Source: Beggiatoa alba B18LD (GTDB lineage Bacteria > Pseudomonadota > Gammaproteobacteria > Beggiatoales > Beggiatoaceae). Taken from it: 64,000 nucleotides of DNA. Position numbers and translations under genes: made by a program. The notes beneath the pieces are model-generated. The model saw nothing but the letters and a program-made list of their open reading frames with translations, did not search any database and had not been told where the DNA came from. This document shows positions 1 to 64,000 of this stretch, one piece after another. Location of the stretch: assembly GCF_000245015.1 (NCBI RefSeq), contig NZ_JH600070.1, positions 2,746,079-2,810,078 of the forward strand, in the 5' to 3' direction. How positions within the stretch are numbered: position 1 is the stretch's first letter; every line of letters starts with the position of its first letter.

Positions 1-2658
1 ACCTTAGCCAATAATCAAACAATTGATACCATTGATTTTGGTCTGACTAAACCAACAGGCAACAGCTCCATCGGCGACACAGTTTGGAATGATAAGGACA
101 AAGATGGCGTTCAAGACTCTGATGAAACACCTGTTTCTGGTGTAGTTGTGACCTTAACGGGTGCAGGTAAAGATGGCGTATTCGGCACGGCTGACGACAC
201 CACTTTAACCACGACAACCGACAGTAACGGCAAGTATCTGTTTGATAATCTGGACGCAGGGATTTACAAAGTCTCGATTGATGTTTCAAGTGATAAAGAA
301 ATTACCACGCCTAACAGCTTTAATCCTGTCACGTTAAGTAAAGACCAACACATTGATACAGTTGATTTTGGCTTATACACCCCTAGAAGTTCCATCGGCG
401 ACACAGTTTGGAATGATAAGGACAAAGACGGCGTTCAAGACTCTGATGAAAGTCCTGTTTCTGGTGTAGTTGTGACCTTAACGGGTGCGGGCAAAGATGG
501 CGTATTCGGCACGGCTGACGACACCACTTTAACCACAACAACCGACAGTAACGGCAAATATCTGTTTGATAACTTGGACGCAGGGATTTATAAAGTCTCG
601 ATTTCAAGTGATAAAGAAATCACGACACCTAACAGCTTAAATCCTGTGACGTTAGGTAAAGACCAACATATTGATACAGTTGACTTTGGTTTGTACAAAC
701 CTACCAGCTCTATTGGGGATTATGTTTGGAATGATGCGGATAAAGATGGCATTCAAGACGCAGATGAATCCCCTGTTGCGGGTATTACTGTCACCTTAAT
801 AGGTGCAGGTAAAGATGGCGTATTCGGTACAGCTGACGACTTTACTTTAACGACAATGACTAACAATAACGGGTTCTACCGTTTTGATGGTTTAGACGCA
901 GGGATTTATCGCGTTTCTGTCACACCGCCAACAGGCTCAGAAATCACCACACCTAACAGCTTTAATCCTGTCAATTTAGGACAGAATCAAAATATCGACA
1001 CGGTGGACTTTGGTTTATACCGTCCTGACAGTGCGATTGGCGATTATGTTTGGAATGATGTGGATAAAGATGGCATTCAAGATACGGATGAATCTCCTGT
1101 TGCGGGTATTACTGTCACCTTAATAGGTGCGGGTAAAGATGGTGTATTCGGTACAGCTGACGACATCACGTTAACCACGACAACCAACAGTAACGGCAAA
1201 TATCTATTTGATAACTTAGACGCTGGACTTTATAAAGTTTCCATTGAAGCCCCCGCAGGCATGAGCATTACCACCCCTGCCAGCTTTAACCCTGTCACTC
1301 TCGGTTCTAACCAATTTATTGATACGGTGGACTTTGGCTTATACCGTCCAACTATCAAAATCGGTGATTATATTTGGTTTGATGAAGATGGCGACGGCAT
1401 TCAAGATGAGAATGAAAAAGGCATTGCAGGTGTCACCGTACAACTTACGTGGGGCGGTTTAGACAACAACCTCGACACCGTTGAAGATAATCAAACCTTC
1501 ATCACAATTACCGATGAAAACGGACATTATCAGTTTGATAACTTGGAATTAGGACGCTACAAGCTGGAAGTGATTAGCGGTATTTCTAATGACTTAAAAG
1601 GCATTGAAAAAGGTCAATCTATCGGCGTTGGACACACCACGTTAGATATTACCGAAGACCGTTATTATGATGAAATGGATTTTGGTTATATCAAACAAGA
1701 TGATAACGGAAACGGTAGCGGTACTGATGATGGTGACAATGGCGGCGACGGTGACACAGAGACCGAACAAGCGACGCTGTTAATTGAAAAAACAGACGGG
1801 CGCGAGGTCATTATCGCAGGGCAAGAAACCACTTACAGCATCACGATTAGCAATATTAGCGATGTGACCGCTAAACAAGTCATCATTACAGACTTCCTGC
1901 CTGAAGGTAGCATCTTTATCAGTGCTAGCGATGGCGGAGAATTAGATACACAAGGCAATGTGATTTTTGATGCAATGACCCTTAACGGACATGCAGAAAA
2001 AACGGTAACAGTCACATTAGTAACACCGTCAACCGTTGGTTTAAGTAATACCGCTGTGACCAATATCGCACAAGTTGAATTCCAAAACGGTTCTGCTGTG
2101 TCTGCGGGCGATGTAAACCGCGTATTAGGCTATGAATACAATATCTTTACTGACCGCCTTATTAATCGTGGAGAAGATATATTCTTCTTTAAACGGAGCG
2201 ATTTACAATACAGTTTACCGCCATTACCCATTTACCCCATTTATAGCGGTATGGTTGCCCCTGGAACAACGTTAGAAGTCATCCTCTACGGTGAAAACGG
2301 CTTAGAACTAGGCTCTCAAACCGTCATGGGCGATACAGGCGGAAACTGGATGGCATCCTTCCCCAGCATCATCCTGCACGACACACCACATTCAATGCGC
2401 GTTGTTCAACTCAGTTCGCTGTATAACGACAACACCATGAGTATCTTTGATGTGCGTACCTTCTTTGTGCCTGCACTGACACCGCAACTATTCTTTAGCC
2501 ACGATATGACCGTGCCTAAAGTCATTGAACTCAGCCCACCGTTATTACTAAAAGCCTTGCATCAAGTCTATGCAAACCCGCTCGCCGTAAAGTGGAACGA
2601 CTTTGATAACTACCAATTCGTCGCATCCTCTAGCACAACGACTCAAGCGAACTTCTAA
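1..2658 (+). CDS. SdrD/B-type repeat surface protein, 5'-truncated by window edge
   Basis: The reading frame is open from base 1 to the TAA at 2656-2658, so the true start lies upstream of the window; the first internal ATG at 148 is mid-domain and not a start. Visible are five SdrD B-like (Cna-B-like) domains of about 106-108 residues, each opening with an IGD-x-VW motif and an acidic DxDxDG loop (for example [12 protein letters not shown]), typical of calcium-binding spacer domains of large adhesins. After a Gly/Asp-rich linker (about 1699-1770) comes a DUF11/CARDB-like domain (about 1780-2090), then an unrecognised C-terminal region of about 190 residues. No sortase motif is visible. The next gene is a TolC-type outer-membrane protein, which suggests, but does not prove, export or surface anchoring together. 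Likely role: extracellular adhesin or surface-layer protein. Confidence 0.85.
67..1695 (+). repeat. Five tandem coding repeats (~324 bp SdrD/B units)
   Basis: Units begin at about 67, 391, 709, 1033 and 1357. Spacings are 324, 318, 324 and 324 bp. The first two units are nearly identical at the DNA level; the second lacks two codons near its end (SIDVSS in unit 1 against SISS in unit 2). Unit 5 is the most diverged. The repeats are in frame, so unit gain or loss would keep the protein intact. Confidence 0.9.
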
Positions 2659-2678
2659 TTATCTTAATTATTTCTAAT

Positions 2679-2707
2679 ACATGCTGTCTTATAAAAAGAC
2701 AGCATGT
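2679..2707 (+). terminator. 12-bp hairpin after the repeat protein gene
   Basis: Perfect inverted repeat ACATGCTGTCTT / AAGACAGCATGT with a 5-nt loop, 20 bp after the stop codon. It is followed only by a short TAT run, so termination may be partial. It separates the surface-protein gene from the OmpA-TolC gene. Confidence 0.6.
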
Positions 2708-2747
2708 TATTTGCTATCGCTTTTAATTTAAATAAGGACAAAAAACA

Positions 2748-4997
2748 ATGCTTCCAACCTACCGTTATACCCCTTTACTGCTCAGTGTCTTAGTGCTCAA
2801 TGCGTGCAGTTCCTCCCCTTCTTACGAAAAACGCTACGACCAAATCAGCGACCCCATCCGCAAAGAATACCAACAACTCGCTGAACAATTAGGCTATGAC
2901 GCTTACAGCTATGATTTTGTACTAGAAACACAAAACGGCGTTTTAACCGTTGTCCCCGCTGACAAAGCAGGTCAAGCTCCCAGCGCAAACCCCAATCCAG
3001 CGCAACAATTCGTATTACACGTCAATTACCAAGGGGGCGACCTTGCCGCATTAGACCAAGCCGCAAAAACCAAATTAGACCAAGTCATCACCCCATTACG
3101 CAGTCAAACCAATATTAAAATTCACGTAATCGGTCATGCAAACAACCGCCCGTTAAAATCCAATGCACTTTATAGCGACAACCAAGCCTTAAGCGAAGCC
3201 CGCGCGAAAGTCGTTGCCGATTACGTACAACAAGCCTTAAACCTTCCCACAACGGCTGTAACCTATAGCGGTGCAGGAGATACCCAACCCATCGCCAGCA
3301 ACGCCACTGCCGAAGGCAGGAACTTAAACCGCCGTGTCGAACTCAACATTGATTCAGCCACCCCAGAAGCAACTAACACCGTTATATCCAACCGCCTCGC
3401 CCCCAGCGACCCCTTACCCCCCTTAAACTTTGAATACGACTTATGGTGGGAACGCCTAACCAAAGAACAACTAAACACCAGCTCCAACCCCGTTCGCTTT
3501 ACCGTAGAAGACCTACTCCTCCGCGCAACCAAAAACTCAAGCCAAATTAAAGTATTCAGCGAATTACCGCTAATCCGTCAAACCGCTATCCAAGAAGCCG
3601 AAGGCAAATTTGACACACACGCCTTTGTCGAAGGCAAATACAACGATTTAGACGAAGCACTCGGCAGCACGCTACGCACAGGACGGACAACAGGACGTTT
3701 TGAAGAACAAGAATGGAGCTTAGAAGCAGGCGCACGTAAACCACTGACAACAGGGGGAGAAATTGAACTTTCACAAAAAATTGGCACATTAAAAAATAAC
3801 TCCGACTACTTAATTCCCAATCCCCAAGCAAACGCCCGTCTAGCTTTAACCTACCGCCAACCCCTCCTAAACGGCGCGGGGATTGAATACAACGAAACCA
3901 CCATCGAAGTCGCCAAAGTTGACCAATCCATCTCAATGGACGAATTCACCCGCCAAGTACAAGCCCATTTACTAGAAATCGAACGCAGTTACTGGAGCTT
4001 ATACCTTGAACGCGCCACCTTATTACAGAAAAAACGCCTATTAGCCGAAGCAGAAAGCACCGTTAAAGAACTCAAATCCCGCGATGCCCTGCGTAGCCAA
4101 GTCATCAACGCCGAAGCCGTCTTAACCGCCCGTCGTGCCGACAGCATCCGCTATGAACAATCCGTTCGCAATGCAGAAGCAAAACTCGTTTCACTGGTTA
4201 ACGACCCCACCCTAATCATGAAACAAGATTTCGAACTCATCCCCATGACCCTTCCTGAAAAAGACTTTGCCCGCGCCAACATGTCCCAATCAGTGAAACT
4301 CGCTTTAGAAAAACGCCCCGAAATCAACCAAGCCTTTAAACAACTCCGCGCTGGGGTTATGCGTGCCAGCATGAGCGAAAACGAAGTATTACCCGTATTA
4401 AACCTCGTTTTAGGCACATATTTAGACGGTTTAGCCGAAGGCAAAGACACAGGCAACGCCATAGACGACGAATTTAACGAAGGCAAACCCAGCTTTACCG
4501 CAGGCTTACTCTTTGACATGCCCTTAAGCAACAACGTCGCTAAAGCCCGCGAACAACGTCGCCGTTTAGAAGTCCGCCAACTCGTCAACCAACTCCGCAC
4601 CACTATCGACACCGTCTTCTTAGAAGTTCAAGTTGCCAGCCGTGAAGTAGATACCGCTTATCGGGACTTAAGCAGTAAATACCAAGCCATGCTTGCCAGT
4701 CACGCCAAACGGGAAACCCTTAAAGAACGTCGTGACTTACTCAGCAGTGCCGAACAAACCAACTACTTACAAAATTACCTAGATGCCCAACAAGAATTAG
4801 CCAGTAGCGAAGAAGGCTTTTTAACCGCCTACATCACTTACAACATTGCCCAAGCCAATTTACGCCGTGCTGAAGGGGTATTATTAGAAGTGAAAAAACT
4901 TGAAGCGGTAGAAATGGAAGAAGAAAGCTATTACGGAGATAAACTACCCACGCTGAAAATCCAACCTAAAACGGAAGAAAATAGCGTTAAAAATTAG
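2748..4997 (+). CDS. OmpA-TolC fusion outer-membrane lipoprotein
   Basis: A 749-residue protein that starts with a lipoprotein signal (lipobox LNAC, acylated Cys20). Residues about 85-200 form an OmpA/MotB-type peptidoglycan-binding domain, shown by the LSEARAKVVADYVQ helix and the closing GRNLNRRVEL motif near residue 191. From about residue 250 to 730 it is a TolC-type outer-membrane efflux domain (two OEP repeats, long coiled coils around residues 400-480 and 620-720). TolC proteins are normally about 430-500 residues without an OmpA part, so this is a true fusion in one open frame. AAGGA 9 nt before the ATG supports the start. It lies directly after the SdrD/B-type protein, and could be its export channel, tethered to the cell wall; no inner-membrane ABC or adaptor genes are in the window. 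Confidence 0.9.
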   Translation: MLPTYRYTPLLLSVLVLNACSSSPSYEKRYDQISDPIRKEYQQLAEQLGYDAYSYDFVLETQNGVLTVVPADKAGQAPSANPNPAQQFVLHVNYQGGDLAALDQAAKTKLDQVITPLRSQTNIKIHVIGHANNRPLKSNALYSDNQALSEARAKVVADYVQQALNLPTTAVTYSGAGDTQPIASNATAEGRNLNRRVELNIDSATPEATNTVISNRLAPSDPLPPLNFEYDLWWERLTKEQLNTSSNPVRFTVEDLLLRATKNSSQIKVFSELPLIRQTAIQEAEGKFDTHAFVEGKYNDLDEALGSTLRTGRTTGRFEEQEWSLEAGARKPLTTGGEIELSQKIGTLKNNSDYLIPNPQANARLALTYRQPLLNGAGIEYNETTIEVAKVDQSISMDEFTRQVQAHLLEIERSYWSLYLERATLLQKKRLLAEAESTVKELKSRDALRSQVINAEAVLTARRADSIRYEQSVRNAEAKLVSLVNDPTLIMKQDFELIPMTLPEKDFARANMSQSVKLALEKRPEINQAFKQLRAGVMRASMSENEVLPVLNLVLGTYLDGLAEGKDTGNAIDDEFNEGKPSFTAGLLFDMPLSNNVAKAREQRRRLEVRQLVNQLRTTIDTVFLEVQVASREVDTAYRDLSSKYQAMLASHAKRETLKERRDLLSSAEQTNYLQNYLDAQQELASSEEGFLTAYITYNIAQANLRRAEGVLLEVKKLEAVEMEEESYYGDKLPTLKIQPKTEENSVKN

Positions 4998-5012
4998 TTG
5001 ATTAGCTTTAAA

Positions 5013-5043
5013 TGCTAGCCATTAAGGGATTTAATGGCTAGCA
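5013..5043 (+). terminator. 13-bp perfect hairpin after OmpA-TolC gene
   Basis: TGCTAGCCATTAA and its exact reverse complement flank a GGGAT loop, 15 bp after the stop codon. There is no T-tract, so it is either a weak or Rho-assisted terminator or an mRNA 3' stabiliser. It separates the export gene from the polysaccharide locus. Confidence 0.55.
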
Positions 5044-5204
5044 ACCCGCCTAAATCTCCTCTGTAATTATCCCTAGTGAATTTACAACTTTTATCGGTAT
5101 AATCCCCACGCTTGTAGTTTTTTTTGCTTGTTCTAAACAATATTTCACATAGTCTTATTGCCGTTTTAATAAACTCACCGTTTTACCAAAAACAATAAAA
5201 CACA

Positions 5205-5975
5205 ATGAAAGCTATTATTCTTGCAGGCGGTTTAGGAACTCGTATCAGTGAAGAAACCCATCTACGCCCTAAACCGATGGTAGAAATCGGCGGACATCCC
5301 ATCCTATGGCACATCATGAAAATCTACTCAGCGTATGGTATTCATGATTTCATCATCTGCTTAGGATACAAGGGATATATCATCAAAGAATATTTTGCGA
5401 ACTATTTTCTACATACATCCGATGTAACCTTTGATATGGTTAATAACCATATGGAAGTTCACCAAAATAGTGCAGAACCTTGGAGAGTCACACTGGTTGA
5501 TACTGGTGAAAAGACCATGACAGGGGGACGCTTAAAACGAGTTCGTCAATACTTAACAGAAAATGAAGATTTCTGTTTTACCTATGGTGATGGTGTCAGC
5601 AACGTTAATATTGCCGAACTAATAGCATTTCATAAAACGCAAAAAACCCTTGCAACCTTGACTGCAACCCAACCACCCGGTCGGTTTGGTGCGATTAACA
5701 TCCAAAAACACCTAATCACCAGCTTTGAAGAAAAGCCACAAGGCGATGGTAATTGGGTCAATGGCGGGTTTTTTATCCTATCCCCAAAAATAATTGATTA
5801 TATTAAAGATGATACGACCGTCTGGGAACGCGAACCCTTAGAACGTTTAGCCCAAGAAGGACAACTTTCTGCATTTTTACATACAGACTTTTGGCAACCG
5901 ATGGACACCTTGCGGGATAAAACCTTATTAGAAGAATTATGGCAATCAGGGAACGCGCCATGGAAAGTCTGGTAA
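5205..5975 (+). CDS. rfbF: Glucose-1-phosphate cytidylyltransferase
   Basis: Makes CDP-glucose from CTP and glucose 1-phosphate, the first step to CDP-6-deoxyhexoses. The 256 residues match the usual RfbF length (about 257). The nucleotidyltransferase signature GGLGTR-x3-ET-x3-PKPM is at residues 8-26, and the typical LWHIMK and later GDGVSN (metal-binding Asp) and VNGGFF motifs are present. It is the first gene of the 26-kb plus-strand polysaccharide locus; rfbG starts 16 bp inside its 3' end, so the two are translationally coupled. No JUMPstart element was found upstream. Confidence 0.95.
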
Positions 5976-7042
5976 ATCCTGCTTTTTGGCAACACAAAAA
6001 AGTCCTATTAACGGGACATACAGGCTTTAAAGGCAGTTGGCTTGCGCTATGGTTACAACAATTAGGGGCTGATGTTATCGGCTACTCTTTACCGCCTCCA
6101 ACTCAACCCAACTTATATGAATTGGCACATGTTGCCCAACAGATGCAAACAACCATTGGGGATATTCGAGATTTAACCGCATTAACCCACTGTTTACAAA
6201 AATATAAACCTGATATTGTTTTCCATCTTGCCGCTCAATCACTGGTTCGCTACTCCTATCAAAACCCTGTAGAAACCTATGCCAGCAATGTCATGGGAAC
6301 AGTACATCTACTCGATGCCGTTAGACAAACAAACAGCGTTAAAGCTGTCGTTATTGTCACCAGCGATAAATGTTATGATAATCAAGAATGGATTTGGGCC
6401 TATCGCGAAAACGAACCAATGGGCGGATATGACCCCTATTCAAACAGCAAAGGCTGTGCAGAATTAGTTACAATGGCTTATCGCAATTCATTTTTTCACC
6501 CCGCAAATTATGCACAACATGGCGTTGCCATCGCCAGTGTTCGAGCGGGTAACGTGATAGGTGGAGGCGATTGGGCGCAAGATAGACTCATACCAGATAT
6601 TCTACAAGCCTTTATCGCAAATCGTCCTGTCCAAATTCGCAACCCACACGCTATCCGCCCATGGCAACTAGTCCTAGAACCCCTACAAGGCTATTTACTC
6701 CTTGCAGAAAAATTATATTTGGAAGGGACAAAATTTGCCGAAGGCTGGAATTTTGGTGCGGAAGAAAAAGACAGCCGCCCCGTTCAATGGATAGTTGAAA
6801 AATTAGCCCAGATTTGGGGCAGTGGCGCGACATGGCAAACAGACAATTTACAACATCCCCATGAAGCCCACTACTTAAAACTAGATTCAACAAAAGCAAA
6901 AACTTATCTAGGCTGGCAACCTAAATTGTCACTAGAAACCAGCCTAACGTGGATAGTAGAATGGTATCAACACTACTTGCACCAAGCCGACATGGAAACT
7001 ATCACTCGAGCACAAATTGCTAATTATCAAAAACTAAGTTAA
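5960..7042 (+). CDS. rfbG: CDP-glucose 4,6-dehydratase
   Basis: Converts CDP-glucose to CDP-4-keto-6-deoxyglucose in the cytoplasm. It is an extended SDR enzyme: NAD-binding [10 protein letters not shown] near residue 20, the strongly conserved SDKCYDN stretch, and catalytic YDPYSNSK near residue 160, closely following Salmonella RfbG along its whole length (360 residues). I chose ATG 5960 over the in-frame ATG at 5939 because the family begins just before the [12 protein letters not shown] block and an AGGGA lies 8 bp upstream. It overlaps rfbF by 16 bp. Confidence 0.95.
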
Positions 7043-7062
7043 TTGATAAATAGAGAAAAAAC

Positions 7063-7680
7063 ATGTCGTTTACTTCATATAAAACGCTCAGTCAAGTTGT
7101 GCAATCGTTTCACCTGTCCTATCAAGAAACAAACTTTATTGAGCCTCAAGTATTTACTGTTAACGACTACTTACGGGCTGAATTAACATTTAACTTAACA
7201 GAACTTGTCGTTGATAGTTCTGAATACGCACTCTGTGAAAATATCATTTACCCCATTTTGCGTGAAATTTGGAAGGCTTACAAAACTGATTTTATGCTGT
7301 GGAGTCATCATCCTTTAGGAGAAAATGAGACACTCACAGACATACCTGATTATTTAATTGCGAAACGTTCACCACTAGGCAAAATTGTTTTTGAACAACC
7401 TTATTTCATTGTTGTAGAAGCAAAAAAAGATAATTTTAGTGAAGGGTGGGGACAATGTGCAGCCGAGCTAGTCGCAATACAACAACTCAACCAAATACCA
7501 GAACAGACTTTATTTGGCATAGTTACTAACGCGGAACGTTGGGAGTTTGCAAAATTACAACAGCAACAACTCACTAAAAATCAAAGTGGATACCAAATAG
7601 AAAACTTAAATGAATTATTTGCTGCGATTAACTACGTATTTCTTGAAAGTCAAAAACAACTAAAAACCAACTCAAACTAA
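7063..7680 (+). CDS. PD-(D/E)XK-fold protein of unknown function
   Basis: A 205-residue soluble protein. Around residues 107-131 it shows the pattern of the restriction-endonuclease-like fold: an Asp in IPDYLI, then VVEAKKDN (the E-x-K half of the motif), followed by a helix with GWGQCAAEL. It is a clear relative of the protein at 13307-13909 in the same locus: both share PIL-x-E, DYLI/DFLI, VEAK-x-DN, QC-x-AE and a GIVT/GVVT strand. Such proteins are common in filamentous sulfur bacteria and cyanobacteria and have no established role. It sits between rfbG and a sugar methyltransferase and is unlikely to take part in sugar synthesis. Confidence 0.75.
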   Translation: MSFTSYKTLSQVVQSFHLSYQETNFIEPQVFTVNDYLRAELTFNLTELVVDSSEYALCENIIYPILREIWKAYKTDFMLWSHHPLGENETLTDIPDYLIAKRSPLGKIVFEQPYFIVVEAKKDNFSEGWGQCAAELVAIQQLNQIPEQTLFGIVTNAERWEFAKLQQQQLTKNQSGYQIENLNELFAAINYVFLESQKQLKTNSN

Positions 7681-7709
7681 CTAAAGCAAAAAACACAGTG
7701 GATTAACGC

Positions 7710-8942
7710 ATGACACAACATTCTTGCCGTTTTTGTGGAGCTTCATTACACCACTCCTTTTGTGATTTAGGCATGTCCCCCTTATCTAACGCCTATCTAA
7801 CAACAACACAACTGAACCTCATGGAGCGTTTTTACCCCCTTCATGCCTACGTCTGTGAAAAATGCTTTTTAGTACAACTCCCTGAATTTGAAACACCTGA
7901 ACAAATATTCAGCGACTACGCCTATTTTTCTTCCTACTCAGAAAGTTGGTTACAACATGCCAAAAAATACACCGACGACATGTGCGCCCAATTTTCACTC
8001 ACAGAAAAAAGCCAAATCATAGAAATTGCGAGTAACGACGGCTACTTACTCCAATACTTTAAAGAAAAAAATATACCCGTATTAGGCATAGAACCCGCTG
8101 CTAACGTTGCAAAAGTCGCCGAACAAAAAGGAATCCCCACCTTAGTCAAATTCTTCGGCACAACAACCGCGCAAGCCTTAAAAACACAAGGACAACAAGC
8201 TGACCTCCTATTAGGAAACAATGTATTAGCTCATGTTCCTGACATCAACGACTTTGTTGCGGGTATGCAAATCGCACTCAAACCCACAGGCATTATTACA
8301 ATGGAATTTCCCCATTTATTGCGCCTAATGGAACATAACCAGTTTGACACCATTTATCACGAACATTTTTCCTACCTATCAATCATTGCGGTAGAACAAA
8401 TTTTTGCAAAACAAGGCTTAACTCTTTTTGATGTCCAAGAATTACCCACGCATGGCGGGTCATTACGCATTTACGCCCGTCATACAACAAATCAACAACT
8501 ACCGATACATCCCAGCGTTACCGCGCTAAAAGCATTAGAACAACAAGCAGGACTAGATAAAATTACAACCTATCAAACCTTTGCTGAAAAAGTTCGCGAA
8601 ACAAAACGCCAAATTCTTCACTTTTTAATTGACGCAAAACGCACTAAAAAAACCATTGTCGGCTATGGCGCGCCCGCTAAAGGCAACACATTATTAAATT
8701 ACTGTGGCATTCGTAGCGACTTCATTGACTACACCGTTGACCGTAGCCCCCATAAACAAAACCATTTTCTACCCGGCACACACATTCCTATTTATGCGCC
8801 TGAAAAAATAAAAGAAACCCGCCCCGATTATGTCCTCATTCTCCCATGGAATTTAAAAACAGAAATCATAGAACAGATGGCACATATTCGTGACTGGGGC
8901 GGACAGTTTATTATCCCTATTCCACACTTAACTATTCTCTAA
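7710..8942 (+). CDS. Sugar C-methyltransferase (TylCIII/NovU type)
   Basis: A 410-residue protein with the three-part architecture of NDP-4-ketohexose 3-C-methyltransferases: an N-terminal zinc ribbon (CRFC near residue 6 and CEKC near residue 50), a SAM-binding Rossmann domain (IEIASNDGYLLQYF near residue 105), the family signature YHEHFSY near residue 215, and a C-terminal Methyltransf_14 domain (VGYGAPAKGN near residue 315). Family members transfer methyl from SAM to C-3 of a 4-keto sugar nucleotide. With rfbF and rfbG upstream, the substrate is probably derived from CDP-4-keto-6-deoxyglucose. This substrate and position are inference. Confidence 0.85.
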   Translation: MTQHSCRFCGASLHHSFCDLGMSPLSNAYLTTTQLNLMERFYPLHAYVCEKCFLVQLPEFETPEQIFSDYAYFSSYSESWLQHAKKYTDDMCAQFSLTEKSQIIEIASNDGYLLQYFKEKNIPVLGIEPAANVAKVAEQKGIPTLVKFFGTTTAQALKTQGQQADLLLGNNVLAHVPDINDFVAGMQIALKPTGIITMEFPHLLRLMEHNQFDTIYHEHFSYLSIIAVEQIFAKQGLTLFDVQELPTHGGSLRIYARHTTNQQLPIHPSVTALKALEQQAGLDKITTYQTFAEKVRETKRQILHFLIDAKRTKKTIVGYGAPAKGNTLLNYCGIRSDFIDYTVDRSPHKQNHFLPGTHIPIYAPEKIKETRPDYVLILPWNLKTEIIEQMAHIRDWGGQFIIPIPHLTIL

Positions 8943-9842
8943 ATGGCTGAAAAAGACATCGTTTCTAAACATATTTTAAAACGACTCGCCATCGATATGG
9001 CACGTTATTTATTTGATTTAGAAGTAGAGAAAGTAGAATTAGTAGAAACAGAATATCAACGGGTAGAAGACCGTCGAGCAGATTTAGTGGTACAAGTAGA
9101 AGAACCTGAACGCTACCTACTGCACATTGAGATTCAAAACAATAACGAAAATAATATGCCTATCCGCATGTTACGTTATTTCTGTGAAATCAGTGCAGCC
9201 TATCCCGCAGAAGAGATTAAACAATATATTATTTATATCGGACGCAATCCATTACGAATGGCGGATAATATCCAAAGAGATAACCTACACTATCGCTATA
9301 CCATTATCGATATGCACCGTATGGATTGCCAACAGTTTCTTGCACAAAATAATCCTGATGCTTTGGTTATGGCAATTTTGTGTGATTTTAAAGACCGCCC
9401 GCCGCGTTCAGTTGTGCAAGAAATCATTCAACGACTGGATAATATTTGCGCTGATAATTTAAGTAAATTCCGCGATTATTTGACAATGCTAGAAATTTTA
9501 TCGGATAACCGAAATTTACAAAAATTGGTGAAAGAGGAACAAGAAATGTTAAGCACTATGAAATTAAGCGAATTACCTTCTTATGAAATTGGTATTGAAC
9601 GAGGATGGCAAAAAGGACTGCAAGAAGGGCTGCAAGAAGGACGACAAGCAGGCAGACAAGAAACACTTGTAGAACTCTTAGTACAGGGATTGACACACAA
9701 GTTTGGTCAACTACCGCAAGCGTTGGAAGAACAGATTATTCATGCAGACATAGACACATTACGTCAATGGTCAATGGCTTTACTAGAAGCAACTTCGCTT
9801 GAAGCTGTTTTTCAGAATACGATAGCGATTAAGCCCAATTAA
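8943..9842 (+). CDS. Rpn-family PD-(D/E)XK nuclease/putative transposase
   Basis: A 299-residue protein starting directly after the preceding stop codon. The N-terminal domain has the nuclease pattern R-ADLVVQV followed by LLHIEIQ (D...ExQ, residues about 43-62), the variant of PD-(D/E)XK seen in the Rpn/PDDEXK transposase-like family. The tail has the usual Gly-Leu-Gln-Glu-Gly-rich coiled coil (GLQEGLQEGRQAG, about 220-235) and a DUF4351-like C-terminal segment. Rpn proteins of E. coli promote recA-independent recombination. It has no sugar-related role; it seems to be a passenger in the polysaccharide locus. Confidence 0.8.
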   Translation: MAEKDIVSKHILKRLAIDMARYLFDLEVEKVELVETEYQRVEDRRADLVVQVEEPERYLLHIEIQNNNENNMPIRMLRYFCEISAAYPAEEIKQYIIYIGRNPLRMADNIQRDNLHYRYTIIDMHRMDCQQFLAQNNPDALVMAILCDFKDRPPRSVVQEIIQRLDNICADNLSKFRDYLTMLEILSDNRNLQKLVKEEQEMLSTMKLSELPSYEIGIERGWQKGLQEGLQEGRQAGRQETLVELLVQGLTHKFGQLPQALEEQIIHADIDTLRQWSMALLEATSLEAVFQNTIAIKPN

Positions 9843-9860
9843 ACAACTATTAACAATTAG

Positions 9861-10400
9861 ATGAAATTTACACAAACCACGCTTGCAGGTGCATATCTTA
9901 TTGAACCTGAATTACGCATTGACGAACGCGGTTTTTTTGCACGGGCATGGTGTGAACAAGAATTTACCGCACAAGGACTAAATCCGCGACTTGTACAATG
10001 TAATATTTCGTTTAACCACAAAAAAGGCACATTGCGCGGTATGCACTACCAAGCAAAACCGCATGAAGAAGTTAAAGTTGTGCGCTGTACCGCAGGGGCA
10101 ATTTATGATGTGATTATAGATATTCGCCCTGATTCGCCAACGTTTAAAAGCTGGTTTGCGGTAGAATTAACGGCAAATAATCATAAAATGCTGTATATTC
10201 CCGAGGGTTTCGCGCATGGGTTCCAAACATTAGTGGATAATACCGAAGTGTTTTATCAAATGTCTGCTTTTTATCATGCAGAGAGTGCGCGGGGGATTCG
10301 GTGGGATTCTCCTCTCGTAGGTATTCAATGGTTGATTGAAAACCCTATTATTTCTGAGAGAGATAGAGGGTTTTTAGAGTGGATTGCAACTGAATATTAG
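9861..10400 (+). CDS. dTDP-4-dehydrorhamnose 3,5-epimerase-like sugar epimerase
   Basis: A 179-residue cupin of the RfbC/RmlC family. Visible are LRGMHYQ (catalytic His), VKVVRCTAGAIYDVIIDIR, and the LYIPEGFAHGFQ motif. RmlC acts on dTDP-4-keto-6-deoxyglucose, but no rmlA, rmlB or rmlD is in this window and rfbF/rfbG are close by. It therefore probably epimerises C-3 and/or C-5 of the CDP-linked (perhaps C-methylated) 4-keto sugar; homologues with CDP or GDP sugars exist. I leave the symbol blank because rfbC would imply dTDP-rhamnose. Confidence 0.88.
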   Translation: MKFTQTTLAGAYLIEPELRIDERGFFARAWCEQEFTAQGLNPRLVQCNISFNHKKGTLRGMHYQAKPHEEVKVVRCTAGAIYDVIIDIRPDSPTFKSWFAVELTANNHKMLYIPEGFAHGFQTLVDNTEVFYQMSAFYHAESARGIRWDSPLVGIQWLIENPIISERDRGFLEWIATEY

Positions 10401-10434
10401 TGAAATATATAAACAGTTTTTAGAAGGTGAAAAA

Positions 10435-11631
10435 ATGACAAGAGAATTATGTCCCATTTGTAATAGCTCTAATGTGCTACCAACTATACACCGTGATGCA
10501 TTAGTTACAATGCAAAATTATGTTTATCATCATGCAAATGAAGCACAAGATGCAAAGATTGGAGAGTTTTTATTAACTATATGTTCTCAATGTGGATTTG
10601 CATACAACTCTTGTTTTGATAAAAAATTGATGCAATATGATGAAAATTACAATAATTCAGTTCCTTCACGAGTTTTTGAATCTTATTACCAAGAAATAGC
10701 TTCTTTTCTCTATGAAGAGTTTCCAATTAAAAATGGTACTGTAATAGACATAGGCTGTGGAAAAGGACATTTTTTAAGAACATTGTGTGCTAAATATCCT
10801 GACATTACTGGAATTGGTATAGACCCAAGCTATGAACGTACGGTAAAAGATATCGACGGTGAGCAAAAATGTTACTTTATAGATGACATTTTTAAAGCAG
10901 ATTATGTTAAACAGAAGCCCAATCTTGTCATTTGTCGTCATGTTATAGAACACATATATCACCCAGTTGTGTTTTTAAAACAAATTCATCTTGCGTTGAA
11001 TAAATTTCAAAATATCCCCGTATTTATAGAAGTACCTGATTTAAAATGGATTCTTGATAATAATGCCTTTTGGGACTTTTGTTATGAGCATTGCAATTAT
11101 TTTACAGCCGATAGTTTGTCTCATACATTAGAGAGAGCTGGGTTTTCTGTGGAGAAAACATACAGTGCTTTCAATAATCAATACCTTTGGCTCAAGTCAA
11201 CTACAAAAAGTATGCCTTTAACGACATATAAAGGATGGAAAGATACGACGGATATTATTGAACATCTAAAATCATATATAGAAAGAGAAAAAGAACTCAT
11301 TGATAAAGTAAGAAGTACGTTATTATCTATAAAAGAAAAGCAGACTATCGTTATATGGGGAATGTCAACTAAAGGAGTTGTGTTTTCAAATTTACTTGAT
11401 CCAACTAATTGTTTAATTGATTATTGTGTTGATATAAATACTAGCAAACAATATTGTTTTGTACCTCACACGGCACATAAAATTTATCCTCCCGAAGTTT
11501 TACAATCCAATTCACAAAATAGCTTTGTTATTATTGTGATGAATCCAAATTATTTAGATGAAATAAAGACAAAATGTAGGGAGCTTTCTTTAGATGCAAA
11601 TTTTTTAGATGCAAATATGACACAGTTATGA
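10435..11631 (+). CDS. Second C-methyltransferase-like protein (zinc ribbon + SAM + C-terminal domain)
   Basis: A 398-residue protein with the same plan as the methyltransferase at 7710: an N-terminal CPIC...CSQC zinc ribbon, a SAM motif VIDIGCGKGHFL near residue 105, and a C-terminal Rossmann-like domain (IVIWGMSTKG near residue 305). It is well diverged and lacks YHEHFSY, having CYEHCNYF in its place, so it may act on another position or substrate. The start is ATG 10435 with AGAAGG 8 bp upstream, rather than the TTG at 10384, which overlaps the previous gene. The gene is clearly AT-richer than its neighbours: 52 of 180 bases are G or C at 11221-11400. Confidence 0.75.
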   Translation: MTRELCPICNSSNVLPTIHRDALVTMQNYVYHHANEAQDAKIGEFLLTICSQCGFAYNSCFDKKLMQYDENYNNSVPSRVFESYYQEIASFLYEEFPIKNGTVIDIGCGKGHFLRTLCAKYPDITGIGIDPSYERTVKDIDGEQKCYFIDDIFKADYVKQKPNLVICRHVIEHIYHPVVFLKQIHLALNKFQNIPVFIEVPDLKWILDNNAFWDFCYEHCNYFTADSLSHTLERAGFSVEKTYSAFNNQYLWLKSTTKSMPLTTYKGWKDTTDIIEHLKSYIEREKELIDKVRSTLLSIKEKQTIVIWGMSTKGVVFSNLLDPTNCLIDYCVDINTSKQYCFVPHTAHKIYPPEVLQSNSQNSFVIIVMNPNYLDEIKTKCRELSLDANFLDANMTQL

Positions 11632-12533
11632 AGAAAGTCCTACTGACTGGTGCAACAGGATTTATTGGACGACAATGCATTATCCCATTATTAGATAAAG
11701 GATATGAGGTTCATGCCGTTCACTCACACACTGATCCTTGTTTGTATCATGAGCATCTTTATTGGCATCAAGTTAACCTATTAGAAAGCGCGCAATTAAA
11801 AAAATTAATTACAACTGTAAAACCAAGTCACTTATTGCATTTTGCTTGGTATGCGATTCCTAGCAAATATTGGACAGCAAAAGAAAATTTTGTTTGGTTA
11901 CAATCAAGTATAGAATTACTACGCCTCTTTGCTCAGGAAAATGGACAAAGAGTGGTAATTGCTGGCACTTGTGCAGAATATGATTGGCAATATGGCTATT
12001 GTTCTGAAAATACAACACCCTTAGTACCTTCTACTCCTTATGGAAAATGCAAACAAGCTTTGCAACAAACATTAGAGGCATTTAGTACAGTGCATAATTT
12101 AAGTAGTGCTTGGGGAAGAATATTTTTTTTATATGGTACATATGAATATCCTGCACGTTTAGTATCTTCTGTCATTAATTCTCTCCTTCGAGGACAACCT
12201 GCAAATTGTTCTCACGGTGAACAAATTAGAGATTTTTTATATGTAGAAGATGTTGCTGATGCTTTTGTCACACTATTAGACAGTCACTTAATCGGTGCGA
12301 TTAATATTGGTTCTGGTCAACCAACAAGTATAAAAAACATAGTAACGACCATTGCACATCAAATAGGACGACCAGACTTATTAAAATTAGGTATATTGCC
12401 AAGTACTGCAAATGAACCTACATTGTTATTGCCTAATACAATGCGGTTAAAACAAGAGTTAGGTTGGCAAGCACAATACGACTTGACTACGGGTTTAGAA
12501 CAAACAATAAATTGGTGGAAAACTAGATTATGA
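11628..12533 (+). CDS. NAD(P)-dependent SDR sugar-nucleotide reductase/epimerase
   Basis: An extended short-chain dehydrogenase of 301 residues. It has the Rossmann motif LLTGATGFIG at residues 5-14, the family-typical GTCAEYDW stretch, and YGKCK (YxxxK) as catalytic pair near residue 137. It resembles the 4-ketoreductases (RfbJ/abequose-synthase-like) that finish 6-deoxyhexose pathways. Expected job: reduce the C-4 keto group of the CDP-sugar after methylation and epimerisation. The ATG overlaps the stop of the preceding gene (ATGA), which points to coupled translation. Confidence 0.82.
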   Translation: MKKVLLTGATGFIGRQCIIPLLDKGYEVHAVHSHTDPCLYHEHLYWHQVNLLESAQLKKLITTVKPSHLLHFAWYAIPSKYWTAKENFVWLQSSIELLRLFAQENGQRVVIAGTCAEYDWQYGYCSENTTPLVPSTPYGKCKQALQQTLEAFSTVHNLSSAWGRIFFLYGTYEYPARLVSSVINSLLRGQPANCSHGEQIRDFLYVEDVADAFVTLLDSHLIGAINIGSGQPTSIKNIVTTIAHQIGRPDLLKLGILPSTANEPTLLLPNTMRLKQELGWQAQYDLTTGLEQTINWWKTRL

Positions 12534-13294
12534 AATTGGTTATTGATACAGAAGAAAAAACCCTTGTTATTAATAATAACGAAAAAGAACAGATGTTAGA
12601 TTTATATTCTAAAGAAGCATTTGAGTTTATTTCACACCAGTGGCTGAAAGTTGGTTGGAATCAAAAGTATCCCTATACATTTAGTTGGTTAGGTCGTCCC
12701 ATTATCCAAATTCCTGAGGACATGATTCGCACTCAGGAAGTTATTTATCGTGTAAAACCTGATGTTATTGTAGAAACAGGTATTGCTCATGGTGGCTCAC
12801 TTATTTATTATGCAAGTCTTTGTAAAATAATGGGTAAAGGCAGGATTATTGGGGTGGATATTGAAATACGTCCTCATAACCGACAAGTTATCGAGTCTCA
12901 TGAATTGTTCCCTTACATTACGTTGATTGAAGGGAGTTCCATTGCAGAAAATATCGTTGCAACAGTTAAATCACTGATTAAGCCACACGAAACGGTATTA
13001 GTCATTTTAGATTCTAATCATATCAAAGCGCATGTATTAGCCGAACTAAATGCTTATTATGCTTTAGTTTCTCCAAACTCTTATATCGTTGCAACAGATG
13101 GTAGTATGCAATATTTATATGATGTTCCCCGTGGAACGCCTGAATGGATTTCTGATAATCCAACAGAAGCGGCAAAAGAATTTGTAAAAGCGCATCCTGA
13201 ATTTGTGATTGAACAGCCTGAATGGGGTTTTAATGAAAGTGAACTAACAAATAATATCACGCATTGGCCACAAGCATGGTTACGTCGGAAATAA
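12530..13294 (+). CDS. CmcI-family methyltransferase/hydroxylase
   Basis: A 254-residue protein of the cephalosporin hydroxylase (CmcI)/rhamnosyl O-methyltransferase family. Visible features: the SAM-binding VETGIAHGGSLIYYA near residue 83, IGVDIEIRPHNR, and a metal-binding ILDSNH (Asp near 164) followed by H-V-x-AEL. In polysaccharide loci such proteins are usually sugar O-methyltransferases, in spite of the family name. It overlaps the preceding reductase by 4 bp. The precise acceptor cannot be told. Confidence 0.85.
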   Translation: MKLVIDTEEKTLVINNNEKEQMLDLYSKEAFEFISHQWLKVGWNQKYPYTFSWLGRPIIQIPEDMIRTQEVIYRVKPDVIVETGIAHGGSLIYYASLCKIMGKGRIIGVDIEIRPHNRQVIESHELFPYITLIEGSSIAENIVATVKSLIKPHETVLVILDSNHIKAHVLAELNAYYALVSPNSYIVATDGSMQYLYDVPRGTPEWISDNPTEAAKEFVKAHPEFVIEQPEWGFNESELTNNITHWPQAWLRRK

Positions 13295-13306
13295 TGCTAT
13301 ATCTAT

Positions 13307-13909
13307 ATGTCCTACAGCGAATTCACCTTTACGCAACTGACCCACCTCTTCAATTTAACCCTTAAAGAAGGGATTTTAGTATTTCCAGAAAAAACGACTA
13401 CTATAGACCCGTTTTTCAAAAAATATCTCGAAAACAATATTCCATTAGCATTAGCAATTGGGACAGAAAAAGCAAAATCGGAAATGTTGATCGCGCCTAT
13501 TCTCATTGAAGTTAGGAAAATGCTCGATAATCGGGTTAGCTTATTTTCTGGTGTTGATTTCAATGTGGATATTGAAAAAGGCTTGAATGGTTTTTGTGAT
13601 TTCTTAATAAGTGCATCCCCACAACAACTCTATGTAGATGCACCTATCATGGTGCTAGTAGAAGCAAAAAACGACAATTTAAAAAATGGATTGGCTCAAT
13701 GTATTGCTGAAATGGTTGCTGCTACATTATTCAACCAAAAAGCAGGTAAACAACCTAACTACGTTTATGGTGTGGTTACAACAGGAAATCAGTGGTTATT
13801 TATGCGCTTAAAAAACAATCTTGTAGAAATAGATTTAAACGAACGCTATATCAATGAGCCTGAAAAAATCGTGGCTCTCCTTATTTCTTTACTTTCCCCA
13901 TCATCTTGA
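13307..13909 (+). CDS. PD-(D/E)XK-fold protein, paralogue of the 7063 gene
   Basis: A 200-residue protein with the same fold signature as the gene at 7063: DFLI near residue 98, then LVEAKNDN near residue 120 and GLAQCIAEM. Identity between the two is concentrated around these motifs. Its stop overlaps the TTG start of the flippase gene (TTGA), so it is embedded inside the operon and co-expressed. Function unknown; a nuclease role is only inferred from the fold. Confidence 0.75.
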   Translation: MSYSEFTFTQLTHLFNLTLKEGILVFPEKTTTIDPFFKKYLENNIPLALAIGTEKAKSEMLIAPILIEVRKMLDNRVSLFSGVDFNVDIEKGLNGFCDFLISASPQQLYVDAPIMVLVEAKNDNLKNGLAQCIAEMVAATLFNQKAGKQPNYVYGVVTTGNQWLFMRLKNNLVEIDLNERYINEPEKIVALLISLLSPSS

Positions 13910-15429
13910 CATCCCTAAAACTCAATATCATTGCAAATTATGTAGGGAATGCTTGGGCAACGCTGATGTCGTTGGCTTTTATACCTATTTATATTCACTT
14001 TTTAGGCATAGAAGCCTATGGATTAATTGGTTTTTTTACGACATTAACGGCTATGTTTGCGTTGCTGGATATGGGACTCAGTGCAACCCTTAACAGAGAA
14101 ATTGCAAAACTATCTATTCAAACAGAAAGTGCGCAGAAAACACGAGATTTAGTACTAACAATAACAACTATTTACTGGTTAATCGGTATTGCTATTGGCT
14201 GTATTATTATCTTATTAGCCAGTTTTATTTCAACCCATTGGTTAAAATCAGTTTCATTAAATACTCAAACGATTGAACATGCCATTATAATGATGGGATT
14301 GATTGTGGTATTTCACTGGGTACAGGGAATTTATACAGGCGGGATTGTTGGTTTACAAAAATTGGTTTTTCTTAATGGTGTAATGATTACAACCGCTACT
14401 TTGCGCGGTTTTGGCGCGGTACTGGTTTTATGGCTTATTTCTCCAACACTACAAGCTTTTTTCACTTGGCAGTTAATTGTTAGCATCATTCACACCGCTT
14501 TATTAGCAATAGGGTTATGGCGTTATTTACCCTCTTTCCCACAACCAGCCCGTTTTCAATTATACCTTTTTCGTGATATTTGGCGGTTTATGGTTGGTAT
14601 GAATGCAATTACGCTTGTCTCACTTGTGCTAACACAATTAGACAAAGTTATTTTAAGTAAATTGCTAACACTTGAAATGTTTGGCTATTACAGTTTAGCC
14701 AGCATGGTTGCTGGCTCTTTGTTCAGAGCGATTACACCTATTTCCTCTGCTATTTTTCCGCGTTTTAGCCAATTGGTTGCGATGAATGCAGAAGAAGAGC
14801 TAAAACGACTTTATCATCATAGTAGCCAACTGATTGCGGTTGTTATATTTCCGTTAGCTGTTGGTATTGCTTTTTTCTCTTATGACATTCTCTTATTGTG
14901 GACACAAAATGTAGAAACAGCCGAACAAACTTATTTATTGGTGAGTCTATTAATTTTAGGAAATATGTCTAATGGTATTATGCATGTGCCGTATGCCTTA
15001 CAACTGGCTTATGGATGGACGAGTTTTGCGTTTTATGTGAATGTGATAGCCATTGTTATACTTGTACCCTTGCTTTTTCTGTTAGCTTCTCTATATGGTG
15101 CGATTGGCGCAGCTATTACATGGTTATTACTTAATAGCAGTTATGTGTTAGTTGGCATACATTTTATGCACCGTCGTTTATTACCAACGGAAAAATGGCA
15201 ATGGTATATTGCGGATGTATTTGTGCCTTTATTCGTAGTATCTGTGATAGCGGGAATATATAAATGGTTATTAATAATAAATAATCATGGTACTGTAGTA
15301 CAATTGATTATGCTAACGAGTATTTTCGTTTCTCTTTTCATAGGTGTTCTTTTATCAACACCACAAATGAGAGAAGTGTGTTTTAGGTTCTTAAGCAGAA
15401 TTAAAACGTATAAGTTCCTACCAATATAA
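13906..15429 (+). CDS. Wzx-type polysaccharide/oligosaccharide flippase
   Basis: A 507-residue polytopic membrane protein of the MATE/MOP superfamily polysaccharide exporters, with about 12-14 hydrophobic segments. It starts like other Wzx/RfbX proteins, with an amphipathic helix followed by PIYIHFLGIEAYGLIGFF, and has the LDMGLSATLNRE stretch. It would flip undecaprenyl-linked repeat units from the cytoplasmic to the periplasmic face. The start is TTG 13906, overlapping the previous stop; no in-frame ATG is early enough to keep the N-terminal motif. Its presence suggests Wzx/Wzy-dependent assembly of the polymer. Confidence 0.88.
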   Translation: MTSLKLNIIANYVGNAWATLMSLAFIPIYIHFLGIEAYGLIGFFTTLTAMFALLDMGLSATLNREIAKLSIQTESAQKTRDLVLTITTIYWLIGIAIGCIIILLASFISTHWLKSVSLNTQTIEHAIIMMGLIVVFHWVQGIYTGGIVGLQKLVFLNGVMITTATLRGFGAVLVLWLISPTLQAFFTWQLIVSIIHTALLAIGLWRYLPSFPQPARFQLYLFRDIWRFMVGMNAITLVSLVLTQLDKVILSKLLTLEMFGYYSLASMVAGSLFRAITPISSAIFPRFSQLVAMNAEEELKRLYHHSSQLIAVVIFPLAVGIAFFSYDILLLWTQNVETAEQTYLLVSLLILGNMSNGIMHVPYALQLAYGWTSFAFYVNVIAIVILVPLLFLLASLYGAIGAAITWLLLNSSYVLVGIHFMHRRLLPTEKWQWYIADVFVPLFVVSVIAGIYKWLLIINNHGTVVQLIMLTSIFVSLFIGVLLSTPQMREVCFRFLSRIKTYKFLPI

Positions 15430-15440
15430 GAGTTATAAAT

Positions 15441-16322
15441 ATGACAAATGCCTCCACTCAACCAACTGTCAGTATTGGATTACCCGTTTATAACGGAGAA
15501 AAGTATTTAGCTAATGCTATAGAGTTATTATTGCAACAGACCTTTACTGATTTTGAATTGATTATTTCTGATAATGCGTCAACAGATAAAACAGCGAAGA
15601 TTTGTCAGGAGTATGCTAATAGGGATAGGCGCATTATTTATTTTAGGCAATTAGAAAATATAGGTGTGGTTGCAAATTTTGAGTTTGTTTTGCAGAAAGC
15701 CCAAGGTGAATATTTTATGTGGGCTGCTCATGATGATGAGTGGAGTGAAAATTATATTGAGTCATTGGTAAACACGCTCTCCAAATATCCAGATGTGGAT
15801 ATTGTATATTCTAATTATATTGGTATTGATGCAGAGTCAAACTACTTGTATTCCTTTGAAAAAGAGCTAGTGTTGCCTATTTTGATACCTCGTTATTCTT
15901 ACCCAAAATGGTTTAATGCCAGCATTTTTAGATTGAGAGCGAATACTGTAGCTTTTTATGGAATGTATCGTAAGAGTCTTTTTCAGAAAAGAAATCCTTT
16001 AATAGTTGAACTCTTAAACGATGTTGTCACATATTCTGATACAAGGTTTTTTGTTGATATTTTATTGAAGCATAACGTTGCATATGTCAAAGGGTGTGAG
16101 TTTAAGTACCGTATTTTAAAACACACCTCCGAGTTTTACAGTAGCGAAGAATATAAAAATAAAGATAAGACAATCAAATCGTTTTCAGGTGTTACACCTG
16201 AAAAATACATCTTAGAACCTCTAGTGAAATACTCGCCATTGCTTGCTTTTGTAGTCCGAATTCTCTACTCCATCATGGAGTTTAAAAGATGGTTTTTATG
16301 GCGTTTGAAAAAAACTAAATGA
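15441..16322 (+). CDS. Family 2 glycosyltransferase
   Basis: A 293-residue GT-A fold enzyme. Residues 9-40 carry TVSIGLPVYNGEKYL and DFELIISDNASTDKT, the nucleotide-sugar site of GT2; HDDEWSENYIE near residue 97 holds the acidic metal-binding pair. A hydrophobic C-terminal stretch may bind the membrane. It forms a tandem paralogous pair with the next gene. Donor and acceptor sugars unknown. Confidence 0.88.
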   Translation: MTNASTQPTVSIGLPVYNGEKYLANAIELLLQQTFTDFELIISDNASTDKTAKICQEYANRDRRIIYFRQLENIGVVANFEFVLQKAQGEYFMWAAHDDEWSENYIESLVNTLSKYPDVDIVYSNYIGIDAESNYLYSFEKELVLPILIPRYSYPKWFNASIFRLRANTVAFYGMYRKSLFQKRNPLIVELLNDVVTYSDTRFFVDILLKHNVAYVKGCEFKYRILKHTSEFYSSEEYKNKDKTIKSFSGVTPEKYILEPLVKYSPLLAFVVRILYSIMEFKRWFLWRLKKTK

Positions 16323-16329
16323 TTTCCAT

Positions 16330-17208
16330 ATGACCATTAAAACAATATCGTTACCTACTGTTAGTATAGGGATTCCCTTATATAACAGTGAAAAATATCT
16401 ACGTCGTACATTGGATAATTTATTAACGCAGACATTTTCTGATTTTGAAATAATCATCTCCGATGATGCCTCGAAGGATTTGACACCAAAAATCTGTGCA
16501 GAATATATACGTATTCGCTTTATTCAACAATCCCAAAACTTAGGCATGGCGGGAAACTTTGAGTTTGTATTACAACAAGCTAAAGGAAAATACTTCATGT
16601 GGGTGGCTGATGATGAGTGGAGTGAGAACTATATTGAATGTTTAGTAAATCGTTTAGACAGTAATCCTACAATAGACTTTGCTTATGCTAGCCATGTATT
16701 AATTGATGAAAATTCACGTATAACGGGTGGAGAAAGTAAAATAGCTTTATTTTTTCGTCCAAGGTCTTATATGCCTAAGCTATACAATGCGGCTGTTTTT
16801 TTTCTTTGGATTAATTGTTCAGCAATTTTTGGCATGTACCGCCGACACATTTTAACCCAACGTCAGCCATTATTTAACCTTTTCCAAGCTGATAATGCGG
16901 TTGCCTCAGATACTAGGTTTTTGATGGAAATCATGCTACATCACAAGGTTATATATACAAGTAAATGCCAATTTAAATATCGGCTTATATTAAAACCTTT
17001 AGATTACTATGAAAAAACTGAGGTAAAATCAAAAATAGATTTCAAAAAATACGTGCAAGAGAACAAGTCAGAAATAAGGCAATTGCAAACAGAACTGACT
17101 CAATACGCTATTTTCCCACTTAAAAAACAGTACCCAATATTTGCTACTCTCTTACTTTTTATGTACAAGTTAATCAGAATTAGAAGGAACTTGAAATCAA
17201 ATTTATAA
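16330..17208 (+). CDS. Family 2 glycosyltransferase (tandem paralogue)
   Basis: A 292-residue GT2 enzyme, clearly a duplicate of the gene just upstream: TVSIGIPLYNSEKYL, DFEIIISDDASKDLT, and ADDEWSENYIE. Compared with the first copy it is shorter by a few residues between the ISDDAS and NLGMAGNFEF motifs and lacks one residue before the DDE. It is 8 bp after the first copy and in a visibly AT-rich stretch. The pair probably adds two related residues or shares one donor. Confidence 0.87.
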   Translation: MTIKTISLPTVSIGIPLYNSEKYLRRTLDNLLTQTFSDFEIIISDDASKDLTPKICAEYIRIRFIQQSQNLGMAGNFEFVLQQAKGKYFMWVADDEWSENYIECLVNRLDSNPTIDFAYASHVLIDENSRITGGESKIALFFRPRSYMPKLYNAAVFFLWINCSAIFGMYRRHILTQRQPLFNLFQADNAVASDTRFLMEIMLHHKVIYTSKCQFKYRLILKPLDYYEKTEVKSKIDFKKYVQENKSEIRQLQTELTQYAIFPLKKQYPIFATLLLFMYKLIRIRRNLKSNL

Positions 17209-17237
17209 AACTAAAACTATTAGGACCTAGAAAATAA

Positions 17238-18194
17238 ATGAGCAATATGCAACTTAGAAAACGAATTCTAATCACAGGTGGTGCAGGTTTCTTAGGTTCA
17301 CATTTATGTGAACGCTTATTAAATGAGGGTAACGATGTTTTATGCGTCGATAACTTCTTCACAGGTTCAAAAGATAATATCTTGCATTTATTGGATAATC
17401 CTCACTTTGAATTAATGCGTCATGATGTGACTTTCCCGCTTTATGTCGAAGTTGATGAAATTTATAACCTCGCCTGTCCTGCCTCACCCATTCATTATCA
17501 ATTTGACCCTGTTCAAACCACAAAGACCAGCGTGCATGGTGCTATCAATATGCTGGGTTTGGCAAAACGGGTAAAAGCTAAAATCTTTCAAGCCTCCACC
17601 AGTGAAGTGTATGGCGACCCACTTGTTCATCCCCAGAAAGAAGATTATTGGGGACATGTAAACCCTGTGGGAATTCGTTCTTGCTATGATGAAGGTAAGC
17701 GTTGCGCTGAAACCTTATTTTTCGATTATTACCGTCAACATAAACTGAATATTAAAGTTGCCCGCATTTTCAATACTTATGGTCCTCACATGCACCCGCA
17801 TGATGGGCGAGTTGTGTCTAATTTTATTGTGCAAGCGTTGCAAAATCAGCCGATTACCGTTTATGGTCAGGGACAACAATCGCGCTCATTTTGCTACGTT
17901 GATGACTTAATTGAGGGATTTGTGCGTTTAATGGGCACATCGGATGATTTTACAGGTCCTGTGAATTTAGGAAATCCTAACGAATTTACTATTTTAGAAT
18001 TAGCAGAAAAAGTGATTGCGTTAACGGGGTCACGTTCACAAATAGAATTTAAGCCCTTACCCAGTGATGACCCTTTGCAACGTCAGCCCGATATCAGTTT
18101 GGCAAAAGAAAAATTAGGGTGGCAACCCAGCATTCAGTTAGAAGCGGGCTTAATTAAAACTATCGCTTATTTTGATAATTTATTAAAACGGTAA
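17238..18194 (+). CDS. uxs: UDP-glucuronate decarboxylase (UDP-xylose synthase)
   Basis: Converts UDP-glucuronate to UDP-xylose with tightly bound NAD+. The 318 residues follow the UXS family end to end: [16 protein letters not shown] at residue 9, the diagnostic [35 protein letters not shown] (catalytic Tyr/Lys with the family Arg), and ARIFNTYGP. This predicts xylose, or a sugar derived from it, in the polymer. UDP-glucose dehydrogenase, which would supply UDP-glucuronate, is not in the window. Confidence 0.93.
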
Positions 18195-18201
18195 AGCCTT
18201 T

Positions 18202-18975
18202 ATGTTTCGTTCTCTTAATTTGTTGCTCTCAAAGTTTATAGAAAAAACAAATATTTCTAGGTGGCTTTTCCGTTTTTTTACACGGATTTTACCTGTACCA
18301 ACAACCCGCGTGCGCGGTGTGCCGATTAAAATCATTATCCCGTTGCATCAAGTGGGCGTTTATGACCAATTTAAACATTGGGAACAACGTGAGCCTGAAA
18401 CTTTAGATTGGATTGATAAATTTGATAAGGATTGTGTACTTTTTGACATTGGTGCAAGTTTCGGCAATGAAACCCTTTATGCCGCTTTAAAAGCGAATGC
18501 ACCCCGTAAAATCATTTGTTTCGATTTGGATTTATTGGCAAGTTTTAATTTAGCCAATAATTTACAATTGAATAATATTCAAAAGGTTGAGCAATATTAT
18601 ATTGGTATCGCTAAACAATCAGGATTTATTAATGCACGTGAGCCGACAAATTATGCTTGTGTGCTTAATCGTCCCAAGTATGACTTAATCCATTATAAAA
18701 CCTATAGTATTGCTTTAGATGATTTTATTGCGCAGGTAGGGGAATCACCTGATTATTTAAAAGTTGATGTAGATGGTATAGAAGTTGATATCTTGGAGGG
18801 AATGCCGAAAACGTTGGCAGATAGTCGCTTAAAATCTATCCTCATCGAGGTGGGTTATCAAACGTTACCCCAAGTTCAGCAAATTTTAACGCAAGCAGGC
18901 TTTGTTCAAACTTATCAGTCAGAACAACGGGGTATCGTAGGTAGCGAGACCTATAATTTAATTTTTAGCCGTTGA
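18202..18975 (+). CDS. FkbM-family methyltransferase
   Basis: A 257-residue class I SAM methyltransferase. LFDIGASFGNETLYAA near residue 90 binds SAM, and YLKVDVDGIEVDILEG near residue 190 is the hallmark FkbM block. FkbM proteins in polysaccharide loci O-methylate sugar hydroxyls, often at chain ends. It follows the UXS gene by 7 bp. A second FkbM gene is at 24764. Confidence 0.85.
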   Translation: MFRSLNLLLSKFIEKTNISRWLFRFFTRILPVPTTRVRGVPIKIIIPLHQVGVYDQFKHWEQREPETLDWIDKFDKDCVLFDIGASFGNETLYAALKANAPRKIICFDLDLLASFNLANNLQLNNIQKVEQYYIGIAKQSGFINAREPTNYACVLNRPKYDLIHYKTYSIALDDFIAQVGESPDYLKVDVDGIEVDILEGMPKTLADSRLKSILIEVGYQTLPQVQQILTQAGFVQTYQSEQRGIVGSETYNLIFSR

Positions 18976-18990
18976 GCGTGTGGAACATAC

Positions 18991-20190
18991 ATGGAAAGTC
19001 AGAAAAAAGTCTTGATTTTGACGCTTTACCCTTATGCGGGCGGGGTCTTAACCATGACTCAACAAATGATTCAATTGTTACGCGAACGTCATTATTCAGT
19101 CAGTCTTGCTTATTATACATCTTATAACTTAGCCCCCGATTTATCTGTGCCCAGTTGGCAATTGTTGTTTAAAACGCCACAGTATCGTCAAACAACCGTT
19201 TTAGAGGATGTGCCTGCTTATGAGATTGGGGTGTATTTTCCTGAATTAGAATATACCCGTTATTTATCCTCAGCGATTTGGTCAGAAGTGATACAACAGC
19301 ATGATTATCTTGTTGTTGTATCAGGTAATATTTTACCTGCAAATCCTGCCATTGCATTGAATAAACCCTGTCTTGCTTGGATTGCAACCCCTTATTTAGC
19401 CGATAAACAAGATAGAGCAAAGCATTATCCGTGGTATCGTCGTTGGTTAGATACATGGCTAGATACGCCTTGGTGTTTGGCGTTAGAAAAACAGGTATTG
19501 CAGAACGCAAAGACCTTAGTTTTAAGCCATTATACCGCAAAGCAAATTCAGGAAATTCAACCAAAAGCCCAGTTGACACGAATGCCGATGCCAATTGATG
19601 CGAATTTATTTTTTCCAGCAGCAACGCATGTTTTACAAGGTCGGATTGGTTTTTCAGGTCGGTTTGATGACCCCCGTAAAAATATTCAACTTTTGTTTGC
19701 TGCCCTTAAATTATGCCGTGAGCAAGGCTTAAATGTGACGTTGGCATTGATTGGGGCAAAAGTTGATAAACAAGCCAAATTACAGCAAGAAGCAGAAGCC
19801 TTAGAGATTGCCCCTTATATTGAGTTTTTGGGCGAGCGTCCCCGCCAAGCATTGGGCGAGTTTTATCGTTCCTTAGATGTCTTTGTCATGCCCTCACATC
19901 AAGAGGGTTTAGGTATTGCCGCTTTAGAAGCAATGGCTTGTGGTTGTCCTATTATTTCGACAACTTGTGGTGGGCCTGAGGAGTTTGTTAAAACGGGGAA
20001 AAATGGATTTTTAGTCGATTTTACCCCCCAAAATATGGCGCGTGCTATTCGCATTCTTTTAGAAAATCAGTCGCTTTACGACTCAATGCGCCATTATGCT
20101 TTAAAGACAATTCAAGAAAATTATAGTGAATCCTCGGTAAAACAAATTTTTTGGGATATATTTGCCAAAACATTTACTGATCAACAATAA
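18991..20190 (+). CDS. Family 4 glycosyltransferase
   Basis: A 399-residue GT-B fold retaining glycosyltransferase. The N-terminal domain opens with VLILTLYPYAGGVLTMTQQ. The C-terminal domain has GFSGRFDDPRKNIQLL near residue 223 and the E-x7-E site in HQEGLGIAALEAMACG near residue 305. Cytosolic, acting on a lipid-linked acceptor by analogy with the family. Sugar specificity cannot be read from the sequence. Confidence 0.88.
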   Translation: MESQKKVLILTLYPYAGGVLTMTQQMIQLLRERHYSVSLAYYTSYNLAPDLSVPSWQLLFKTPQYRQTTVLEDVPAYEIGVYFPELEYTRYLSSAIWSEVIQQHDYLVVVSGNILPANPAIALNKPCLAWIATPYLADKQDRAKHYPWYRRWLDTWLDTPWCLALEKQVLQNAKTLVLSHYTAKQIQEIQPKAQLTRMPMPIDANLFFPAATHVLQGRIGFSGRFDDPRKNIQLLFAALKLCREQGLNVTLALIGAKVDKQAKLQQEAEALEIAPYIEFLGERPRQALGEFYRSLDVFVMPSHQEGLGIAALEAMACGCPIISTTCGGPEEFVKTGKNGFLVDFTPQNMARAIRILLENQSLYDSMRHYALKTIQENYSESSVKQIFWDIFAKTFTDQQ

Positions 20191-20218
20191 AAAACAGCAA
20201 ATAGCACGGGATAATTGC

Positions 20219-21238
20219 ATGAAAACAATGTTAATTACAGGTGGTGCAGGGTTTATTGGGGTGAATGCCGCATTTACATTTGCACAAAAGGGATGGAAAG
20301 TCACCGTTTTAGATAATCTGTCGCGTAAAGGGACACCGAATAATTTAGCTTGGCTTACACAACAAGTTCCGATTGATTTTAAACAAGTTGATGTTCGTGA
20401 TTATCCTGCGTTAGCTGCTGTTTTTCAGCAACAATCCTTCGATGTTGTCTTACATCTCGCTGCACAAGTTGCCGTTACAACATCTGTGGTGAATCCTCGT
20501 GAAGATTTTGAAATTAATGCGTTGGGCACGTTTAACGTTTTAGAAGCGATTCGCCAACACGCGCCACACGCCTTTGTATTGTATGCGTCCACAAATAAAG
20601 TCTTTGGCAAAATGGAGCATTTAGGCACAGTTGAGCGTAATGGACGTTATGAATATGCTAACCTGCCGCATGGGGTTGATGAAACACAGTTATTAGATTT
20701 TCATTCTCCTTATGGCTGTTCTAAAGGTGCGGCTGACCAGTATATGATTGACTATTCTCGCATTTATGGGATAAAAACGACTGTGTTTCGTCAATCTTGT
20801 ATTTATGGGCAACGTCAATTTGGGGTAGAAGATCAGGGCTGGGTCGCATGGTTTATTATCGCCTCTGTTTTGAATAAAAACATTACGATTTATGGTGATG
20901 GCAAACAGATACGCGACGTTTTGCATGTTGATGACCTAGTCAGTGCCTATGAAAGTGCGATTAATGCACCCGATAAAGCCAATGGACAAGCGTTTAATGT
21001 CGGTGGGGGCGTTAATAATACAATGTCCCTGTTGGAATTAATTGCTTTATTGGAACAAGGATTAGGGAAAAAAATCCCGCTGACTTTCGATGCATGGCGA
21101 CCAGGCGACCAACCCGTTTTTGTTTGTAATTTGCAGAAAATTCAAACGACATTAGGCTGGACACCGCAAATTAGCACCACACAAGGGGTGAACAAGCTCA
21201 TTCAATGGGTGCGGGATAATGTGAATTTATTTGAATAA
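20219..21238 (+). CDS. rfbE: CDP-paratose 2-epimerase-like SDR protein
   Basis: A 339-residue extended SDR enzyme. It matches Salmonella RfbE (CDP-tyvelose epimerase) unusually well: [39 protein letters not shown], the long catalytic block FHSPYGCSKGAADQYM near residue 160, and RQF-x3-DQGWVAWF. RfbE inverts C-2 of CDP-paratose to give CDP-tyvelose. The start is ATG 20219; an upstream in-frame ATG (20162) lies inside the previous gene. RfbH and RfbS, which make CDP-paratose, are not in the window, so either they lie elsewhere or the enzyme uses another CDP-hexose. Confidence 0.82.
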   Translation: MKTMLITGGAGFIGVNAAFTFAQKGWKVTVLDNLSRKGTPNNLAWLTQQVPIDFKQVDVRDYPALAAVFQQQSFDVVLHLAAQVAVTTSVVNPREDFEINALGTFNVLEAIRQHAPHAFVLYASTNKVFGKMEHLGTVERNGRYEYANLPHGVDETQLLDFHSPYGCSKGAADQYMIDYSRIYGIKTTVFRQSCIYGQRQFGVEDQGWVAWFIIASVLNKNITIYGDGKQIRDVLHVDDLVSAYESAINAPDKANGQAFNVGGGVNNTMSLLELIALLEQGLGKKIPLTFDAWRPGDQPVFVCNLQKIQTTLGWTPQISTTQGVNKLIQWVRDNVNLFE

Positions 21239-21254
21239 TGGCAATGTGTTAAAA

Positions 21255-22439
21255 ATGACCAAAAAATATAAAGTTGCCTTATTACCTTATCATCCTGTGC
21301 CTTATCAAGTGCCGTTTTATCGTGCATTACATGCTTATCCAGATATTGATGAAACCGTTTTATATTTAGCAAAACGGGGAATAGAGGAAAAGTATGAACA
21401 AGAATGGAATACGGTGATTAAGTGGGATATTCCACTTTTAGAAGGTTATCACTATAAATTTATGTGGAATATGACGTTTAATGATCAAAAAGCGATTATT
21501 GAACGAATAAACCCAGGCTTACTATTAGAAATTGGACGTAAAAAATACGATGCGATTTTGATAACAGGCTACAATTTTATCAGTGTTTACATTGCATTAT
21601 TAGCCGCTAAAATTTCTGGGACAAAAGTTATTTTGCGTGCTGAGGCAACGCTAGGTAATCCTTCTACCTCTTTTCGTCGTAAAATTAAAAAATATCTGCT
21701 TTCATGGCTATTAGCGCGTTGTGATGCGGTAATGTACAGTTGTGAAGCAAATCGTCAATATTTTAAATATTTTGGCGCGACGGATGCCAAACTTTTTCCG
21801 CTACTCAGTTCTGTTGACAATACCTACTTACAAGCGGTTCAACCTCAAGCAGTACAACAAGCGCGACAATTACGCCAAGAACAAGGAATAGCACAAGATG
21901 CCTGTGTCTTTCTCTTTGTCGGACGTTTTACAGAACGGAAAAGACCACAAGATATTATTACCGCTTTTGCACAAGCAAATTTGTCTAATTCATGGTTAAT
22001 TTTTGTCGGAGATGGTCCTTTACGGGCTGAATTAACCCAACAAGCTGAACAGTTAGGGGTAAAAAATATTATTTTTACAGGCTTCAAAAACTCCAGTGAA
22101 ATTCCTACATATCTCGCCCTCGCTGATGTTTTTGTCCTGCCTTCACAATATGACCCAACGCCAAAAGCCTTAAATGAAGCCTTAGTCTTTGGTTTACCTG
22201 CATTAGTTTCTCAAGGGGTTGGAACGGCTATTGATTTAGTCAAACAAGCACACAACGGCTTTATTTTTGACGTTGGCGATACGAACCAATTAGCTAATTA
22301 TATGCTTCAATTACAAAAAGATAGTCAGTTGCGTGCCACAATGCGACAAGCCAGTTTAGCAGAAGTAGCAAAATGGACACCCGAAGCGAATGCGCAGGGG
22401 GTGATGGATGCACTTAACTACTGTTTTCGCCATTCATAA
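21255..22439 (+). CDS. Family 4 glycosyltransferase
   Basis: A 394-residue GT-B enzyme. VALLPYHPVPYQVPFYRAL is the N-terminal acceptor-side motif; LFVGRFTERKRPQDIITAF near residue 217 and LPSQYDPTPKALNEALVFG near residue 300 form the donor-binding half with its acidic pair. A TTG at 21231 is in frame, but ATG 21255 sits better in front of the first strand. The acceptor-side sequence resembles enzymes adding to lipid-linked oligosaccharides; specificity unknown. Confidence 0.87.
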   Translation: MTKKYKVALLPYHPVPYQVPFYRALHAYPDIDETVLYLAKRGIEEKYEQEWNTVIKWDIPLLEGYHYKFMWNMTFNDQKAIIERINPGLLLEIGRKKYDAILITGYNFISVYIALLAAKISGTKVILRAEATLGNPSTSFRRKIKKYLLSWLLARCDAVMYSCEANRQYFKYFGATDAKLFPLLSSVDNTYLQAVQPQAVQQARQLRQEQGIAQDACVFLFVGRFTERKRPQDIITAFAQANLSNSWLIFVGDGPLRAELTQQAEQLGVKNIIFTGFKNSSEIPTYLALADVFVLPSQYDPTPKALNEALVFGLPALVSQGVGTAIDLVKQAHNGFIFDVGDTNQLANYMLQLQKDSQLRATMRQASLAEVAKWTPEANAQGVMDALNYCFRHS

Positions 22440-22445
22440 CAACTT

Positions 22446-23705
22446 ATGCCTATTTCTCCCTGCTTTGCGACAACAGGTCAACAACATCATTTTTTTGGCT
22501 ATTACGATAAATCGCCATTAGATAAATCGACGAGTCGTCTGCTTTGTTTACAAACGAATTTTACTGACCGCTTACCTACCGATGAAGATATTGCAACCGT
22601 AGGATATTGGTCACTAACGGATAACCAGTTTTATAAACTCGCAGAAACTCGTGCCTTTAACTGGCAACAAGGCTGTATGTTGCAATGGTTAGGTCCTGAC
22701 TATGACCGGTATATCATTTTTAATGATCGTGAAGAAAATCGCTTTATTTCTGTTATTTTAGAGATAGAAACGGGACAACGGACAATTCTGCCTTATCCTA
22801 TTTATAGTGTACATCCATCAGGTATTGGAGCAGTAACCGTTGATTTTGAACGCTTATATTTTCCGCGTCGTAGTTATGCTTATGCAGGCATAGAAAACAC
22901 AGCAAAAAATCAAAAACTTGTTGCAGGCGATGGCATTTTTTGGCTTGATTTTCAACAAAAATCCTTGCAACCCCTTATCAGTACACAACAAATGTATGAG
23001 ACAGAACACTTGTCCTCGATGGCATTTGGCGACCATTACCTAGAACATTTAATGTTTAGCCCTGATGGCGAACGCTTTTTATTTTTGCATCGCTGGGTGT
23101 TAGATGATGGCGGGATTTTTTCCCGTTTATATTCTGCACAAAAAGATGGGCGTGATATTCGTTTATTACTCAATAGTGGCAAAGTCACACACTTTAATTG
23201 GCGGGGTAATCAACAAGTTATTGCATGGGGTGGATTACCTAACCCATTGAATAAATTAAGACAACATCGTAGCTTAGTCAAATTACTGTTTAAACCATTA
23301 TTACCGCTTTATCATCGTTTTGTAAAAGGGAAATTAGCCAGAAAAATCAGCGGACAAGGTTATATCTTGCTCAATGACGCGCTACAGACAAATGCTCATT
23401 TATTTGCAGAACATTGTTTACAAGTAGATGGGCATCCCTCATGGAATCCGCAAAATCCCCAATGGTTAGTGACTGATACTTATCAAGATGATGAATTTAA
23501 TCAATGGCTTTACCTATACAATGTGCAAACAAAACAACTGATTATCGTCGATAAATTGCATACACCGCCTGAGTTTGCAGATTCCCCGATGCGTTGCGAT
23601 TTACATCCACGTTGGGATTTTACAGGGCGTTATATTTGTGTTGATTCACTCCATACAGGACAGCGACAAATGTATATTTATGATGTCGCTAACTTAATGA
23701 GTTAA
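22446..23705 (+). CDS. Predicted beta-propeller protein in polysaccharide locus
   Basis: A 419-residue soluble protein with no signal peptide. I do not recognise a characterised enzyme. Repeated W-x-G/D-G-rich beta motifs spaced at roughly 45-60 residues are seen (for example GYYDKSPLD, MAFGDHYLEHLMFSPDGERFLF, GHPSWNPQNPQWLVTDTY, DLHPRWDFTGRYICVDS). These resemble WD40-like/TolB or oligogalacturonate-lyase-type propeller blades. Located between two glycosyltransferase genes with 6-bp and 3-bp gaps, it is certainly co-expressed with them. A modifying, lyase or scaffolding role is possible but unsupported. Confidence 0.7.
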   Translation: MPISPCFATTGQQHHFFGYYDKSPLDKSTSRLLCLQTNFTDRLPTDEDIATVGYWSLTDNQFYKLAETRAFNWQQGCMLQWLGPDYDRYIIFNDREENRFISVILEIETGQRTILPYPIYSVHPSGIGAVTVDFERLYFPRRSYAYAGIENTAKNQKLVAGDGIFWLDFQQKSLQPLISTQQMYETEHLSSMAFGDHYLEHLMFSPDGERFLFLHRWVLDDGGIFSRLYSAQKDGRDIRLLLNSGKVTHFNWRGNQQVIAWGGLPNPLNKLRQHRSLVKLLFKPLLPLYHRFVKGKLARKISGQGYILLNDALQTNAHLFAEHCLQVDGHPSWNPQNPQWLVTDTYQDDEFNQWLYLYNVQTKQLIIVDKLHTPPEFADSPMRCDLHPRWDFTGRYICVDSLHTGQRQMYIYDVANLMS

Positions 23706-23708
23706 TTT

Positions 23709-24740
23709 ATGAAAATTCTTTTTATCTCTGACCGACTCAATGCGGATGGACGTTCCTATCAACGCAAATGTACGTTTGAGGAACTAGGATATACAGTGAT
23801 TACTTATCCTGCTGTTCCTGTTGAAGATGTTAGAAAAAAACCATTATTCATAGACCGAGTTTTATGGAAATTAGGATTTCAACGAGATTTAACGCATTTA
23901 AATCAACAATTACCCATACTTGCCCAGCAACATCAGCCCGACATTATCTGGATTGAAAAAGGCAATACTGTCGCCCCTGCAACGTTACGTCGCCTAAAAC
24001 AACTACTGCCACATAGCAAACTCGTTTCTTTTTCCGAAGATGATATGTTTGCCCGTCATAACCGCTGTTGGTTTTATACGTGGGGGCTAAAAGAATATGA
24101 CATTGTTTTTACAACCAAAAGCTATAATTGCCAACCAAACGAGCTACCCAGTTTAGGAGCTAAAAAAGTCGTTTTTATCGATAAATCTTACGATGCACAC
24201 ACCCATTATCCAAGAGCGTTGAGTGCGGAAGAACAACAAAACTTAGGGGGGGATGTCGGTTTTATTGGGTCTTACGAAAAAGAACGAGCAGAGAGTTTAT
24301 TATTTTTAGCAAAAAATGGCATAAAAGTTCGTGTTTGGGGAACAGGACACTGGCAAACGTTACAAGGACAATCAGAAAATTTATTGATTGAAAATAAACC
24401 ATTATATGGTGAAAATTATTTAAAAGGGTTAGCGGCATTTAAAATTAATTTATGTTTTTTGCGAAAAGCTAATCGAGACTTACAAACCGATAGAACGATG
24501 GAAATCCCAGCTTGTGGCGGGTTTATGCTAGCAGAAAGAACAGAGGAACATTTACGTTTATTTGAGGAAGATAAAGAAGCTGTTTATTTCTCATCAGAAT
24601 CAGAACTTTTAGAAAAAATTCGTTATTACTTAAGCCATGAAACGGAACGACAAGCCATTGCAAGTGCTGCCCGTGTTCGCTGTATCAACAGCGGTTATAG
24701 CCATCATGAGCGATTAAAACAAATGCTTGCTTATTTATAA
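23709..24740 (+). CDS. CgeB-like glycosyltransferase
   Basis: A 343-residue protein similar in layout to CgeB/Glyco_trans_1_2 family members. The N-terminal half has the ILFISDRLNADGRSYQRK start and QHQPDIIWIEKG; the C-terminal half has VGFIGSYEKERAESL near residue 190 and the family's closing donor-site block RTMEIPACGGFMLAERTEEH near residue 262. CgeB is involved in spore-surface glycosylation in Bacillus; relatives in polysaccharide clusters are taken as glycosyltransferases. Cytosolic. Confidence 0.8.
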   Translation: MKILFISDRLNADGRSYQRKCTFEELGYTVITYPAVPVEDVRKKPLFIDRVLWKLGFQRDLTHLNQQLPILAQQHQPDIIWIEKGNTVAPATLRRLKQLLPHSKLVSFSEDDMFARHNRCWFYTWGLKEYDIVFTTKSYNCQPNELPSLGAKKVVFIDKSYDAHTHYPRALSAEEQQNLGGDVGFIGSYEKERAESLLFLAKNGIKVRVWGTGHWQTLQGQSENLLIENKPLYGENYLKGLAAFKINLCFLRKANRDLQTDRTMEIPACGGFMLAERTEEHLRLFEEDKEAVYFSSESELLEKIRYYLSHETERQAIASAARVRCINSGYSHHERLKQMLAYL

Positions 24741-24763
24741 ACTTACCAAGAAAGAGCCTAAGC

Positions 24764-25591
24764 GTGGAAACGAACAAACATTACTTACAACACTTAACAC
24801 AGAAATTTGCATGGCTTTTTAAGCTCCGCCCTATGCCATTAGCAACTTTTTTTGTGCGTTTATTAGCCCCAGATGAACGTCGTAGAATTATTGAAACAGA
24901 ACTCGGATTAAAATTATATTTAGACCCTTTTTCACATTTAGGGCATGAATTGATTACAACGGAACAATATGAACCTGAAACTGTTGCAATTTTTAAAGCG
25001 GAAATTCAAACAGGTAATATTGTTTTAGATATTGGGGCAAATGAAGGCTTTTTTTCTGCATTAGCTGGAAAATTAGTGGGTGATAATGGGCTATTGATTG
25101 CCATAGAGCCTCAATCTCGGTTACGTGATTTGATTGAAATTAACTTGAGATTAAATCAAGTTACAAATTTTAAAATTTATAACAATGCATTAGGGGGAGA
25201 CCCTAATAGTACGATTGAAATGAAGCTATATCCTAGCTTGAATACAGGGGCTTCTAGTATCGTCCATCATTATCGATTTGCAAAAGAAACTGAATTAGTG
25301 AAATTTGTCGCTATTGAGACAATTTTTACAGAATCACAACTTCAACAGATTGATTTTGTAAAAGTAGATGTGGAAGGGTTTGAACATAAAGTGGTAGATG
25401 TATTATCGCCTTTTATTCAGCAAGGCAAGATTAAAAAATTGTTATTGGATTATCATACCTCTTTATTGCAGGAACAAGGTATTAATCCCTTCGATATTCA
25501 TCAGCATCTATTGAATAATGGGATGTTTGTAAAGCTTGGAAATCCTAAGGATTTATCCTCTTATATTTTATATGAATATCATACTGCCTAA
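24764..25591 (+). CDS. FkbM-family methyltransferase
   Basis: A 275-residue class I SAM methyltransferase of the FkbM type: IVLDIGANEGFFSALAGK near residue 85, and the defining FVKVDVEGFEHKVVDVL block near residue 200. It starts at GTG 24764 with AAGAGCC upstream; no ATG fits the N-terminus. It is more typical of the family than the copy at 18202. Probably methylates one sugar of the repeat unit. Confidence 0.85.
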   Translation: METNKHYLQHLTQKFAWLFKLRPMPLATFFVRLLAPDERRRIIETELGLKLYLDPFSHLGHELITTEQYEPETVAIFKAEIQTGNIVLDIGANEGFFSALAGKLVGDNGLLIAIEPQSRLRDLIEINLRLNQVTNFKIYNNALGGDPNSTIEMKLYPSLNTGASSIVHHYRFAKETELVKFVAIETIFTESQLQQIDFVKVDVEGFEHKVVDVLSPFIQQGKIKKLLLDYHTSLLQEQGINPFDIHQHLLNNGMFVKLGNPKDLSSYILYEYHTA

Positions 25592-25594
25592 CTT

Positions 25595-27451
25595 ATGACT
25601 ATTTTCTCTGATAACACTGGTTTTTATCTGCGTTTATTCGTTGCTGTGTTAATTATCTTCACGGCAAGATTAACATTAGTGCAATTTTATGGCTCTCCTA
25701 TCCCAATTATAGATTCATGGGATGGTTTTGGTATTGATGTTTTTATCCCTTATTTTAATGGGGATTTATCTGTTAGTAATTTTTTTACACCATATAACGC
25801 ACACATTATTATTTTCCCTAGATTGCTTAGCATTTTTTTGCTTATTATTAATAATAATCAATGGGATGCTTTAGTGGAAATGACGGCAAGCGCAGCTATT
25901 TATGTTTTAGCTGCAATCACTCTGATTTTAATTTTAACGCGACATTTACACACTTTTAATAAAAATCATATTTTAATTAGCGTTGTCTTAATCTGGGCAT
26001 TTCCGCACGCGTGGGATAATATTCTCTTTGGTTTTCAATCTTGTTTTGCGTTTTTAATTTTATTTACACTCTTATCCCTTTGGGGAACTTTGCTACATAA
26101 AACCTTTTCGCTTCGTTGGTGGTTTGGTTTTTTTTGCGGTTTATGTGCCTTTTTTAGTATTTTATCAGGATTATTAGTTTTTCCCGTTATTATGCTCATT
26201 AATGCATATCGAGCACTTTTTGATAGAACAAATCGATTTTCCTACTTGGTGAGTATTATTCTTTGTGCAGTAACAACCGTATTACTTTGGGTTTTATTTG
26301 TAGAATTACCCAACGTTCGTACTGCAACAAATCCTATTTTCTTCTTAATGGCATTTGGTAAAGCCTTAGCTTTTCCGTTTATTACATTTCCTCTTTTAGG
26401 GATATTTTTCTATTTACCTTTTATTTTCTTTATTTTTAAATTTATTCGTTATAGAACGTTGCCAACAACTGCTGAGTTATTTTTATTAGGTTTAGGATTT
26501 TGGGTGCTTGCGCAGGCATTTAGCATGGCTTACGTCGCGGGTAAAAATGGCGTTGAACCGAGTGGACGTTATCGGGATATTTTAGCCTTAGGGTTATTAG
26601 TGAACTATTTGATATTAGAAATTTTTTGCTTGAAACAAGCACAAGTCTTTAAACAGGTTTGGTTAAATATTACGCAGTTTATGTTTAGTTGTACGTGGAA
26701 AACTTTGGCAACGTTAGGAATTATTATTCTTGCTTTATATTCTTTATTGATTCCGATGACGGCAAAAGTTAGCTATAACAAGGCTTATTTACAAAATGTA
26801 CGTAGTTATTTAATCACGAATGATATTGAAGTTTTAAAATCTAAAGAAAAACTTGCGGATCAAGCGATTCCCTATTATCAGTCTGAGAAATTAGCGACAT
26901 TACTCTCGCAATTACGAGAGCATTTACCATATGATTTCTTAGTTCCACAACCACTTAGAGCAACTATTCTTAATAGTTTGTTTATAAATAATGGTTTACC
27001 GCAGGATATTGAGACCTTTAAGGGGGAAAATGTTTTAGGGTCTTATCATCAACAAGTCATTGATTCTGCTAATACACAATTTATCAGTGAACCAATTTCT
27101 TTAGCACAAAGTACATTGTATCTCCCTGTGATTGGGTCTATTGATGGTCAAAAAAATCGGTTACAACTTTTAACCTCAGATGGAAAAACCATCGATATTC
27201 CTCCCGTCAACACAGCAACATGGCAACTCATCCCAATTAAAACACCAACGACATCTTTTCAGATTATTGCGAGTGATACTGATGAGGCGCATTGGTTTGC
27301 GTTTGCACCACCAAGAGGGATGGGGACGTTGACACGAATGAATAACCAAGTATTGAGTAAAGCACATTTATTATTAATCGCTTGTTTAGTTGGGTTTATT
27401 TTGTTGCTTTGTTATTCCATGATTCCCAATAGAGATAATGGTAACGCATGA
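25595..27451 (+). CDS. Large polytopic membrane protein, possible GT-C glycosyltransferase or polymerase
   Basis: A 618-residue protein with about 12 hydrophobic segments and a soluble, probably periplasmic region of about 170 residues (410-585) before the last helix. The first loop has PIIDSWDGFGIDVF, an acidic pair after helix 1 as expected for GT-C enzymes that use polyprenyl-phosphate sugars in the periplasm, and PYNAHIIIFPRLL next to it. No Wzy signature can be stated with confidence, but as the only non-flippase polytopic protein of the locus it is the best polymerase candidate. It overlaps the next gene by 4 bp (ATGA). Confidence 0.7.
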   Translation: MTIFSDNTGFYLRLFVAVLIIFTARLTLVQFYGSPIPIIDSWDGFGIDVFIPYFNGDLSVSNFFTPYNAHIIIFPRLLSIFLLIINNNQWDALVEMTASAAIYVLAAITLILILTRHLHTFNKNHILISVVLIWAFPHAWDNILFGFQSCFAFLILFTLLSLWGTLLHKTFSLRWWFGFFCGLCAFFSILSGLLVFPVIMLINAYRALFDRTNRFSYLVSIILCAVTTVLLWVLFVELPNVRTATNPIFFLMAFGKALAFPFITFPLLGIFFYLPFIFFIFKFIRYRTLPTTAELFLLGLGFWVLAQAFSMAYVAGKNGVEPSGRYRDILALGLLVNYLILEIFCLKQAQVFKQVWLNITQFMFSCTWKTLATLGIIILALYSLLIPMTAKVSYNKAYLQNVRSYLITNDIEVLKSKEKLADQAIPYYQSEKLATLLSQLREHLPYDFLVPQPLRATILNSLFINNGLPQDIETFKGENVLGSYHQQVIDSANTQFISEPISLAQSTLYLPVIGSIDGQKNRLQLLTSDGKTIDIPPVNTATWQLIPIKTPTTSFQIIASDTDEAHWFAFAPPRGMGTLTRMNNQVLSKAHLLLIACLVGFILLLCYSMIPNRDNGNA

Positions 27452-28623
27452 AAGTCACAACCTCTTGTTATAACCGTTTTTGGATTTTTGATGAAGCGTA
27501 TCAATTGCAACGTTTAGGTGTGTTGCATCGGTTGATTAATGATTATCCTAAATTCATGACCCGTCGCTGGCAGATTACAGACGATAAGGTTACTTCTTTG
27601 TTACTAAACGGGATTTATGGGCGAGTAACGCGCAAAGTGTTTCCATGGGTTTCTTTTCAAACACGTAGCCAGATTACTCGCTCCAGTATTCTATTCTTTG
27701 CAAAACGACTCCCACATTATTTGCCTTTAGATTCAGATGTTTTTATTGGTTTAACAACGTATTCATTAGAAACCATAGAGCGTGCAAAACAGCATGGCAT
27801 CACAACCTTAGTGGAGCGTGGTAGTTTTCATCCTAAAACGGAATTCGATTTGTTACGGGATGAATGCCAACTGTGGGGCGGTAGCCTTGCGCACTTACAG
27901 AAGCATTATGATTGGGTAATCGAGCGGGAAAATGCAGAGTATCAAGCGGCTGACCATATCATGGTGTTAAGTAATCCAGCTAAAAAAAGCATGATAGCAG
28001 AAGGAATTCCTGCCGAAAAAATTTTTGTTAATCAATGTGGTGTCGATTTGCAACAGTTTCAGCCTGCTAAGAAACAAGATACTGTTTTTCGGGTTATTCA
28101 ATGTGGTGGGATAGACCAGCGTAAGGGCGTTCAGTATTTATTACAGGCTTTTAGCGAGTTAAAACTGCCGAATTCTGAGTTATGGTTTATTGGTGGCGGT
28201 TTAGAAACGTCTAATTTACAGTCAGTTATTCAAAAATATCAAGCGGATAATATCTTTTTTAAAGGAGGGTTTCCGCAACGGGAACTTGCTGCGTTATATG
28301 CGCAAGGTTCTGTTTTAGTTCTTGCTTCAATTACGGATGGATTTGGAATGGTTGTTCCTCAAGCAATGGCTTGTGCATTGCCCGTTATCGTGACAGAAAA
28401 CGTAGGGGCAAGCGATTTAGTGATTGAGGGGGAAAATGGCTTTATCGTGCCTATTAGACAGGTTGAGGCTTTAAAAGAAAAATTGTTGTATCTCTATGAG
28501 CATCAAGATAATGCTAAATCTATGGGGTTAGCCGCATATGAATCCGTGAAGCAGGGGCAAACATGGGATGATTATGGTGAACGGTTAGTGAATTTTTTAC
28601 ATCAGATTAATAAACGAAACTAG
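27448..28623 (+). CDS. Family 4 glycosyltransferase
   Basis: A 391-residue GT-B enzyme. RVIQCGGIDQRKGVQYLLQAF near residue 210 and TDGFGMVVPQAMACALPVIV near residue 293 form the donor half; an ERENAEYQAADHIMVLS stretch near residue 152 is typical of GT4 enzymes from lipopolysaccharide and exopolysaccharide loci. The ATG overlaps the stop of the membrane protein gene, so translation is coupled. Confidence 0.87.
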   Translation: MKVTTSCYNRFWIFDEAYQLQRLGVLHRLINDYPKFMTRRWQITDDKVTSLLLNGIYGRVTRKVFPWVSFQTRSQITRSSILFFAKRLPHYLPLDSDVFIGLTTYSLETIERAKQHGITTLVERGSFHPKTEFDLLRDECQLWGGSLAHLQKHYDWVIERENAEYQAADHIMVLSNPAKKSMIAEGIPAEKIFVNQCGVDLQQFQPAKKQDTVFRVIQCGGIDQRKGVQYLLQAFSELKLPNSELWFIGGGLETSNLQSVIQKYQADNIFFKGGFPQRELAALYAQGSVLVLASITDGFGMVVPQAMACALPVIVTENVGASDLVIEGENGFIVPIRQVEALKEKLLYLYEHQDNAKSMGLAAYESVKQGQTWDDYGERLVNFLHQINKRN

Positions 28624-28651
28624 CTGAATAACGAATAAAATTTAAATAATT

Positions 28652-29389
28652 ATGAGAAAACTATTTAGACGTTTTTTTCCAACTAAAAGCCATCTGGATT
28701 TTCCTTCTAGTTATGTTCCTCATCGTCGGACAATGGAACATTTACCCGCAGAAGGACGTATTCTTGTGATTGGAGATTACTTATTAAGAGATTATTCAGA
28801 GTTACGGCGATTAGGAAAAGATGCGTATCTTTTAGATATTGTTGACTTTCCTCAGATAGAGCAAGAACGTTTCTATAAACAAAGTATTACACAGAGAACA
28901 CCTTTTGCAGATGGACATTTTGCTTGTGTCATTATGTGCGAAGTTGTTGAGCATTTGATACAAGATTATCAAGCCCTTGCAGAAATTAACCGAATTTTAA
29001 AAGCGGATGGTACATTAATTCTTACCGTCCCTTATTTAAATGATTCTGCTGATTTTCATGTGCGAGTGCATACTAAACATACTATTTTTGCACTGTTACA
29101 AGCGTCAGGTTTTTCTGTGCTTGATCATAAGTTCTATGGTGGATTTTTCTTTAAAAATAATGCAGTTGTTGCGCTCCTGTCCATTTTGACTTATCCCTTA
29201 TATCGTGAACGGGCATTAGAAAAGGTTAATCAATTGCTTTATAAGGTTAATATCGCATTAGGTAATCATGATTTATTGAAAAAACGCTCTAATATTTATG
29301 GTGGTATGTTGATTGCTAAAAAAACACATGCGCCACAATTAGAAGAAAACTTAGCCCCTCAATTAAAAGCCTTTGGTGCTGTTAATTGA
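28652..29389 (+). CDS. Class I SAM-dependent methyltransferase
   Basis: A 245-residue protein. Motif I is degenerate (RILVIGDYLLRDYSEL), but the post-motif FADGHFACVIMCEVVEHLIQD and ILKADGTLILTVPYL are typical of Methyltransf_11 proteins. A basic N-terminus (MRKLFRRFF) may aid membrane contact. Substrate unknown; a sugar or lipid-linked sugar is likely from context. Confidence 0.75.
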   Translation: MRKLFRRFFPTKSHLDFPSSYVPHRRTMEHLPAEGRILVIGDYLLRDYSELRRLGKDAYLLDIVDFPQIEQERFYKQSITQRTPFADGHFACVIMCEVVEHLIQDYQALAEINRILKADGTLILTVPYLNDSADFHVRVHTKHTIFALLQASGFSVLDHKFYGGFFFKNNAVVALLSILTYPLYRERALEKVNQLLYKVNIALGNHDLLKKRSNIYGGMLIAKKTHAPQLEENLAPQLKAFGAVN

Positions 29390-29408
29390 TTTTTAATGTC
29401 GACTTGTA

Positions 29409-30359
29409 ATGACTGTTACTATCCAATCTGGTGAAAAAATTTCGGCTTGCATGTTAGTTTATAATCATGCACATCTTGTCGAAACAACGATTAATTCAAT
29501 CTTAAATCAGAATATTCAAGGATTTGAATTTATCATCAGTGATGATTGCTCAACGGATGCAACATGGGATGTCTTGCAAACCCTAGCAGCTCAATATCCT
29601 CAAATTCGTTTAATTCGTACACCTTATAATATGGGAATGGCAAAGAATGCGAACTTTGCCGCATCTCATTGTTCTCGTGACTATATTGCTTTATTACATC
29701 ATGATGATACCTATCGTATGGATTGTTTTCAGCATTGGTTAACCGTGATGGAAACTTATCCCAATACGGGATTTGTCTTTAACGATTATGAGAAAGAGGG
29801 TGATCCTAATTACTCCCACATAAAACAAAATAAAAACTTTCAGCCTTGTATGCAAGGTCGCCCTTTCTTCGAGCAGGAGTTATTGCAGGGTTTTTATGTC
29901 CCTATGCGAGGGACTGCGATGATACGGCGACGTTGTTGGGAGCAGTTGGGCGGAATGCGTGAGCAGTTTGGCTTGTTAGCGGATGTTGATTTGTGGATGC
30001 GTTTGGCTCGGCAATGGTCTGTTGCGTATGTCGCTGAACCTGTGATTAATGTCCGTCATGAGCGGGTGAAGGATTATCCGACCGAGTATGCTCATTTTAC
30101 ATGGCGACGTTTGAAGTTAATGCATAGTATTCATGCCACGAATATTCAGGAGTATTACGGTAAAAATTATCGTTATACCGCGAAATGGTGGCGATTTCGC
30201 TATTTAGTCAGTTTAGAAAATACTAAGTGGTTAGCTTATGCCGTTGTGCGTAAACGTTGGCAGATGTTACATGATGCCCATGAGGTTGCGAGTCCTTATG
30301 AATTTTTTCCCGTTAAATGGTTACGTTTTCTCCTCTCACATTCGCTAGGGCGATTATGA
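29409..30359 (+). CDS. Family 2 glycosyltransferase
   Basis: A 316-residue GT-A enzyme: ISACMLVYNHAHLVETTI at residue 11, FIISDDCSTDATWDVL, LLHHDDTYRMDCF with the acidic metal site near residue 98, and a late LLADVDLWMRLA block. It is not closely related to the tandem pair at 15441 and 16330. The last codons overlap the next gene by 4 bp. Confidence 0.87.
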   Translation: MTVTIQSGEKISACMLVYNHAHLVETTINSILNQNIQGFEFIISDDCSTDATWDVLQTLAAQYPQIRLIRTPYNMGMAKNANFAASHCSRDYIALLHHDDTYRMDCFQHWLTVMETYPNTGFVFNDYEKEGDPNYSHIKQNKNFQPCMQGRPFFEQELLQGFYVPMRGTAMIRRRCWEQLGGMREQFGLLADVDLWMRLARQWSVAYVAEPVINVRHERVKDYPTEYAHFTWRRLKLMHSIHATNIQEYYGKNYRYTAKWWRFRYLVSLENTKWLAYAVVRKRWQMLHDAHEVASPYEFFPVKWLRFLLSHSLGRL

Positions 30360-31096
30360 AACCCAGTGTTATAAAATTATTAGATTATTATTACCCTTTT
30401 CAAGCTGATGGTTATCGTTATTTAGATGGTACTTATCCCTTTTATCAGTGGATACGGGAAAGTATCGATTTGCCGAGTGCTGTCGTTTTAAACGTTGGAG
30501 CAGGGCCAACTGCTAAGGAAAAGGAGCGGCGATTAAAAGGGCAAGTAAAGCGATTAGTGGGAATAGACCCTGACCCAATTGTTTTGCAAAATACAGATTT
30601 AGATGAGGCTTATGTGAATAATGGGATTCAATTGCCATTTCCCGATGCGTCTTTTGATGCGGTTTATTCTGATTGGGTGATTGAGCATGTAGAAAACCCT
30701 GAGGCGTTTTTAAAAGAGGTTTATCGCGTCTTAAAGCCAAATGGCGTTTATTTGTTTCGGACGGCAAACTGGGCGCATTATGTGACGTTGATTGCAGCGT
30801 TCACACCGCATTGGTTTCATAAATTGGTGGCAAATCGGGCGCGGGGAATGGCGCAGGAAAGTCATGAACCTTGGTTGACATTTTATCGGATGAATACACC
30901 CTCCGCGATTCGTCAGAAAGCCCAGCAAGTGGGGTTTCAGCAGTGCGAAGTGCGTTTATTTGAATCACATCCCAGTTATTTGGCATTTAATGCGTTGGCG
31001 TTTCGGCTTGGGGTTTTTTATGAGCGTTTAGTGAATAAGTTCAGTTTTTTAGCACGTTTTCGTCATACGATTTATGCAAAGCTGGTGAAATCATAG
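30356..31096 (+). CDS. Class I SAM-dependent methyltransferase (last gene of the polysaccharide locus)
   Basis: A 246-residue Methyltransf_11/25 protein: VVLNVGAGPTAKEKERRLKG near residue 43, LVGIDPD, FPDASFDAVYSDWVIEHVEN and VLKPNGVYLFRTANW. ATG 30356 overlaps the previous stop (ATGA) and is preferred to the in-frame ATG at 30317 inside the upstream gene. It closes the operon; after it the strand changes. Confidence 0.83.
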   Translation: MKPSVIKLLDYYYPFQADGYRYLDGTYPFYQWIRESIDLPSAVVLNVGAGPTAKEKERRLKGQVKRLVGIDPDPIVLQNTDLDEAYVNNGIQLPFPDASFDAVYSDWVIEHVENPEAFLKEVYRVLKPNGVYLFRTANWAHYVTLIAAFTPHWFHKLVANRARGMAQESHEPWLTFYRMNTPSAIRQKAQQVGFQQCEVRLFESHPSYLAFNALAFRLGVFYERLVNKFSFLARFRHTIYAKLVKS

Positions 31097-31171
31097 ATAA
31101 TAGTCATTCATAGCGCGGTGGTAATCTCAGGTTATCGCTAAGGGATTCTTTTTTGTGAATGGCGGTGGGTT

Positions 31172-31354
31172 ATGGATAAAGAAAAGCAGTTAGCCTTTGC
31201 GCGTCGGCAGGGGTGTGGGCAACAGTGTACTTTGTTGACTGGATTTGATTATTGTGATTGTGTCGAAAGTCGTCGTTTTTTTCTGGCGTTGAATAAGCAG
31301 TTGTTAGAGGGTGAACGCCATTTAACTGCCGTTGTTGATCATGCTACATTTTAG
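31172..31354 (+). CDS. Small cysteine-containing hypothetical protein
   Basis: A 60-residue frame with a GGCGGTGGG sequence 3 bp before the ATG. It has four Cys in two clusters (QGCGQQC and YCDC), which might bind metal. It is convergent with the histidine kinase gene and overlaps its last 4 bp. No family was recognised; it could be a chance frame. Confidence 0.35.
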   Translation: MDKEKQLAFARRQGCGQQCTLLTGFDYCDCVESRRFFLALNKQLLEGERHLTAVVDHATF

Positions 31355-33531
31355 GTGTTTGGCGAGGTGTTGGGATGAATGAGGGTTTCTATCGTCATGA
31401 GTAGTTGACGACAGCTAACAGGTTTACTTAAGTATTCATCCACACCCGCTTGTAAGCACCATTCTCTATCCCCTGGCATTGCAAGCGCGGTAATCGCAAT
31501 AATGGGAATCATTTTTGTCGTTTGTTCTGCTTTGATTTGGCGGGTTGCTTCTAGTCCATCCATAACAGGCATTTGAATATCCATCAAAATCACATCGGGA
31601 TGTTGGTTTTTAGTTTGTTCTAAGGCTTCTAATCCATTGCGTGCGGTCAGAAGACGATAGCCACGTGCGGAGAGATAGCGTGCCATTGTGTCTAAATTTT
31701 CTTCGTTGTCCTCTGCAATCAGGACTAATGGGGCTTTTTCTCGCTGTCCGTATTCTCGCACTCTGTTTTTATTGAGGCTGTCAGGTAAAAAATCAGTTGC
31801 TGGTGTTTCAACGAGTAATCGCCATGGAAAGGACACAGTAAAACGGCTTCCAATACCGACTTGGCTTTCAATTTCAATTTTCCCGCCATGCATTTCTACA
31901 AAGCGTTTGACTAATGAAAGTCCTAAGCCTGTTCCTGAAAATTTGCGCGATAGACTGCTATCTAATTGGGCAAAAGGTTGAAACAGTAGCGGATAGTCTT
32001 CCGTCGCAATGCCGATACCAGTATCCCAAACCACGATTTGGATAGTCCGTTTTTCAATATTGGTGTGTACATCTAGCCCTATTGTGCCGTCTTCGGGGGT
32101 GAATTTCACCGCATTGCTGAGTAAGTTGACTAGGATTTGTTTAATCCGACGTTCATCGCCAAACATGAGCAAGTTCGTGTCGGTGAATTGTAAAGAGACT
32201 TTGATACGTTTCTTCAGGGCAGCTTGTTTAATCATGCGCACGCTACTTTGACAGACTTGTTCTATCGATAGCGTGTTCATTTCTAGCTTTAATTTTCCTG
32301 CTTCTATTTTCGCCAAGTCTAAAATATCATTGATAAGGCTTAATAAATGCCGTCCACTTTCTTCAATCGTGTGTAATGATTTGAGTTGTTTCGTATTAAG
32401 CTCACCATACACTTGTTCTTGTAAGCCTTCAGACATGCCAAGAATGGCATTTAGCGGGGTACGCAGTTCGTGACTCATCGCGGCGAGAAATTCATCTTTT
32501 GCGCGTAAAGCGTAGGCAAGTTTTGCATTAGCCGTGCTTAACTCTTTGGTGCGCTCCATCACACGCTTAGTCAGCAATGTTCTTTCTGCTTTTAGGTTTG
32601 TTTCGGCAAGTAAACGTCCCTCGATTTGCTCAGTCAATTCTCGATTTTTCTTTTCTAACTCGGTTGTTCTCTCTTTAACCCGTTGTTCAAGTTCGGCATT
32701 TAGTGAACGGATTTGTTGTTCAATCGCACAGCGTTCCGTCATATCTAATAAAACGCCTAATACCATCGATTCCCCACGAATTTTTAAAGGGGTTAACCCA
32801 ATTTCTATCGGAAATTCCTCGCCAGAGCGTCGTACGCCACTTAAATCACGGACAGCCCCTAGATGACGAGCTTGTTGACGCTGTAAGAAATGGCTGTGGT
32901 AATGAACATGGCGATGGCGAAAGCGTTCAGGCATCAAAATTTCTTGTGGTTTTCCAATGAGTTCTTGACGAGAATACCCGAACATTTTTTCGATTTGTGA
33001 ATTAACAAAGGTAATTATACCTTGTTGATTAACAATCATAATTCCACTATAAGCAGATTCAACAACCGAACGAAACATTTCCTCAGTCTGTTCACGCTCT
33101 TTAATCTCCATTTCTAAGCGTTGATTAGTGAGCATTAGTTGTTGTGTACTGTCAGCAAGCGCAGACATTAAACGTTCTGTTTCTCGATTGTGTTGCCCCA
33201 TAGACTCCAAACAAATGGCAAGGACTAGGATAGTCAGTTGTGACTCGTGCAAAATAGGACAGAAAGAAATCGCAACCCAAGCTAGCTCCTGATTTTGCCT
33301 TAACATTTGCGTTTCAAAACGCACAACTTGGGTTAATGGTTGCGTAAAACTAGCGAGTTGCGCTTTTAATTTTTCATGAAACGTATTAGGAAATAACTGA
33401 ATAAAATCTTTTTGTTGTAATACTTCTTGTGCAAAGCCCGTTAATGTTGTTGCTTGCTCATTAGTATCAACAATGATGGTATCACGGAGTAAAAAAATAG
33501 CAGGAATAGAGATTTCATTCAGCATATTCAT
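31351..33531 (-). CDS. Hybrid sensor histidine kinase (PAS-PAS-HisKA-HATPase-REC)
   Basis: A 726-residue cytoplasmic kinase; no transmembrane segment is visible. An N-terminal PAS-like region (1-110) and a second PAS (about 145-260, FRSVVESAYSGIMIVNQQG) are followed by a coiled coil. HisKA has phospho-acceptor His354 in MSHELRTPLNA. HATPase_c (about 455-570) has NLLSNAVKFT (N box), DTGIGI and SGTGLGLSL (G boxes). A C-terminal receiver domain has Asp651 in LMDIQMPVMDG and the conserved Lys in YLSKPV. No DNA-binding output or Hpt partner lies nearby, so the phosphorelay partner is unknown. Adjacent to a divergent diguanylate cyclase, it may act in the same pathway. Confidence 0.93.
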   Translation of the reverse strand: MNMLNEISIPAIFLLRDTIIVDTNEQATTLTGFAQEVLQQKDFIQLFPNTFHEKLKAQLASFTQPLTQVVRFETQMLRQNQELAWVAISFCPILHESQLTILVLAICLESMGQHNRETERLMSALADSTQQLMLTNQRLEMEIKEREQTEEMFRSVVESAYSGIMIVNQQGIITFVNSQIEKMFGYSRQELIGKPQEILMPERFRHRHVHYHSHFLQRQQARHLGAVRDLSGVRRSGEEFPIEIGLTPLKIRGESMVLGVLLDMTERCAIEQQIRSLNAELEQRVKERTTELEKKNRELTEQIEGRLLAETNLKAERTLLTKRVMERTKELSTANAKLAYALRAKDEFLAAMSHELRTPLNAILGMSEGLQEQVYGELNTKQLKSLHTIEESGRHLLSLINDILDLAKIEAGKLKLEMNTLSIEQVCQSSVRMIKQAALKKRIKVSLQFTDTNLLMFGDERRIKQILVNLLSNAVKFTPEDGTIGLDVHTNIEKRTIQIVVWDTGIGIATEDYPLLFQPFAQLDSSLSRKFSGTGLGLSLVKRFVEMHGGKIEIESQVGIGSRFTVSFPWRLLVETPATDFLPDSLNKNRVREYGQREKAPLVLIAEDNEENLDTMARYLSARGYRLLTARNGLEALEQTKNQHPDVILMDIQMPVMDGLEATRQIKAEQTTKMIPIIAITALAMPGDREWCLQAGVDEYLSKPVSCRQLLMTIETLIHPNTSPNT

Positions 33532-33686
33532 AGGGTTTATCTTATGATTTTCTTATGGTTCGGCTTATGTGTACAATGTAAGCAAGGTGTATTAAGAAGT
33601 ACCTAATAACAGAATATTAGTTAGAAAAACAGCTCGACCCGCTGTGATTTATTTTATTTTTATTATTTTGGGTAGGAACTCGTGCT

Positions 33687-35642
33687 ATGTCTTATACAAC
33701 CCATTCGTCAGATGCATCTCATTCATTAGAATCACTGTCATTTTTGCCACAAACTCGTTTACAAGCCGTTGTTAATTTTTGCCTAGTAAGCCTATCTTAT
33801 TATCTATTTGGCGCATTAGCGTTGGAGGTTGTGACAATAGAAAGTTGGGTAACACCCATTTGGGCAGCGGCAGGTATTGGCTATGCTGCCTTATTTCTTT
33901 GGGGGTATCGCTTTGGATTTGCGATTTTTATCGGGGAAATGTTCGAACACATTTTTTTAATGAAACCCTTATCATGGCTAGAATTATTAACGGCAAGTAG
34001 TAATACCCTATCGTTATTAATTGGCGTTTGGCTAGTCCGTTATCTCTTGCGTCAACCACAAAGCCTATTCAGCCGTCCTGCTCACGTTGGCATTTTTTGC
34101 GGTAGTGCCTTACTCATCAGCTTATTAAGTGCTAGTTTAGGCATTAGTCTTCGTTTATTGTTTAACACAATTCATGCCACAACACCTTTACAAGTATGGT
34201 GGACATGGGGATTAGCCGACTTAGTCGGTATTCTCGTCATAGCCCCCTTTATTATTACAGGATACACCGAACAAAAACGCGCTTGGTATAGCCATAAACG
34301 GACAGAAATTATTCTATTGTTTACAAGTTTATCGCTAGTTGTTTGGTTAGTCTTTGGGCATTCGATAGACCCCAGTATCAGCGCGTATCCACTCACTTTT
34401 TTATTAATGCCCTTTCCATTATGGGCAGTTTTTCGCTTTGGACAACGCGAAACCTTATTTGTTATCGTCGTGATGAGTACCATCGCTATCTTAGCAACCC
34501 TTTCCCAATCGGGGCCTTTTACTTATCACTCCTTAGATTACTCCCTACTTATTTTACAAGCCTTTATTGGCGTGATTTGCATCTCAACCCTGATTCTGAT
34601 GGCAGTTGTCAATCAACGCAGCGTACTAGAAACACAACTCCTCGCCAGCCAAGCCGCACTACAAGACGCGAACAACCGACTAGAACAAAAAGTGCTCGCT
34701 CGCACCGAAAGTCTGCGGCAAAGCATGGAAAAGTACCAAGCGATATTTATTAACGCGATAGAAGGCATTTACCAAACTACCCCAGAAGGCAAAATATTAG
34801 AAGCCAATCCTGCCCTTGCACAAATGTATGGCTATGCCAGCCCTGAAGAAATGATGGAAAAAGTACCCGATATCGAAGTGATATACATCAACGCAGAACG
34901 ACGCGCAGAATTTCATCAACAATTACAAGAAACGAAAGCCGTTTATAACTTTGAATCAGAAGTTTATCGCCATGATGGGGATATTATGTGGATTTCAGAA
35001 AATAGCCGTTTAGTGCAAGCCAATGACGGGCGTGTACTCTACTACGAAGGCACAATGATTGATATTACTGAACGCAAACAAGTCGAAGAAGAACTACTCC
35101 AACTCGCCCATTATGACCCCTTAACAGGACTTGCCAACCGTCGTCTATTCCAAGCCCGTTTAAAACAAGTCATGGCAAAAGCCCGTTCTAGCGGAAAAAC
35201 AGGCGTACTCCTCTACTTTGATTTAGACGGATTTAAAAAAGTCAATGATACCTTAGGGCATGAATTTGGCGACTACATTCTACAAGAAGCCGCGAAACGC
35301 TTAAAAAATTGCCTACGTGACCGTGATGTTTCCTGTCGTTTAGGCGGAGATGAATTTACTGTGATTGCTGAACAAGTAATGCGAGAACAAGACGCGGTGA
35401 CGATTGCCGAGAAAATTCTTGCAAACCTCACCAAACCCTATATTTACAAAGAACAAGAAGCCAGTATCGGGGTTAGCATTGGCATTACCTTCTTCGATGG
35501 ACACAACTACGACATAGAAAATATTGTTAAACAAGCTGATAACGCCATGTACTCCGCTAAACGAAGCGGAAAAGGGACGTATCGGTTTTATACACAAACC
35601 AGTGAAGATATAAAACAGCAAATAAACAATAAGATAATATAA
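33687..35642 (+). CDS. MASE1-PAS-GGDEF diguanylate cyclase
   Basis: A 651-residue membrane protein. Residues about 25-315 hold eight to ten helices of the MASE1 sensor; a short coiled coil follows; a PAS/PAC domain spans about 345-465; the GGDEF domain starts near 480 with HYDPLTGLANRRLF. The active GGDEF motif is at 553-557, and an inhibitory RxxD site (RDRD) lies five residues before it, so the enzyme should make c-di-GMP and be product-inhibited. No EAL domain. It is transcribed divergently from the hybrid kinase across 155 bp. Probably controls surface or motility behaviour, which would fit the polysaccharide locus nearby. Confidence 0.93.
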   Translation: MSYTTHSSDASHSLESLSFLPQTRLQAVVNFCLVSLSYYLFGALALEVVTIESWVTPIWAAAGIGYAALFLWGYRFGFAIFIGEMFEHIFLMKPLSWLELLTASSNTLSLLIGVWLVRYLLRQPQSLFSRPAHVGIFCGSALLISLLSASLGISLRLLFNTIHATTPLQVWWTWGLADLVGILVIAPFIITGYTEQKRAWYSHKRTEIILLFTSLSLVVWLVFGHSIDPSISAYPLTFLLMPFPLWAVFRFGQRETLFVIVVMSTIAILATLSQSGPFTYHSLDYSLLILQAFIGVICISTLILMAVVNQRSVLETQLLASQAALQDANNRLEQKVLARTESLRQSMEKYQAIFINAIEGIYQTTPEGKILEANPALAQMYGYASPEEMMEKVPDIEVIYINAERRAEFHQQLQETKAVYNFESEVYRHDGDIMWISENSRLVQANDGRVLYYEGTMIDITERKQVEEELLQLAHYDPLTGLANRRLFQARLKQVMAKARSSGKTGVLLYFDLDGFKKVNDTLGHEFGDYILQEAAKRLKNCLRDRDVSCRLGGDEFTVIAEQVMREQDAVTIAEKILANLTKPYIYKEQEASIGVSIGITFFDGHNYDIENIVKQADNAMYSAKRSGKGTYRFYTQTSEDIKQQINNKII

Positions 35643-35654
35643 AAGCTCATTATG

Positions 35655-35692
35655 CAGTAAAGTGTATGAAGCTGTCTCGATACACTTTACTG
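35655..35692. terminator. Bidirectional terminator between convergent genes
   Basis: Perfect 13-bp stem CAGTAAAGTGTAT / ATACACTTTACTG with a 12-nt loop, placed between the stop codons of the diguanylate cyclase (plus) and the phosphatase (minus). Confidence 0.75.
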
Positions 35693-35693
35693 T

Positions 35694-37412
35694 TTACGCA
35701 AAACTTTCACTGGCACACAAAGGCGGATAAGTCGCTAACAAATCTCTTTTTTTCATGATAATCAAAGTAATATCATCCATTTGCTTTAATCCGCCTAAAT
35801 GCTTTTCAACATCCTTAATAATATTTTGGCGGATAATTTCGGCGGAACATTCCCAGAAACAACTAGCGACTTCACATAAACGTTTAATCCCATATTGTTT
35901 TTTCTGCGGATTCAATGCTTCTGTAATCCCATCTGTATATAACACCACAATATCATTCGGGTTTAACGTAATCTGAGTTTGCGCAATAAAATCCGTAATA
36001 TCTTCGCTTAAACCAATCGGAAAGCCTAAATCGGTTGTGCTAATCCGTTCAATTTTTCCGCCAGCACGGATAATAATCACATCCTCATGTTGCCCACTTA
36101 AATACAATTGACCGTCATAATAATCAATAATCGATAACGTCAGGTTTTTATCACAATTCATCCGCTGGACATTGTTATAAATGGTTTTATTTAACGTTCC
36201 TAAAAATTTAACGGGGTCTTTTTCGTTATGAATTAAGAGCGTATGCACGGCTGTTTGTACCATCAGCATTAAAACACCACTTTCTAAGCCATGTCCTGTT
36301 ACATCACCAATTCCAATTTTTATCCGATTATGATGTTGAATAACATCATAATAATCTCCCCCAACTTCTTCCGCAGGTTGCATAAAGCCTGCAATTTCTA
36401 AATCTTCAATCGCCGCTAGTTCATGCGCTTTTGGTAAAATCATTTGTTGTAATTGGCGGGTAATATCTAATTCTGCACTTAAACGGACATTTTCTTTTGC
36501 TAATTGCTGATTAAGCGAATTAATTTCAATATTAGCTTGTTTTAGCGCATTTTTAATTTTATAGAGATGATTAATAAATAACCATGCAATCCATGCAAGG
36601 AGGAATAAGGAAAGTAAATAGGCAGTAACGCGATAAGTATTAGCTTGGCTTAAGGCAGATTGATAAGCATTGTCGTATAAATTTTCTATCTTTTCTAAGT
36701 TAATAATTATCGGTAATGCCAATAATTGTGCGGTAATTTTATCAACTAATGGCTTAGTTTTTAAGATAATTTGGACATTATTAATCACTTCATCCATTAA
36801 GCGACGATTAATAGACTTTTCATAATCTTCTTTAAATGCGGTTGCGTTTTCTACAACTGCGGATAAATTTTGTGCTAATTCAGCATCTTTAGCGGTATTA
36901 AATAAAGCAATTTTGGTTAATAGTTCATTTAAGGTGGACTCTAAAAACCATTCATTTTGTTGAAAACTCGCGCCTGCCATTTGTGAATTTAAGACTTCTA
37001 AATAATTCAGTGCCGTTTTTAATTGTTTACTTTGAATACGAAAATCCACAATTAAACTTTGTTTTTCAAGCAATAAATCGGTTTGTTGCGTCAATTTTTC
37101 TTGTATGGCAACTTGTGCAATATCATCGATAAATTGAGGACGTTGCATTAATTCTGTGTGGAGTTGCTGTAATGTATTTAATACCTTATCAAAATCATCC
37201 CGAAAAGCTAATAATTCATAACGATACTCGATTATCTTTTGATTGAGTTGGGCATGCGTTGTTTTAAATTGGTTGAGTTGAAAACGGTAATATTGATGCT
37301 GTTCTGCATCGACAGAGTTAGCCAGTTGTAAAAATGTCAGCAGTAATAAGGTGATAACAATAAAAGTAAGCCCTTGTAATGTCAGGCGAATAGCAAGATA
37401 ACGTTTTAACAT
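35694..37412 (-). CDS. Membrane-anchored PP2C/SpoIIE-type serine phosphatase
   Basis: A 572-residue protein with an N-terminal transmembrane helix (about 12-32), a long helical periplasmic sensor region (about 33-255), a second transmembrane helix (about 260-280), a coiled coil, and a C-terminal PP2C_SIG domain. The metal-binding Asp residues are in GGDYYDV and IGIGDVTGHGLESG, and in the later VLYTDGITEA. Such RsbU/SpoIIE-like proteins dephosphorylate anti-sigma-factor antagonists or other Ser/Thr targets; no anti-sigma or STAS gene is next to it. Confidence 0.9.
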   Translation of the reverse strand: MLKRYLAIRLTLQGLTFIVITLLLLTFLQLANSVDAEQHQYYRFQLNQFKTTHAQLNQKIIEYRYELLAFRDDFDKVLNTLQQLHTELMQRPQFIDDIAQVAIQEKLTQQTDLLLEKQSLIVDFRIQSKQLKTALNYLEVLNSQMAGASFQQNEWFLESTLNELLTKIALFNTAKDAELAQNLSAVVENATAFKEDYEKSINRRLMDEVINNVQIILKTKPLVDKITAQLLALPIIINLEKIENLYDNAYQSALSQANTYRVTAYLLSLFLLAWIAWLFINHLYKIKNALKQANIEINSLNQQLAKENVRLSAELDITRQLQQMILPKAHELAAIEDLEIAGFMQPAEEVGGDYYDVIQHHNRIKIGIGDVTGHGLESGVLMLMVQTAVHTLLIHNEKDPVKFLGTLNKTIYNNVQRMNCDKNLTLSIIDYYDGQLYLSGQHEDVIIIRAGGKIERISTTDLGFPIGLSEDITDFIAQTQITLNPNDIVVLYTDGITEALNPQKKQYGIKRLCEVASCFWECSAEIIRQNIIKDVEKHLGGLKQMDDITLIIMKKRDLLATYPPLCASESFA

Positions 37413-37466
37413 GATGAATAACTCCTAAATGAAGTGATTACCCTCCTTTGTAACGCTTTTGTTTTG

Positions 37467-38459
37467 TTAGTGATAACCCACTTCTTCCATTAGGCGTGTG
37501 GCTTGGGCTTGGAGTCGTCCTGCTTCTGAAACATGTAAGGTTTCTGCATTAAACTTGCCCCATTTTTCAACAATATGAGAGAGTTTTACTTGTGGATTAG
37601 CAGGATATTCGAAATTCAATTCAGCAAATTGGTCTTGGGCTTCTTCGCTGGATAACCATTCTAATAATTGGGTTGCGAGTTCAGGATGTTTGGCATATTT
37701 CGTGACACCCGCGCCTGATATATTGATGTGTACCCCGTCATGCCAATGAATCGCAACGGGTAATTGTGGATTATCGTGTTGTAATCGTCCTAAATAGTAG
37801 GTGTTGGCTATGCCGATTTCACATTGCCTATTTGCAATTGATTCAATGACCTGTGTGTCACTGGCTAAAACGGGAAGAGCAAGATTATTGACCCAACCTG
37901 TGAGCAAATTGCGGGTTTGTGCTTCGCCGTAACGGGCGATAAACATGGCAACAAGCGATTGATTATAAACTTTTTTTGCGGTACGCAAGCAAAGTTTGCC
38001 GTGCCATTTGGGGTCGGCTAAATCAGCGTAATCTTTTAAGTTTTCAGGCTTAATGGTTTCTGTGTTGTACATAATGGGGCGTGCTCGCACGGATAAACCT
38101 ACCCAACGCTTTTCAGGGTCGCGTAAATGTGGGGGAATATTTTTGTCTAAGAGGGCGGAGTCTATTGGGCGTAATACGTCTTTTTCTGTTGCTAGCCATA
38201 AATTGCCCACATCAACCGTTAAGAGTAAGTCGGCGGGGGTGTTTTCGCCTTCTATAACGAGACGGTCAAGTAATTCTTCTTCTTTAGCACTGATAAATTT
38301 AACGGCAACGCCTGTTTTTTGGGTGTAGGCATCAAATAAGGGTTTTATCAGGTGTGCCATGCGGGCAGAATAGACAATGATGGCATCACTCGCATTCACA
38401 GACGGTAAGATGAATCCGATAAAAATGCCAATTAGACCGCTTACCGTTTGTATTTTCAT
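37467..38459 (-). CDS. fbpA: Periplasmic iron(III)-binding protein of ABC transporter (FbpA/FutA family)
   Basis: A 330-residue family 1 solute-binding protein with a cleavable signal peptide (cut probably after VNASD region, residue about 23). The mature start AIIVYSARMAHLIKPLF, the ADLLLTVDVGNLW block and the double-Tyr region (IGIANTYYLGRL near residue 225) are those of the ferric-ion-binding FbpA/FutA/IdpA proteins. A near-consensus Fur box sits 37 bp upstream, which strongly supports iron uptake. The permease and ATPase genes are not adjacent. Confidence 0.9.
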   Translation of the reverse strand: MKIQTVSGLIGIFIGFILPSVNASDAIIVYSARMAHLIKPLFDAYTQKTGVAVKFISAKEEELLDRLVIEGENTPADLLLTVDVGNLWLATEKDVLRPIDSALLDKNIPPHLRDPEKRWVGLSVRARPIMYNTETIKPENLKDYADLADPKWHGKLCLRTAKKVYNQSLVAMFIARYGEAQTRNLLTGWVNNLALPVLASDTQVIESIANRQCEIGIANTYYLGRLQHDNPQLPVAIHWHDGVHINISGAGVTKYAKHPELATQLLEWLSSEEAQDQFAELNFEYPANPQVKLSHIVEKWGKFNAETLHVSEAGRLQAQATRLMEEVGYH

Positions 38460-38495
38460 GATATTTTAGGCTCAATTCAATGATGTTACTTTACA

Positions 38496-38514
38496 GCAAA
38501 TGATAATCATTATC
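38496..38514. promoter_or_regulatory. Fur box in divergent control region
   Basis: 19-bp site matching the consensus GATAATGATAATCATTATC at 17 positions; within it and its flank, 38500-38516 is a perfect odd palindrome ATGATAAT-C-ATTATCAT. It lies 37 bp upstream of fbpA (minus) and 114 bp upstream of the 1161-residue flavoprotein gene (plus), so it may control both. Confidence 0.88.
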
Positions 38515-38627
38515 ATCTGTCTTGTCAAAAAACACCCGATAGGTGCTTGATAGCTTGCGATAGAATGCTTAATTCAGGTTATTAATAGTTGTTTCACTCT
38601 CTCCTCTTCATCGTTGCGTAATTAATT

Positions 38628-41600
38628 ATGTCTGTGACTCATTCTTTTCATGGTTTTCAATTTGCGGATTTATTCCGTTTAGAAACCCTTTACCGTTTTG
38701 ACCAGCAATTTTTAGATGAGTTGGCAATTCAGCAACCTGATTTAAAAGCGGATTTATTAGCCTATCGCCAAGCCAGTCGCCTTTTTACACCGATAGAAAT
38801 CAGTACATTATTGTTAGCCTGCGCACCGTATTTGGAAAATTTTCTCGCGCGTTTATTTGGGATTGAAACCGCATTAAATGGGGCTAATCAGGCGACTTTA
38901 AGCCATCAACCTGTTTTTGCCTTTAAAAAATGGTTTGTACAACGACGGGCGCGACGGCGGTTAAGTAAAGCAGAGCCTTTGCCCGCGTTTTCTACCTTGC
39001 AGGCTTGGTTAAAAGATGAGATTGAGAAATATCAATTAAATTCGTTAGATATTGAATTAGCAACAGCACAGTTAGGACAGCGTTATTTAAGCGATACTGT
39101 TTTATATCAAGCAGAAATTGAGCAATTAACGCGGTGGTGTTTGCACGGATTACGCGAGCCTGAAGGACAGAATTTTGTTAAAAACTGGGTGAGTTTTCAA
39201 TTACCGCAACAACGCAATCATGCCCAATTAATTCAAACAATTCCGATTCAACATCAAGGTGTTTCTTGTTTAAGCAGTGCAAAACAACATCCACGCGAAG
39301 GCTTTAATTTAACCGATGCACGTTACTCAGCGCGAGCGGTGCAAAGCGAAGTTGATTATTGCGTGTATTGTCATGACCATGATGGCGATTTTTGTTCTAA
39401 AGGGTTTCCTGAGAAAAAAGGCGAGCCGTTATTAAAAATTGACCCGCTGGGCGTGACCTTAACAGGCTGTCCTTTAGGGGAAAAAATTTCCGAAATGCAC
39501 ACGCTAAAGCGTGAAGGGCAAACTATCGGCGCACTTGCAATGTTGATGGTTGATAACCCTTTCTGTCCTGCAACAGGGCATCGGATTTGTAACGATTGCA
39601 TGAAAGGCTGTATTTATCAAAAACAAGACCCCGTCGATATTCCCCAAATTGAAACCCGCATTTTAACCGATGTATTAGCCCTGCCTTATGGTGTGGAAAT
39701 TTACGATTTACTCACCCGTTGGAATCCTTTACGCCAAAAACAATATTTACCACGTAATTACAATGGTTTAAAAGTGCTGATTGCAGGACAAGGCCCAGCG
39801 GGCTTTACCCTTGCGCATCATTTATTAATGGAAGGCTTTGCCGTTGTTGGCGTGGATGGTTTAAAAATCGAGCCGTTACCGACTGAGTATTTAACGCAGC
39901 CCATTCGTGATTATGCGCAGTTACAAGAACCACTTGCAGAACGGATTATGCTCGGTTTTGGCGGTGTCGCCGAATATGGAATAACCGTGCGTTGGGATAA
40001 AAACTTTTTAAAATTAATTTATTTATCACTGTCGCGTCGTTCACATTATCAAGTGTTTGGTAGCGTGCGATTTGGGGGCACATTGACGATAGAAGAGGCG
40101 TGGGCATTGGGTTTTGACCATTTGGCTATCGCCGTCGGTGCAGGATTACCGCAAGCCTTGAATATTCCTAATAGTCTCGCGGTTGGAATGCGTCAAGCCA
40201 ATGATTTTTTAATGGCATTACAACTGACAGGCGCAGGAAAACGCGATAGTTTAGCGAATTTACAAATTCGTCTCCCCGCTGTTGTTATTGGGGGTGGATT
40301 GACGGGCGCGGATACGGCAACCGAAGTACAAGCCTATTATTTATTACAAATTGAAAAAATATTAAGTCGTTATGAAATATTAAGCACGCAGTTAGGGGAA
40401 AATGAACTACGTCAAGGCTTAAAAACGACTGACTTAGCCATTTTAGACGAATTTTTAAGTCATGCCCGTGCTGTTCGTGCTGAAAAAGCCCGCGCTCAAG
40501 CGGAAAATACTGCCCCAAATTTACGCGATTTACTGCACCAATGGGGTGGTGTAACGATTGCCTATCGTCGCCGTTTGCAAGACTCTCCCGCCTATATTCG
40601 CAATCACGAAGAATTAGACAAAGCCTTAGCTGAGGGCATTTTTTATTTAGAAAATGCCGAGCCTATCGACGCAGAATTAGACACAGCGGGACATCTTAAA
40701 GCCCTACATTTTCAACGCAATGGCGAACGCCTCACCCTGCCCGCTCGCGCTGCATTTATTGCGACAGGCGCACGTCCCAATGTTGCCTATGCGTTTGAAC
40801 ATCAAGGCAGTTTAGAACGTGATGGCTTTCAATACCGCTTATATCAGCAAAATACGCAAGGTTTCCAAGTTGCCAACTCACAACCGAGCCATTGTAAAAC
40901 TGCAGAGTTTGGCGCGTTTACTTCCTACCAAACCGACGGACACCGCGTGTCTTTAGTCGGTGACACACATCCCGTTTTTCATGGTAGCGTTGTAAAAGCC
41001 ATTGCCTCCGCTCAAAAAATTTACCCGCACATCGTCGCTAATTTTGCCGAACGTGTTCACGATAAAGGCGACGAACAGGCTTACCAAACTTTCCGCACCC
41101 ACTTACAAACCCAATTACACAGCTATGTTGTTAAAACACAACGCCGTAGCCCGCACGCGGTCGCGCTCACCGTTCACGCGCCACTGGCTGCGCGTCGTTA
41201 CCGTGCGGGGCAATTTTTCCGCGTCCAAAATTACGAAAGCCTCGCCCCTGTTATCGCAGGAGTTCGTTTACACAGCGAAGCCCTCGCCTTATTTGCCTTA
41301 ACAGTTGATGCGGATAAAGGCGAAATCACGTTTTTAATTGAAGAAACAGGCACAAGCTCACGTTTAATTGCACAAACGCCCGTCGGACAAGCCCTTGCAG
41401 TCATGGGACCAACAGGTGTGCGTACTCATATTGGGACAGGGAATGAAACTGTCTTACTGCTTGCGGAACAAGCGGGAATTGTCAACGCCTGCGCTGTTGG
41501 GCAAGCCTTACGCCAAGCGGGGAATCGAGTCATTTGCTTGGTTGCTGTGACAGATGCCAATGACATTGCTTGTCAAACAGAACTGGAAACCGCTAGCGAT

Positions 41601-42113
41601 AGGCTTATCTGGGTAACGACAACATCAACCCCATTGCCTCGCTGTCGTGCAACAGATAAACAAGTGATAGGCACATTATTAGACGCTTTACGCCACTACG
41701 CACAAGCGGGAGAAAATCCATTATTATCAACTGTTAATCGCGTTTTAGTTTTAGGTGGTGCGGATTTATTGCACAGCATACAAAATGCCCGCTGTGGTGA
41801 ATTACATGATTATTTCGCGCCGAATACGACTTTTACAGGTGCGGTGTACAGCACAATGCAATGTATGCTGAAAGGCGTTTGTGCACAGTGTTTACAATGG
41901 CAAATAGACCCAACGACAGGACAACGTACGAAAGCCGTTTTCGCCTGCTCGTGGCAAGAACAACCCTTAGAATGGATTGATATTGATAATTTAACCGCCC
42001 GTTTACAACAAAATACGGTACAGGAATATTTAAGTCAGCAGTGGCTGGGGTATTTGTGGGGGAGTAATAATAATCTCAATATTTTGTCTGATGGGACTGA
42101 TAGATTTATTTAA
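38628..42113 (+). CDS. Large iron-sulfur flavoprotein: GltD-like FAD module fused to PyrK-like reductase module
   Basis: A 1161-residue cytoplasmic protein. Residues 1-240 are unrecognised. Cysteines CVYC (245-248) and C256, GCPLG near 284, and the CNDCMKGC cluster near 320 resemble the Fe-S region of GltD/DPYD proteins. Two dinucleotide folds follow: VLIAGQGPAGFTLA near 382 (FAD) and VVIGGGLTGADTA near 552 (NAD(P)H). From about 832 there is a ferredoxin-reductase-like domain (YRAGQFFRVQN) ending in CMLKGVCAQC near 1079, the [2Fe-2S] motif of dihydroorotate dehydrogenase electron-transfer subunits. The likely role is NAD(P)H-linked electron transfer, possibly bifurcating; substrate unknown. 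Similar very long proteins are annotated as FAD-dependent oxidoreductases. It shares the Fur-box region with fbpA. Confidence 0.82.
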   Translation: MSVTHSFHGFQFADLFRLETLYRFDQQFLDELAIQQPDLKADLLAYRQASRLFTPIEISTLLLACAPYLENFLARLFGIETALNGANQATLSHQPVFAFKKWFVQRRARRRLSKAEPLPAFSTLQAWLKDEIEKYQLNSLDIELATAQLGQRYLSDTVLYQAEIEQLTRWCLHGLREPEGQNFVKNWVSFQLPQQRNHAQLIQTIPIQHQGVSCLSSAKQHPREGFNLTDARYSARAVQSEVDYCVYCHDHDGDFCSKGFPEKKGEPLLKIDPLGVTLTGCPLGEKISEMHTLKREGQTIGALAMLMVDNPFCPATGHRICNDCMKGCIYQKQDPVDIPQIETRILTDVLALPYGVEIYDLLTRWNPLRQKQYLPRNYNGLKVLIAGQGPAGFTLAHHLLMEGFAVVGVDGLKIEPLPTEYLTQPIRDYAQLQEPLAERIMLGFGGVAEYGITVRWDKNFLKLIYLSLSRRSHYQVFGSVRFGGTLTIEEAWALGFDHLAIAVGAGLPQALNIPNSLAVGMRQANDFLMALQLTGAGKRDSLANLQIRLPAVVIGGGLTGADTATEVQAYYLLQIEKILSRYEILSTQLGENELRQGLKTTDLAILDEFLSHARAVRAEKARAQAENTAPNLRDLLHQWGGVTIAYRRRLQDSPAYIRNHEELDKALAEGIFYLENAEPIDAELDTAGHLKALHFQRNGERLTLPARAAFIATGARPNVAYAFEHQGSLERDGFQYRLYQQNTQGFQVANSQPSHCKTAEFGAFTSYQTDGHRVSLVGDTHPVFHGSVVKAIASAQKIYPHIVANFAERVHDKGDEQAYQTFRTHLQTQLHSYVVKTQRRSPHAVALTVHAPLAARRYRAGQFFRVQNYESLAPVIAGVRLHSEALALFALTVDADKGEITFLIEETGTSSRLIAQTPVGQALAVMGPTGVRTHIGTGNETVLLLAEQAGIVNACAVGQALRQAGNRVICLVAVTDANDIACQTELETASDRLIWVTTTSTPLPRCRATDKQVIGTLLDALRHYAQAGENPLLSTVNRVLVLGGADLLHSIQNARCGELHDYFAPNTTFTGAVYSTMQCMLKGVCAQCLQWQIDPTTGQRTKAVFACSWQEQPLEWIDIDNLTARLQQNTVQEYLSQQWLGYLWGSNNNLNILSDGTDRFI

Positions 42114-42996
42114 TCAGCGATTTATTCGTTTGTTGGTTAAATTTGTCCCAAGGCAAAGATTCAAAAAATTGAGTGACTTTCTCATATGTTGGTTCAAAGG
42201 CTGGGAGAGATTCAACTGTTGTGGTTAAGTCTTGATATCTCTCACCAGAACGCCGTTTAACTTCAGGGTCACGCATTCCATTTTGATGCAGTAACGGCTC
42301 TAAATTTTTACCAATACTTTTTTTATGTAAAGTGTCGAGTATTTTATACTTCATATCAGTATAAACGTCTTGAAAATTATCAATTAAAAAATTTAAATCA
42401 TAAATATCTTGTTCTCGATTTCTTTTTCTAATTTTTTGTTGTAAAACAGAACGAAACTTTTCCGCAATAACATCTATGAGTGCATATACTTGTATGGTTG
42501 TTTCACTATCTATATAAATAGAATCAATGTTATAACAAGGTTCATTTAAGCTGTAATCAATTTGTATAATGGTAGAAAAGGGTTTCTCTAATTGTTTTAA
42601 GTTCATCCCATTTTTATACGCATAACCAATTTTTATCACAATGGTTGGAAATGTTCCTATAGCGTTTGGCTTTATCTCATGAGATTGACATTTGCATTTC
42701 ATGCCATAATTCACTTCAGTTTCAGCAATATCCATTGCATCATTAAAGGTTTGTAAAAAAGTTGCTACATCAATATCCGCTAATTTTTGCCCTGTAGAAA
42801 AATCTATATCTTTTGTATAGCGGTCATTTTGATAGAAAATCCCTAACAACATTCCTCCTTTCATAATCATAAAAGGACGTAATGTTTCTGTATTGGAGAT
42901 AGCTTTTAAAATAATATGAATAGCTTGCCTAAATGGTAATTGTGCTTGCGGAGATGATGAAACCCATTGTTCAATATTTTGATGTGTTAGATACAT
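42106..42996 (-). CDS. AbiEii-like nucleotidyltransferase toxin (type IV TA)
   Basis: A 296-residue protein of the AbiEii/AbiGii family (DUF1814, DNA polymerase beta-like nucleotidyltransferase). MKGGMLLGIFY near residue 44 and RYTKDIDFSTG near residue 58 match the family's G-G-x-L and T-x-DID-F motifs (catalytic acidic pair), and a KIGY...QIDYS segment supplies the third acidic residue. AbiEii toxins modify RNA or tRNA ends and cause growth arrest or phage abortive infection. ATG 42996 is chosen over TTG 43008. The 5' end overlaps the antitoxin gene by 26 bp and the 3' end overlaps the convergent flavoprotein gene by 8 bp. Confidence 0.87.
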   Translation of the reverse strand: MYLTHQNIEQWVSSSPQAQLPFRQAIHIILKAISNTETLRPFMIMKGGMLLGIFYQNDRYTKDIDFSTGQKLADIDVATFLQTFNDAMDIAETEVNYGMKCKCQSHEIKPNAIGTFPTIVIKIGYAYKNGMNLKQLEKPFSTIIQIDYSLNEPCYNIDSIYIDSETTIQVYALIDVIAEKFRSVLQQKIRKRNREQDIYDLNFLIDNFQDVYTDMKYKILDTLHKKSIGKNLEPLLHQNGMRDPEVKRRSGERYQDLTTTVESLPAFEPTYEKVTQFFESLPWDKFNQQTNKSLIK

Positions 42997-43876
42997 AACG
43001 CTGAGCAAATTCTACATTGATGGATAAAGACCAATCTTCGTCATAAATTGGAGAAAATTCATGTAGGTGGCTCAATTTTTTAGAGCTACCGCGTTCATTT
43101 TTCGCCTCTTTTTGCCATGTTGTTATCTGTTCATGTTGTACCCCAAGCATTTTGTCTAATACAAAACCCACTCGCGCAATATCAATTTTTTTGTTTTGTG
43201 GATTTTTTAGCGCGGTAATAATTTGTTTTGCATATTTTTTTCCATGTTCTAAATAAACCTCTAAAACATGTTCCTCCCCGCCACATAATTCAGGTTTTCT
43301 TAGCATATCGATAAATGTTTTACCGATTGAACTAACTCGGATAGGCGTGTTCTTTATTTGGACAGGCTCAATAATGTTTGACTCATGCGCTATAATCACT
43401 TGCTCTTGATTGATTATCTGGGTTTTTGTAAGTGGATATTTAGGGATGAAATTTGAAGGGATTGTCGTGTCATTTGGTAAACGTGTTTTTATGTCTCTCA
43501 GCGCATTGTCACGCCATATTTTTTGATTACAAACGGTAAATATAATTTCTCTAGGAATTTTATCTGTCAATTCATACCATTCCATTGCACTAATATATGA
43601 AAGATATCCATAAGGATATAAGCAGCAAATAATTTCTTTTGTACTGTATGTTGGTTTACCTGCTATTAGATAGTAAATATGTTTTTCTGGTTCACCTCTT
43701 TCATGCAAGATACCGATATTTAGTAATTTATTTACAACATCCGCGTAATTTATTTTTTCAGGAGTAAAAGAATAAATTTGCTCATAAAGACGCGCTTTTG
43801 TTATTACAGAGAAAGGATATTCATTTAATATCCAGTAGATTATTTTTTCTTTTATGTTATTATGCTTAGCGTTCAT
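42971..43876 (-). CDS. AbiEi-like antitoxin/transcriptional regulator
   Basis: A 301-residue protein upstream of, and overlapping, the AbiEii-like toxin. The N-terminal 70 residues look like a winged helix (IKEKIIYWILNEYPFSVITK... VVNKLLNIGILHERG), as in AbiEi antitoxins, followed by the family's YGYLSYISAMEWYELTD block (residues about 88-104) and a C-terminal domain rich in basic residues. Known AbiEi proteins bind inverted repeats in their own promoter and repress it; here a perfect palindrome starts 6 bp upstream of the start codon and overlaps the -10 box. Confidence 0.82.
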   Translation of the reverse strand: MNAKHNNIKEKIIYWILNEYPFSVITKARLYEQIYSFTPEKINYADVVNKLLNIGILHERGEPEKHIYYLIAGKPTYSTKEIICCLYPYGYLSYISAMEWYELTDKIPREIIFTVCNQKIWRDNALRDIKTRLPNDTTIPSNFIPKYPLTKTQIINQEQVIIAHESNIIEPVQIKNTPIRVSSIGKTFIDMLRKPELCGGEEHVLEVYLEHGKKYAKQIITALKNPQNKKIDIARVGFVLDKMLGVQHEQITTWQKEAKNERGSSKKLSHLHEFSPIYDEDWSLSINVEFAQRYVSNTSKY

Positions 43877-43881
43877 TTGTT

Positions 43882-43926
43882 AATTATTTACATATAATGT
43901 CCTTAGGACATTATATGTAAATAATT
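43882..43926. promoter_or_regulatory. 45-nt perfect palindrome upstream of AbiEi (putative operator 1)
   Basis: Two 22-bp arms around one central T; the core reads AATGTCC-T-... that is, AATGTCCTTAGGACATT. It covers the -10 element of the antitoxin promoter and ends 6 bp before the antitoxin start codon. It shares its centre TCCTTAGGA with the palindrome at 43987. Confidence 0.8.
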
Positions 43927-43939
43927 TTTACAGTGTCAA
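43910..43939 (-). promoter_or_regulatory. Consensus sigma-70 promoter for AbiEi-AbiEii
   Basis: On the minus strand TTGACA (43934-43939) and TATAAT (43910-43915) are exact matches to the consensus, with an 18-bp spacer. The -10 hexamer lies inside operator palindrome 1, so binding there would block RNA polymerase. Confidence 0.8.
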
Positions 43940-43965
43940 TAGTTCTATTATTATTTATTAGGTAG

Positions 43966-43994
43966 TTGACAAGATTTACCTTTAAATTTAAGAT
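43966..43994 (+). promoter_or_regulatory. Candidate promoter of the dioxygenase-family gene
   Basis: TTGACA at 43966-43971, 17-bp spacer, TAAGAT at 43989-43994 (4 of 6). The -10 element falls inside palindrome 2, mirroring the arrangement of the divergent promoter. Confidence 0.6.
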
Positions 43995-44017
43995 AAATCC
44001 TTAGGATTTATCTTAAA
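43987..44017. promoter_or_regulatory. 31-nt perfect palindrome upstream of dioxygenase gene (putative operator 2)
   Basis: Two 15-bp arms around one central T; the core is AAATCCTTAGGATTT, with the same TCCTTAGGA centre as operator 1 and a centre-to-centre distance of 98 bp. It ends 11 bp before the start codon of the plus-strand gene. Confidence 0.75.
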
Positions 44018-44028
44018 AAATAAAAACT

Positions 44029-44706
44029 ATGTTAAAAACCACCCTAACCAATGAAGGCTTTGCACTTATCCCGCAAATTTTTTCTGCACAAACTTGCACA
44101 GAACTGTTGGCGCAGATTCCTGCCATACAAGCGACTTCCGCAGGGACGCGCTCCTTGCTCTCTTTCGCATGGTGTGCCGATATGGTACAACAGTTAAGGG
44201 AATATCTGAAGGAAAAACAATTAATTGATTCGGGTGCCGTCGCAATACAATGTACTTATTTTGAAAAATCACTTGCCCGTAATTGGTTAATTGCGTTTCA
44301 TCAAGATTTAAGCGTTCCTGTTGTCAAACGGAGTTCACATCTTGCATTACAAGGGTGGTCAGAAAAAGAAGGACGGCTTTTTGTGCAAGCTCCTTGTGAG
44401 TTATTGGCGCAATTATTAGCGGTTCGTGTACATCTTGACCCTTGCACTGTGGCAGATGGTGCATTGCGGGTTATTCCACGCTCGCATACGCAAGGACGGA
44501 TTCCTTTACAATCACTTGCAACACATCGCCAGACCTTACCTGAGCCTGTGTTATGCCCTGCTGAACAGGGTACAGTTTTGTTAATGCGTCCGTTATTACT
44601 TCATGCGTCTTCAAAATCGACAGGGCAGGGTTTACGGCGGGTTTTACATTTTTTATTCGCGCCACGTCAGCCTGAATATGGGTTGCAGTGGCGGGAATGG
44701 GTGTGA
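44029..44706 (+). CDS. Phytanoyl-CoA dioxygenase-family protein
   Basis: A 225-residue Fe(II)/2-oxoglutarate-dependent oxygenase of the PhyH type. The HQD triad part (IAFHQDLSVPV near residue 87) and the distal His (LLLHASSKS near residue 186), followed by an Arg-containing RRVLHFLFAP strand, complete the metal and 2-oxoglutarate site. Substrate unknown. It is divergent from the AbiE pair and seems to share its control region. No Shine-Dalgarno sequence is visible. Confidence 0.8.
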   Translation: MLKTTLTNEGFALIPQIFSAQTCTELLAQIPAIQATSAGTRSLLSFAWCADMVQQLREYLKEKQLIDSGAVAIQCTYFEKSLARNWLIAFHQDLSVPVVKRSSHLALQGWSEKEGRLFVQAPCELLAQLLAVRVHLDPCTVADGALRVIPRSHTQGRIPLQSLATHRQTLPEPVLCPAEQGTVLLMRPLLLHASSKSTGQGLRRVLHFLFAPRQPEYGLQWREWV

Positions 44707-44811
44707 AATTGGTCTTGCGATGAAAAAAATTATCGCAAGCGTCATTTTTGTCATATTGCTGAAAAAATCGCCCTGTTCCCATTGATTAAAACCGTAATAG
44801 CCACTACCATG

Positions 44812-44982
44812 TAAGTTGTAAAACAAAACTATCACCTGTTTATTTCCACAGAAACAGTGGGAATACCTAGAAACACCTCGTTTAATTTAAATCGGTTGTG
44901 TGTGGTGAAATCTTAAGCGATTGTTATTTAAACTATCTCTTAAAGGGATTGGCAGGTGCTAGTAAGTTGCAAAACACAACTA
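44812..44982. repeat. Direct repeat pair upstream of nadA
   Basis: Two 20-mers, 44812-44831 (TAAGTTGTAAAACAAAACTA) and 44963-44982, agree at 18 of 20 positions and are 151 bp apart. The second copy is followed by ACTTA, giving an imperfect inverted repeat (TAAGTT...AACTTA) just before the nadA ribosome-binding site. The rest of the 295-bp gap from the dioxygenase gene shows no other clear feature. Confidence 0.4.
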
Positions 44983-45001
44983 ACTTATGAGGCGAATGAT
45001 T

Positions 45002-46102
45002 ATGGGTACTCCTGCAATTGAAATTGACCGTTATGTCGCATTAAGTGATGCGGAATGTGATGAGCGTATTCGAGCGGCGAAAGCAACTTTAGGCGATAAC
45101 TTAGTAATTTTAGGACATCATTATCAGCGGGAAGAGGTATTTAAATATGCCGATTTTTCTGGAGATTCCTTAAAGTTATCTAAACAAGCCGCGCAGTCTA
45201 AAGCGCGATATATTGTGTTTTGTGGCGTGCATTTTATGGCGGAAGTGGCGGACATTATGAGCCGTCCTGAACAGATTTCGATATTGCCTGATTTAGCAGC
45301 GGGTTGTTCGATGGCGGATATGGCGAACTTGGCAATGGTTGAGCGGGCTTGGCAGGAATTAGCGCGTTATATCGATGTAGAGTCAGCCGTTACGCCCGTG
45401 ACTTATATTAATTCGGCAGCGGATTTAAAAGCCTTTTGCGGTCGGCATGGGGGCATTGTTTGTACCTCTAGCAATGCACGGCAGGTTTTAGAGTGGTCGT
45501 TTCAGCAAAAAGAGAAAATTCTGTTTTTCCCTGACCAGCATTTAGGACGCAATACGGGCTATAAGATGGGTATCCCATTAGAACAGATGGTTGTGTGGGA
45601 TTTTAATCAACCACGTGGCGGTTTGACCCCTGAGCAAATTAAACAGGCAAAAATGATTTTGTGGAAAGGTTTTTGTTCTGTACATCAAATGTTTCAACCG
45701 CAACATATTGATAATTTTTTAGCGAAATATCCTGAAACGAAAGTAATTTCACACCCTGAATCGATGTTCGAAGTCTGTCAAAAGTCGGATGAAGTCGGTT
45801 CTACGGAATACATTATTAAAACCGTGAAAGCCTCGCCTGCGGGTTCTCGTTGGTTAGTCGGTACAGAGTTAAATCTCGTCAATCGTCTCGCGCATGAGTG
45901 TAAGCCTTTGGGGATTAATGTACATTTTATGTCGCCGACGGTGTGCATGTGTTCTACGATGTTCCGCACTGACCCACAGCATTTATTGTGGACGTTAGAA
46001 AATTTAGTCGCGGGGCGGGTAGTGAATCAAATTAAAGTCGCGCCGAGTGAAACCGAGCAAGCGAAATTAGCGTTGCAACGGATGTTTGATGTCAGTCCGT
46101 AA
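45002..46102 (+). CDS. nadA: Quinolinate synthase A
   Basis: Condenses iminoaspartate with dihydroxyacetone phosphate to quinolinate in NAD biosynthesis; needs a [4Fe-4S] cluster. The protein (366 residues) has the three-domain NadA pattern: LGHHYQREEV near residue 40, VFCGVHFMAEVADI (first cluster Cys), YINSAADLKAFCG, HPES, VGTE, and CMCSTM (C-terminal cluster Cys) near residue 315. I chose ATG 45002 because GAGGCG lies 7 bp before it; two earlier in-frame ATGs (44987, 44996) lack such a site. nadB and nadC are not in the window. Confidence 0.95.
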   Translation: MGTPAIEIDRYVALSDAECDERIRAAKATLGDNLVILGHHYQREEVFKYADFSGDSLKLSKQAAQSKARYIVFCGVHFMAEVADIMSRPEQISILPDLAAGCSMADMANLAMVERAWQELARYIDVESAVTPVTYINSAADLKAFCGRHGGIVCTSSNARQVLEWSFQQKEKILFFPDQHLGRNTGYKMGIPLEQMVVWDFNQPRGGLTPEQIKQAKMILWKGFCSVHQMFQPQHIDNFLAKYPETKVISHPESMFEVCQKSDEVGSTEYIIKTVKASPAGSRWLVGTELNLVNRLAHECKPLGINVHFMSPTVCMCSTMFRTDPQHLLWTLENLVAGRVVNQIKVAPSETEQAKLALQRMFDVSP

Positions 46103-46117
46103 CGGTTAAGAAGGATT

Positions 46118-46150
46118 AGGACTGGTAGTCCTCACAGGACTGCCAGTCCT
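46118..46150. terminator. 15-bp hairpin between nadA and the Wzt-like gene
   Basis: AGGACTGGTAGTCCT and AGGACTGCCAGTCCT pair around a CAC spacer with a single mismatch; each arm is itself made of AGGACT/AGTCCT halves. It lies between convergent stop codons, so it may terminate both, but its tandem make-up also suits a dispersed repeat element. Confidence 0.6.
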
Positions 46151-46159
46151 GACAGCGTT

Positions 46160-47377
46160 TTAAATCTGCGCCCATTGGCGTGGTAGGCTGACAACGCCTT
46201 GTTCTAAGCCTTTTTGGCGAACGTTGAGCGTAGCGACAGTGCTGGCGTGGTCATAGACATGAATGGCATTTTCGCAGAGTAGGAAAATATCGACCCAATA
46301 TTCGCCTTTTAATAAGGCGAGTTTGGGGAAGGTGACGCGCACGGTAGCGATGCCGTTACTATCGCGTTGAATGGGTAGCCCATCGTGCTGTGTGCCTGCA
46401 CTGGTAATAAAACGCCCATCCGCGTTGATGATTAAAATGCCGACGGTTGGTGAGGGTAAACTAATATCAGAGCTAAATTTAACCGTGATACAAAGTTCAC
46501 TGCGTAAGCTGAAGACATCGAGTTTTTTATCGGTCATGCCGTCAACTGTCACGCTGACCTCTTTAATTTTCGCTGTTCCTTCTACAATTTGAGAACTAGC
46601 GACAACGGGCGTATTTTCCACAGGGGTTGTGTTTGCTTGTAGTTGTGCGTTGGTATTTTGTGATAAAGATTCGGTGTAAGCACTAACAACGCTACTGGGA
46701 ACGCCATCCATTTTAATTTGTCCGTGTTCTAACCAGATAACGCGGTCACAAATGGCTTCAATTTGGTACATGGAGTGTGAGCAGAATAAAATTGTTTTAC
46801 CTGCTTGTTTAAATTGCATAATTCGATTGAATGATTTACGCGCAAACGCGCCATCACCAACGGAAAGGGCTTCATCAACGATTAAGATATCTGGTTCAAC
46901 ACAGGTCGCAACGGCAAAAGCAAGGCGCACAAACATGCCTGATGAGTAAGTTTTTACAGGATGATCCATGAATTCTTGAATGCCTGCAAATTCGACAATA
47001 GTTTGATAAATCTGGTCAATTTCTGGAATCGTTAGCCCCATCATTGTGCCGTTTAAATAGACGTTTTCGCGTCCTGTCATGTCAGGATGGAAACCGCCAC
47101 CGAGTTCTAAGAGTGCTGAGACTCGCCCCGTCACTTCGCAAAGTCCATTATCAGGTTTTAATGTGCCTGCAATGATTTTTAATAAGGTACTTTTTCCCGC
47201 GCCATTATTGCCAATAATCCCAATCACTTGCCCATTTTCTATATGCAAATTTAAGGGATGTAATGCAATAAATTCTTCATGATGACGACGTTTAGTCAGA
47301 ATTTCGAGTAGGCGGTCAACGCCATGTTCATAATAACTATAGGTTTTGCAAATATTTTCTAAGCGAATCACAGGCAT
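46160..47377 (-). CDS. Polysaccharide ABC-transporter ATPase with carbohydrate-binding C-terminus (Wzt-like)
   Basis: A 405-residue ATPase. The nucleotide-binding domain (1-about 245) has Walker A GNNGAGKST near residue 54, the polysaccharide-exporter-type signature YSSGMFVRLAFAVA near 144, Walker B ILIVDEAL and a switch His in FCSHS. Residues about 260-400 form a beta-sandwich like the Wzt C-terminal domain, which recognises the end of a finished O-polysaccharide chain. The Wzm-type permease is not adjacent. Nothing else in the window is of the ABC export type, since the large sugar locus has a Wzx flippase instead. Confidence 0.9.
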   Translation of the reverse strand: MPVIRLENICKTYSYYEHGVDRLLEILTKRRHHEEFIALHPLNLHIENGQVIGIIGNNGAGKSTLLKIIAGTLKPDNGLCEVTGRVSALLELGGGFHPDMTGRENVYLNGTMMGLTIPEIDQIYQTIVEFAGIQEFMDHPVKTYSSGMFVRLAFAVATCVEPDILIVDEALSVGDGAFARKSFNRIMQFKQAGKTILFCSHSMYQIEAICDRVIWLEHGQIKMDGVPSSVVSAYTESLSQNTNAQLQANTTPVENTPVVASSQIVEGTAKIKEVSVTVDGMTDKKLDVFSLRSELCITVKFSSDISLPSPTVGILIINADGRFITSAGTQHDGLPIQRDSNGIATVRVTFPKLALLKGEYWVDIFLLCENAIHVYDHASTVATLNVRQKGLEQGVVSLPRQWAQI

Positions 47378-47931
47378 ATTGGTGTGTTTGTGTTGGGATA
47401 AGAAGACAAAGCGATATGGCGTATTATAAGCCTTCCCTGATGTTTGTTGTGCAATAGAGGGAAAAGCATTTCATTTTCATAGAAACAAGGATTTCTTGAA
47501 TTGCTGACTTAATTCATTTTAGTCGTTTATTATGAGTGTCTCTCTGAATTCGTTTATTTTTTAGCTCAATTATAAGGTAAGGGAAAATTGATAAAATCAG
47601 ATAATTTGTAAAAAAGCCTTATTTTTATCATAAATGTCTTTAATCTATTTATTAGTATAAAGTAGGTTTTTGATTATCTATTGACAATCCTCTATAATGC
47701 CACGCTTTTTTATATAAATGCCATAATAAAATAATGGATTAGAACGTATAGAATTTAAAATTGCCCGTGACATAGAAGTAACGGAATACTATAATAAAAG
47801 TGTTTTGTCCCTAGTAAAAATAGCATAGTATTGGTCTCTCTATTTTAGTGAAAAAAAACAGGCTAATAGTTAATTTTCCACTAGCCTACCCTTAAATTTC
47901 CATTCTTTAAATGCTTTCGGTGAAGATGAAT
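47378..47931. other. AT-rich intergenic region between divergent Wzt-like and gltB genes
   Basis: About 550 bp without a credible coding frame. Apart from the candidate gltB promoter nothing clear is seen: several A/T runs and imperfect short inverted repeats, no tRNA-like fold and no classical riboswitch consensus that I could identify. Confidence 0.6.
47670..47698 (+). promoter_or_regulatory. Candidate gltB promoter
   Basis: TTGATT (47670-47675), 17-bp spacer, TATAAT (47693-47698). This would leave a leader of about 225 nt before gltB. A TTGACA at 47681 is too close to this -10 to pair with it. Confidence 0.45.
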
Positions 47932-50900
47932 ATGTTGACAGGACTTTATCGCCCTTCGTTTGAAAAAGACAGTTGCGGCTTTGGGTTAATTGCCCAAATG
48001 GATGGCAAGGCGAGTCATTGGTTAGTACAAACAGCCGTTACTTCGTTGAACAATCTCACCCACCGAGGAGCAGTCGCCGCAGATGGTAAAACTGGGGATG
48101 GCTGTGGTTTATTATTCAAAAAACCTGATTCTTTTTTACGGGCTTTAGCACAAGAGCAAGGGATTACCCTCGCACCTTTGTATGCGTCTGGTTTGGTGTT
48201 TTTATCCACGAATCCACAACAAGCTGAGTTTGCTAAACAAACCTTAAATGCAGAGTTGCAAAAAGAAGGCTTATTTGTCGCGGGTTGGCGTGTTGTGCCG
48301 ACAGATGCAGAAGCGTGTGGCGCGGAAGCGTTAAAAACCTTACCGTTTATTGCACAAATTTTTGTCAACGCGCCTGAAAATGGGGACGATGTCAGTTTTG
48401 AGCGGCAGTTATTCATTGCCCGTCGTCGCGCTGAAAAAACCTTGATGGCGCAAGGCGATGAGGTGTTTTATGTGCCTAGCCTGTCTTGTCGGACAATTTC
48501 TTATAAAGGCTTAGTGATGCCTGCGAAATTGCCTGTTTTTTATCCTGATTTGAACGATGCGCGTTTCGAGTCTGCGTTATGCGTTTATCATCAACGCTTT
48601 TCTACGAATACATGGCCGCAATGGCGGTTAGCGCAACCGTTCCGTTATTTAGCGCATAACGGTGAAATTAATACGATTCAAGGCAATCGAAATTGGGCAG
48701 TGGCACGCGGTTATAAGCTTTCTACACCGTTAATTGCCAATATGGACGATATTCGCCCTTTAGTGTCGCTCAGTGGTTCTGACTCTTCCAGTTTAGATAA
48801 TATGCTGGAGGTGTTGTTAGCGGGCGGTATGGATATTTTCCGCGCCATGCGGTTATTAATTCCGCCAGCTTGGCAAAATATGGAAAGCATAGACCCAAAT
48901 TTGCGGGCGTTTTATGAATACAATTCTATGCACATGGAATCGTGGGATGGTCCTGCGGGCATCGTGTTGACTGATGGACGTTATGCCGCTTGTACCATGG
49001 ACAGAAACGGCTTACGCCCCGCACGTTATGTAATTACTGAAGACCGTTATATTACCTTAGCGTCTGAAATCGGCGTTTATGAATATGATAACGCCAACGT
49101 GATTGCGAAAGGACGTTTAAAACCTGGGCAAATGATGGCAGTAGATACCGAAACGGGTACGCTGTTATTGCCTGAAGATATTAACCAACGTTTGCAACAA
49201 CGTCAGCCTTATCGGACTTGGTTGAAGAAATACGCAAAACGCTTGGACGAAAATATTGCCACGCCTGAAGTAGTTAAAAATGAGTTAAGCCCTGAAGAGT
49301 TAGCGATTTATCAAAAGCAATTCCAAGTTAGTTTAGAAGAGCGTGACCAAGTATTGCGCGTTTTAGCGGAAAGCTCTCAAGAAGCGGTTGGCTCTATGGG
49401 CGATGATACGCCGATGGCGGTGTTATCGAAAAAAGAACGCTCAGTTTATGACTATTTCCGCCAACAATTTGCGCAAGTGACTAATCCCCCGATTGACCCT
49501 TTACGGGAAAAAATCGTGATGTCCTTACGCACATGTTTTGGGCGGGAACGAAATTTATTTGAAGAAGTTGATATCCATGCGGCACGTTTAGAAATCGCCT
49601 CGCCGATTATGTCAACCTCTAAATTTAATCGCTTATTAGCGTTGACTGACCCCGATTATGCCCATGAAAAACTGGTATTAAGTTATCCGCAAGGACAAGA
49701 CTTAAAAACCGCCATTCTTGCCTTGTGCGAACAGGCAACGAATGCCGTAAAAGCGGGAAAAGTCTTGCTTGTCTTATCCGATAAAGGTTTAAAAGCAGAC
49801 CATTTACCCATACACGCGGTTTTAGCGGTTGGGGCTGTGCATCATTATTTAATCGCACAAGGGGTGCGTTGTGATGCCAATATCGTGGTAGAAACCGCCA
49901 CCGCCCGCGACCCGCATCATTTTGCGGTGTTAATCGGTTACGGGGCAACGGCAATTCATCCGTATTTAGCCTATGAATGTATCCTTGATTTGTTAAGCAG
50001 TGGCGGGATGCAAAACATGGATGCCGCGAAAGCCTTAGAAAATTACCGTAATGGGATTAATAAAGGCTTGTACAAAATTATCTCCAAAATGGGGATTTCT
50101 ACGATTACCAGCTATCGTGGTGCGCAACTCTTCGAAGCCGTTGGCTTACATAGCGATGTGGTCGATTTATGCTTTAAAGATACGACGTGTCGGATTCAAG
50201 GCGCGACGTTTGACGATTTAGAAAACGACCAACGCAAATTACATAAACTTGCATGGAATCCACGCAAGCCTTTAGACCAAGGCGGGTTATTAAAATTTGT
50301 ACATGATGGCGAATATCACGCTTATAACCCCGATGTTGTGCAAGCCTTACAAACCGCTGTAAAAACGGGCGATTATTCAGAGTATCAACGGTTTAGCCGA
50401 TTAGTGAATGAGCGCGACCCGATGACGTTCCGCGATTTGCTCGCGCTCCGTTCAGATGTCACGGCAATATCTATTGATGACGTTGAACCTGTTGAAGCCA
50501 TTCTCCCGCGTTTTGACAGTGCAGGCATGTCTTTAGGCGCGTTATCCCCTGAAGCCCATGAAGCCTTAGCCATTGCCATGAACCGTTTAGGCGGGCGTTC
50601 TAACTCTGGCGAAGGGGGCGAAGACCCCTCTCGTTATGGCACGGAACGGATGTCGAAAATTAAACAAGTCGCCTCTGGACGTTTTGGAGTCACGCCTGCT
50701 TATCTCGTCAATGCCGAAGTGTTGCAAATTAAAGTCTCACAAGGGGCTAAACCAGGTGAAGGCGGACAATTACCAGGGCATAAGGTCAATGAAATGATTG
50801 CGACCTTACGTTATTCCTCCGCTGGGGTTACGCTGATTTCTCCGCCACCGCATCACGACATTTACTCGATTGAAGACTTAGCCCAATTGATTTTTGACTT

Positions 50901-52389
50901 AAAACAAGTCAATCCCAGCGCGTTAGTCTCCGTTAAATTAGTCGCAGAAGCAGGGGTCGGCACGGTTGCCGCAGGTGTTGCCAAAGCCTACGCCGATTTA
51001 ATCACCATTGCAGGCTACGACGGTGGCACAGGCGCAAGCCCATTAACCTCCGTAAAATATGCGGGTAGCCCTTGGGAATTAGGCTTGACCGAAACCCATC
51101 AAATTATGCGGGCAAATGATTTACGCGATAAAGTGCGGATTCAAGCCGATGGCGGATTAAAAACAGGCTTAGACGTGATTAAAGCCGCAATTTTAGGCGC
51201 GGAAAGCTTCGGTTTTGGCACTGCGCCAATGGTGGCATTAGGTTGTAAATATCTACGGATTTGTCACTTGAACAACTGCGCGACGGGTGTTGCGACGCAA
51301 AATAAAGTCCTCCGTCGGGAACACTTCATCGGCTTGCCCGAAATGGTCATGAATTACTTCCGTTTCGTCGCAATGGAAACCCGCGAATTATTAGCGCAAT
51401 TAGGGATTAAACGCATGAGCGACTTAATCGGGCGTACCGATTTGCTCACCCGTTTAGAAGGTATTACTGAAAAACAAAGACATTTAGATTTAAGCCCGAT
51501 TCTCAGCGATGCCAATGTGGCTGCGGATAAACCACAATTCTGCGTACATCCTGCCAATAAACCCTTTGATAAAGGTGAACTTGCCGAGCAAATGGTAAAA
51601 GACATACTCCCCGCGATAGAGGGTAAATTAGGCGGTGAATTCTCTTACCTTGTTCGTAACGTCAACCGCTCAATTGGAGCACGGATTTCTGGAGAAATTG
51701 CCCGTCGTCATGGCAATCTGGGCATGAGCGACAAACCAGTCACTGTGCGCTTAAAAGGTTCAGCAGGGCAAAGCTTTGGCGTGTGGAATGCGGGTGGCTT
51801 GCATTTACACCTTGAAGGCGATGCCAATGACTACGTGGGCAAAGGCATGGCAGCAGGCAAAATCGTGATTTATCCACCTGCAAATAGCCGTTTTGAATCC
51901 CAAAAAACCGCCATTATTGGCAATACCTGCTTATATGGCGCGACGGGTGGCATACTTTACGCCGCAGGGATAGCAGGTGAACGCTTTGCCGTGCGTAACT
52001 CTGGCGCACATGCCATTGTTGAGGGCGTAGGCGACCATGGTTGCGAATACATGACAGGCGGGATTGTCGTTGTTTTAGGCGAAACAGGCTTTAACTTTGG
52101 CGCGGGGATGACAGGCGGTTTTGCCTATGTCCTAGACCAAAACAATACCTTTGTTGATAAATACAATCATGAGCTTATCGACGTGCATCGTCTCGCGCCC
52201 GAATTCATGCAAGCCCACAGTGCGCATTTATACGGCATGATTAGTGATTTTGTCCGCGAAACGGGTAGCCAATGGGGACAAACGCTATTAGACGACTATA
52301 GCAGTTTCGTGGGTAAATTCTGGCTGGTTAAACCACGGGCAAGCGAAATCGGCTCGCTGTTAGACAGTTTGGTCAATAAAGCGGCGTAA
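47932..52389 (+). CDS. gltB: Glutamate synthase (NADPH) large subunit
   Basis: Makes glutamate from glutamine and 2-oxoglutarate. From ATG 47932 it has 1485 residues, the normal size. SCGFGLIA near residue 14 gives the N-terminal nucleophile Cys after removal of a short propeptide; the class II amidotransferase domain fills about the first 400 residues. The FMN-binding synthase domain (about 780-1180) includes [11 protein letters not shown] and the 3Fe-4S cluster motif [12 protein letters not shown]; the GxGxG beta-helix domain ends the protein. I chose 47932 because GGTGAAG lies 6 bp upstream; ATG 47911 is also possible. Confidence 0.96.
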
Positions 52390-53892
<1,503 letters not shown>

Positions 53893-53919
53893 ACGGATGA
53901 AAGGCATTAGATAATCAGG

Positions 53920-53957
53920 AAGCCATTCAGGAGGAGTGTAGCCTGAATGGCTTTTTT
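53920..53957 (+). terminator. Strong Rho-independent terminator of gltBD
   Basis: AAGCCATTCAGG / CCTGAATGGCTT, a perfect 12-bp stem with a 10-nt loop, followed by a T6 run. Confidence 0.9.
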
Positions 53958-54030
53958 ATTACGTGGTCGTTGCATCTTACACCTACCTGTCATAAAAATG
54001 ACACTTCAAACAAAAACAAAGGTGAAATCG

Positions 54031-54288
54031 TTAGACAGGCTCTTTAACGTTTTTTTTCGCTGCTGCAATGACCGTAACATCTTCAGAATGGCGACGGGTG
54101 CGTTCTTGAAAGGTTTGAAAATCAGGGATATCCGCCCGCAACTCTGTTTCTATTGATGGCACACGGCTTGTTATTTGTGGAACAGCCGAAAATTGCGGAA
54201 CAGTGTTTAACGTTTGTGCTTCCCCAGCCCAGCCCACTTGCGCTGAACAAAAACCAATAGCACCAACGAAAAAAGCTTTTAAATACAT
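54031..54288 (-). CDS. Small exported protein of unknown function
   Basis: An 85-residue protein with a good Sec signal peptide (MYLKAFFVGAIGFCSAQVGWA, cut about residue 21-23) and a short, polar mature part of about 60 residues with a basic end. AAGGAG 10 nt before the ATG (54299-54304, minus strand) argues that it is a real gene. No family recognised. It stands alone between convergent gltD and divergent hypC. Confidence 0.65.
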   Translation of the reverse strand: MYLKAFFVGAIGFCSAQVGWAGEAQTLNTVPQFSAVPQITSRVPSIETELRADIPDFQTFQERTRRHSEDVTVIAAAKKNVKEPV

Positions 54289-54600
54289 TTTAGTATATCT
54301 CCTTGCACAATTATTTTTAGGGTTACTTTCTATAGCGCAAAAGATATACCAACATCATTTTTACAAACTAACTCATTATAAAATATACAGTTAAAACAAA
54401 ATGAGATGAGAAGTTGACGAAATACAGATGTAAATTGCTAGAGAGACCGCAATATTAATTTCTCGGTTTCAGCATGATTATAAAAATTTATCTATTAAAA
54501 TAAATAAAATAAGTAAAGCGTGATAATTTTGACAGCCCTGTTATGAATTCAATCACTCCCTCTCTACAGGGTTTTTAAGCAAACAAACTGAGGTTTTTTT
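54289..54600. other. Intergenic region between small exported protein and hypC
   Basis: 312 bp, AT-rich. An isolated TTGACA at 54529-54534 lacks a good -10 at the right distance. No hairpin, small gene or sigma-54 site that I could support. Confidence 0.5.
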
Positions 54601-54840
54601 ATGTGTTTAGGTATTCCCATGCAAGTTGTAGAAATCAATGGCTTTAATGCCCGCTGTCAAGCAAAAGGTGTCGAACGTGACATTAATTTATTTATGTTAC
54701 AACATGATATGCCAGTCGCTGGCGAATACGTCATGGTACACGTAGGCTATGCGTTGCAAAAAATGACCGAACAAGATGCACAAACAACATGGGAATTATT
54801 AGACGAAATCGCCAACGCCCAAGCGAACGAACCCTTTTAA
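54601..54840 (+). CDS. hypC: Hydrogenase maturation chaperone HypC
   Basis: A 79-residue HypC/HupF protein with the essential N-terminal MCLGIPM (Cys2 binds the Fe(CN)2CO unit with HypD) and GEYVMVHVGYALQKM. It assists iron-centre insertion into the [NiFe]-hydrogenase large subunit. hypA follows after 1 bp. No hydrogenase structural genes, hypB, hypD, hypE or hypF are in the window. Confidence 0.94.
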   Translation: MCLGIPMQVVEINGFNARCQAKGVERDINLFMLQHDMPVAGEYVMVHVGYALQKMTEQDAQTTWELLDEIANAQANEPF

Positions 54841-54841
54841 T

Positions 54842-55219
54842 ATGCACGAATTATCAATCTGTTACAGCTTATTAAATCAAGTAGAAGCAATTGCCCAAAC
54901 GCATCAAGCCCGACGTGTTGCCAGCATTACCCTACAAATTGGCGTATTAAGCGGGGTTGAGCCTGAACTACTCCGCCAAGCCTTCAGCATCGCCCAAGCA
55001 GGAACAGTTGCCGAACAAGCGACATTAATCTGCCAAACCTTAGGCGTTAAAGTGCGTTGCCAACAGTGCCAAGCTGAAAGTGAAGTTAGTATTAATCGCC
55101 TACTTTGCGCCCACTGTGGCGCGTGGCAAACCCAAGTTATTAGCGGCGATGAAATGCTATTAGCCAGCGTGGAACTCATCACAGATAATTCAGCACAGCC
55201 AGAGAATAAAGCTGATTAA
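54842..55219 (+). CDS. hypA: Hydrogenase nickel metallochaperone HypA
   Basis: A 125-residue HypA. MHELSI at the N-terminus contains the nickel ligand His2; CQQC and CAHC (residues about 74-77 and 90-93) form the structural zinc site. It delivers nickel to the [NiFe]-hydrogenase precursor with HypB. The length is slightly over the usual 113-120, with a polar tail. Confidence 0.94.
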   Translation: MHELSICYSLLNQVEAIAQTHQARRVASITLQIGVLSGVEPELLRQAFSIAQAGTVAEQATLICQTLGVKVRCQQCQAESEVSINRLLCAHCGAWQTQVISGDEMLLASVELITDNSAQPENKAD

Positions 55220-55222
55220 ACC

Positions 55223-56267
55223 ATGCAAACCCTTCACGACCGAGGCTACAAAAAGCTCTTTTCCAATAAAACCTTTTTCCGCCAACTCCTACAAACCTTC
55301 GTCCCAGAACCTTGGGTTCAAGAAATTGACTTTGAAACCGCTGAACGTCTCGATAAATCTTTCATCTCTGAACACTACAAAGAAACCGAAAGCGATTTAA
55401 TTTACAAAGTTAAATTTAAAGAACAAGAAGCCTATATTTATGTGCTCTTAGAATTTCAATCATCCGTTGTATGGTTCATGGCGTTGCGCGTTCTGCACTA
55501 CCTCTGTAGCTTCTGGCTAGACTATGCAGAAACTCGTCCCAAAGTAAAAAAACTCCCGCCGATTTTTCCTGTTGTTTTATACAATGGCGAAGAGAAATGG
55601 AATAAGCCCACCCGATTACGAGAAATTTTAGAAGAACCTGACTTATTAAAAGGCTATACCCCTGATTTCCGTTTTTTCAAAATCGCTGAAAATGAATATA
55701 GTCAAGAACAACTACTACAAATCAAAAATCTGGTTTCAACGCTATTCCTCGCAGAAACCTACCCCAACGATATAGAACTACTCATTACACAAGTACTAAA
55801 CTTATTTGAAACTGAACAACAAGACTGAACAACAAGAAGGCGTTTCGTTATTAGCCAATTGGTTTGCACAATTAATGCTACACGGACGACGTTCAGCAGA
55901 AGACTACCAAAGTTTAGAACAGGTCTATCACGATAAATATGAGGCAAAAGCCATGTTAGATAATGCGATTCAACAAATACGGCAACAGGAAAGAGCTGTA
56001 GGCAGAGCCGAAGGACTGGAAGAAGGGATTTTTAAGGGAAGAATAGAAGGACTCGAAGAGGGGATTTTCAAGGGGAGAGTGGAAGGTAAAGCAGAAGGCA
56101 AAGCCGAAGCCTTAATCGTGCTATTAGAAAACCGTTTCTCGCCCTTGATGACGGAAGAAAAAGAACGCCTGTTTCAACTCAGCGATGAGAAATTAATAGC
56201 TTTATTGGTCAAATTCTACAGCATTGAGAATATCAGCGCATTTTGGCGAGAAATTGAAACTCATTAA
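55223..56267 (+). pseudogene. Rpn-family PD-(D/E)XK protein gene, frameshifted by a 13-bp duplication
   Basis: The N-terminal 201 residues (ATG 55223 to TGA 55828) are a Rpn/PDDEXK transposase-like protein: LHDRGYKKLFSNKTFFRQLL start, nuclease-like ESDLIYKVKF and YVLLEFQS (D...ExQ). The matching C-terminal part (EGVSLLANWFAQLMLHGRR, the GLEEGIFKGR coiled-coil repeats, and a DUF4351-like end) continues in the next frame to 56267. Deleting one copy of the 13-bp repeat at 55812-55837 restores FETEQQEGVSLL in one frame, so the break is simple and probably recent. It follows hypA by 3 bp. The truncated N-terminal half might still fold. Confidence 0.85.
55812..55837. repeat. 13-bp perfect tandem duplication causing the frameshift
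   Basis: CTGAACAACAAGA occurs twice in direct succession (55812-55824, 55825-55837). The TGA stop at 55826-55828 exists only because of the second copy. Confidence 0.95.
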
Positions 56268-56280
56268 GTAATTTCTTTCT

Positions 56281-56713
56281 AAAGTGAAAAACTCCCGCCG
56301 ATTTTTCCCATCGTCTTATACAATGGCAAGCAGAAGACTACCAAAGTTTAGAACAGGTCTATCACGATAAATATGAGGCAAAAGCCATGTTAGATAATGC
56401 GATTCAACAAATACGGCAACAGGAAAGAGCTGTAGGCAGAGCCGAAGGTAAAGCTGAAGGACTGGAAGAAGGGATTTTCAAGGGAAGAATAGAAGGACTC
56501 GAAGAGGGGATTTTCAAGGGGAGAGTGGAAGGTAAAGCGGAAGGCAAAGCCGAAGCCTTAATCGTGTTGTTAGAAAACCGTTTCGCGCCCTTGATGGTGG
56601 AAGAAAAAGAACGCCTGTTTCAACTCAGCGATGAGAAATTAATAGCTTTATTGGTCAAATTCTACAGTATTGAGAATATCAGCGCATTTTGGCGGGAAAT
56701 TGATGCGCATTAA
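56281..56713 (+). pseudogene. Internally deleted duplicate of the rpn-like gene
   Basis: 56281-56326 resembles 55541-55588 of the upstream gene (shared ACTCCCGCCGATTTTTCC and TATACAATGGC), and 56329 onward matches 55895 onward almost base for base, to the stop at 56713. About 306 bp of the parent are missing at the junction. A 108-residue frame from ATG 56387 carries only the coiled-coil tail and C-terminal segment, with four extra residues (KAEG) compared with the parent. It has no nuclease domain and is probably a remnant. The parent and remnant overlap the start of the next gene only at the remnant's end. Confidence 0.82.
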
Positions 56714-58496
56714 TAATAAAACAATCCGTATTTTTTTTATCGCCCTCTTTTACGGGTTTTCTGTTTGTAGTTATGCACAAAAATCCGTTTATGCTCTGCC
56801 TGAGCCTGCTAGTTATCAATTGCCTGTGATTAAATCAGCTCCAGATGGCGAAGTCTTAACCGCTTTGGGCGACACAACCGCGTTGCATGATGTTTTTGCG
56901 CAAAAAGTTATTTTACTGAGTTTTATGTACACCCTCTGCAATGATGTCAATGGTTGCCCACTTGCGTTTGCAACCCTGCATAAAATTCACGCGCAAATGC
57001 AGAAAAATCCTAAGTTAGCAGCTAATTTACGCTTGCTCACCTTAAGTTTTGACCCCTTGCATGATACCCCTGAAATTATGCGTTTATATGCAGGTGGCGA
57101 TATTGCAAAAGAAGCAAATTGGCAATTTTTAACCACCGCCTCTTTAGATAAATTACGTCCTATTTTAAATGGTTACGGACAAACTATTTTACAAGATTAT
57201 GATGAAAATGGTCGTTTTATAGGGACTTATACCCATGTTTTAAAAGTTTTTTTAATTGACCGTCAACAACAAATTCGCAATATTTACAGTGTTTCTTTTT
57301 TAAACCCTGATTTATTATTAAATGATGTTAAAACTTTATTATTAGAAGAACAAAATATTATTGCTAATACAGAAGATAACCGCTACGTTTCTGCTAATAC
57401 GGCGATTGTTCAGCCCAAACTTGATTTACTTGCTCTTGCGCAAAACCCACCGTTAGGTTTACCGCCTTTGCCTGTTCCTGCGGAGAATCCTTTAACCCGT
57501 GAAAAAATTGAATTGGGACGTAAGTTATTTTATGACCGTCGTTTGTCATTAAATAACACCATGTCTTGCGGCATGTGTCATATACCAGAACAAGGCTTTA
57601 CCGCAAATGAATTAAAAACAGCAGTTGGTGTAGAGGGGCGCACCGTGCGCCGTAATTCGCCCACTTTATACAATGTTGCTTATTTACAAAGCCTTTTCCA
57701 TGATGGGCGCGAAACCCAATTAGAAACGCAGGCGTTTTCGCCCTTATTGGCACAGAATGAAATGGCAAACCCTGCTATTGGTTTTTTATTAAATAAAATA
57801 AATCAGTTACCTGATTATAAAAAATTATTCACTCAAGCCTTTGCAGGTCGTCCCGCAACAATAGAAACCTTAGGACAAGCCCTTGCCAGTTATCAACGCA
57901 CGCTGTTATCTGCCAATTCTCCCTTTGACCGTTGGTATTTTGCTAAACAACAAGATGCATTGTCGGCAGAGGCACAACAAGGATTTCAATTGTTTACAGG
58001 AAAAGCGGGTTGTAGCCAATGTCATGTTATTGCAAAAGATTATGCATTATTTACTGACCAGCAATTACACGATACGGGTTTAGGCTGGTTTAACAGTATG
58101 CGAAAACCATTAGAAAAACAAAAAATTCAGGTTGCGCCAATGGTTTTTATTGAAGTAGAACAATCTGTTTTACAACAAGTGAGCGAAAAAGTACCAAATG
58201 ATTTAGGACGTTATGAAGTTACCCAGAATCCTGCTGACCGCTGGCACTATCGCACGCCATCCTTACGTAATGTCGCATTAACCGCACCGTATATGCATGA
58301 TGGGTCTTTTAGCACATTGACAGAAGTGGTTGCGTTTTATAATCAAGGCGGTTATCCACATGAATTTAGCAGCCCCCTGATTCGCCCTTTACAATTAAAT
58401 ATGATAGAGCAACAAGCCTTAGTCCATTTTTTAGAAAGTTTGACAGGGGATAATGTGGCAGAATTGGCAGCAGATGGGATGAACGTGCCACGCTAA
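56703..58496 (+). CDS. Sco1/SenC domain fused to di-haem cytochrome c peroxidase (MauG-like)
   Basis: A 597-residue exported protein (signal helix about residues 7-25). Residues about 35-215 are a Sco/SenC thioredoxin-like domain: LSFMYTLCNDVNGCPLAF has Cys79 and Cys85, LSFDPLHDTPE, and His178 in GTYTHVLKVF. The two Cys are five residues apart; Sco proteins normally have CxxxC. Residues about 255-590 are a bacterial cytochrome c peroxidase/MauG domain with haem sites CGMCH (289-293) and CSQCH (437-441), plus FHDGRE and APYMHDGSF. Probably periplasmic, dealing with peroxide or with copper and redox homeostasis. ATG 56703 overlaps the remnant before it by 11 bp and has GGCGGG upstream. Confidence 0.9.
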   Translation: MRINNKTIRIFFIALFYGFSVCSYAQKSVYALPEPASYQLPVIKSAPDGEVLTALGDTTALHDVFAQKVILLSFMYTLCNDVNGCPLAFATLHKIHAQMQKNPKLAANLRLLTLSFDPLHDTPEIMRLYAGGDIAKEANWQFLTTASLDKLRPILNGYGQTILQDYDENGRFIGTYTHVLKVFLIDRQQQIRNIYSVSFLNPDLLLNDVKTLLLEEQNIIANTEDNRYVSANTAIVQPKLDLLALAQNPPLGLPPLPVPAENPLTREKIELGRKLFYDRRLSLNNTMSCGMCHIPEQGFTANELKTAVGVEGRTVRRNSPTLYNVAYLQSLFHDGRETQLETQAFSPLLAQNEMANPAIGFLLNKINQLPDYKKLFTQAFAGRPATIETLGQALASYQRTLLSANSPFDRWYFAKQQDALSAEAQQGFQLFTGKAGCSQCHVIAKDYALFTDQQLHDTGLGWFNSMRKPLEKQKIQVAPMVFIEVEQSVLQQVSEKVPNDLGRYEVTQNPADRWHYRTPSLRNVALTAPYMHDGSFSTLTEVVAFYNQGGYPHEFSSPLIRPLQLNMIEQQALVHFLESLTGDNVAELAADGMNVPR

Positions 58497-58565
58497 CAGA
58501 ATGAATTTACCAACATTCTGACTGGCTATAATCAGTTATTCTTAGCTTAGAAAAAAACAGACGGT

Positions 58566-58593
58566 TTGAAATTCAAAGTAACTATGATATACC
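58566..58593 (+). promoter_or_regulatory. Weak promoter candidate for soxYZ
   Basis: TTGAAA (58566-58571), 16-bp spacer, TATACC (58588-58593). Four or five of six matches each; offered only because the gap before soxY has nothing better. Confidence 0.3.
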
Positions 58594-58650
58594 TTAACAA
58601 ATTCGTTTCCTGAGCATAGACATTGTTACGGATAGACAATTAATAACCAT

Positions 58651-58694
58651 TTGGTCAGTCTATTACCCTGAATGGTAAGCCTGTTATTGACCAA
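58651..58694 (+). promoter_or_regulatory. Nested inverted repeat just upstream of soxY
   Basis: TTGGTCA (58651-58657) pairs with TGACCAA (58688-58694); inside, TTACC (58663-58667) pairs with GGTAA (58674-58678). It ends 7 bp before the GGAGG ribosome-binding site, so it could be an operator or an mRNA structure affecting translation. Confidence 0.45.
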
Positions 58695-58714
58695 CTTATT
58701 TGGAGGATAGCCTT

Positions 58715-59182
58715 ATGGCAAATCGTAGAACCTTTTTACAAGGCTCGTTAGCAAGCGGTGTCGCGCTCGTCGGTGCAAGCGTCCTCCCGCAATCTAGTAT
58801 GGCGGAATGGTCTGCGGAGATAAAACCCGCGTTTGCGAGTAAAGACCCTGATGAAGTGATTAAGACTTTATATAAAAGTTCTGACGTCACAGAAAGTGCT
58901 GATATTGAGGTAAAAGCCCCCGAAATTGCTGAAAACGGTGCCGTTGTACCTGTACAAGTGACCATTAAACTGCCTAATCCGCAATCATTAACACTAATTG
59001 TGCCAAAAAATCCCGTGCCTTTAGTCGCTAAGTTCATGTTAAATGCCGATTTAGATGGCTTTATTTCTACACGGATTAAAATGGGTGGAACAAGCGACGT
59101 TATTGCAATCGTAGAAGCAGATGGCAAACTTTTTTCTGCGAAGAAAGAAGTCAAAGTGACTATCGGCGGATGTGGTGGCTAA
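58715..59182 (+). CDS. soxY: Thiosulfate oxidation carrier protein SoxY
   Basis: A 155-residue periplasmic protein carrying sulfur intermediates on its C-terminal Cys. The end IGGCGG contains the swinging-arm Cys153. The N-terminus NRRTFLQG followed by a hydrophobic stretch is a twin-arginine (Tat) signal, as expected for SoxY. The start is ATG 58715 with GGAGG 8 bp upstream, not the TTG at 58700. soxZ follows; soxA, soxB and soxX are not in the window. Confidence 0.95.
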   Translation: MANRRTFLQGSLASGVALVGASVLPQSSMAEWSAEIKPAFASKDPDEVIKTLYKSSDVTESADIEVKAPEIAENGAVVPVQVTIKLPNPQSLTLIVPKNPVPLVAKFMLNADLDGFISTRIKMGGTSDVIAIVEADGKLFSAKKEVKVTIGGCGG

Positions 59183-59205
59183 TTACACAAGGGGAATTTG
59201 TTAAG

Positions 59206-59520
59206 ATGTCTAGCATACGCATTCAAGCGAAATTAAAAGATGGTATCACCGAAATTAAGGCTTTGATTAGCCATCCAATGGAAACAGGTTCACGTAAAGA
59301 TAAAGAAACAGGGCAATTAGTCCCCGCACATTTTATCGATTCATTGGTGTGTGAACACAATGGCAAAGTGGTGATGGATGCTATTTGGAGCGCGGGAATT
59401 TCTCAAAATCCTTATTGCGCATTCAATCTGAAAAATGCCAAAGAAGGCGATACGATTAAGTTGACGTGGAAGGATAATCTGGGCAATACCGATAGTTCTG
59501 AAACGCAAGTAAAAGCGTAA
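59206..59520 (+). CDS. soxZ: Thiosulfate oxidation carrier complex protein SoxZ
   Basis: A 104-residue partner of SoxY. IRIQAKLKDGITEIKALISHPMETG at the N-terminus and the internal HFIDSL and ISQNPYCAFNLK match the family. It has no signal peptide and is normally exported bound to SoxY by the Tat system. ATG 59206 is the family-typical start; an upstream in-frame ATG (59170) lies inside soxY. Ends at the hairpin at 59536. Confidence 0.94.
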   Translation: MSSIRIQAKLKDGITEIKALISHPMETGSRKDKETGQLVPAHFIDSLVCEHNGKVVMDAIWSAGISQNPYCAFNLKNAKEGDTIKLTWKDNLGNTDSSETQVKA

Positions 59521-59535
59521 TCACTTGCACAACAA

Positions 59536-59580
59536 AAACGGATACCACAGTTAAATTTGTGATATCCGTTTAATTTTATT
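59536..59580. terminator. Terminator between soxZ and etfA
   Basis: AAACGGATACCACA and TGTGATATCCGTTT form a 14-bp stem with one mismatch, followed by TAATTTTATT. It lies between convergent genes. Its arms share AACGGATACCAC and GATATCCGT with the hairpin at 62171-62204. Confidence 0.8.
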
Positions 59581-59615
59581 GGATTCTAAAGCAAGCTAAA
59601 AATCTTTTACGATTG

Positions 59616-60545
59616 TTATAACGCTTTCTCCAATTCAGGTAATACCGTAAATAAATCGCCGACTAAACCATAATCCGCAATTTGAAAAATCGGGGCTTCT
59701 TCATCTTTATTAATCGCCACAATCACCTTACTGTCTTTCATTCCCGCTAAGTGTTGAATCGCGCCAGAAATACCAACGGCAATATATAAATCAGGGGCGA
59801 CGACTTTCCCTGTTTGTCCGACTTGATAATCATTCGGCACAAAACCCGCGTCGACAGCAGCACGTGATGCCCCAATTGCCGCGTTTAATTTATCCGCAAT
59901 TTTTTCTAGTAATTGGAAATTATCCCCGCTTGCCATGCCTCGCCCACCAGAAATGACCACACGTGCACTGGTTAATTCGGGGCGTTCAGATTTGCTTAAA
60001 GTTTGTGTCACAAATTGTGACTTGCCACTGTCTGCGACCGCGCTCATGTTTTCAATCGGTGCAAGAGCACTGCCTGTGCTAGCAGCTTCAAAGTTGGTAA
60101 TACGAACCGTAATGACTTTAATCGCATCTTTAGATTGTACGGTTGCTAAAACGTTACCCGCATAAATCGGACGAACAAAGGTATCAGCACTAACAACAGC
60201 ACTGATTTCAGAGAGTTGTGCAACGTCTAATAAAGCCGCAACGCGAGGCATGACATTTTTCCCGAACGTTGTCGCTGCCGCGAATAAATGGCTGTAATTC
60301 TTTGCAATACTTAAAATTAAATCTGCCACATTTTCCGCTAGAGAATGCGCATATTGTGGCGCGTCGACGTGTAAGACTTTGCTAACGCCTGCAACACCTG
60401 CGACGGTTTGAGCAACCGCTTGGGCATTATGTCCAGCGACTAAAACGTGAATATCGTTACCGACTAAACTAGCGGCTTTTACCGTGTTTAAGGTGCTGGG
60501 TTTTAAGCTATTATTATCATGTTCGGCAATAACGAGAATAGACAT
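59616..60545 (-). CDS. etfA: Electron transfer flavoprotein, alpha subunit
   Basis: A 309-residue ETF alpha subunit. [20 protein letters not shown] at the N-terminus, and the C-terminal FAD-binding domain with [34 protein letters not shown] and [14 protein letters not shown], are diagnostic. It moves electrons from acyl-CoA or other flavin dehydrogenases to ETF-quinone oxidoreductase. Its start codon directly follows etfB with no gap. Confidence 0.96.
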
Positions 60546-61295
60546 TTAGATAACCTTTGCTTCGTTTTTGAGTTTATTAACCAGTTCTTGCACATCCGCG
60601 ACTTTAATTCCCGCTTTACGCCCTGCGGGTTCTTGGACTTTTAATGTCACTAAACGCGGGGTGACATCTACGCCTAATTGTTCAGGGGTTGATATATCTA
60701 ATGGTTTTTTCTTTGCCTTCATAATATTAGGCAATTTTACATAGCGCGGTTCATTTAAGCGTAAATCCGTCGTAACAATGGCGGGTAAGGTTAACTTTAA
60801 GGTTTCTAAACCGCCATCGACTTCACGCACAACTTCGAGATTATCACCTTGTACCGTCACTTTAGAGGCAAAAGTCCCTTGTGCCCAGCCTAATAATGCC
60901 GCGAGCATTTGCCCTGTTTGATTCGCATCATCATCAATCGCTTGTTTGCCTAAAATCACTAATTGCGGTTGTTCTTTTTCAACAACGGCTTTTAAAAGTT
61001 TTGCAACGGCTAGGGGTTGCAATTCGGTATTACTTTCAACTAAAACCGCACGGTCTCCCCCCATAGCTAAGGCAGTCCGTAAAACCTCTTGGCATTGAGA
61101 AACGCCCAAAGAGACAAAAACGACTTCTTTAGCAATGCCAGCCTCTTGTAAGCGAACCGCTTCCTCAACGGCGATTTCATCAAATGGATTCATCGACATT
61201 TTGACGTTGGCAATATCAACATCAGAACCGTCCGCTTTTGCGCGTATTTTTACGTTGTAATCAACGACACGTTTAACAGCTACTAATACTTTCAT
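60546..61295 (-). CDS. etfB: Electron transfer flavoprotein, beta subunit
   Basis: A 249-residue ETF beta subunit: [18 protein letters not shown] start, [15 protein letters not shown] near residue 36, the [24 protein letters not shown] block and [21 protein letters not shown]. It binds AMP and pairs with EtfA. The order etfB-etfA on the minus strand forms a two-gene operon. Confidence 0.96.
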
Positions 61296-61472
61296 TGGTG
61301 GATAACCTTGTAGTTTGACGGGTTAAACAGAACTTTGAAAAATAAGAAAAAGCAGTTTTCTATTAATTTTACTATCATTTGTAAGATGTTAGCTCTAAAA
61401 TTTCTGCACATAAGTTTACGTTTACGTTAAGAGCAATGCAAGTTTATTTTTTACGATTTATGGTTAAACGAT

Positions 61473-62147
61473 TTAAGCTTTTGCACAACACCAGACATCA
61501 ACTTGTTTTATGCCTGCTCGGCGTAATTCGTGCGCTAATTCTTTTACAGTTGAACCTGTTGTAACGACATCGTCGATAAGGCACACCCGTTGCCACTGCG
61601 GGCGGGTATATAGCACGCTAAATGCATCTTTTAAATTTTCACGACGTAAATGAGCCGATAAGCGAGTTTGTGGAGACGTATTTTTATGCCGAATGCAAGC
61701 GACATCGTCATAAGGAATTTTTGTTAAAAAGCTCACTTGTTTAGCTAATTCAACCGCTTGATTATAGCCTCGTGTTCTTAAACGTTGCGGATGTAAAGGG
61801 ATTGGAATTAAGACATCAGGCGGATTATTCAACAACATACAGCGAGCCATCCATTGTCCTAAAAAATGTAACACCGCTAAATTATTGTGAAATTTCGCTG
61901 CTTGAATTAATTTCGTAGTTGGATAAGTATAAGCAAACGCTGCTTGTAAGCGTTGATAGGGCGGCGGATGGCGTAAACAGTGACCGCAGACTTGATGCGG
62001 TGTTGTAAGATGTGCCCCGCAACGTAAACAAGCCTGTTCTGTACGGGCTAAAGCCTGTAAACAACTTGCACAAATCGCTTGCTCGTTCTCTGTGCCACAG
62101 AGAAAACAACTTTGCGGTAGAAACCAGTTAAGAAAAGCCTGATACAT
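61473..62147 (-). CDS. comF: ComF-family phosphoribosyltransferase-like protein
   Basis: A 224-residue protein. Residues about 14-60 hold a double zinc-ribbon (CFLCG, CASC, CLRCG, CGHC) and the C-terminal half a phosphoribosyltransferase-type domain with VCLIDDVVTTGST near residue 193, the PRPP-binding loop. ComF/GntX proteins are needed for DNA uptake in naturally competent bacteria; the exact role is unclear. It stands 177 bp upstream of etfB and 70 bp downstream of the ATPase gene, all on the minus strand. Confidence 0.92.
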   Translation of the reverse strand: MYQAFLNWFLPQSCFLCGTENEQAICASCLQALARTEQACLRCGAHLTTPHQVCGHCLRHPPPYQRLQAAFAYTYPTTKLIQAAKFHNNLAVLHFLGQWMARCMLLNNPPDVLIPIPLHPQRLRTRGYNQAVELAKQVSFLTKIPYDDVACIRHKNTSPQTRLSAHLRRENLKDAFSVLYTRPQWQRVCLIDDVVTTGSTVKELAHELRRAGIKQVDVWCCAKA

Positions 62148-62170
62148 CCTTGCTTATCTCTTAAATTAAC

Positions 62171-62204
62171 AACGGATACCACCGCTTTAAGCAAGGATAT
62201 CCGT
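62171..62204 (-). terminator. Hairpin downstream of the P-type ATPase gene
   Basis: ACGGATA / TATCCGT ends with GCTT-AAGC in the middle and one bulge. On the minus strand it follows the ATPase stop codon and is followed by a mixed TTGTTAATTT stretch. It shares 12 identical bases (AACGGATACCAC) with the terminator at 59536. Confidence 0.6.
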
Positions 62205-62217
62205 CGAGCTTGTTTAA

Positions 62218-64000
62218 TTATCCTGCATAAATCACAGGATTTCCGCCTAATCGATTACGGATAAACTTACGGCACAAATCGACGGGAATCAAAATAGCAG
62301 AAAAGGCAATAACATAAAGCCATTCTGTCATACTTAAACCCACCGTGCGCATAATATCACCGCCAAAATGTACCATGAGCATTTGAATGGTGAAAATAAA
62401 GGCAATAATCGGTAAAAAGAAAGTATTTTGCAGAATATTTTCAAACAAATTTAATCCCTGCGTCCGCGCATTAAACGTATTAAACACCTGCAAAAATACA
62501 AAAAACGCAAAAAATGCACTTAAAAAGACCGCTCGCGCTTCTTCACTCCCTACTTCATATCCTCCTGTAAATAAAGATTTTGTGATAGGACTGGTTAAAA
62601 ACCAAATGCTTGCCATCGTCGCAATAAAACCATTCACTAAAACCGCCATCGCCATATCACGATTAATAATCGGCTCATTTTTTGGAATCGGTGGCTCTAA
62701 CATATAACGACTTAAAGCCGCTTCACCCGCTAATGCCAAGCCTGCCAACGTATCCATAATAATGTTTAACCACAATAACTGCGTCATGGTTAAAGGCAAT
62801 TCAAACCCCACAAACGGCGCGAAAAACGCAACCAAAACGGCGGATAAACTCACGGTTAATTGAAAAACTAAAAATTTTCGAATCGATTTAAACAATGTCC
62901 GCCCATACAACACCGCTTTCGTCAACGACACGAAATTATCATCAAGTATCACAATATCGCTAGATTCCTTCGTCATCTCCGTTCCGCTACCCATCGCAAA
63001 ACCCACATCGGCATTTTTCACCGCTGGCGCATCGTTCACCCCATCGCCTGTCATCCCCACAACCCAATTTAACGACTTCGCAATACGCACTAACCGACTT
63101 TTATCCGTGGGAAATGCCCGCGACACAACACGCAAATGAGGCAACCGCTCGGCTAATTCAGCATCTGATAACGTTTGTAATTCACTAGAACTTAATACTA
63201 ATGCCTGCACATCATCCTCCAATAAACCCACATCACGAGCGATTGCCTGCGCGGTTTCCTTAGCATCCCCCGTAATCATCACCACCTGAATACCTGCTTT
63301 TTTCGCTTCTTTCACCGCATGATAAGACGTTTCGCGCAATGCATCACGCAAACCAAAAACGCCTAACAAAGTTAAACGCTTCGGCAAACTTTTATCCGCA
63401 GGAATCGGCTCAGTCGTCACAGCAACCGCTAACAACCGCATTGCCCGCGCTGATAACGCTTGCATCGCCGTTTGCAACGCGACTTTATCCTTCCACGTTA
63501 AAGGATTCCCCTCTTTATCTAAACAATCCGTACAATGTGCCAGCAAAATATCAGGCGCACCTTTCACCAAAGTCAACGACATCGACGGACTTTCAACCTG
63601 CACCGCTGAAAACTTACGCCCACTATTAAACGGCACACGCTCCACAACCGTTAATTCATCCTGCTGAACTAACTCAGTTTGCACAAAACGCAATAACGCC
63701 TGTTCGGTACGGTCAGCCCCGACAAAAGCAGGATGTGCGGGGTCATGCATATCAATCACCGCACTCGTATTATTCCGCAAGGCAAACCCTAACATCTTAC
63801 CCAAACGGCTAGGCATCTCTGCAAACTGCTGAAAAGCCTCGCCTTGCCCTAACAACACCGTTTCAACCACTAAACGCCCTTGTGTCAATGTTCCCGTTTT
63901 ATCCGTAAACAACACCGTTAAACTGCCAGCAGTTTCAATCCCCAACAATTTACGCACTAACACCTTAACTGATAACAATTTTTTCATATTAATCGCTAAA
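62218..64000 (-). CDS. Calcium-type P-type ATPase (PMCA-like), N-terminus beyond window
   Basis: The frame is open to base 64000; codons before the internal ATG at 63987 read LAIN, the usual lead-in to the phosphorylation domain, so the actuator domain and first helices lie outside. About 594 residues are present: DKTGTLT phosphorylation site near the start, ITGDAKETAQAIA, GDGVNDAPAVKNADVGFAMG hinge, then six C-terminal helices. NIIMDTLAGLALAGE in helix 6 is the plasma-membrane Ca2+-ATPase (P2B) pattern. It exports Ca2+, or a similar cation, from the cytoplasm. Confidence 0.9.
   Translation of the reverse strand, partial: LAINMKKLLSVKVLVRKLLGIETAGSLTVLFTDKTGTLTQGRLVVETVLLGQGEAFQQFAEMPSRLGKMLGFALRNNTSAVIDMHDPAHPAFVGADRTEQALLRFVQTELVQQDELTVVERVPFNSGRKFSAVQVESPSMSLTLVKGAPDILLAHCTDCLDKEGNPLTWKDKVALQTAMQALSARAMRLLAVAVTTEPIPADKSLPKRLTLLGVFGLRDALRETSYHAVKEAKKAGIQVVMITGDAKETAQAIARDVGLLEDDVQALVLSSSELQTLSDAELAERLPHLRVVSRAFPTDKSRLVRIAKSLNWVVGMTGDGVNDAPAVKNADVGFAMGSGTEMTKESSDIVILDDNFVSLTKAVLYGRTLFKSIRKFLVFQLTVSLSAVLVAFFAPFVGFELPLTMTQLLWLNIIMDTLAGLALAGEAALSRYMLEPPIPKNEPIINRDMAMAVLVNGFIATMASIWFLTSPITKSLFTGGYEVGSEEARAVFLSAFFAFFVFLQVFNTFNARTQGLNLFENILQNTFFLPIIAFIFTIQMLMVHFGGDIMRTVGLSMTEWLYVIAFSAILIPVDLCRKFIRNRLGGNPVIYAG

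Follow-up and report, generated by a model that had tools for sequence, protein, structure and literature searches.

Two perfect palindromes upstream of an abiEi-abiEii gene pair in Beggiatoa alba B18LD belong to the AbiE pair, not to the dioxygenase gene on their other side. Judging from compensatory changes in the arms of such palindromes in other bacteria, evolution appears to keep their self-pairing with Watson-Crick (DNA) strictness. We give a probability of roughly 0.6 to the reading that they constitute an autoregulatory AbiE operator whose functional form would be a DNA hairpin or cruciform, which AbiEi would read or stabilise and in this way shut the promoter.

The AbiE pair and its control region in Beggiatoa alba

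The features of the region are listed in Table 1, with positions counted along the window, the whole 64,000-nucleotide stretch of DNA that was analysed.

Table 1. Genes, palindromes and predicted promoter elements of the AbiE region in the window
Feature	Position	Strand	Evidence or remark
abiEii toxin gene, 300 aa counted from its listed TTG start	42106-43008	-	PF08843 E 4.4e-24; PADLOC PDLC02306 E 4.2e-100
abiEi antitoxin gene, 301 aa	42971-43876	-	PADLOC PDLC02237 E 9.8e-84; AlphaFold2 model; PDB matches 6Y8Q, 1ZEL
Palindrome 1, proximal, perfect	43882-43926	none	22+1+22, unpaired centre base 43904; covers -10 and predicted start of abiE promoter
Predicted -10 TATAAT, abiE promoter, within palindrome 1	43910-43915	-	consensus match
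Predicted -35 TTGACA, abiE promoter	43934-43939	-	consensus match
Predicted -35 TTGACA, outward promoter	43966-43971	+	consensus match; orientation recurs in relatives
Palindrome 2, distal, perfect	43987-44017	none	15+1+15, centre 44002; covers -10 and predicted start of outward promoter
Predicted -10 TAAGAT, outward promoter, within palindrome 2	43989-43994	+	consensus match
PhyH-family dioxygenase gene	44029-44706	+	PF05721 E 3.4e-17; neighbour, outside the conserved unit

The two abiE genes overlap by 38 nt on the same strand. AbiEi matched no Pfam or NCBIfam family, and a sequence search of the PDB gave a single match that was not meaningful (E 0.27). An AlphaFold2 model built without the first residue had a pLDDT of 91.8, and its top Foldseek matches were 6Y8Q, the AbiEi of S. 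agalactiae (E 5.3e-6), and 1ZEL, which is Rv2827c (E 8.3e-6), with TM-scores of 0.38-0.54. PADLOC, the model and Foldseek together give the protein an N-terminal winged helix and a C-terminal antitoxin domain, as in AbiEi, while the PF08843 domain identifies AbiEii as a nucleotidyltransferase toxin. The proposal in an earlier note on this DNA that the genes form an AbiE-like pair was borne out, by PF08843 and PADLOC for AbiEii and by PADLOC and fold for AbiEi. Across 94 AbiEi loci, a tblastn search found an AbiEii homologue in 86, and the bicistronic abiEi-abiEii arrangement holds at the level of gene order. A third gene sits immediately after abiEi-abiEii on small plasmids of E. coli and Citrobacter (L129, 1772-4228; L130, 360-2812), where its annotation is that of a PP2C-type protein phosphatase. 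Control of related nucleotidyltransferase toxins by auto-phosphorylation is a topic of PMC11375011, as far as the available text of that paper goes.

The two perfect palindromes, of 45 and 31 nt, were found exactly where the earlier note had placed them. Their centres are 98 bp apart and have TCCTTAGGA in common, and they are the two longest perfect inverted repeats in the 64 kb (loops of 0-8 nt), the next having 13-nt arms and a 5-nt loop. In the whole Beggiatoa genome TCCTNAGGA occurs at 17 sites, compared with 6 for the reversed control, and among the 15 sites fetched only palindromes 1 and 2 have arms longer than 7 nt. The core contains CCTNAGG, the recognition site of Bsu36I-type restriction enzymes. 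Another inverted-repeat element, AGGACTGGNAGTCCTCACAGGACTGCCAGTCCT, lies at 46118-46150 of the window, after nadA, the gene that follows the PhyH gene; the genome holds at least one further copy of it (L005, 2968-3000). No known RNA family was detected in the window at gathering thresholds.

The predicted abiE-side promoter is an exact TTGACA-18-TATAAT (43939 to 43910, minus strand), and the predicted outward promoter, in front of the PhyH gene, is a 10-of-12 match of the form TTGACA-17-TAAGAT (43966-43994, plus strand). Both predicted -35 boxes lie between the palindromes and one -10 lies inside each palindrome. The 501-bp region holds 6 promoter consensus matches, compared with 2.4 ± 1.5 in shuffles. 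Provided that initiation is normal, transcription is predicted to start near the centre of each palindrome. The earlier claim of divergent promoters, each with its -10 covered by a palindrome, thus stands at the level of consensus matches, and the same geometry recurs in relatives.

Palindromes and promoter-like signals at AbiEi loci of other bacteria

Sequence comparison established the occurrence, position, core, covariation and promoter-like orientation of the palindromes beyond Beggiatoa. Relatives were found by AbiEi protein search alone of genome contigs, and the best 80 of 91 loci were taken; the record titles of the AbiEi loci name Gamma-, Beta- and Alphaproteobacteria, Verrucomicrobia, Cyanobacteria, Desulfobacterota, Nitrospira and Omnitrophota. 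Within 700 nt upstream of AbiEi, 78 of these best 80 loci carry one to three odd palindromes centred on TCCTNAGGA, so the palindrome that the earlier note had suggested seeking in other genomes is indeed found there. The two misses are L045, which has only 3 nt of upstream sequence, and L058, which on rechecking had no palindromes. Palindromes were also present at all six AbiEi loci, in five genomes, from a draw of 369 genomes of the class (three of the six, L031, L075 and L110, were already in the protein-search set), and at all eight plasmid AbiEi loci examined. The centre TCCTNAGGA is invariant in the subfamily and is usually GTCCTNAGGAC. Two upstream palindromes lack the core (L032 at -509 and L091 at -269), and the longest arms, 32-34 nt, occur in the Pseudanabaena loci L038, L040 and L042, where the centre is ATCCTNAGGAT. 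Upstream of abiEi on the Klebsiella plasmid L142 the spacer between the palindromes is rearranged and both palindromes are intact.

Adding the Beggiatoa locus and three further loci to the 80 gave a set of 84, with 139 core sites between -900 and +60. Arms of at least 9 nt were present at 136 of these (82 loci) and arms of 4-5 nt at the other three; with so few short arms, eroded palindromes are not being hidden by the filter of at least 9 nt that was applied to the sets for position, pairing and promoter orientation. One palindrome was present in 31 of the 82 loci, two in 48 and three in 3, so that 51 of the 84 loci, Beggiatoa included, have at least two; within loci the centres are 81-185 bp apart. 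Among 135 palindromes with arms of at least 10 nt, arm length has its mode at 23 (42 palindromes), drops at 24 (8 palindromes) and lies within 18-26 nt in 128. Past the first mismatch, pairing falls to 31%. In a control AbiEi family the longest arm within 360 bp had a median of 7 (21 loci, 9 of 30 having been skipped as too short, with gene starts set mechanically), compared with 22 for the 91 loci of the present type, whose lowest values were 7 and 8.

A genome-wide regulon of the palindrome and a phage-borne copy of the system were also considered. The core GTCCTNAGGAC was located 26 times across ten other whole genomes: 19 of these sites are abiE palindromes, and arms at the remaining 7 are 5-7 nt long. 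Long-armed cores are thus confined to abiE in these genomes, as they are among the 15 core sites fetched from Beggiatoa alba, and a regulon was rejected. A phage-borne copy was rejected because no AbiEi relative passed in the viral search. Three patterns run on viral contigs gave 69 core sites with at least 7 paired bases, with arms of at least 18 nt only in L154 (5471-5509, arms 19) and L161 (213-249, arms 18). These two viral palindromes are centred on GTCCTTAGGAC and had no AbiEi match in the fetched stretch; that of L154 lies between open frames resembling structural genes. They are possibly promoters, terminators or decoys.

The promoter-like signals of the relatives have the orientation seen in Beggiatoa. 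With a TTGACA-like -35 defined as at least 5 of 6 matches 31-40 nt from the centre, and near-identical loci counted apart, loci with at least two palindromes had a -35 directed towards abiE at 43 of 58 proximal palindromes (4 of 58 in the opposite direction) and one directed away from abiE at 31 of 61 distal palindromes (9 of 61 opposite). Single palindromes behaved as proximal ones do, with 23 of 32 towards abiE and 4 of 32 opposite. A looser scan (34-40 nt, 4 of 6) gave 65% towards and 43% away for proximal palindromes, and 31% towards and 80% away for distal ones. A -10-like pattern occupies positions -13 to -8 of the arms and is clearest in the distal palindromes (T 68%, A 77%, mixed, A 53%, A 57%, T 85%).

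The earlier note had gone further and suggested that the same regulator controls the dioxygenase gene, hinting at a three-gene defence or stress module. That AbiEi co-regulates the PhyH dioxygenase as such a unit is now very improbable. Palindrome 2 does cover the -10 of the promoter predicted in front of the PhyH gene, whose ATG is 27 bp from the palindrome centre. Yet no PhyH homologue was found by tblastn at any of 94 AbiEi loci (91 distinct) in the fetched flanks, which reached up to 4 kb per locus and were shorter on some contigs; the abiE-dioxygenase pairing that was sought in other genomes is therefore missing from these loci, and the idea of a conserved module is contradicted by what has been seen so far. 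Moreover, the PhyH orthologues of a congener (60%) and of another family member (56-57%) are located elsewhere, among different neighbours, with no palindromes in their 1.5-kb flanks, and across the 58 loci with at least two palindromes no gene is consistently common to the outward promoter. This AbiEi is present in one of 42 family genomes, its own, the other 41 having been searched without a match, so that the AbiE module of the window was probably acquired. An empty-site comparison with the congener was uninformative because the flanking genes are scattered there. On these grounds PhyH was rejected as part of the module: palindrome 2 belongs to the abiE control region, and the PhyH gene is a bystander that simply happens to lie 3' of the outward promoter. 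Local co-control of the PhyH gene by the outward promoter may occur in Beggiatoa alba.

Covariation of the palindrome arms

Covariation, by which functional RNA structures are normally recognised, was scored here in promoter DNA over 19 pairs and the centre, using 69 of 78 loci (the 9 omitted repeat the arm of another locus, and none was lost to the arm filter). The 1311 pair cells of these 69 distinct proximal palindromes, 99.8% of which are paired, contain 516 two-sided changes, no one-sided changes, no G-U and 3 non-pairs, and 13 of the 19 arm positions show every one of the four Watson-Crick pairs. The covariation score was 0.979, compared with 0.169 ± 0.011 in shuffles, none of 500 shuffles reaching 0.979; sliding the partners lowered it to 0.083-0.167. 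Compensatory change of the kind that marks a selected secondary structure thus exceeds both the shuffled and the slid controls. In the larger set of 180 palindromes from 105 loci, which includes near-identical alleles, mismatches affect 13 of the 3240 pairs at positions 1-18 and fall entirely within 6 palindromes whose arms are shorter than 18 nt.

The symmetry might have an ordinary cause. AbiEi monomers could read B-form arms of about 23 bp in a duplex operator, the symmetry being kept by a mutational process, such as template switching or hairpin-templated correction that copies one arm onto the other, with no structural need. The 23-bp repeats of known AbiEi operators equal the modal arm length here and the arms do change in concert, as this alternative predicts. 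However, a protein that reads duplex DNA should keep the outer arms similar within a locus, and they are unlike: over positions 14-23, identity was 0.282 within loci (56 comparisons), 0.268 between loci and 0.254 expected from composition. Reading of B-form half-sites does not explain unrelated but perfectly symmetric outer arms beside one antitoxin gene, and half-site sequence specificity was rejected as the cause of the symmetry, the outer arms being no more alike within than between loci. The control AbiEi family also argues against it, since it lacks long perfect repeats.

The mutational part of the alternative was confronted with short-term evolution. Free concerted drift predicts variation in the arms like that in the spacer, whereas nine Xanthomonas plasmid alleles show variation at 2 of 76 arm columns (inner 19 positions per arm) and at 32 of 85 spacer columns, and neutral concerted drift was rejected as the sole cause. 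The two variable arm columns are one concerted pair, and concerted changes were seen in other close pairs of loci (L101/L102, L097/L100 and L084/L086); a 1-nt insertion in one arm of L140, outside the counted columns, counts against strict pairing. Arms that hardly change over short times, yet over long times diverge freely by paired changes, are what one would expect if selection acts on pairing.

The centre base departs from this pattern. Both palindromes of the Xanthomonas alleles and both of the 4.7-kb enterobacterial plasmids are variable there, always as A versus T in the alleles read, near-identical plasmids included. Among 48 plasmid records that covered 80% or more of the query, the distal centre is A in 9 and T in 39, as deduced from how many places BLAST reported; 7 alleles were read directly. 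Exchange of the two hairpin strands would produce such A/T flips, a resemblance that also suits the mutational process of the duplex alternative. Against strand exchange, three close locus pairs differ by a transition at the centre (L062/L063, L109/L110 and L038/L042), and the flips could in part be assembly artefacts. Weighing these points, we regard a duplex operator with process-driven symmetry as unlikely, though not negligibly so. Two-sided changes only, unlike outer arms and short-term freezing of the arms together indicate that selection appears to act on self-pairing itself, a conclusion that we regard as nearly established.

A pairing stem could also act in RNA, if longer transcripts through the palindrome folded into a hairpin of about 20 bp that controls translation or decay of the abiE mRNA. 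The perfect covarying stem and conserved tip would suit such a hairpin, and the proximal arm can end near the start codon, as in L031 (centre at -25, 22-nt arms). An RNA stem, however, tolerates G-U, of which there is none in the 1311 cells, and the predicted -35 and -10 imply initiation close to the centre, which would leave the main transcript with a single arm. We therefore consider the RNA hairpin quite improbable. The pairing is likely to take place in DNA rather than in RNA, because wobble pairs are absent and the predicted start is near the centre.

Comparison with known operators and a proposed model

Nothing was found in the open-access literature on AbiE with a perfect palindrome or on AbiEi with a cruciform, and searches with the core strings gave no paper on these palindromes, judged by title and abstract. 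In the available text of PMC7725324 and PMC8436566, 'inverted repeat' and 'palindrom' are absent, as are 'palindrome' and 'perfect' from the main text of PMC7319586.

A close counterpart is the abiE promoter of S. agalactiae. As given in the accessible part of PMC3985639, AbiEi binds there to repeats with 23-bp arms, 4 mismatches and a 3-bp gap, of which the outer 11 bp, TGTTGCTTTTA, are perfect. This system resembles the present one in being a type IV pair with the same fold and with inverted repeats of about 23-bp arms over the promoter (PMC3985639 and PMC7319586, as available). In our loci the arms likewise have their mode at 23 (n=135) and cover the -10, the window's own arms being 22 and 15 nt, and the start mapped 26 bp before the ATG in the accessible account of S. 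agalactiae compares with 28 nt predicted here (25 to at least 60 in relatives). The two differ in which part is conserved: instead of a conserved outer repeat sequence, positions -14 to -23 are near random here and the centre is conserved. Unlike S. agalactiae as far as described in those sources, the present palindromes combine an invariant centre with free but perfectly paired outer arms and a 1-nt gap, and the loci carry one to three of them, 81-185 bp apart, with divergent promoter-like signals. The S. agalactiae operator, on the same partial account, works with imperfect repeats, so hairpins are not needed there.

Other systems have single features in common with this one. In the Rv2827c operator of M. 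tuberculosis an AbiEi-family antitoxin is likewise preceded by inverted repeats of 23 bp, arranged as two pairs with 4 bp between them; unlike here, the gap within a pair is 13 bp and the repeat consensus is common to PabiE (available text of PMC7319586). AbiEi of S. suis ICESsuHN105 binds two palindromic repeats, IR1 and IR2, of its own promoter, but it also binds oriT, and the available text of PMC11062541 describes no long self-pairing arms. The capsule locus of Porphyromonas gingivalis, studied with the HU protein PG0121, has a 77-bp inverted repeat at the 5' end of its operon and so resembles the present case in having a long inverted repeat, that position and a DNA-structure-binding protein; it is one locus with an HU protein and, in the part of PMC3969353 at hand, no co-varying repeat family. 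Arms of 23 bp and a location at the promoter are thus features of known AbiE operators as well, whereas perfect symmetry, invariant centre, free outer arms and the 1-nt gap are not, and the best reading of the Beggiatoa-type operator is as a variant of the known 23-bp AbiE repeats. Hairpins that form in promoter DNA do have a precedent. Phage N4 promoters work through supercoil-extruded DNA hairpins with short stems that are read by the phage RNA polymerase; unlike the palindromes described here, they are not autoregulatory operators with co-varying long stems.

In the model that we favour, the region would be the control region of an AbiE (type IV) operon in a subfamily whose operators are long perfect palindromes of free outer sequence and invariant centre. 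Two putative back-to-back promoters would have their -35 boxes between the palindromes, each palindrome lying over one -10 and predicted start, and AbiEi would repress both, by analogy with S. agalactiae. The operator would be active when paired within a strand, folded into a DNA hairpin or cruciform that has a conserved tip and a length of about 20-23 bp. AbiEi, supercoiling or both would stabilise the extruded form, and extrusion would remove the -10 and the start from the duplex and so turn the promoter off; extrusion and AbiEi binding are the steps that we infer from the sequence patterns. Single-strand DNA folding of four examples gave the full hairpin, at -10.3 to -22.8 kcal/mol (z -6.0 to -11.8), which speaks to capability only. 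Several observations weigh against the model. The arms of the window's distal palindrome are only 15 nt long, each palindrome of L065 has an internal mismatch, 31 of 82 loci have a single palindrome, and the inner arm positions show partial conservation, as a -10.

A broader claim, which we advance tentatively and at somewhat less than even odds, is that these are toxin-antitoxin promoters spanning phyla and run by a DNA fold, a hairpin or cruciform of set length near 20-23 bp with fixed tip GTCCTNAGGAC and a free stem, the structure of which AbiEi would read, so that supercoiling, replication stress and the single-stranded DNA of invaders would be coupled to expression. If this is true, phage or plasmid single-stranded DNA, replication stress and supercoiling would act directly on toxin-antitoxin expression. 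Covariation-type evidence is met here in promoter DNA, Watson-Crick strict, in several phyla and on plasmids. The palindrome system is present on a 4.7-kb plasmid of E. coli and, should the hairpin prove to be the working form, would offer a simple genetic system for cruciform gene regulation in living cells and a handle on how type IV toxin-antitoxin systems are triggered.
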